20,926 nucleotides of DNA, taken from the IMG/VR virus record IMGVR_UViG_3300047440_000485, positions 1-20,926 of that record, one strand, 5' to 3'. The position numbers were made by a program, and so were the translations under genes. The notes beneath the pieces were generated by a model. It was not told where the DNA came from. It searched no databases and was given only the letters and a program-made list of their open reading frames with translations. Source of the stretch: a virus. This document shows, one piece after another, positions 1 to 20,926 of the stretch. Every line of letters starts with the position of its first letter. Positions within the stretch are counted from its first letter, which is position 1.

Positions 1-1614
1 CGTCTCCGACTCGACCGAGATGCGGTAGAACTTGTTGTCGCCTGGGGCTTTCAGGAACTGGATGGCCGCGTCCGCGCCCTGGGCGTCGGGGCTGTGCATG
101 ATGTTGCTGCGCTCGGCGATGGTCTGCGGCTGGAAGCGGTCGCAGATGATCTGGGCGCGGATTCTCTGGCCGCCCGCGACCCAGGCACCGATCTGCTGCT
201 GCTTGAACTGGAGCCGGTTGCCGCCGAACTGGGCCTTCAGTTGCTGCGCGCCCAGGGTTTCATCCGGGTTGGTCATGCCGCGCATGATGTCGCCGATGCC
301 CAGGACCTCGTAGAGGTTGCCCTTGATCACGTCGCGCTGCTGGGTGAGCTTCTCGATGACCCCGGCAATGATGTCGATGGGGACGAAGTCCATCTGGCCC
401 TTGAGCCCGCCCTTCTCGGCGAAGGCGGCCCAGTTGTCGACCGGGAGCATCTGGTTCTCCATGCCCTCCTGAAAGACCCGGCCGATGGGGGTGCTGTTCT
501 TGTCGTACACCCCGACCACCTTGCACGCCTTGGTCAGGTACTTGATCCGGGTCGTCAACTCGTCGATCTGGCCGTACTGGTCCTGCGCGAGCAGGAAGTC
601 GGCGCGGGGGATGAACTTGCTGGTGGTCAGGTTCGCCATCAGCGGCTGCGGGCACGGGAAGAAGCCCTTGAGCTTCAGCGGGTCCTGCTTGTAGTCGCAG
701 ATGATGTTGTAGCCCATGACGTGCCAGTAGGCGCACTTGGTCGTCTTGTCCCAGATTTCAAAGACCCCGGCTTTCTCCCAGGGGTCGTTGATGTGCCCCA
801 GGGCATCGGCCCGGGTCTTCTGCTTGGTGACCGGGATGTCCTTGCCGATCTTGTCGCCGAAGCGGGCGCAAAGCTCCTCGCGGTTCATGTAGACCCGCCG
901 CGCGCACCAGCGCACGTCCTGCCAGACCCTGGCCGGGCTCCACCAGAAGTCCTCCCAGTAGACGTAGTCGGCCGGCGCATCCTCGGAGGTGATCGCCTCG
1001 TAGGGCACGGGCTCGGCAAGCTGCTCGCCGGTCGTCGGATCGGTGACCGGGTCGGTCTGTGTTTCCTCAGTCTCCACCTCGTAGCGGTACCAGACCTGAC
1101 CCAGGCCGATGACGAGGTAGTCCGACACGGCCTGCCGGGTGATCTCGGGGTAGGTCGACTCGTCGTCGTCCTCGCAGTCGTTGTTGAGCATCCGCTGCAG
1201 GATGTTGGCCGCCACCCGGGAGACATCGTCCTCGCTGTCCTTGTGGGTGTTGCTCACGTCCACGTTGGGAGGCTTGGCGTACAGGCTCGACTTCAGCACC
1301 TCGATGTTCGACCAGAACAGGTTGAACTTGCTGTCGCTGTTGTCGAAGGCCGCGCCGTCGCGCTCGTCGAGGTACTTCTTCACCAGCTTCCTGGCGGTGG
1401 TGTGGAACTTCGACAACTCCTTCTTTGCAGCCTGAAGCTCCCGCTCCCAGCGCTCGGCCAGCTTTGCCGGGTCCTTGCCCTGGTCACGCTCGGGGATTAG
1501 CGACTGATCACCGGGCTTCTTGCCATCGTGGATGTCCTGATACTCCTTGCCATCCGATGGCATTGCGCTACCAGTAGTTGCGCCTGGAGGCTGTTGCGGC
1601 GGGTATGTAGCCAT
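1..1614 (-). CDS. Phage portal protein (3' end cut by window edge)
   Basis: This reading frame is open from the ATG at 1614 to the left edge, so at least 538 residues are present and the C-terminus is missing. Portal proteins form the dodecameric ring at the capsid vertex through which DNA is packaged and ejected. Visible support: an N-terminal acidic/basic region with the stretch LAERWERELQAAKKELSKF; a middle region with VWYRYEVETEE and WEDFWWSPARVW; and a helical region containing RDVIKGNLYEVLGIGDIMRG followed by ETLGAQQLKAQFGGNRL. That last region is the best match to podovirus/P22-like portal proteins as I know them. It lies directly downstream of the large terminase, as expected, and its start overlaps the terminase stop by one base (TGATG), suggesting translational coupling. 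The exact portal family is an inference from motif resemblance. Confidence 0.85.
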   Translation of the reverse strand, partial: MATYPPQQPPGATTGSAMPSDGKEYQDIHDGKKPGDQSLIPERDQGKDPAKLAERWERELQAAKKELSKFHTTARKLVKKYLDERDGAAFDNSDSKFNLFWSNIEVLKSSLYAKPPNVDVSNTHKDSEDDVSRVAANILQRMLNNDCEDDDESTYPEITRQAVSDYLVIGLGQVWYRYEVETEETQTDPVTDPTTGEQLAEPVPYEAITSEDAPADYVYWEDFWWSPARVWQDVRWCARRVYMNREELCARFGDKIGKDIPVTKQKTRADALGHINDPWEKAGVFEIWDKTTKCAYWHVMGYNIICDYKQDPLKLKGFFPCPQPLMANLTTSKFIPRADFLLAQDQYGQIDELTTRIKYLTKACKVVGVYDKNSTPIGRVFQEGMENQMLPVDNWAAFAEKGGLKGQMDFVPIDIIAGVIEKLTQQRDVIKGNLYEVLGIGDIMRGMTNPDETLGAQQLKAQFGGNRLQFKQQQIGAWVAGGQRIRAQIICDRFQPQTIAERSNIMHSPDAQGADAAIQFLKAPGDNKFYRISVESET

Positions 1615-2975
1615 CAGAGTCGTCCTTGGTTCGCCGAGGGCCCGACAGTCTCGTGGAGCATCTCCAGGGTGAAGGAGTGACTGAGCGGCGGCACGATTAT
1701 GGTCTTCTCGGGCGGCGGGGGCTCGATCACCACCAGCTTGGCCGCGCCCTCCATGTACGCATCGGCCGGGTGGCTCGACCAGTCATGCTCGGGCTCGCTG
1801 CTGAACGTCTTCGTCTCGTCGTCGTACTTGAAGTGGTAGGCCCTGAGGGCCATCAGCAGGGGCTTGCAGGCCTCGTTGTTGGCGATCCTGACCCGGCGCA
1901 GCATCAGCCGCCCCGCGTTGATGCTGTCGGCCTTCTTCCGCTGCTCGTTTACACGCACGTCGCAGCCGGCCCAGGGCCGGTCGGCCAGGAACGTCTCGAC
2001 CACCGAGCGCTTGGACGCGAAGCTCCTGGCCTTGGCGTCGTGCGGCAGCACCAGCACATCGGCGCGCGGCTGCTTCTGTAGCCTGGGTATCCACTCCTCG
2101 GCATCCATGCCGCTGCCATCGTCGTAGTGGAAGATTTCAAAGCCGCCGCGCATGCGCTTCCACCAGACGAACGCCGCCTTGTCGCGGTAGCCGATGTCGG
2201 AGGTGACCCAGACCTCGTCGTTGGGCCCGCCCGCCTCGACCATGCAGATGCGGCCCTGCTTCTCCATCTGCTCGACGTAGCGGCCGAAGATCGCGCCCAC
2301 GTTCGCGGCACTGAAGTCGCAGTCGTACTCCTGGCGATATAGCTCGTCGGGCATCTCGCGCCGCTCGTCCTCCAGCACGCCCAGGGGGATGTGCTGCGTC
2401 TCGGTCACGCCCAGGTGCGAGTGGTACCAGTGGTCGCTGGTCTTCGCCAACTGGATCAGGTCGTAGAAGTGGTTGTAGCCCCGGGGTGTAGAGATGTGCG
2501 CGGCCCAGCCGCCGTTGGCCGCGAGCATGGGGCGGAACATGCTCCAGGCGCGGGGGTCCGACAGCGCCGCCTCGCTCATGGCGATGCCGAACGGGTTGGA
2601 GCCCACGAGGCTGTCGTAGTAGTCCGAGCCTACAAGCTGCCAGATGCTGCCGCACCTGAACGTGATCTTCATCTCGGTCTTGTTGGTGTCCTCGCGCAGG
2701 TGCTTCGGGAAGACTTGGTCGAGGGTCTTCCTGCCCTGGTTGTCGAACCCGTCCCAGACCACCTTGCGAGCATGCTTGTGCGTGGGCAGCATGTGGAAGT
2801 ACATGCCCGGGCGCTCGTGCAGCATCTTGGCGGTCTGGTGCAGCATGGTGAGGTCCTTGCCGAACCGCCTGGGCCAGCACACGGCCGCACGCAGGCCGCC
2901 GTGGTCGAAGTAGCGCATCAGCGCCTTCTGCGGCGGCCGACCGACGAACCCGTTGGGCAGGACGATCTCAGCCAA
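1614..2975 (-). CDS. terL: Terminase large subunit (packaging ATPase/nuclease)
   Basis: The 453-residue protein is the motor that pumps DNA into the prohead and cuts the concatemer. The N-terminus (VLPNGFVGRPPQKAL) resembles the LPNG-x-x-PRPYQ opening of one podovirus terminase family. A Walker A-like motif PRRFGKD lies at about residues 35-41. A Walker B-like segment FGIAMSEAA has its catalytic Glu near residue 135, followed by a coupling-type STPRG near 162-166. The C-terminal RNase H-fold nuclease shows an acidic residue in VTSDIGYRDKAAF (about D260) and a late DWSSHPADAYMEGA motif typical of the last catalytic aspartate. The start is a TTG at 2975; I chose it because the family-typical LPNG opening lies only five residues in and no upstream ATG keeps the frame sensible. 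It overlaps the preceding microprotein by 8 bases. Confidence 0.93.
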   Translation of the reverse strand: MAEIVLPNGFVGRPPQKALMRYFDHGGLRAAVCWPRRFGKDLTMLHQTAKMLHERPGMYFHMLPTHKHARKVVWDGFDNQGRKTLDQVFPKHLREDTNKTEMKITFRCGSIWQLVGSDYYDSLVGSNPFGIAMSEAALSDPRAWSMFRPMLAANGGWAAHISTPRGYNHFYDLIQLAKTSDHWYHSHLGVTETQHIPLGVLEDERREMPDELYRQEYDCDFSAANVGAIFGRYVEQMEKQGRICMVEAGGPNDEVWVTSDIGYRDKAAFVWWKRMRGGFEIFHYDDGSGMDAEEWIPRLQKQPRADVLVLPHDAKARSFASKRSVVETFLADRPWAGCDVRVNEQRKKADSINAGRLMLRRVRIANNEACKPLLMALRAYHFKYDDETKTFSSEPEHDWSSHPADAYMEGAAKLVVIEPPPPEKTIIVPPLSHSFTLEMLHETVGPSANQGRL

Positions 2976-3072
2976 GGCTCGGTCCGCCCATCCAGTACCA
3001 CAGGACCCAGGCCATCGTGACCCCGCCAGTGATGAAGCCCAGGGATGCAGCGAGGATGATCCAGCCGGTCAT
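2968..3072 (-). CDS. Single-pass membrane microprotein, 34 aa (third of three)
   Basis: The frame encodes 34 residues dominated by one hydrophobic segment (WIILAASLGFITGGV, then MAWVLWYW), so it should span the membrane once. It starts one base after the stop of the upstream microprotein and its stop lies within the first codons of the large terminase gene, so it is wedged into the packaging operon by coupling. No family is recognised. Small hydrophobic proteins at such sites could be holin-like, assembly factors or superinfection-exclusion factors; the sequence alone does not decide. It is supported by packing, overlap and composition, not by homology. Confidence 0.5.
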   Translation of the reverse strand: MTGWIILAASLGFITGGVTMAWVLWYWMGGPSLG

Positions 3073-3073
3073 G

Positions 3074-3178
3074 TCAGCCACGGTGCTTGGCCCTCCAGAT
3101 CAGCCAGCGGTCGGCAGCGATGCCGGCGATGAAGGCGACGACGAAGTCCAGGCCGTAGGACCACCAGGGGTCGTGCAT
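3074..3178 (-). CDS. Single-pass membrane microprotein, 34 aa (second of three)
   Basis: The ATG at 3178 overlaps the stop of the upstream microprotein by one base (TGATG). The product begins with an aromatic, slightly polar stretch (MHDPWWSYG), continues through a hydrophobic helix (LDFVVAFIAGIAAD) and ends in a basic tail (IWRAKHRG). That predicts a single transmembrane helix with the positive tail in the cytoplasm. I recognise no family. A longer frame reaches upstream, but the coupled start and the membrane-protein logic favour the short form. Confidence 0.5.
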   Translation of the reverse strand: MHDPWWSYGLDFVVAFIAGIAADRWLIWRAKHRG

Positions 3179-3264
3179 CACAGCCATCCCTCGCCTGCCG
3201 ACCAGCCGAACAGGGCGAAGATGCACAGCAGCAGCAGGATGAACATCAGCCGCCACTTGCTCAT
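3178..3264 (-). CDS. Membrane microprotein, 28 aa (first of three)
   Basis: A 28-residue frame starts with a short basic N-terminus (MSKWR) followed by a strongly hydrophobic run (LMFILLLLCIFALFGW). It is either a one-helix membrane peptide or a short signal-anchor. It begins 16 bases after the methyltransferase stop and ends by TGATG overlap with the next microprotein. No strong Shine-Dalgarno sequence is visible ahead of it, so the call rests on its composition and its place in an overlapping gene chain. Confidence 0.45.
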   Translation of the reverse strand: MSKWRLMFILLLLCIFALFGWSAGEGWL

Positions 3265-3280
3265 GTTTCGTCGCTGGTAG

Positions 3281-4009
3281 TTATGGCGGGCCGCCGACCC
3301 ACAGCCCAGGCGTGGCCTCGCCAGCGTCCAGCACCTCGGCCACATGCTCGCCGATCAGGCCGGCAGGCAGCCTGTGCCACTGCACGCCGTGGTCCTGGCG
3401 TGCGAGCCCGGCATCGTCGAGCGCCCCGCTGTCCAGGCCCCGGTACTGCACGGCGTCGTTGAAACGCTCCGAGGTGTCGCACACGTCCAGCACCAGCAGT
3501 GTGCCCCGAGGCTTCAGGTACGACCGCGCCACGGCCAGCATCGCCGGCACGCTGTAGGCGTGGTGCAGGCTGTAGCCCAGGACGACGAGGTCCTGGCGTG
3601 GCAGCCGCGCCGCGAGGTCGGGGTCCTGCATGTCGGCCTGGATCAGCAGGCCCTGGCACAGGCAGCGCACTAGCTGCGCCTTCGATGCGTTGACCAGGGT
3701 GAAGCACAGGTCACGCCGCTGGGCCTGCCAGTACGCCTCCATGCCGCCGACGCCGCAGCCCAGGGACAGCACACGAGCGCCCAGCGGGACGTTTACACGC
3801 TGCAGCACCCTCAGGCTGTGCCGATGCTCGTCGCCCTGGGCGAGCATGAACAACTGGAAGATCGTCTGCCCACGCTCCAGCAGCCAGTCGGTGACCGAGG
3901 CAACGCGGGCGTCGTCGCTGTAGAGCGGATGGCCCTCTGGCGGCCAATTACCAGAGACGTAATGCGATGGCTCGACATCGTGGCCGTTGACCTCAACCCT
4001 GGGCTCCAT
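3281..4009 (-). CDS. Class I SAM-dependent methyltransferase
   Basis: A 242-residue protein has the Rossmann-type SAM-binding motif I VLSLGCGVGG (residues about 80-89). An acidic residue in IQADMQDPDL (about D126) follows, then the motif IV-like LVVLGYSLHHAY (141-152), and the post-motif KPRGTLLVLDV (166-176). This pattern resembles the UbiE/Methyltransf_11-type fold, which acts on small molecules or proteins. I see no DPPY/NPPY or PC motif of DNA methyltransferases, so DNA modification is not indicated. The substrate is unknown. I start it at the ATG at 4009, just downstream of the small terminase stop, because upstream residues in the same frame overlap that gene and look like shadow sequence. 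It sits between the small and large terminase genes, an unusual place for an enzyme gene. Confidence 0.8.
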   Translation of the reverse strand: MEPRVEVNGHDVEPSHYVSGNWPPEGHPLYSDDARVASVTDWLLERGQTIFQLFMLAQGDEHRHSLRVLQRVNVPLGARVLSLGCGVGGMEAYWQAQRRDLCFTLVNASKAQLVRCLCQGLLIQADMQDPDLAARLPRQDLVVLGYSLHHAYSVPAMLAVARSYLKPRGTLLVLDVCDTSERFNDAVQYRGLDSGALDDAGLARQDHGVQWHRLPAGLIGEHVAEVLDAGEATPGLWVGGPP

Positions 4010-4014
4010 GAGCG

Positions 4015-4389
4015 CTACGCCTCTTTCCTGATGACCACGGTCAGCGGGCCGCCGCCCTCGCCGACGACCTCGGAGCGGTTGAGCTTGGGCGCTGCGAATT
4101 CGGCAAGCTGGGCCAGCAGCCGGGCTGCACCAGCCGGGTCGGGAGGCCGCCCAGGCACCGTCTTGCCGCCGACCTTGCGGTTGCGCGAGCCCTCGGCCGT
4201 CTGCTTGAGCCACAGGGCGACGTTCTCGCGGTTGTCGTCGAGCAGCGCCTGAACGGTGTCCCTGAACGCGACCGTCGACTTGTTGGGCACGCCAGCCTTG
4301 CGCCCAGGGCCGCCTGCACCACCGGGCTGGAAGCGCCCTTTGGTGCTGGTTTGTTTTTCGGGCTCACCGGGCGTCGAGGGGTTTGACAT
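4015..4389 (-). CDS. terS: Probable terminase small subunit
   Basis: The 124-residue product opens with a Gly-rich segment TKGRFQPGGAGGPGRKAGVP followed by NKSTVAFRDTVQALLDDN, and closes with FAAPKLNRSEVVGEGGGPL. This resembles phage proteins that have a GRPKG-x-x-NK opening and an APKL-x-R-x-E-x-x-G ending and are usually encoded just ahead of the large terminase. Such proteins recognise packaging sites and load the motor. It is the first gene of the leftward operon and directly faces the repeat-bearing divergent region. The family assignment is by motif resemblance and position only; a DUF5681-like DNA-binding protein is the main alternative. Confidence 0.6.
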   Translation of the reverse strand: MSNPSTPGEPEKQTSTKGRFQPGGAGGPGRKAGVPNKSTVAFRDTVQALLDDNRENVALWLKQTAEGSRNRKVGGKTVPGRPPDPAGAARLLAQLAEFAAPKLNRSEVVGEGGGPLTVVIRKEA

Positions 4390-4432
4390 GGCCGCGAATG
4401 TACAGCCAATCGCCCGCGCCGCGAAATCGGCC

Positions 4433-4639
4433 GAACAGCCCCCGAACAGCCTGAACAGCCCGAACAGCCTGTCCGCCTATACGCGGGTCGCGTTTCGCGC
4501 GCACGCGCGCAGCCGCCCCACAATCCCTTCTTCTCCCTTGTATGGGAGACGACAGGCTGTCCTAAGCTGTTCTACCGGGCGTAGCGGCCTCCGGCCAGGG
4601 CTGTCCCAGGCTGTCCTGCAGGACTGTCCTTGGCTGTTC
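4433..4639. repeat. Two-armed oriented repeat array (GGCTGTTC / GGCTGTCC)
   Basis: The left arm has GAACAGCC at 4433-4440, 4444-4451, 4453-4460 and 4462-4469, with a weaker relative (GTACAGCC) at 4400-4407. The right arm carries the opposite orientation: GGCTGTCC at 4555-4562, 4599-4606 and 4609-4616, with variants AGCTGTTC at 4565-4572, GACTGTCC at 4622-4629 and GGCTGTTC at 4632-4639. Neighbouring copies are mostly 9-13 bp apart, close to one helical turn, so bound proteins would sit on one face of the DNA. Each arm reads GGCTGTYC toward the operon it faces. Such an array suits an iteron-type origin or a cooperative operator; which one is not shown. Confidence 0.8.
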
Positions 4640-4671
4640 CGGCACTATTTCACGCCGACCCAGACAAACGG

Positions 4672-4700
4672 TAGCCTGGGGCTTCAAAAGTCTCTAGAAT
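4672..4700 (+). promoter_or_regulatory. Possible early promoter with AGCC-N3-GGCT palindrome
   Basis: TAGAAT at 4695-4700 is a good -10 box, and the palindrome AGCCTGGGGCT at 4673-4683 lies where the -35/spacer would be. No good -35 hexamer is present at 17-18 bp, so it may need an activator. A consensus -35 TTGACA at 4708-4713 further down has no matching -10 before the start codon. Confidence 0.35.
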
Positions 4701-4735
4701 CCAAGCTTGACAGACACCACAAGCGGAGCTTCCAG

Positions 4736-5098
4736 ATGACCACCCAGACCCAGACCCAGGCAGCGTTCGTCGGCCCCCTGCCCCAGGCCAAGAAGGGCCG
4801 CCCGGCCAAGTACGCCAACGCCGCCGAGCGCCAGCGCGCATGGCGTGCCGCCAACACCGTCAAGACCCTGTCGCTCGACGGCAAGGTCGGCCCGACCATC
4901 GCCCGCCTCGCCGAGCAGTTCGACTGCACCGAGACGCATGTCGTCAACAACCTGCTGCGCTTCGCGCTCGCCAACCGCAACTGGAACACCCTGGGCATCG
5001 GCGGCTGGGACAAGGACGACAAGCGCTTCGCCAACGGCAAGCGCCCGGCCCCGGTGGTCGACATGAGCGCCCTCGACGCCGAATTCCCCCTCGTTTAA
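4736..5098 (+). CDS. Probable DNA-binding protein, first early gene
   Basis: A 120-residue protein carries the basic motif GRPAKYANAAERQRAWRA (residues 21-38), a signature seen at the N-terminus of many small phage and plasmid DNA-binding proteins. A ribbon-helix-helix-like stretch follows: KTLSLDG, then PTIARLAEQFDCTETHVVNN (about 43-72). It is the first gene of the early operon and is preceded by a Shine-Dalgarno GGAG at 4725-4728. The adjacent repeat array makes it the obvious candidate to bind there and set the early/late balance, but that is inference. The stop lies inside a GTTTAAAC octamer (5093-5100). Confidence 0.65.
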   Translation: MTTQTQTQAAFVGPLPQAKKGRPAKYANAAERQRAWRAANTVKTLSLDGKVGPTIARLAEQFDCTETHVVNNLLRFALANRNWNTLGIGGWDKDDKRFANGKRPAPVVDMSALDAEFPLV

Positions 5099-5116
5099 AC
5101 CTCAAGGACCACCCCC

Positions 5117-5434
5117 ATGAACACCGCCCAGCAACGCGCCCTAGAGGCCTTCAAGGCCTTCATGCAGACCCAGGTCAGCAAGAACCCCGAGTACAAGGAC
5201 ACCGTCAGCGTCGAGGTCGAGCAGAGCGACTACGGCATCACCTGGGTGACCGCCAGGACCGACATGACCGGCCTGCCCGAGGGCAACATGCTGCGCTACG
5301 TCGCCGCCCAGTACTGGTTCGTCAAGGTCGGCAAGCGCGGCGGCCTGGAGGTCAGGATGGCCCCCCGCTGCTACGACCAGTTCATCGGCCGCCGCGCCTT
5401 CGGCATGCGGTTCAGCCACACCGCCAGCAAGTAA
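5117..5434 (+). CDS. Unrecognised early protein, 105 aa
   Basis: The frame starts at an ATG preceded by AAGGA, in the leader CAAGGACCACC that also precedes the gene at 8031. The protein has an amphipathic N-terminal helix (QQRALEAFKAFMQTQV), alternating beta-like segments (TVSVEVEQSDYGITWVTART) and a basic C-terminus. No catalytic or metal motif is visible and I do not recognise a family. Strong G/C third-position use and tight packing with its neighbours support it as a real gene. Confidence 0.75.
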   Translation: MNTAQQRALEAFKAFMQTQVSKNPEYKDTVSVEVEQSDYGITWVTARTDMTGLPEGNMLRYVAAQYWFVKVGKRGGLEVRMAPRCYDQFIGRRAFGMRFSHTASK

Positions 5435-5442
5435 CCTCACCA

Positions 5443-5455
5443 CCCTGGAGCTACA
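5443..5455 (+). promoter_or_regulatory. Repeated ribosome-binding leader CCCTGGAGCTACA
   Basis: CCCTGGAGCTACA precedes the genes starting at 5458, 5989 (5974-5986) and 7239 (7227-7239). It contains GGAG at ribosome-binding distance. The identity extends beyond the Shine-Dalgarno core, so the copies were probably duplicated with or recruited to each gene. Confidence 0.65.
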
Positions 5456-5457
5456 CC

Positions 5458-5820
5458 ATGACCATCCCCGCCTGGACCTTCGACAACACCTCGATGATCG
5501 TCGTCGTCGGCCACAACCCCGAGGCCGCCGACATCACCAACCCGACCGGCGCGATCCACGGCGTCCTCAACTTCGTCCGCGCCTCCAACGCCCACGGCGA
5601 CACCCGCGAGCTTGCCGTGACCTCGGGCTCGCTCGATCCGATGCTGGCGGCCATGTCCCTGGCCGACCGCCTGAACCGCCGCATGAGCCTGGGCAAGCTC
5701 CCGGTGGGCTTCGACCTCTGGCCTGCCGGCCGCCCGGTCTACGGCAGCGATGCCTACGTCGAGTACGGCCAGGACGACGACATCGCCCTGGAGGCCCGCG
5801 AGGCCCAGGACGAAGCCTGA
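5458..5820 (+). CDS. Unrecognised early protein, 120 aa
   Basis: The start ATG at 5458 follows the repeated CCCTGGAGCTACA leader. The protein begins with a hydrophobic beta-like segment (MIVVVGHNPEAADI), has a central helix (DPMLAAMSLADRLNRRMSLG) and ends in a strongly acidic tail (YGQDDDIALEAREAQDEA). Acidic tails are common in small phage proteins that bind host factors or mimic DNA, but nothing here proves that role. No family is recognised. Confidence 0.75.
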   Translation: MTIPAWTFDNTSMIVVVGHNPEAADITNPTGAIHGVLNFVRASNAHGDTRELAVTSGSLDPMLAAMSLADRLNRRMSLGKLPVGFDLWPAGRPVYGSDAYVEYGQDDDIALEAREAQDEA

Positions 5821-5827
5821 GCCTGCC

Positions 5828-5992
5828 ATGCGCTACGACCAGCCGATGTCCCAGTTCGTCCTGTCCGGCGTGCCCCAGGCCGCCGGCCGGGTCCGCCCGA
5901 CCCTGTTCCTGCGCCTGCCGATGGCCTTCGGCCAGTGCCGCTGGATCACCCTCCGCACCTTCCCCACCATCAACCCTGGAGCTACAGCATGA
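5828..5992 (+). CDS. Small unrecognised protein, 54 aa
   Basis: The frame starts at an ATG 7 bases after the previous stop and ends by an ATGA overlap with the next gene, consistent with translational coupling. The product is basic and moderately hydrophobic (FVLSGVPQAAGRVRP, then LFLRLPMAFG). No clear Shine-Dalgarno sequence precedes it and the 3' part covers the leader of the next gene, so it could be a chance frame. Confidence 0.45.
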   Translation: MRYDQPMSQFVLSGVPQAAGRVRPTLFLRLPMAFGQCRWITLRTFPTINPGATA

Positions 5993-6396
5993 AGACCCTG
6001 CAAGTGATCTGGAACGGCCAGGAGGTCGGCACCCGCAAGTCCGACCGCCCCTACACCTGGGCGCTCGTCGCCCATACGTTCCGCGAGGCCGACTACCGCG
6101 AGCGGATGGCGAAGGCCAAGTACCACCACCTGACCGCCGCCTACCTCGACGAGACGTGCGCCATGAAGCACAAGCCCAGCGTCATCTCGTACCACGGCAG
6201 CGCCGAGCTTGCCCACGCGGCGGCCGGTGCCAAGCGCCTCGACCACCTGTGCTGCTCGATCTCGGTCGTGCCCGTTCAGGTCAAGGCCGCCAAGCCCCGC
6301 AAGAGCAAGCTGGCACCGCTCGCCGAGCGGCTGCAGGACGAGGGCATGTACACCAACCAGTTGACCACCAAGGCCGATCCCTCGGTCGTCGGCTGA
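5989..6396 (+). CDS. Unrecognised early protein, 135 aa
   Basis: The start ATG at 5989 follows the second CCCTGGAGCTACA leader. The protein is mixed alpha/beta, with YTWALVAHTFREADYRERM near the N-terminus and a histidine- and cysteine-containing middle (YHHLTAAYLDETCAMKHK, then LDHLCCS). The C-terminal part is basic (VKAAKPRKSKLAPLAERL). The Cys/His residues do not form a recognisable zinc pattern. No family is recognised; gene status rests on codon bias and spacing. Confidence 0.75.
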   Translation: MKTLQVIWNGQEVGTRKSDRPYTWALVAHTFREADYRERMAKAKYHHLTAAYLDETCAMKHKPSVISYHGSAELAHAAAGAKRLDHLCCSISVVPVQVKAAKPRKSKLAPLAERLQDEGMYTNQLTTKADPSVVG

Positions 6397-6401
6397 CCCC
6401 A

Positions 6402-6418
6402 TTTCGTTACGGAGAATT
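6402..6418 (+). promoter_or_regulatory. 17-bp repeated leader element, copy 1
   Basis: TTTCGTTACGGAGAATT lies immediately ahead of the ATG at 6421, with GGAG at ribosome-binding distance. It is identical to copy 2 at 7722-7738 and close to the GGGAGATT form at 9915, 12736 and 20834. Confidence 0.75.
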
Positions 6419-6420
6419 GC

Positions 6421-6567
6421 ATGTTCACCCTCCTCGTACTCCTGGGCTTCCTCGCGGCCATGCTGCTCCTCTGCTACCTGTCGGTCGACACCACGCCCGA
6501 CCCGTGGGCGAACCCGAGCCCCGAGGAGAGCAAGCGCCGCATGACGGCCTACGCCGAGGGGGATTGA
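6421..6567 (+). CDS. Single-pass membrane protein, 48 aa
   Basis: The product opens with a long hydrophobic helix (FTLLVLLGFLAAMLLLCYL) and continues into a short polar, proline-rich tail ending EESKRRMTAYAEGD. It is predicted to be a one-helix inner-membrane protein. Its start is set by the 17-bp leader element two bases upstream. Its stop codon is embedded in the -35 box of the next promoter. Function unknown; its size and layout would fit an envelope or host-takeover peptide. Confidence 0.7.
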   Translation: MFTLLVLLGFLAAMLLLCYLSVDTTPDPWANPSPEESKRRMTAYAEGD

Positions 6568-6593
6568 CAGCCCCAGGCTGCAGCCCCCAGAAT
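6564..6593 (+). promoter_or_regulatory. Sigma70-like promoter, 18-bp spacer, palindromic spacer
   Basis: A consensus -35 TTGACA (6564-6569) and a -10-like CAGAAT (6588-6593) are 18 bp apart. The spacer begins with CAGCCCCAGGCTG, a 13-bp palindrome whose core is AGCC-N3-GGCT (6569-6579), a plausible operator. It faces the gene at 6621. Confidence 0.65.
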
Positions 6594-6620
6594 CGCCACC
6601 CCAACCAGAGCATCACCACC

Positions 6621-7226
6621 ATGAGCAAGCGAGTCACCCTCAAGCTGAAATCGCCCATCGAGGCCAACGGCGGCAGCATGGAACGCACCGAGGTCTACGA
6701 GGTCACCGAGATGGCCGATGGCACCCTGTCCCTGTGGGGCATGCACCCGACCAAGGACCCCAGCGTCTGGGTGCGCGGCAGCGCCGGCTACAGCGGCGTG
6801 CCCAACATGGTCGCCTTCGCTGCCGAGCGGCAGGCTGAGAACGACAAGCGTGCGGCCCAGGCCAGCAAGGCCGTGGTCGAGGAGCGCGAGCGGCAGGTCC
6901 GCAAGGAGGAGGCAGCGCCTGCCGTGCGTGCCATCCAGGCGGCCCACGGGCTGCTCCGCAGCGACTGGGAGCATCGCATGTGGGAACAGGTCGGCGAGGA
7001 CATCGGCGGCCGGCTGCTGACCTTCTGCATGGTCGAGATGTCGCACCCCGAGGAGAAGGCCCGCGAGGTCGCCCTCAGGAAGCTGTTCCGGCCCTTCCTC
7101 ACCGAGGCCAAGCAGAACGCCCGCGAGGAGTACCCCGAAGACTACCGGGAGGCCGACGACAAGGAAGACTTCTACGCCGACTACATCGACGACATCGCCA
7201 CCCACATCGCCGAGAACATCGGCTGA
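6621..7226 (+). CDS. Unrecognised coiled-coil-containing early protein, 201 aa
   Basis: This is the first gene behind the promoter at 6564. The N-terminal 70 residues look beta-rich (RVTLKLKSPIEANGG, then YEVTEMADGTLSLWGMH). A charged helical segment (about residues 72-105, AAERQAENDKRAAQASKAVV and on) could form a coiled coil. The remainder is helical and ends in an acidic region (EEYPEDYREADDKEDFYADY). No enzyme motif or family is recognised. Codon bias and promoter position make it a secure gene of unknown role. Confidence 0.8.
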   Translation: MSKRVTLKLKSPIEANGGSMERTEVYEVTEMADGTLSLWGMHPTKDPSVWVRGSAGYSGVPNMVAFAAERQAENDKRAAQASKAVVEERERQVRKEEAAPAVRAIQAAHGLLRSDWEHRMWEQVGEDIGGRLLTFCMVEMSHPEEKAREVALRKLFRPFLTEAKQNAREEYPEDYREADDKEDFYADYIDDIATHIAENIG

Positions 7227-7238
7227 CCCTGGAGCTAC

Positions 7239-7514
7239 ATGAAGCACCCCGACATCCCCCTGATCCTCGCCTTCGTCGTCATGGCCGTTCTGGTCATCGC
7301 GGTCCTGCGCGTCCTCTTTGAGTCGTACATGGCCCACCGCGACTACCAGCGCCGCACCAGGGCCGCCCAGGACGACATCTACGCCGCCGCCTGGGAGCGC
7401 CAGAGGAAGCTGCTCGACAACGCCGCCTGGGAGCAGGCCAGGAACAACTGCACCGAGCAGAACATCGCCCAGGCCCAGGCCGACGCCTACAACACCAACC
7501 GGAGCATCCGATGA
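7239..7514 (+). CDS. Membrane-anchored coiled-coil protein, 91 aa
   Basis: An N-terminal transmembrane helix (IPLILAFVVMAVLVIAVLRV, about residues 6-25) is followed by a long charged helix rich in Ala, Gln, Arg and Glu up to the C-terminus. The layout resembles an anchored coiled coil such as a spanin-like or scaffold protein, but the position in the early region argues against lysis and no family is recognised. It starts at an ATG overlapping the third CCCTGGAGCTACA leader and overlaps the next gene by ATGA. Confidence 0.7.
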   Translation: MKHPDIPLILAFVVMAVLVIAVLRVLFESYMAHRDYQRRTRAAQDDIYAAAWERQRKLLDNAAWEQARNNCTEQNIAQAQADAYNTNRSIR

Positions 7515-7702
7515 ACGCCATCGACCTCGACAACCTGTCCAACTGGCGCTTCGCCCGCCGCTGCGGCGAGCTTGTGCCCGACGCCACCTACGCCTGCGCC
7601 CTGGAGCGCCCGGCCCGCTACAGGCGCACCAGCGTCCTCATCGCGTGGCTCGGGATCATCGCCCTCCTGACGGTCGGCCTGATCGCGTCGATGGCGCTGT
7701 AG
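7511..7702 (+). CDS. C-tail-anchored membrane protein, 63 aa
   Basis: The start overlaps the preceding stop (ATGA). The N-terminal 37 residues are soluble-looking with two cysteines (RRCGELVPDATYACALERP). The C-terminal 23 residues form a hydrophobic helix (SVLIAWLGIIALLTVGLIAS). The arrangement predicts a tail-anchored protein. Coupling to the preceding anchored coiled-coil protein suggests they may act together. Function not recognised. Confidence 0.7.
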   Translation: MNAIDLDNLSNWRFARRCGELVPDATYACALERPARYRRTSVLIAWLGIIALLTVGLIASMAL

Positions 7703-7721
7703 CCTGGGCCTTCCAGCACCA

Positions 7722-7738
7722 TTTCGTTACGGAGAATT
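7722..7738 (+). promoter_or_regulatory. 17-bp repeated leader element, copy 2
   Basis: TTTCGTTACGGAGAATT is identical to copy 1 and lies 6 bases ahead of the ATG at 7745. A second purine run (AGGAAA) follows it, so either could serve as the ribosome-binding site. Confidence 0.75.
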
Positions 7739-7744
7739 AGGAAA

Positions 7745-7966
7745 ATGCACGTCATCCGCGAGCCAGACGGCGAGCGCTACACCACCCTCTGGCGTGGCCG
7801 GCACGTTTACACGGGCGCTCGCCTGACCGCCTGGAGCATCGGCCAGGAGCTTGAGTACGGCAAGCGCTGCCCGCACTGCATCGTCAAGCTGCACCCCGCC
7901 TCGCTTGTCCATCCCAAGCCGGCCTGCCATGGCTGGAGGGATGAGCACAAGACCGACGAACGGTAG
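7745..7966 (+). CDS. Unrecognised small protein with CPHC motif, 73 aa
   Basis: The start follows leader element copy 2. The protein is basic, with a GRHVYTGARLTAWSIG stretch and one CPHC knuckle at about residues 42-45. A further Cys and several His residues lie downstream (HPASLVHPKPACHGW), which could complete a metal site, although no standard zinc-finger spacing is clear. A GTTTACAC octamer (7805-7812) lies in the coding sequence. Function unknown. Confidence 0.7.
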   Translation: MHVIREPDGERYTTLWRGRHVYTGARLTAWSIGQELEYGKRCPHCIVKLHPASLVHPKPACHGWRDEHKTDER

Positions 7967-7979
7967 CGACAGGGGTTGT

Positions 7980-7996
7980 AGCCCTGGGCTTATAAT
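7980..7996 (+). promoter_or_regulatory. Promoter -10 box with adjoining AGCC-N3-GGCT palindrome
   Basis: A perfect -10 TATAAT (7991-7996) directly follows the palindrome AGCCCTGGGCT (7980-7990). The only -35 candidate is GCGACA at 7966-7971 with a 19-bp spacer, so the promoter may be activator-dependent or weak. It faces the gene at 8031. Confidence 0.5.
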
Positions 7997-8030
7997 GGCG
8001 AGGCCAATCCCGGCATCGACAAGGACCACC

Positions 8031-8705
8031 ATGAGCTTCAACCCCCAAGACTACTCGGCCGGTGCCCTCGGCGCACAGGCCCCCGCCCCGATCCAGGCCA
8101 CCGCCTCGGCGCACGCCGTCGCTGCTCTAGAGCAGGCTGCCGCCCGCTTCGCGTTGCGCCAGCGCCAGGACGACTTCACGATCCGCTCGCAGCAGGCCTG
8201 CCTCGACATCGCCGCCAAGCTCCAGCGCTTCGGCTCGTTCGCCTCGCCCGCCCAGGCGGCCTATGCCGACAAGCTGGTCGCCTGGAGCCAGCCCCTGGTG
8301 CCCGTGGCGGCCCCTGCAGCGCCCGTGGCGGCCCCCGCGCCGGTCGTCCAGACCATCGCCCTGCCCAGGCTGTTCGACCTGATGCAGCGCCTCGCCAAGC
8401 TGCGCTTCGCCGGCCTGACCATCGCCCGCAAGAACGGCGACAGCCTGTGCTGGATCAAGGTCGAGGGCGTCGAGAAGGTCGTCGGCAAGATCGAGCGCGG
8501 CACCCTGACCCTCTGGCAGCGCCCGATGGTCGACCTGGGCGACCTGACCCGCCGCCTGCTGGAGATCGAGCGCGATCCCGAGGCCGCTGCGGTCCTGTAC
8601 GGCAAGGCCTCGGGCAACTGCTCGATCTGCGGCCGTGACCTCACCGACCCGGAGAGCATCGAGCGCGGCATCGGTCCGATCTGCGCCGGCAAGTACTTCG
8701 GCTGA
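8031..8705 (+). CDS. DUF6011-type zinc-motif protein, 224 aa
   Basis: The C-terminal 30 residues carry CSICGRDLTDPESIERGIGP followed by a Cys. This matches the DUF6011 pattern C-x2-C-G-R-x-L-(T/S)-D-P-x-S ... G-I-G-P-x-C, a short putative zinc-binding domain frequent in phages and some actinobacteria. The N-terminal part is Ala-rich and helical (about residues 25-90). An Ala/Pro/Val linker follows (PVAAPAAPVAAPAPV), and then a conserved-looking region (LPRLFDLMQRLAKLRF to about 170). The role is unknown; DUF6011 is often found at the end of DNA-associated proteins. The start ATG at 8031 is preceded by AAGGA and by the TATAAT box. Confidence 0.8.
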   Translation: MSFNPQDYSAGALGAQAPAPIQATASAHAVAALEQAAARFALRQRQDDFTIRSQQACLDIAAKLQRFGSFASPAQAAYADKLVAWSQPLVPVAAPAAPVAAPAPVVQTIALPRLFDLMQRLAKLRFAGLTIARKNGDSLCWIKVEGVEKVVGKIERGTLTLWQRPMVDLGDLTRRLLEIERDPEAAAVLYGKASGNCSICGRDLTDPESIERGIGPICAGKYFG

Positions 8706-8710
8706 CCACC

Positions 8711-9031
8711 ATGACCAACGCAGCACCCTGGAACTACCCCGTGTACCTCCCACAGAAGAAGCTCCCCACACTGGCCCAGGCAGCCATGGCGGTTGCCCAG
8801 GCCGATGTGAGGACTGCGATGGCCCAGGCCGACTACATCGCGGCCGTCACCCAGGCCAAGCGAGATGCCCCCGGGGAGGTCGACATCCAGACCGGCCCGA
8901 TGCGCTCGCTCCACAAGGCCGCCGTCAGCGCCTCCCTGGAGGGCACGCGCGCCAGGGCCATCCTCCATCAGGCCGTCCTGCGCGAGGCCGCCCGCATCCG
9001 TTCCACCACCACTGTCAGGAGCCCCCTGTGA
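8711..9031 (+). CDS. Unrecognised helical protein, 106 aa
   Basis: The gene starts 5 bases after the DUF6011 gene and probably relies on coupling, since no strong Shine-Dalgarno sequence is visible. The product is largely alpha-helical and Ala-rich (LAQAAMAVAQADVRTAMAQA, then HKAAVSASLEGTRARAILHQ), perhaps a helical bundle or oligomer. No family is recognised. Confidence 0.7.
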   Translation: MTNAAPWNYPVYLPQKKLPTLAQAAMAVAQADVRTAMAQADYIAAVTQAKRDAPGEVDIQTGPMRSLHKAAVSASLEGTRARAILHQAVLREAARIRSTTTVRSPL

Positions 9032-9231
9032 GAGCCTACATCAATGCCTACAAGCAGGCCGTCGAAGCCTGGGTCGCCGAGGTCATCTCGGAGCAGGACT
9101 ACCACGAGCGTGGAGCCCACGCCTTCACATGGCGGACCCGGGAACACAAGCTCCCGACCACGGCCCGCAAGGAGGCCGAGGCCTGGGCCGACCGCAATGG
9201 CTACACCCTCGTGACCGTGGAGCAGATGTGA
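9028..9231 (+). CDS. Unrecognised small protein, 67 aa (GTG start)
   Basis: The GTG at 9028 overlaps the previous stop (GTGA) and is preceded by AGGAG at 9017-9021, which settles the start over any longer upstream frame. The protein is compact and charged (YKQAVEAWVAEVISEQDYHE) and ends RNGYTLVTVEQM. No family recognised. Confidence 0.68.
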   Translation: MRAYINAYKQAVEAWVAEVISEQDYHERGAHAFTWRTREHKLPTTARKEAEAWADRNGYTLVTVEQM

Positions 9232-9512
9232 TGGCCGCCCAGTCGAAGGCCCTGAAGAACTACAAGGAGCAGTGCAAGCGCCGGCAGGCCAACCTGCTCG
9301 ACCCGAGCTTCGGCGGCAGCAACGCCGCCCGAGCCTTCCCGCAGTGGTACCCCGGGATGCTGACCAGCGAGTACGTCCGGCGCTTCCAGGCCCTGAGCCC
9401 GATGAAGGAGTGCGGCTACATCTACTCGTTCAGCCACGTCGCGCCGATGCTCGACATTTATTCGCCCGAGGTGGTTGATGAATCGGACGCTGGCGGGGTA
9501 TACCAAGAGTGA
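9231..9512 (+). CDS. Unrecognised small protein, 93 aa
   Basis: The start ATG overlaps the preceding stop by one base (TGATG). The N-terminus is strongly basic (KALKNYKEQCKRRQANLL). The middle has an aromatic segment (RAFPQWYPGMLTSEYVRRFQ) and the C-terminus is acidic. The basic N-terminus could contact nucleic acid, but there is no recognised domain. Confidence 0.68.
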   Translation: MAAQSKALKNYKEQCKRRQANLLDPSFGGSNAARAFPQWYPGMLTSEYVRRFQALSPMKECGYIYSFSHVAPMLDIYSPEVVDESDAGGVYQE

Positions 9513-9748
9513 GCAGCCTCACCGACACCAGCAAGCCGGTGACGCGGATCACGATGGCCTACACCCGCGACAAGGGCTACCGCCAGATCATCGCCACGCT
9601 CGACGGCCCGCTGCTGATCCTCAGGTGCAAGGGCCTGAGGCAGCGCGAGGAGGTCGACATCCAGGGCATCTACGAGCAGGCCGTCAAGGCCCGGGTCTGG
9701 GCCGCGAAGAAGGCCAAGAAGGATGCCCGCAAGAAGGGAGGCAAGTGA
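9509..9748 (+). CDS. Unrecognised small basic protein, 79 aa (GTG start)
   Basis: The GTG at 9509 overlaps the previous stop (GTGA). The first half is beta-like (KGYRQIIATLDGPLLILRCK). The C-terminus is a Lys/Ala helix (VWAAKKAKKDARKKGGK) resembling a nucleic-acid-binding or histone-like tail. It ends by TGATG overlap with the next gene. Confidence 0.65.
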   Translation: MSSLTDTSKPVTRITMAYTRDKGYRQIIATLDGPLLILRCKGLRQREEVDIQGIYEQAVKARVWAAKKAKKDARKKGGK

Positions 9749-9951
9749 TGGCCGCCGAGGACTGGTTCGACGAGTACGACTTCGACCTCGACCACGATGG
9801 CGAGCCCTTCATCGCCCGGCGCGAGCGAGCCCGGCTAAGGCTCGCCGAATTCAGCGCCTTCCTGGCCCGACTCAAGGCCGGCAAGGCCAAGCCCCGGGCT
9901 TCGGCCCAGGCCCATTTCGTTACGGGAGATTGCAATGAAGAAGGACCTTAA
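9748..9951 (+). CDS. Unrecognised small acidic/basic protein, 67 aa
   Basis: The N-terminus is highly acidic (AAEDWFDEYDFDLDHDGEPF) and the rest is a basic helix (RRERARLRLAEFSAFLARLK). The last 13 codons contain leader element copy 3, so the C-terminal HFVTGDC residues are dictated by a regulatory sequence serving the next gene. The 3' end overlaps the next start by 17 bases. No family recognised. Confidence 0.65.
   Translation: MAAEDWFDEYDFDLDHDGEPFIARRERARLRLAEFSAFLARLKAGKAKPRASAQAHFVTGDCNEEGP
9915..9931 (+). promoter_or_regulatory. 17-bp repeated leader element, copy 3 (inside a gene)
   Basis: TTTCGTTACGGGAGATT sits within the 3' end of the gene at 9748 and 3 bases ahead of the ATG at 9935. 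A short UUCG hairpin (GGGC-TTCG-GCCC, 9896-9907) lies just upstream. GGGAG provides the ribosome-binding site. Confidence 0.75.
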
Positions 9952-10144
9952 ACAGTCGGTGCAGCGGTTACGCAAGGAGGGGCTGGTCCTCCGGGTCGAG
10001 CCGACCAATGCCCAGCACTGGAAGCTGCACCTGTCGAACGGCGACACCTACATCGCCGCCGCCACCTCGTCCGACTGGCGGGCCTGCTTGAACCTTGAGG
10101 CTGCTGTCCGACGAATGGTAAAGAAAACGCTTGCACAAGCTTGA
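9935..10144 (+). CDS. Unrecognised small protein, 69 aa
   Basis: The start is fixed by leader element copy 3. The product is basic with a likely helix (LKQSVQRLRKEGLVLRVE), then beta-like strands (HWKLHLSNGDTYIAAAT), and a C-terminal amphipathic helix. The layout could suit a small nucleic-acid-binding fold but no family is recognised. The -35 box of the next promoter lies within its last codons. Confidence 0.7.
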   Translation: MKKDLKQSVQRLRKEGLVLRVEPTNAQHWKLHLSNGDTYIAAATSSDWRACLNLEAAVRRMVKKTLAQA

Positions 10145-10160
10145 AGACTGGGTTTACACT
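10131..10160 (+). promoter_or_regulatory. Sigma70-like promoter ahead of the protease gene
   Basis: TTGCAC (10131-10136) and TACACT (10155-10160) are separated by 18 bp. The -10 box overlaps a GTTTACAC octamer (10152-10159), and a GTTTAAAC octamer lies in the leader at 10179-10186. It faces the SprT-like gene at 10199. Confidence 0.65.
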
Positions 10161-10186
10161 CGCGTTGCGCCATCCAGCGTTTAAAC
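10152..10186 (+). repeat. Paired copies of the dispersed GTTTA(A/C)AC octamer
   Basis: Two copies lie 27 bp apart start to start (GTTTACAC at 10152-10159, GTTTAAAC at 10179-10186). Other GTTTACAC copies begin at 1947, 3791, 7805 and 15412, all on the plus strand whatever the gene direction. Other GTTTAAAC copies begin at 5093, 13503, 17333 and 20853. Most have a C before and a G or C after. Confidence 0.7.
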
Positions 10187-10198
10187 CGAAAGACCCAG

Positions 10199-10789
10199 AT
10201 GACCCAAGTCAAGATCACCCGCGAGCAGTGGCTGGAAGCTGCCGTCCACGCCATCGCCGTCGCCAACCCCAGCGTCACGCTGCCCCCGGTCAAGGTGTCC
10301 TGCTCCTGGCCGGGCGGCGGATCGGCCAGGAAGCGCATCGGCGAGTGCTGGGCTCGACGCATGAGCAAGGCCGGCATCAACGAGATTTTCATCTCGCCCA
10401 AGATCGAGGCCAGCGACCGCGTCGTCAGCATCCTGACCCACGAGCTTGCCCACGCCATCGACGACTGCAAGAACGGCCACAAGGCCGGCTACGTCAAGAT
10501 CGCCAAGACCCTGGGCCTGGAGGGCAAGCCCACCCAGATGGAGCTTCCCACGGCCCTGGCGAGCGCCATCGCCAACGCTGTCATCGCCAAGGTCGGTGTC
10601 TTCCCCCACAGCACGCTCGACCTGTCGAGCCGCAAGAAGCAGACGACGCGGATGCTCAAGCTGGAGTGCGGTGCCTGCGGCGCGGTCTGGCGCATGGCCG
10701 CCAAGCACGCCATCAACGTGACCGCCTGCCCCTGCTGCCAGACCGAGATGGCTGGCGACGGCAGCGACGACGAAGACGGCGACGATTGA
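10199..10789 (+). CDS. SprT-like zinc metalloprotease, 196 aa
   Basis: The protein has the HExxH zinc-protease motif HELAH at residues 81-85 (zinc-binding His81 and His85, catalytic Glu82). A C-terminal zinc ribbon has Cys157 and Cys160 (CGACG) and Cys177/Cys180 (CPCC). This two-part layout is that of SprT/SPRTN-like proteins, which in eukaryotes degrade DNA-protein crosslinks; phage versions are widespread but their substrates are mostly unknown. It ends in an acidic tail (DGSDDEDGDD). It has its own promoter and lies directly upstream of the replication module, consistent with a role at replication forks, which is inferred. Confidence 0.85.
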   Translation: MTQVKITREQWLEAAVHAIAVANPSVTLPPVKVSCSWPGGGSARKRIGECWARRMSKAGINEIFISPKIEASDRVVSILTHELAHAIDDCKNGHKAGYVKIAKTLGLEGKPTQMELPTALASAIANAVIAKVGVFPHSTLDLSSRKKQTTRMLKLECGACGAVWRMAAKHAINVTACPCCQTEMAGDGSDDEDGDD

Positions 10790-10823
10790 CAACCAGGGAG
10801 CCCGGGGTGTATCCTCGGGCTCC
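10786..10823 (+). promoter_or_regulatory. Strong promoter with inverted repeat around the -10
   Basis: A consensus TTGACA (10786-10791) overlaps the protease stop codon. The -10 TATCCT (10810-10815) follows at 18 bp. A perfect 8-bp inverted repeat, GGAGCCCG (10797-10804) and CGGGCTCC (10816-10823), brackets the -10, suggesting an operator or a start-site hairpin. Transcription would begin about 0-3 bases ahead of the ATG at 10825. Confidence 0.75.
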
Positions 10824-10824
10824 A

Positions 10825-10914
10825 ATGAAGCGCACCACCCTCCTCGTCATCCTCGCCGCCTGCCTCTGGCTCGCCATCTCCCTGTTCATGTGCCTGAGCA
10901 ATAGCTGCAACTGA
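10825..10914 (+). CDS. Membrane microprotein, 29 aa
   Basis: The 29 residues comprise a basic start (MKRTT), a hydrophobic helix (LLVILAACLWLAISLFMCL) and a short polar end with a final cysteine (SNSCN). It resembles a one-helix membrane peptide, or a lipoprotein-like signal without a clear lipobox. The promoter at 10786 would give an almost leaderless mRNA, so translation may start without a Shine-Dalgarno sequence. If it is not translated, the region is simply the leader of the nuclease gene at 10925. Confidence 0.45.
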   Translation: MKRTTLLVILAACLWLAISLFMCLSNSCN

Positions 10915-10924
10915 GAATCAACCC

Positions 10925-12034
10925 ATGTCCGCACACGCTCCCTTCGCTCCCTCCTCGGCCACCCGCTGGCTCAACTGCCAGGGCTCCTTCGGCCTGGGGC
11001 TCCAACTGCCCGACGCACCGTCGAGCGAGTACGCCGACGAGGGCAGCCGCCTGCATGACGTGGCCCGCGACTACCTCAAGGGCACGCCCGACAACGCCCA
11101 CCCGGTGATGTCCGGCGAGGACTTCGCCTTCCTGCGGCCGTACCTCGACTACTGCATGGCGCTGAAGCCCCGCTGCAACCGCTACGAGATCGAGCAGCGC
11201 CAGGAGTTTTCCCAGTTGCTGTTCGGCACGCCCGACTTCGTCGGCATCGGCCCCGACTGGCTGGAGATCGTCGACCTGAAGACCGGGGCCGGCATCATGG
11301 TCGAGCCCGAGGAGAACGACCAGTTGCTCTGCTACGCCTTCATGGTGCTGAACGCCCGCAAGGGTTGGGCACCCAGGGAGGTCAGGCTGACCATCGTCCA
11401 GCCGACCGACGAGGACCGGCCGGTGAAGACCTGGGTGACCACGGCCAAGCACGTCATGGAGTGGGGTGTGCGTGCCCAGGCCGCCATGCAGGCCGCCATC
11501 GAGGGCTCGTTCCAACTGGAGCCCGGCGACCACTGCCGGTTCTGCAAGGCCAAGCCGGTCTGCCCCAAGCTCATGGGCCACGTCACCGAAAGCCTGCCGG
11601 TGGTGGTGCGCGAGCTTCGCCCCGACCGCCTCGCCTACTGGCTCGACAAGGCCGACCTGATGCAGCAGTGGCTCGACAGCCTGCGCGAGGTGGCACATGA
11701 CCTCGCCTGCAGCGGTCACCCGATCCCCGGCTACGAGTTGAAGCCCAAGCGGGCAACCCGCTCGTGGTCCGACGAGGACAAGGTGCTGGAGATCGCCCGC
11801 AAGCGCAAGATCAAAATCTGGCAGGACAAGCTGATGTCGCCTGCGATGGCCGAGAAGGCCCACCCGAAGTTGCCGGAGGAGTTGACGAGCCTCATCGTTG
11901 CTGTATCCTCCGGGTCGAACCTCGTTAAGAGCAAGGGACCAAAACCCCAGGCTCCTATCGTGGCCTTGGAGTCTGAAGCACAGCCGATGGCGAAGCTGAT
12001 GGCGAATTTTTCATTGCTGAAGCACAGGAGATAG
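10925..12034 (+). CDS. Cas4-like PD-(D/E)XK nuclease, DUF2800 family, 369 aa
   Basis: The protein opens with the DUF2800-like SSATRWLNCQGSFGL. Nuclease residues follow: Asp104 in GTPDFVGI, the core EIVDLKTG (Asp117, Lys119) and a QxxxY motif at 133-137 (QLLCY). A cysteine cluster CRFCKAKPVC (Cys204, 207 and 213), with an N-terminal Cys (Cys19), fits the Fe-S cluster of Cas4/AddB-type nucleases. DUF2800 proteins are encoded in phage replication modules next to the polymerase and are thought to resect DNA ends. The start ATG follows the microprotein by 10 bases. The last 40 residues are less G/C-rich and include a promoter-like sequence. Confidence 0.88.
   Translation: MSAHAPFAPSSATRWLNCQGSFGLGLQLPDAPSSEYADEGSRLHDVARDYLKGTPDNAHPVMSGEDFAFLRPYLDYCMALKPRCNRYEIEQRQEFSQLLFGTPDFVGIGPDWLEIVDLKTGAGIMVEPEENDQLLCYAFMVLNARKGWAPREVRLTIVQPTDEDRPVKTWVTTAKHVMEWGVRAQAAMQAAIEGSFQLEPGDHCRFCKAKPVCPKLMGHVTESLPVVVRELRPDRLAYWLDKADLMQQWLDSLREVAHDLACSGHPIPGYELKPKRATRSWSDEDKVLEIARKRKIKIWQDKLMSPAMAEKAHPKLPEELTSLIVAVSSGSNLVKSKGPKPQAPIVALESEAQPMAKLMANFSLLKHRR
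11882..11909 (+). promoter_or_regulatory. Possible internal promoter
   Basis: TTGACG (11882-11887) and TATCCT (11904-11909) are 16 bp apart, inside the end of the nuclease gene. The TGTATCCTC context around the -10 is shared with the promoter at 10810. It could add transcription of the gene at 12038. Confidence 0.35.
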
Positions 12035-12037
12035 ACC

Positions 12038-12703
12038 ATGTCTGGAGAAGTCATTACGTTCGACCCGAGCAAGTTTTCGGCCGTCGCCGCCAACCTGAAG
12101 CGGGCCGCGTCGACCCGTGTCGGGTTCCTGAAGATGGACAAGACCGGAGCCTGGAACTACGGCACCGACGAGATCGAGGTCGGCGAGGACGACCACGTCT
12201 TCATCGACCCCAACGGGTTCGTCCATGGCTGGCAGTGCTGGGCCGACACCGACATCGCCGGGGTCCAGTCCGAGCTTCTGGGCGACATCATCGCCCCGAT
12301 GGACCAGCCGCTGCCGGATCGCCCGGCCAAGGTGCCCGAGAACGCCCGCCCCTGGGGCGAGATGCGCGGCATGAGCATCCTGCTGGCCGGCGAGCGCCTC
12401 GTCTACTCGACCACCAGCGTGGGCGGCATCAACGCCTTCGCCGCCCTGGCCGAGGACTACATGGCGCAGTTCGCCAAGGACCCGACGAAGATGATCGCCG
12501 AGGTGAGCTTGAGCAGCGACAGCTACAAGCACAAGAACAAGACCTTCGGCCGCATCTACACCCCGGTCTTCACCGTGGTCAAGTGGCATGCCCAGTTGCC
12601 GCAGGCTGCCAGCAAGCCCGAGCCGGTGGCCCCGGTGACCCCGAAGCGGATGGGCGTGGCGAAGAAGATTCCGGTCGCCAAGAAGACGCGCAAGGCAGCG
12701 TAG
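12038..12703 (+). CDS. Probable phage ssDNA-binding protein (DUF2815 position), 221 aa
   Basis: A 221-residue protein is preceded by AGGAGA and starts 3 bases after the nuclease stop. It lies between a DUF2800 nuclease and a family A polymerase, the place usually occupied by DUF2815 ssDNA-binding proteins. The sequence is beta-rich (HVFIDPNGFVHGWQCWADTD, then RIYTPVFTVVKWHA) with a helix (INAFAALAEDYMAQFAK), compatible with an OB-like fold. It ends in a Lys/Pro/Ala-rich tail (KRMGVAKKIPVAKKTRKAA). I could not match it to DUF2815 by motif, so the ssDNA-binding role is inferred from synteny. A strong terminator follows. Confidence 0.65.
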   Translation: MSGEVITFDPSKFSAVAANLKRAASTRVGFLKMDKTGAWNYGTDEIEVGEDDHVFIDPNGFVHGWQCWADTDIAGVQSELLGDIIAPMDQPLPDRPAKVPENARPWGEMRGMSILLAGERLVYSTTSVGGINAFAALAEDYMAQFAKDPTKMIAEVSLSSDSYKHKNKTFGRIYTPVFTVVKWHAQLPQAASKPEPVAPVTPKRMGVAKKIPVAKKTRKAA

Positions 12704-12710
12704 GCACCGA

Positions 12711-12738
12711 GGGCCAGGGGTAGCTCCCTGGCCCTTTT
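12711..12738 (+). terminator. Rho-independent terminator
   Basis: GGGCCAGGG (12711-12719) pairs perfectly with CCCTGGCCC (12726-12734) around a 6-base loop and is followed by TTTT. The T-run is also the first bases of leader element copy 4, so termination and the downstream leader are physically fused. Confidence 0.85.
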
Positions 12739-12752
12739 CGTTACGGGAGATT
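12736..12752 (+). promoter_or_regulatory. 17-bp repeated leader element, copy 4
   Basis: TTTCGTTACGGGAGATT directly follows the terminator stem and precedes the TTG start of the polymerase by 4 bases. GGGAG (12745-12749) is at good Shine-Dalgarno distance, which supports the TTG. Confidence 0.78.
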
Positions 12753-12756
12753 AAGA

Positions 12757-14820
12757 TTGAAGCTACATCTGGACTTTGAAACCCGCTCCGAGGTCGACCT
12801 GCAGAAAGCCGGGGCCTACGTCTACGCCCGCCATCCTTCGACCCAGGTCCTGTGCGCGGCCTACGCCATTGGCGACGAGCCGATCCGCTACTGGGCGGCG
12901 GGGGCCAACTACCCGATGCCCCGGGACCTCCAGCTTGCGCTGACGAACCGGCGGGTCGAGGTGCATGCCTGGAACGCCCAGTTTGAGCGGCTGATCCTGG
13001 CCCACGTCCTGGGCTTCCCGCTCGACCTCAAGCGGTTCCGCTGCACGGCCGCCCTGGCCCGAGCGCGCGGCCTGCCGGGCAAGCTTGAGACGGCCCTGGC
13101 GTTCCTGGGCGACGAGGTCGACCTCGCCGTCAAGCGCCGGGGCACGGCCCTGATGATGAAGTGGTGCCGGCCGCTGCCGGAGGGCGGCTGGGCCAATGAC
13201 CCCGACGAGTACGCCGACCTCATCGCCTACTGCATCGGCGACGTGAAGTCCGAGCGCAGCATCAGCAAGCGCCTTTGGCCGCTGTCGGTGGTCGAGCAGG
13301 CCGAGTACCTGCTGACCGAGGTCCTCAACGACCGGGGCCTGCCCATCGACACCGAGCTTGCTGCCGCAGCCCAGGGCTACGGGGACGAGGAGAAGCAGGA
13401 GCTTTCGGCCTACCTCGGCTGGATGACCGGCGGCGTGATCACCACGTCCAACCAGCATGCCCGCATCAAGTCCTGGCTCAAGCACCGCCTGGGCGACGAG
13501 ACGTTTAAACGGTACTTCGCCAAGGACGGCAAGGAGTCGACCGACAGGAACGCCCGCGCCGACTTCTTGGGCTCGGAGGCCGCCAAGGAGGCCGACCCGG
13601 AGGTGATCGAGTTGATCGAGGTGGTTGACGATGCCGGCCGGTCGAGCGTGTCCAAGTACGCCACGATAGGTGCCCGGGCGGTCGACACCGGCCGGGCCGA
13701 GGGCTCGTACCTGTGCTGGGGCGCTGCCCAGACCAAGCGCTACAGCAGCCGGGGCGTGCAGGTCCACAACCTCCTCAGGAAGGGCCCCCCTGACCTCCAG
13801 GCGGCGATTGCGGCCGTCCTGGGGCACAACGTCCAGGGCAAGGTCATGCACGTCCTGGCGAGCCTCCTGCGGCCCACCATCAGGGCCCCCAAGGGCAAGG
13901 TGCTGGTCTGGGGTGACTGGGCGGCCGTCGAGGCGCGCGGCATGCCCTGGCTGGCCGGCTGCCAGTGGAAGCTCGACCTGTACCGCCGGGGGGTCGACGT
14001 GTACCGGGACAACGCCCAGTCGATCTTCTCGGTCGACGCCGCTGAGGCCAGCGACACCCAGCGCCAGATCGGCAAGGTCGCCGAGTTGTCGCTGCAGTTC
14101 GGTGGGGCCCGGGGAGCCCTCAGGGCGATGGCCCGCAACTACGGCATCACGCTGCCGCCGGGGATGGACGAGAGCATCGTCTACGCCTGGAGGGCGTCGA
14201 ACAAGTGGGCGGCCGAGTACAGCTACGGGCTTTACCGGGCCTTCCTGCAGGCCTGCATGGGCGAGGACTCGTGCCACGGCAAGGTGAGCTACCGGCAGAT
14301 TCTGCCGATGCTGCCCGGCACCGTTTCGGTGGCCTGTGACCTCCCCGGCGGCACGACTCTCTATTATCACGGCATCAAGGGCCACATCGCGGTCGACCAC
14401 CCAACCATACGCCGCCCGATCAAGCTCTCCATCGGCGATGGAGACGCAGGCTGGCCCGAGGAGCCACTGAACCTGTGGGAGACGGAGGTCGTCTTCACCA
14501 AGACGCTGCCGGCGGGCTTCAGGACCGAGCGCATCTGGCACGGCCTGTTCGCCGAGAACACCACCCAGGCCCTGTGCGCTGCGTTGCTGCGCGATTGCGT
14601 GCGCCGTGTGGACAGCCGCCTCGATGCGCGGCAGTTCACCACCACCGGCCGCATTGAGGTGATCGGTCACACCCATGACGAGATCATCTTGGAATGCGAT
14701 GCCGAGGTCGCTGACGCGGCGGCAGGGTTGCTCTCGACCGAGATGCGGAGAGTGCCAAAATGGCTTGATGGGTTCCCACTAGATTGCAGCGTCACGAGCG
14801 CGCAGCGGTACGGGAAGTAA
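12757..14820 (+). CDS. Family A (Pol I-type) DNA polymerase with 3'-5' exonuclease
   Basis: The 687-residue replicative polymerase has an N-terminal proofreading domain: ExoI LDFET (Asp6, Glu8), ExoII NAQFE (Asn73-Glu77) and ExoIII Y-x3-D (Tyr158, Asp162). In the polymerase domain, motif A is VWGDWAAVEAR (Asp387, Glu392), motif B is RQIGKVAELSLQFGG (Arg436, Lys440, Phe448) and motif C is THDEI (His640, Asp641, Glu642). All catalytic residues are present. Phe448 sits at the position that in E. coli Pol I is Phe762, which predicts discrimination against dideoxynucleotides. The start is TTG at 12757, supported by GGGAG and by the exonuclease motif only five residues in. It follows a terminator, so expression needs readthrough, antitermination or a local promoter. 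Confidence 0.95.
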   Translation: MKLHLDFETRSEVDLQKAGAYVYARHPSTQVLCAAYAIGDEPIRYWAAGANYPMPRDLQLALTNRRVEVHAWNAQFERLILAHVLGFPLDLKRFRCTAALARARGLPGKLETALAFLGDEVDLAVKRRGTALMMKWCRPLPEGGWANDPDEYADLIAYCIGDVKSERSISKRLWPLSVVEQAEYLLTEVLNDRGLPIDTELAAAAQGYGDEEKQELSAYLGWMTGGVITTSNQHARIKSWLKHRLGDETFKRYFAKDGKESTDRNARADFLGSEAAKEADPEVIELIEVVDDAGRSSVSKYATIGARAVDTGRAEGSYLCWGAAQTKRYSSRGVQVHNLLRKGPPDLQAAIAAVLGHNVQGKVMHVLASLLRPTIRAPKGKVLVWGDWAAVEARGMPWLAGCQWKLDLYRRGVDVYRDNAQSIFSVDAAEASDTQRQIGKVAELSLQFGGARGALRAMARNYGITLPPGMDESIVYAWRASNKWAAEYSYGLYRAFLQACMGEDSCHGKVSYRQILPMLPGTVSVACDLPGGTTLYYHGIKGHIAVDHPTIRRPIKLSIGDGDAGWPEEPLNLWETEVVFTKTLPAGFRTERIWHGLFAENTTQALCAALLRDCVRRVDSRLDARQFTTTGRIEVIGHTHDEIILECDAEVADAAAGLLSTEMRRVPKWLDGFPLDCSVTSAQRYGK

Positions 14821-14833
14821 TCGGTCCAAAGAA

Positions 14834-14863
14834 AAAGCCCCGGGGCTTGCGCTCCGGGGCTTT
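14834..14863 (+). terminator. Strong hairpin, probable terminator after the polymerase
   Basis: AAAGCCCCGG (14834-14843) pairs perfectly with CCGGGGCTTT (14854-14863) around a 10-base loop. The tail is TTT then C-rich, not a pure T-run. The stem is A-flanked on its left side, so it could act in both directions. It lies in the 84-bp gap before the primase-helicase gene. Confidence 0.75.
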
Positions 14864-14904
14864 CCCCCCTTTGACTCACCACAAGACTCAGGAGGCATCG
14901 ACAA

Positions 14905-17196
14905 ATGCAGCGAGACTCTAGCACAGAGCAATTCAAATTCCTCGCCACGCTCGCCTCAGGGATTCCCGAGGGCTCCCACTTCCTCGTCGCCAAGCCCAGC
15001 GCCAACGGCCTGCCGTCGCAGGCATGGCGTGAGCAGTACCTTGAGGGCCAGTGGTACTTCTCGACTGGCTCCAGCAGCAGCAACTGGCAACGACGCCGCG
15101 AGGACATGACGGCCGTGCGGGCCATCATCCTCGACGATGTCGGGACCAAGGTCGACCCCGACAGCATCGCCGCCGCGCCGACCTGGGTGCTGGAGACGAG
15201 CCCCGGCAACAGCCAGTGGGGCTACATGCTGAAGACCTGGGATGAAGACATCCCCAAGGCCGATGCCCTGATGCAGGCCCTGGTCGATGCCGGCCTGCAG
15301 GACAAGGGCGTCAACACCGCCTGCCGGCTGTTCCGCCTGCCGGGCAGCGTCAACACCAAGCCCGGCCGCGACAACTACGAGGCCGAGCTTCACTCGTTCG
15401 ACAAGGACATCGTTTACACGCTCAACAGCCTCGCCAAGGCCCTCAAGGTCAAGCCCGGCAAGCCCCAGGAGCCAAAGCTCGACACAGGCGAGCGGCCGGG
15501 TGCCGGCAAGCCGGACCCGTTCATGGTGTGGCTCAACGACCAGGGCATGGTGGTCCGCGAGGCTACAGGTGGCTGGTGGGAAATCCTGTGCCCCTTCGCC
15601 GAGGAGCATACCGACGAGCGCGTCGACGCCAAGTACCTGCCGAGCTTCGCCAGCATGAACGGCAAGCACAGGGTCCAGTGCAAGCACGGGCACGGCGAGG
15701 ACGAGGCAGCCTACGCCAAGCGGTTCATGGCCTGGGCCGCCAAGCAGGGAGCGCCGACCGGCGAGGGCACCGACCCGGCCGAGCTTCGCAGGATGTTCGC
15801 CGCCATCAGGACCGAGCCGCCCGAGCCGCCCAGGCAGCTACCGCCCAGGGACGACAGCGACCCCGCCGACGAGTACACCTTCGGCACGCTCATCGAGGCC
15901 ATCGGGCCGATCCCGCCGACCGCCCTGCCCGACCTCGACGAGACAGAGAAGGGCAAGCCCAAGAAGATTCAGCCTTGCACCATCAACAACATCGAGGCTG
16001 GCCTGCGGCACCTGGGCTTCCAGCCCCGGCTCAACCTGATGACCGCCAGCACCAGCTACATCATCCCCGCGCGGGTCGAGATGCGGCGCTTCGGTGCCAA
16101 GACCCGCTACGAGATCGACGACATGATCCGCTGGTCGCTGCGCTCGGTCTTCAACCGGGTCGGCATCGTCCACGAGCAGAAGGTCGACGCCTGTATCGCC
16201 GGGCTCGCCAACAGCCTCTACTGGCACCCCGCCAAGGACTGGATCGAGTCGAAACCCTGGGACGGCCAGGACCGCCTGGAACACCTCACGAAGTCGGTGA
16301 CAGCCGCAGACCCCGACCTGTTCCGGCGCTACTTTCGTCGCTGGTTATTGCAAGGCGTCGAGGCCGCCTGCGGCTGGGAAGTCAGGCGCGAGGAGCAGAA
16401 GGCGCTCTGCCTCGTCCTGGCCGGCAAGCAGGGTATCGGCAAGTCCCGCTGGCTGGCTACGCTCGCCCCAGGCTACTTCGCCGGGGGCAAGCACCTGTCC
16501 CTGGACAGCAGTGTCTCGGGCTCGCGCGACAGCAAGCACGAGGTCCTGCAGGGCATGGTCGTCGAGCTTGGCGAGTTGGACACCACGTTCACCAAGTCCG
16601 CCAACGGCAGCCTGAAGGCGTTCCTGTCCCAAGCGGTCGACGTGTACCGGCTGCCCTATGCGGAGCAGCCGATCCAGCGGCCACGCTGCACCTCCTTCGC
16701 CGCCAGCGTCAACGACGACCAGTTCCTGCAGGACGACACCGGCAGCCGCCGCTATGCCGTCATCTGGGTCGACCACTGCGCGGTCGACCACGCGACCGAC
16801 ATGCAGCAGTTGTGGGCTCAGATGCACTCGTACTGGAAGGCCGGTGAGCAGTGGTGGCTGACGCCAGAGGAGGAGAAGCTCCAGACGAAAAGCAACGAGA
16901 CGTTCCAGGCCGCTGACGGCATCGCCGATGCGGTCGCCATGCAGATCGAGCTTCGCACCGACAACGACCGCTACCCCCTGGAGTGCAGCCTGAACGCGAC
17001 CGGGGTCCTGATGCTGCTGGGCATGCGCTACGAGGACCGGGCGCTACGCCGCCGGGCCAAGGCCGCCTGCACCAAGCTCCTCGGCCCCGAGCAGAACTAC
17101 CGTCGACGCGGCGGGTCGGCCGAGTCCTGGGCGTTCTACCTCGACAGCCGCGAAGCAGAGAACCTGGGGGTCAAAGTCCTCAAGCCTCGGCTGTGA
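14905..17196 (+). CDS. Primase-helicase, VapE/VirE type with AEP primase domain
   Basis: The N-terminal part (about residues 1-175) resembles an archaeo-eukaryotic/RepB-like primase: AIILDDVGTK (73-82), WVLETSPGNSQWGYML (94-109) and RLFRLPGSVNTK (141-152). A middle region with Cys and His residues (WWEILCPFAEEHTD, then HRVQCKHGHGED) could bind zinc. The C-terminal ATPase is of the VapE family: Walker A GKQGIGKS (507-514), Walker B-like VVELGELD (552-559), and CTSFAASVNDDQFLQDDTGS with the family-typical sensor region before RRYAVIWVD. It primes and unwinds at the phage fork. The VapE name comes from virulence-associated islands and does not imply virulence here. AGGAGG at 14890-14895 supports the start. 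Confidence 0.92.
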   Translation: MQRDSSTEQFKFLATLASGIPEGSHFLVAKPSANGLPSQAWREQYLEGQWYFSTGSSSSNWQRRREDMTAVRAIILDDVGTKVDPDSIAAAPTWVLETSPGNSQWGYMLKTWDEDIPKADALMQALVDAGLQDKGVNTACRLFRLPGSVNTKPGRDNYEAELHSFDKDIVYTLNSLAKALKVKPGKPQEPKLDTGERPGAGKPDPFMVWLNDQGMVVREATGGWWEILCPFAEEHTDERVDAKYLPSFASMNGKHRVQCKHGHGEDEAAYAKRFMAWAAKQGAPTGEGTDPAELRRMFAAIRTEPPEPPRQLPPRDDSDPADEYTFGTLIEAIGPIPPTALPDLDETEKGKPKKIQPCTINNIEAGLRHLGFQPRLNLMTASTSYIIPARVEMRRFGAKTRYEIDDMIRWSLRSVFNRVGIVHEQKVDACIAGLANSLYWHPAKDWIESKPWDGQDRLEHLTKSVTAADPDLFRRYFRRWLLQGVEAACGWEVRREEQKALCLVLAGKQGIGKSRWLATLAPGYFAGGKHLSLDSSVSGSRDSKHEVLQGMVVELGELDTTFTKSANGSLKAFLSQAVDVYRLPYAEQPIQRPRCTSFAASVNDDQFLQDDTGSRRYAVIWVDHCAVDHATDMQQLWAQMHSYWKAGEQWWLTPEEEKLQTKSNETFQAADGIADAVAMQIELRTDNDRYPLECSLNATGVLMLLGMRYEDRALRRRAKAACTKLLGPEQNYRRRGGSAESWAFYLDSREAENLGVKVLKPRL

Positions 17197-17495
17197 GCGA
17201 AGCAGCCCTGGAGCGCGCCTGCCGGGCCCATGCCACCTCGCGGGGTGTCCGGTCGGCCAAGCTCCAGGGCGGCATCGTCGGCGACCCCGACCGGGTCTTC
17301 TTCCTGCCCAACGAGCGATGCTGGCTCGTCGAGTTTAAACAGCTAAACGGCCGCCTCACGCCCAGGCAGAAGATCGTCCACGAGGAGTACCAGCACCTGG
17401 GCCACCCGGTCAGCGTGGTCTACACCACGCTCCAGTTCAAGGTGGCGCTTGACTTGAAGCTTCAGGCTGCTGTAGACTGCAGGCTCACCACCTGA
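17193..17495 (+). CDS. VRR-NUC domain nuclease, 100 aa (GTG start)
   Basis: The GTG at 17193 overlaps the primase-helicase stop (GTGA). The minimal VRR-NUC fold is complete: GIVGDPDRVFFL (acidic residues Asp31/Asp33), WLVEFKQLNG (Glu47 and Lys49) and the downstream RLTPRQ glutamine motif. Stand-alone VRR-NUC proteins are structure-specific nucleases common in phage replication modules, thought to process branched DNA. The E-F-K catalytic codons contain a GTTTAAAC octamer (17333-17340). The next promoter lies in its last codons. Confidence 0.9.
   Translation: MSEAALERACRAHATSRGVRSAKLQGGIVGDPDRVFFLPNERCWLVEFKQLNGRLTPRQKIVHEEYQHLGHPVSVVYTTLQFKVALDLKLQAAVDCRLTT
17449..17478 (+). promoter_or_regulatory. 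Sigma70-like promoter ahead of the helicase gene
   Basis: TTGACT (17449-17454) and TAGACT (17473-17478) are separated by 18 bp. The spacer includes AGCTTCAGGCT, a one-mismatch version of AGCC-N3-GGCT. It lies in the end of the VRR-NUC gene and faces the gene at 17504. Confidence 0.65.
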
Positions 17496-17503
17496 AGGCA
17501 GCC

Positions 17504-18907
17504 ATGCAGTACAACCCGCTCCCGTTCCAGCAGAAGGCGATCTCCCTGGTCTGCGAGAAGCCTGGGTCCGCCCTCCTCCTCGACCCGGGCATGGGCAAGA
17601 CGGCCATCACCCTGGCCGCCCACTGCGTGCTGCAGCACCACCAGATGATCAAGGCCACCCTGGTCATCGTGCCGATCCGGCCGATGTACCTGACGTGGCC
17701 CAACGAGATCAAGAAGTGGGAGCAGTTCAGCCACCTCAAGGTGTCGATCATCCACGGCACGGCCGCCCAGCGCTTCGCCGCCATCGAGGCCAAGGCCGAC
17801 ATCTACCTCATCAACCCGGAGAACACCGAGTGGCTGACCATCGCCCTGGCCGGCAGCCTCGACCGCTTCGGCACCACCCCCGGGCTCCTGGCGGTCGACG
17901 AGTCGACCCGGTTCAAGAACGGCCAGAGCAAGCGCTTCAAGGCCCTGAAGACGATCCTGCCGTTGTTCCCCCGCCGCACGATCCTGACCGGCACCCCGGC
18001 CCCGCAGAGCATCGAGGACCTGTTCGCCCAGATGAACATCGTCGATGACGGCAAGCGCCTGGGCCGCTACATCACCCACTTCCGCAAGCTGTTCATGTAC
18101 TCGACGCCGCTCCGCATCGGCGGCGGCCGGACCATCGACGAGTGGCATGTCCGGCCGGGCGGTGCCCACATGGTCGCCGAGGCCATCAAGGATGTCGCCC
18201 TCAGGCTCCAGGCCGAGGACTACCTGACGATGCCGGCGATCTCGTACAACGTCATCCCGGTCGAGCTTCCCAAGGCTGTACGCTCGGTCTACAAGTCGAT
18301 GGCCGACGATCTCGTGGCCGCTGTCGGCGACCAGAAGATCACGGCCGTGACGGCAGCCGCCGCGACGATGAAGCTGCGCCAGATCACCAATGGCTGGGCC
18401 TACAGCGAGGATGGCTCGGTCAAGGTCCACGATGCCAAGCTCGACGCCCTGGCCGACCTCGTCGAGGAGCAGCAGGGCACGCCGCTGCTGGTGGCCGTCG
18501 CCTTCCTGCACGAGGTGCCGGCGATCCGCGAGGCCCTCAAGAACGTGCTGCCCAAGGGCACCCCGATCCCCTACCTGGGAGGCGGTGTCGCCCGCCACAT
18601 CGCCGACGACATCGTCAGCGAGTGGAACGAGGGCAAGCTCCCGGTCCTGCTGGCCCACCCGACCTCGGTCGCCCACGGGCTCAACCTCCAGGCCGGCGGG
18701 CACGCTGTCTGCTGGTTCGGCCTGACATGGAACCTTGAGGAACACATCCAGTTGAACGCCCGGGTGTACCGCCAGGGTCAAACCAAGCCTGTGGTGATAC
18801 ATTACCTGACCGCAAAGGACACGGTCGACGAGAGCATCGCCAAGGCGCTCGTCGACAAGTCCGATCTGCAATCCGCAATCCTTAATCGTCTCAAGGGAAC
18901 GAAATGA
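17504..18907 (+). CDS. SNF2-like superfamily 2 helicase, 467 aa
   Basis: The motifs run in SF2/SNF2 order. Walker A is DPGMGKT (residues 27-33). The DEAx-type motif II is AVDEST (DEST 132-135). Motif III is ILTGTPAPQSIEDL (about 160-173). In the C-terminal lobe, AHPTSVAHGLNLQAG and QLNARVYRQGQTKPV are motifs V and VI, with arginine-finger residues. It is close to the phage DEAD/SNF2 proteins that regularly follow VRR-NUC genes in replication modules. These are presumed to remodel DNA or remove proteins from it. It overlaps the next gene by ATGA. Confidence 0.93.
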   Translation: MQYNPLPFQQKAISLVCEKPGSALLLDPGMGKTAITLAAHCVLQHHQMIKATLVIVPIRPMYLTWPNEIKKWEQFSHLKVSIIHGTAAQRFAAIEAKADIYLINPENTEWLTIALAGSLDRFGTTPGLLAVDESTRFKNGQSKRFKALKTILPLFPRRTILTGTPAPQSIEDLFAQMNIVDDGKRLGRYITHFRKLFMYSTPLRIGGGRTIDEWHVRPGGAHMVAEAIKDVALRLQAEDYLTMPAISYNVIPVELPKAVRSVYKSMADDLVAAVGDQKITAVTAAAATMKLRQITNGWAYSEDGSVKVHDAKLDALADLVEEQQGTPLLVAVAFLHEVPAIREALKNVLPKGTPIPYLGGGVARHIADDIVSEWNEGKLPVLLAHPTSVAHGLNLQAGGHAVCWFGLTWNLEEHIQLNARVYRQGQTKPVVIHYLTAKDTVDESIAKALVDKSDLQSAILNRLKGTK

Positions 18908-19221
18908 GAAAACTGAAAGCGCCGGCCAGCCGGCCCGAAGGGTCACGCCTCGTCATCGTCAAGCTGCCGCGCGAGATGCCGGACGGCAAGACAACGACCA
19001 CGCACCCGCTGCTCTGGCTGATCCGCGAGCGCCTGGGCGAGGATAGGAACAAGTCCGACCTTGCGCGCGACATGGGCGTCCGCCCACAATCGCTCTACAA
19101 GTGGGAGCGGCTGTGCAAGGCTGACCGCAACTTCCCGCTGCCGGCACCCCGTGCCTTGCAGATCGCCAAGTTTTTCGGGGTCAAGCCGACCCTGCTGCGT
19201 CCCGATCTCTTTGGAGCCTGA
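18904..19221 (+). CDS. YdaS/Cro-like HTH DNA-binding protein, 105 aa
   Basis: The start overlaps the helicase stop (ATGA). After a basic N-terminal 40 residues, the core is a helix-turn-helix (NKSDLARDMGVRPQSLYKWE, about residues 53-72). It is followed by APRALQIAKFFGVKPTLLRP and then DLFG. The ending is the LRPD(L/I)F signature of YdaS/Cro-like regulators, which bind operators as small dimers. At the end of the replication cluster it may regulate the early operon. The two inverted-repeat promoter classes upstream are candidate targets; no binding is shown. Confidence 0.85.
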   Translation: MRKLKAPASRPEGSRLVIVKLPREMPDGKTTTTHPLLWLIRERLGEDRNKSDLARDMGVRPQSLYKWERLCKADRNFPLPAPRALQIAKFFGVKPTLLRPDLFGA

Positions 19222-19225
19222 GAGC

Positions 19226-19477
19226 ATGCCCGCACCGACCCAGTCCTACCCGATCTCGTTCGACGAGCCCGAGATGAACCTCGTCCTGCAGGGCCTGGGC
19301 AAGCTCCCTGCAGAGCGGAGCTTCATGCTCCTGCAGCGCCTGGGCAGCGAGATCGCCGAGATCAACCGCCGGGCGCAGGAGCCCCCCATGCCGCCCGCCC
19401 CCGTGAACACGGGGGGCAGCGACAACGCTGCAGCCCTGGGCATCGGCGGCGGCGAGGTCCACAATTCCCTCAACTAG
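19226..19477 (+). CDS. Small conserved-looking phage protein, 83 aa
   Basis: The start ATG is 4 bases after the HTH stop, with GGAG at 19212-19215. The N-terminal half has the conserved-looking helix-loop-helix EPEMNLVLQGLGKLPAERSF followed by LLQRLGSEIAEI. This resembles small phage proteins I know only as uncharacterised. The C-terminal half is disordered and Pro/Gly-rich. Function unknown. It separates the replication genes from the PEP-CTERM genes. Confidence 0.7.
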   Translation: MPAPTQSYPISFDEPEMNLVLQGLGKLPAERSFMLLQRLGSEIAEINRRAQEPPMPPAPVNTGGSDNAAALGIGGGEVHNSLN

Positions 19478-19485
19478 GAGTGTCC

Positions 19486-20133
19486 ATGAAGCAAGCCCTT
19501 CTCGCCCTCGCCCTCACCGCCGCCTCGCTGGGCGCTAACGCAGGGATCGTTGGCTTCGCCAACGAATTCAGCGGTGGCGTCAAGTGCGCCAACCTCGTCA
19601 CCGGCTGCGCGGAGTTGGAGACGACCGCCATTGCCGGCGGGGTCCACTTCGTCCTGCAGGGCACGATGACCGGCACGGAATTCATCACCGGCCTCTACGG
19701 CAACATCGGCCCCTACAGCGGCGTGACGGTGGCTAACCTCACGGGTGCCACCAACACCATCGGCGGCGGGTTCAGCTTCGCGCCGGACACGTTCAAGGCC
19801 GATGGCGATGGGTTCTTCGACTGGAACCTCGACCTGTCCAGCAACCCGCCCCGCTTCAGCGGCACCGACACGCTGTCGTGGGACTTCCTCGGCATCACCC
19901 TGGCCCAGACCAACGACATCAGCGTCAACGGCCCGGTCGGCAAGACCGGGTTCCAGTACGCCATCCATGCCCAGGGCCTCGTGAACGGTGGCAGCGGCTG
20001 GGACAGCCAGACAGGCTGCCCTGACTGCTCCATCACCCCGGTCATCGCGGTACCGGAGCCGGGCACGGTCAGCCTCATGGTTGCGGGACTGGCTGCCCTG
20101 GGCATCAGCCGCCGCCGCCGCCAGGACAAGTAG
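19486..20133 (+). CDS. PEP-CTERM sorting domain protein, 215 aa
   Basis: An N-terminal signal peptide (MKQALLALALTAASLGANAG, cleavage likely after ANA) is followed by a beta-rich, Gly/Thr/Asn-rich exported domain. The C-terminus carries a complete PEP-CTERM signal: AVPEPGTVSLMVAGLAALGI followed by SRRRRQDK. In PEP-CTERM/exosortase systems the host exosortase (EpsH/XrtA type) cleaves near the PEP motif during transit to the outer surface, and the system is linked to exopolysaccharide. Cysteines occur as C-x6-C near the N-terminus and CPDC before the signal, so disulfides are likely. The start is the ATG 5 bases after AGGAG. The mature domain is unrecognised. Confidence 0.88.
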   Translation: MKQALLALALTAASLGANAGIVGFANEFSGGVKCANLVTGCAELETTAIAGGVHFVLQGTMTGTEFITGLYGNIGPYSGVTVANLTGATNTIGGGFSFAPDTFKADGDGFFDWNLDLSSNPPRFSGTDTLSWDFLGITLAQTNDISVNGPVGKTGFQYAIHAQGLVNGGSGWDSQTGCPDCSITPVIAVPEPGTVSLMVAGLAALGISRRRRQDK

Positions 20134-20142
20134 CGGGGTCTT

Positions 20143-20166
20143 CCCAGGCACCTCTTTAAGCCTGGG
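20143..20166. repeat. Inverted repeat between the PEP-CTERM genes
   Basis: CCCAGGC (20143-20149) and GCCTGGG (20160-20166) form a 7-bp stem with a 10-base A/T-rich loop, directly ahead of the Shine-Dalgarno AAGGAGAA of the second gene. No T-run follows, so it is more likely an mRNA-stability hairpin or operator than a terminator. Confidence 0.55.
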
Positions 20167-20185
20167 TGTTCTAAGGAGAATCGAC

Positions 20186-20794
20186 ATGCGGAAATCTTTG
20201 TGGGCGCTGGTCCTGGCGGCAATCGCCCTGCCGGCCAGCGCGGTAGGCAGCGTCATCTGCGATAGCTGCGACTACATCAACGGTCAGGTGGCGACCAACC
20301 TGGGGCTGTACAACCCGACGCACTTCGACAACGGCACGTTCAGCAACGCCACCACGGGGCAGAACGGCAACTTCGACAACTTCTGGGTCTTCAGCATCAA
20401 CCCGGCCGGCAACACGGCCATCAACGCGATCTTCCAGCCGGTCAACAACATCAGCAACTTCGATGTCAAGCTGTTCGGCGTGACGAGCGACATCTGTGCC
20501 GCGAACACCGGCACCGCTGGCGGACTCTGCACGGCGTTGACGCTGGGGGCGCTGCTCGACGACCCGGGATCGAACCCCAACTTCGTCTCCAACATCAACT
20601 TCCAGACGCTGAACGCGGGGGTCTATGCCTTTGAAGTCTCGGGGACCATCTCGGGTCTGGTGGCGGGGCAGCCGGCCTCGTACACCGGCAACCTGCAGGT
20701 CACCCCGGTGCCCGAGCCCGAGACGTACACCCTGGTCCTCGCCGGCCTGGGCGTCATGGGCGTGGTTGCCCGCCGCCGCAAACGCGAAGATTAG
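20186..20794 (+). CDS. PEP-CTERM sorting domain protein, 202 aa (second)
   Basis: A signal peptide (MRKSLWALVLAAIALPASAV, cleavage likely after ASA) precedes an exported domain with a CDSC knuckle just after the cleavage site and a second Cys pair in the middle. The domain has NFDNFWVFSINPAG, then GVYAFEVSGTISGLV and ASYTGNLQVTPV. This resembles the repeating layout of FxDxA-type PEP-CTERM proteins of betaproteobacteria. The C-terminus PVPEPETYTLVLAGLGVMGV plus ARRRKRED is a textbook PEP-CTERM signal. AAGGAGAA precedes the start. It differs in sequence from the first PEP-CTERM gene, so the two look like separately acquired or long-diverged genes, not a recent duplication. Confidence 0.9.
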   Translation: MRKSLWALVLAAIALPASAVGSVICDSCDYINGQVATNLGLYNPTHFDNGTFSNATTGQNGNFDNFWVFSINPAGNTAINAIFQPVNNISNFDVKLFGVTSDICAANTGTAGGLCTALTLGALLDDPGSNPNFVSNINFQTLNAGVYAFEVSGTISGLVAGQPASYTGNLQVTPVPEPETYTLVLAGLGVMGVVARRRKRED

Positions 20795-20814
20795 CCCCCA
20801 GGCTACCAACCCCC

Positions 20815-20836
20815 GGCCCGCTTCGGCGGGCCTTTT
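20815..20836 (+). terminator. Rho-independent terminator after the PEP-CTERM genes
   Basis: GGCCCGC (20815-20821) and GCGGGCC (20826-20832) pair perfectly around a UUCG tetraloop and are followed by TTTT. As at 12711, the T-run merges with a copy of the 17-bp leader element. Confidence 0.88.
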
Positions 20837-20850
20837 CGTTACGGGAGATT
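20834..20850 (+). promoter_or_regulatory. 17-bp repeated leader element, copy 5
   Basis: TTTCGTTACGGGAGATT follows the terminator. It is followed at once by GTGTTTAAAC; a rightward frame opens at that GTG (20851) and is still open at the window edge, so this copy may lead another gene. The Shine-Dalgarno to GTG distance is unusually short. Confidence 0.7.
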
Positions 20851-20862
20851 GTGTTTAAACGC

Positions 20863-20926
20863 TCACCGGCCCCGGAGAAGCTCGACGAGCTTGGCCTGCT
20901 TGATTGCCTCGGCCGCCGGGTCGAGC
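20863..20926 (-). CDS. Possible C-terminal end of a converging leftward gene
   Basis: Read leftward, the last 64 bases give an open frame ending LDPAAEAIKQAKLVELLRGR and a TGA at 20865-20863. The codons have the strong G/C third-position bias of this genome, and a leftward late gene converging here would fit the genome plan. The alternative is a rightward gene starting at the GTG at 20851 behind leader element copy 5; both cannot be strongly supported from so little sequence. Confidence 0.35.
   Translation of the reverse strand, partial: LDPAAEAIKQAKLVELLRGR

Follow-up and report, generated by a model that had tools for sequence, protein, structure and literature searches.

Two adjacent genes near the right end of the analysed stretch of DNA, an IMG/VR record of 20,926 bases (hereafter the window), were found to be phage genes whose products, P1 and P2, are very probably exosortase substrates made for the envelope of the host. 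Their best explanation, to which we assign a probability of roughly 0.45, is that they are early, host-derived envelope proteins displayed on the infected cell, where they would probably act in superinfection exclusion in the manner of the Llp protein of phage T5. A sequence-only reading of the window had pointed to two neighbouring genes, each with a signal peptide and a PEP-CTERM tag, lying behind phage replication genes and ahead of a terminator fused to a repeated leader; both the pair and its position were upheld, the former by exact coordinates and by tags scoring above curated cut-offs, the latter by profile matches and by the sequence itself.

The left part of the window encodes the portal and large terminase proteins on the minus strand, the portal protein of this phage group resembling that of Myxococcus phage Mx8. 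Adjoining these packaging genes is a gene for a methyltransferase-fold protein (3281-4009, minus strand; PF13489, 31.7 bits against a cut-off of 27), which was 57-58% identical in relatives. Early genes occupy the plus strand from approximately 4.7 kb, and encode DUF2800/PD-(D/E)XK, PolA, a VapE-type primase, an SNF2 helicase and a helix-turn-helix (HTH) protein, followed by P1 and P2. The SNF2-type helicase (17504..18907, plus strand; PF00176, 63 bits) is the last large replication gene and provides a conserved anchor upstream of the slot in which the pair resides, being 71-86% identical in 26 related lineage records, the near-identical record G001 not counted. It is followed by a gene for a small HTH protein (18904..19221, plus strand), which matched HTH_Tnp_1/HTH_3 near the cut-off as well as phage repressor-type PHROGs, and which also precedes the slot in the lineage relatives that were read. 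Directly before the slot lies a gene encoding an 83-aa protein (19226..19477, plus strand), 45-64% identical in relatives, for which family-profile and PHROG searches returned no family match. P1 (215 aa; 19486..20133, plus strand) starts with an ATG at 19486, only 8 bases past the preceding stop codon, and has its own stop at 20133, and P2 (202 aa; 20186..20794, plus strand) starts 52 bases past P1; by inspection, each gene has a ribosome-binding site.

The early operon is closed by an intrinsic terminator (20815..20832, plus strand) with seven G-C pairs, a TTCG loop and a T run, which runs into a copy of the repeated leader, GTTACGGGAGATTG (20838..20851, plus strand). Elsewhere in the window this sequence was found exactly at 9919, with one mismatch at 12740 and with three mismatches at 6406 (0.83 expected by chance). 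The element, centred around TTTCGTTACGGGAGATTG, precedes early genes at 6406, 9919, 12740 and 20838 on the plus strand, and a related copy is present near 7727; among 87 loci, exact copies were confined to this phage and G001, and the element may serve as a promoter, or in processing or translation, specifically in this phage. A further feature read in the sequence is an inverted repeat, CCCAGGC-10-GCCTGGG, in the leader of P2 between P1 and P2 (20143..20166, plus strand). Its right arm and part of its loop (ACCTCTTTAAGCCTGGG) also occur in locus L014, at approximately 4549-4566; the repeat may therefore travel with P2, which it precedes there as well although the gene order is reversed.

PEP-CTERM proteins are exported by a signal peptide, held by a C-terminal helix and processed by exosortase. 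Both P1 and P2 exceeded the cut-offs of the two models for this tag, with 25.1 and 20.4 bits, respectively, against TIGR02595 (cut-off 16), and 28.9 and 36.7 bits against PF07589 (cut-off 20.7). The tag of P1 (20050..20121, plus strand) consists of VPEP, a hydrophobic helix and SRRRR, and that of P2 (20708..20785, plus strand) of VPEP, a hydrophobic helix and ARRRK; in each case it forms the extreme C-terminus, at about residues 189-212 of 215 in P1 and 175-200 of 202 in P2, and the C-terminal helix is present in the predicted models of both proteins. Inspection of the N-termini revealed signal-peptide-like sequences at approximately residues 1-19, with a charged start, a hydrophobic stretch and an AxA site (ANA/GIV in P1, ASA/VGS in P2), and a lipobox cysteine was absent from both. 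When 11 P1 and 10 P2 phage proteins were aligned, signal peptide, mature domain and PEP...RR pattern were all seen to be retained, with PEP itself invariant.

The two proteins differ in how far they can be classified. P2 belongs to the FxDxF family of PEP-CTERM proteins, having matched NF038126 with 75.1 bits over residues 44-198 (cut-off 50), and P1 scored 25 bits against this model, below the cut-off and in the tag region only, and was assigned to no named family. Against NF033554, the family of the flocculation protein PepA, P1 and P2 scored 18.6 and 31.2 bits, well under the cut-off of 80. A beta-sandwich was predicted for each protein, spanning approximately residues 42-163 in P1. The P1 model had no significant match in the PDB or among viral models; its best Foldseek rows, which were not significant, were mostly carbohydrate-binding modules (E 0.03), and its best VIA-align rows were adaptor or chitin-binding beta-sandwiches (Z no higher than 7.9). 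The P2 model resembled beta-sandwiches of the collagen-binding, pre-peptidase C-terminal and enterotoxin-binding types (Z of about 9 over approximately 105 residues, at 10-13% identity). No toxin relationship is read into this likeness, which is taken to reflect a fold common to binding domains.

The pair ends just 132 bases short of the right end of the 20,926-base record, the window DNA had no match among GenBank phage records, and no relatives of P1 or P2 were retrieved from 50,697 such records, so that a chimeric assembly, or host DNA lying beside a prophage, had to be considered. We give such an artefact next to no credence and rejected it, since the same order recurred in the near-identical G001, among relatives that close and across several phage backbones. 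Gene by gene, G001 was 97-100% identical to the window across their overlap, and did not stop at the pair: it went on with a 65-aa gene and with genes for a tail fibre (phrog_18345), for virion proteins and for the major head protein, phrog_9953. G002 (39.8 kb) carries an exact 127-nt end repeat, and its genome therefore closes; P1 and P2 occupy the same junction as in the window, and beyond them lie virion genes. G010, with a 126-nt end repeat, carries P1 only, again internally and with virion genes beyond it, and in G017 an overlap of the sequence with itself extends over 664 nt (92%). That the genes are host DNA lying past an attachment site is likewise contradicted by the internal position of these genes in G002 and G010 and by their presence in related phages, and bacterial relatives in a genome-contig scan were only 29-35% identical. 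The third-position codon G+C of P1 and P2 (0.90-0.91) matched that of the phage replication genes (0.90-0.93). The sequence-only reading had proposed looking for structural genes in the rest of the genome and for relatives in other phages: the former were located in G001, as tail, virion and major head genes, and the latter in about 20 other virus records, and its attribution of the pair to the phage thus stands. Genes outside the window were called with a simple codon-model script, and the virus records may be fragments.

Successive viral-contig scans retrieved 16 and then 22 P1 loci, together with 22 P2 loci that lay largely on the same contigs, P2 matches covering the tag alone not being counted as relatives. 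In total, relatives of P1 and/or P2 at 52-61% identity were present in about 20 other virus records, which is more than chance would provide, and in at least four phage backbones, told apart by comparison with every window gene; the expectation that the genes would be conserved in related phages was thereby confirmed. Backbone A comprises the window, G001, G002, G017, G006, L067, L014 and L010. Backbone A' (G010 and G016) has a capsid 63-64% identical to that of A, mostly different replication genes and P1 only. A third backbone, L068, has its own replication genes and the order P2-P1, and backbone B (G011, G013 and G014) has unrelated virion genes and carries P2-P1 inside the replication operon. 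In a P1 tree the bacterial relatives fell outside a single clade (100/100) that united all phage copies; within it, a supported group (99/97) had the A' copies nested among A copies, and support was weaker (82/82) for the position of the B copies beside an A copy. Since other backbones nest within the phage clade of P1, exchange between phages is the simplest reading.

Two further observations were made in these records. The P1 copy at L009:3884-4525, from a phage of 59% G+C, contains one in-frame TAG after residue 72 (FITSLYGN*TGAV), either a natural disruption or a read-through; reading TAG through across the L009 contig did not clearly indicate recoding. Genes for hydrophobic membrane proteins of 60-65 aa were also encountered (L035:16506-16694, and similar genes in L038, L041, L045 and L068). 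These share a conserved central P-rich stretch (such as IPMPP or VPLPAP), occur in all backbones seen and lie mostly in the virion gene block; the one tested had no PHROG match, and a holin or a virion membrane protein is a possible identity.

In the lineage of the window, the slot separates the early operon from the tail-fibre end, with the tail-fibre gene adjoining. Slots were read by utilizing the helicase as an anchor in relatives of 71-86% identity and recording what lay past the block of helicase, HTH gene and small gene. The order P1-P2 was found in the window and G001, in G002, in the L091 group and in L094, and the reverse order in L014; L095 carried P1 alone, and in L010 and L071 P1 was cut by the contig end. 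Other slots contained P3, a third kind of PEP-CTERM protein with 273-277 aa and a tag above the cut-off (L096, the L102 group and the L105 group), or, in L098, an exosortase-dependent surface protein of the Npun_F0296 type (36.8 bits, cut-off 29) that was truncated where the contig stops. In three, the occupant was a secreted, tag-less protein of about 210 aa (L103:8095-8721, L104:5485-6123 and L108:8106-8735), and the slot of L109 was empty. The tag-less proteins are rich in Ser, Thr, Ala and Gly, and the two tested had no family match.

The flanks of the slot are hence conserved and its contents vary, with a signal peptide in nearly every occupant and an exosortase-type protein in approximately 12 of the 16 distinct readable slots. 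The helicases of L095 and L096 are 99% identical (dS 0.045), yet these phages carry P1 and P3, respectively, indicating recent replacement and thus a slot that swaps. The earlier picture of a fixed two-gene unit accordingly requires amendment: the pair does stand at the end of the early operon, but the locus is a swap slot with varying contents. In close pairs, dN/dS was 0.21-0.57 for P1, 0.16-0.46 for P2 and 0.11-0.34 for the helicase; with values of 0.16-0.57, P1 and P2 are under purifying selection, and mostly evolve faster than the helicase. The type of slot did not consistently track the tail-fibre C-terminus on eight sequences, L091 having P1-P2 together with a divergent fibre end. In a wider set of 50 records, mostly picked by capsid similarity and including some fragments, PEP-CTERM proteins were found in 5, all nearer relatives; the trait therefore belongs to part of the wider group and is not universal.

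Neither the window nor 23 related records encoded an exosortase (PF09721), in agreement with what had been said of the window alone, and the model was positive in a control, the Nitrosomonas genome of L060; since the phage records encode no such enzyme, that of the host would have to act. A tyrosine integrase (PF00589) was detected in 0/16 records and in 14/14 control genomes, suggesting that these phages are probably lytic; the prophage or temperate reading was rejected on this ground, and the earlier suggestion that the proteins might be displayed on lysogenic cells found no support.

Bacterial relatives of P1 were recovered from Planctomycetota, Verrucomicrobiota, Nitrosomonas and others by the genome-contig scan; they mostly have PEP-CTERM-like ends, and have E65 and the greater part of the FKADGDG motif in common with P1. 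As identities did not exceed the 29-35% given above, a close bacterial source of P1 was rejected. For P2, no close chromosomal homologue was identified in 399 genomes of the order of Nitrosomonas, the best match scoring 49 bits and most covering the tag only. The best P1 match among the 399 sampled genomes of this order (E 7e-18) came from G360, in which P1-like and P2-like genes are adjacent and in the order of the window (L229:7520-10818, contig 99). This pair lies in a sugar-nucleotide gene cluster, flanked by what we take, from the sequence, to be dTDP-rhamnose synthesis genes and an NDP-sugar nucleotidyltransferase gene; the phage pair thus probably descends from a host pair of this kind, tied to surface sugars. 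A search for the host by capsid homology yielded one genome of the same order (51% capsid match); this genome had no PEP-CTERM match, and is therefore uninformative about the host of the present phage.

Taken as host-derived cargo in a swap slot that ends the early operon of probably lytic tailed phages, P1 and P2 may act as follows. We infer from operon position that they would be co-transcribed with the replication genes early in infection, and likewise infer exosortase processing, surface location and a function in exclusion. The signal peptides would export them through the inner membrane, where the C-terminal helix would hold them until the host's own exosortase cut them and passed them on, to be placed in the outer envelope or the extracellular polymer layer of the infected cell. 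There the displayed beta-sandwich domains would most likely shield or alter a receptor or the exopolysaccharide layer, by which superinfection by the same or competing phages would be excluded and progeny spared adsorption to infected cells and debris, as with Llp of T5. Exclusion is suggested because an early, exported, fast-swapped protein beside a tail-fibre gene follows the pattern of superinfection exclusion, and the position of the slot would parallel that of the Llp gene next to the gene for the receptor-binding protein. Counting against it are the inconsistent relationship of slot type to fibre end (L091), the remoteness from the tail fibre of the backbone B pair, which sits within the replication operon, and the generic nature of the predicted beta-sandwich folds, with no significant match for P1.

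The main alternative, which we regard as possible but unlikely, is that P1 and P2 would change the balance of bound and released polymer, or flocculation, of the infected cell and thereby help progeny to spread or to get to neighbouring cells, rather than block a receptor. It holds this rank because bacterial PepA controls bound polymer and flocs; PEP-CTERM proteins of bacteria have been tied to exopolysaccharide, for example PepA of Aquincola tertiaricarbonis (PMC9850573), and the chromosomal pair most like P1-P2 sits in a sugar-nucleotide cluster. Taken on their own, the tags would be just as compatible with a role in exopolysaccharide or aggregation, and the predicted all-beta, binding-type folds are consistent with either reading. 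The carbohydrate-binding modules that dominate the weak structural matches of P1 would favour an effect on polymer, but these matches are not significant, both proteins fall well under the PepA cut-off, and rapid swapping of unrelated surface proteins better suits exclusion or an arms race.

It is also conceivable, although quite improbable, that the tag does the work and the domains are secondary. The proteins would then be decoy substrates that keep the host exosortase busy and so deprive the cell of sorted surface proteins of its own, some of which may be phage receptors. The tag is indeed the common feature of several unrelated domains that use the slot; the mature domains of P1 and P2 are nonetheless conserved and under purifying selection, and three slots hold secreted proteins that lack it. 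A place in the virion or in lysis, for instance a spanin-like envelope function, appears very doubtful. A signal peptide combined with a C-terminal membrane helix recalls envelope-spanning lysis proteins, and no convincing endolysin or spanin was found among the lineage genes scanned, in which one virion-block protein had a match to an amidase-labelled PHROG and none to a Pfam family. P1 and P2, however, are encoded on the early strand behind the replication genes and apart from the late genes, and relatives with an empty or otherwise filled slot lack them.

The preferred reading, display for exclusion, suggests that these phages give infected cells a new surface, which if true would be a phage counterpart of surface-antigen switching. 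Somewhat short of an even chance is also given to its wider form, that unrelated lytic lineages share fast-swapping exosortase substrates that redecorate the infected cell via host sorting, an undescribed route to exclusion or receptor masking and the first known viral use of exosortase. If P1 and P2 are displayed, phages would reshape the envelope and polymer layer of exosortase-using bacteria, including floc- and biofilm-formers, and the slot would amount to a ready-made list of proteins with a part in competition among phages and between phages and their hosts. Its occupants, compact natural modules presumably selected for an effect at the cell surface, also offer a genetic handle on the poorly known function of PEP-CTERM proteins.

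A full-text literature search, covering few subscription journals, returned no description of phage-encoded PEP-CTERM proteins, and in the papers inspected PEP-CTERM or exosortase and phage were paired in unrelated contexts; this agrees with the earlier reading, which knew of no described phage system of this kind. The tag and the family of P2 were already known, and what seems new is that phages carry them systematically in a swap slot. With the proteins of the exosortase systems (EpsH, XrtA) of Gram-negative bacteria, P1 and P2 share a signal peptide and a PEP-helix-Arg tag at the extreme C-terminus, but are encoded by phages that lack an exosortase. PepA of Zoogloea and Aquincola has the same type of tag and general architecture, and that of A. 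tertiaricarbonis raises bound polymer and restores flocs (PMC9850573); its genes are chromosomal, however, and P1 and P2 fail its family cut-off of 80. The P22-type lysogenic conversion and exclusion genes gtrABC and sieA are carried by phages as cargo and modify or protect the envelope of the host (PMC10883804). They act in lysogens; P1 and P2 resemble them as cargo for the envelope, but come from phages in which 16 records gave no tyrosine integrase. The best studied superinfection-exclusion protein is Llp of T5, which is early, encoded beside the receptor-binding protein gene and blocks FhuA (PMC9586334). Llp and Cor of T1/phi80 are, like P1 and P2, small exported phage proteins, and Llp is made early in lytic infection; they are lipoproteins, whereas P1 and P2 have no lipobox and instead combine an exosortase tag with a predicted beta-sandwich in about 200 aa, so that the two kinds of protein may at most work alike, P1 and P2 not being members of the Llp/Cor group.
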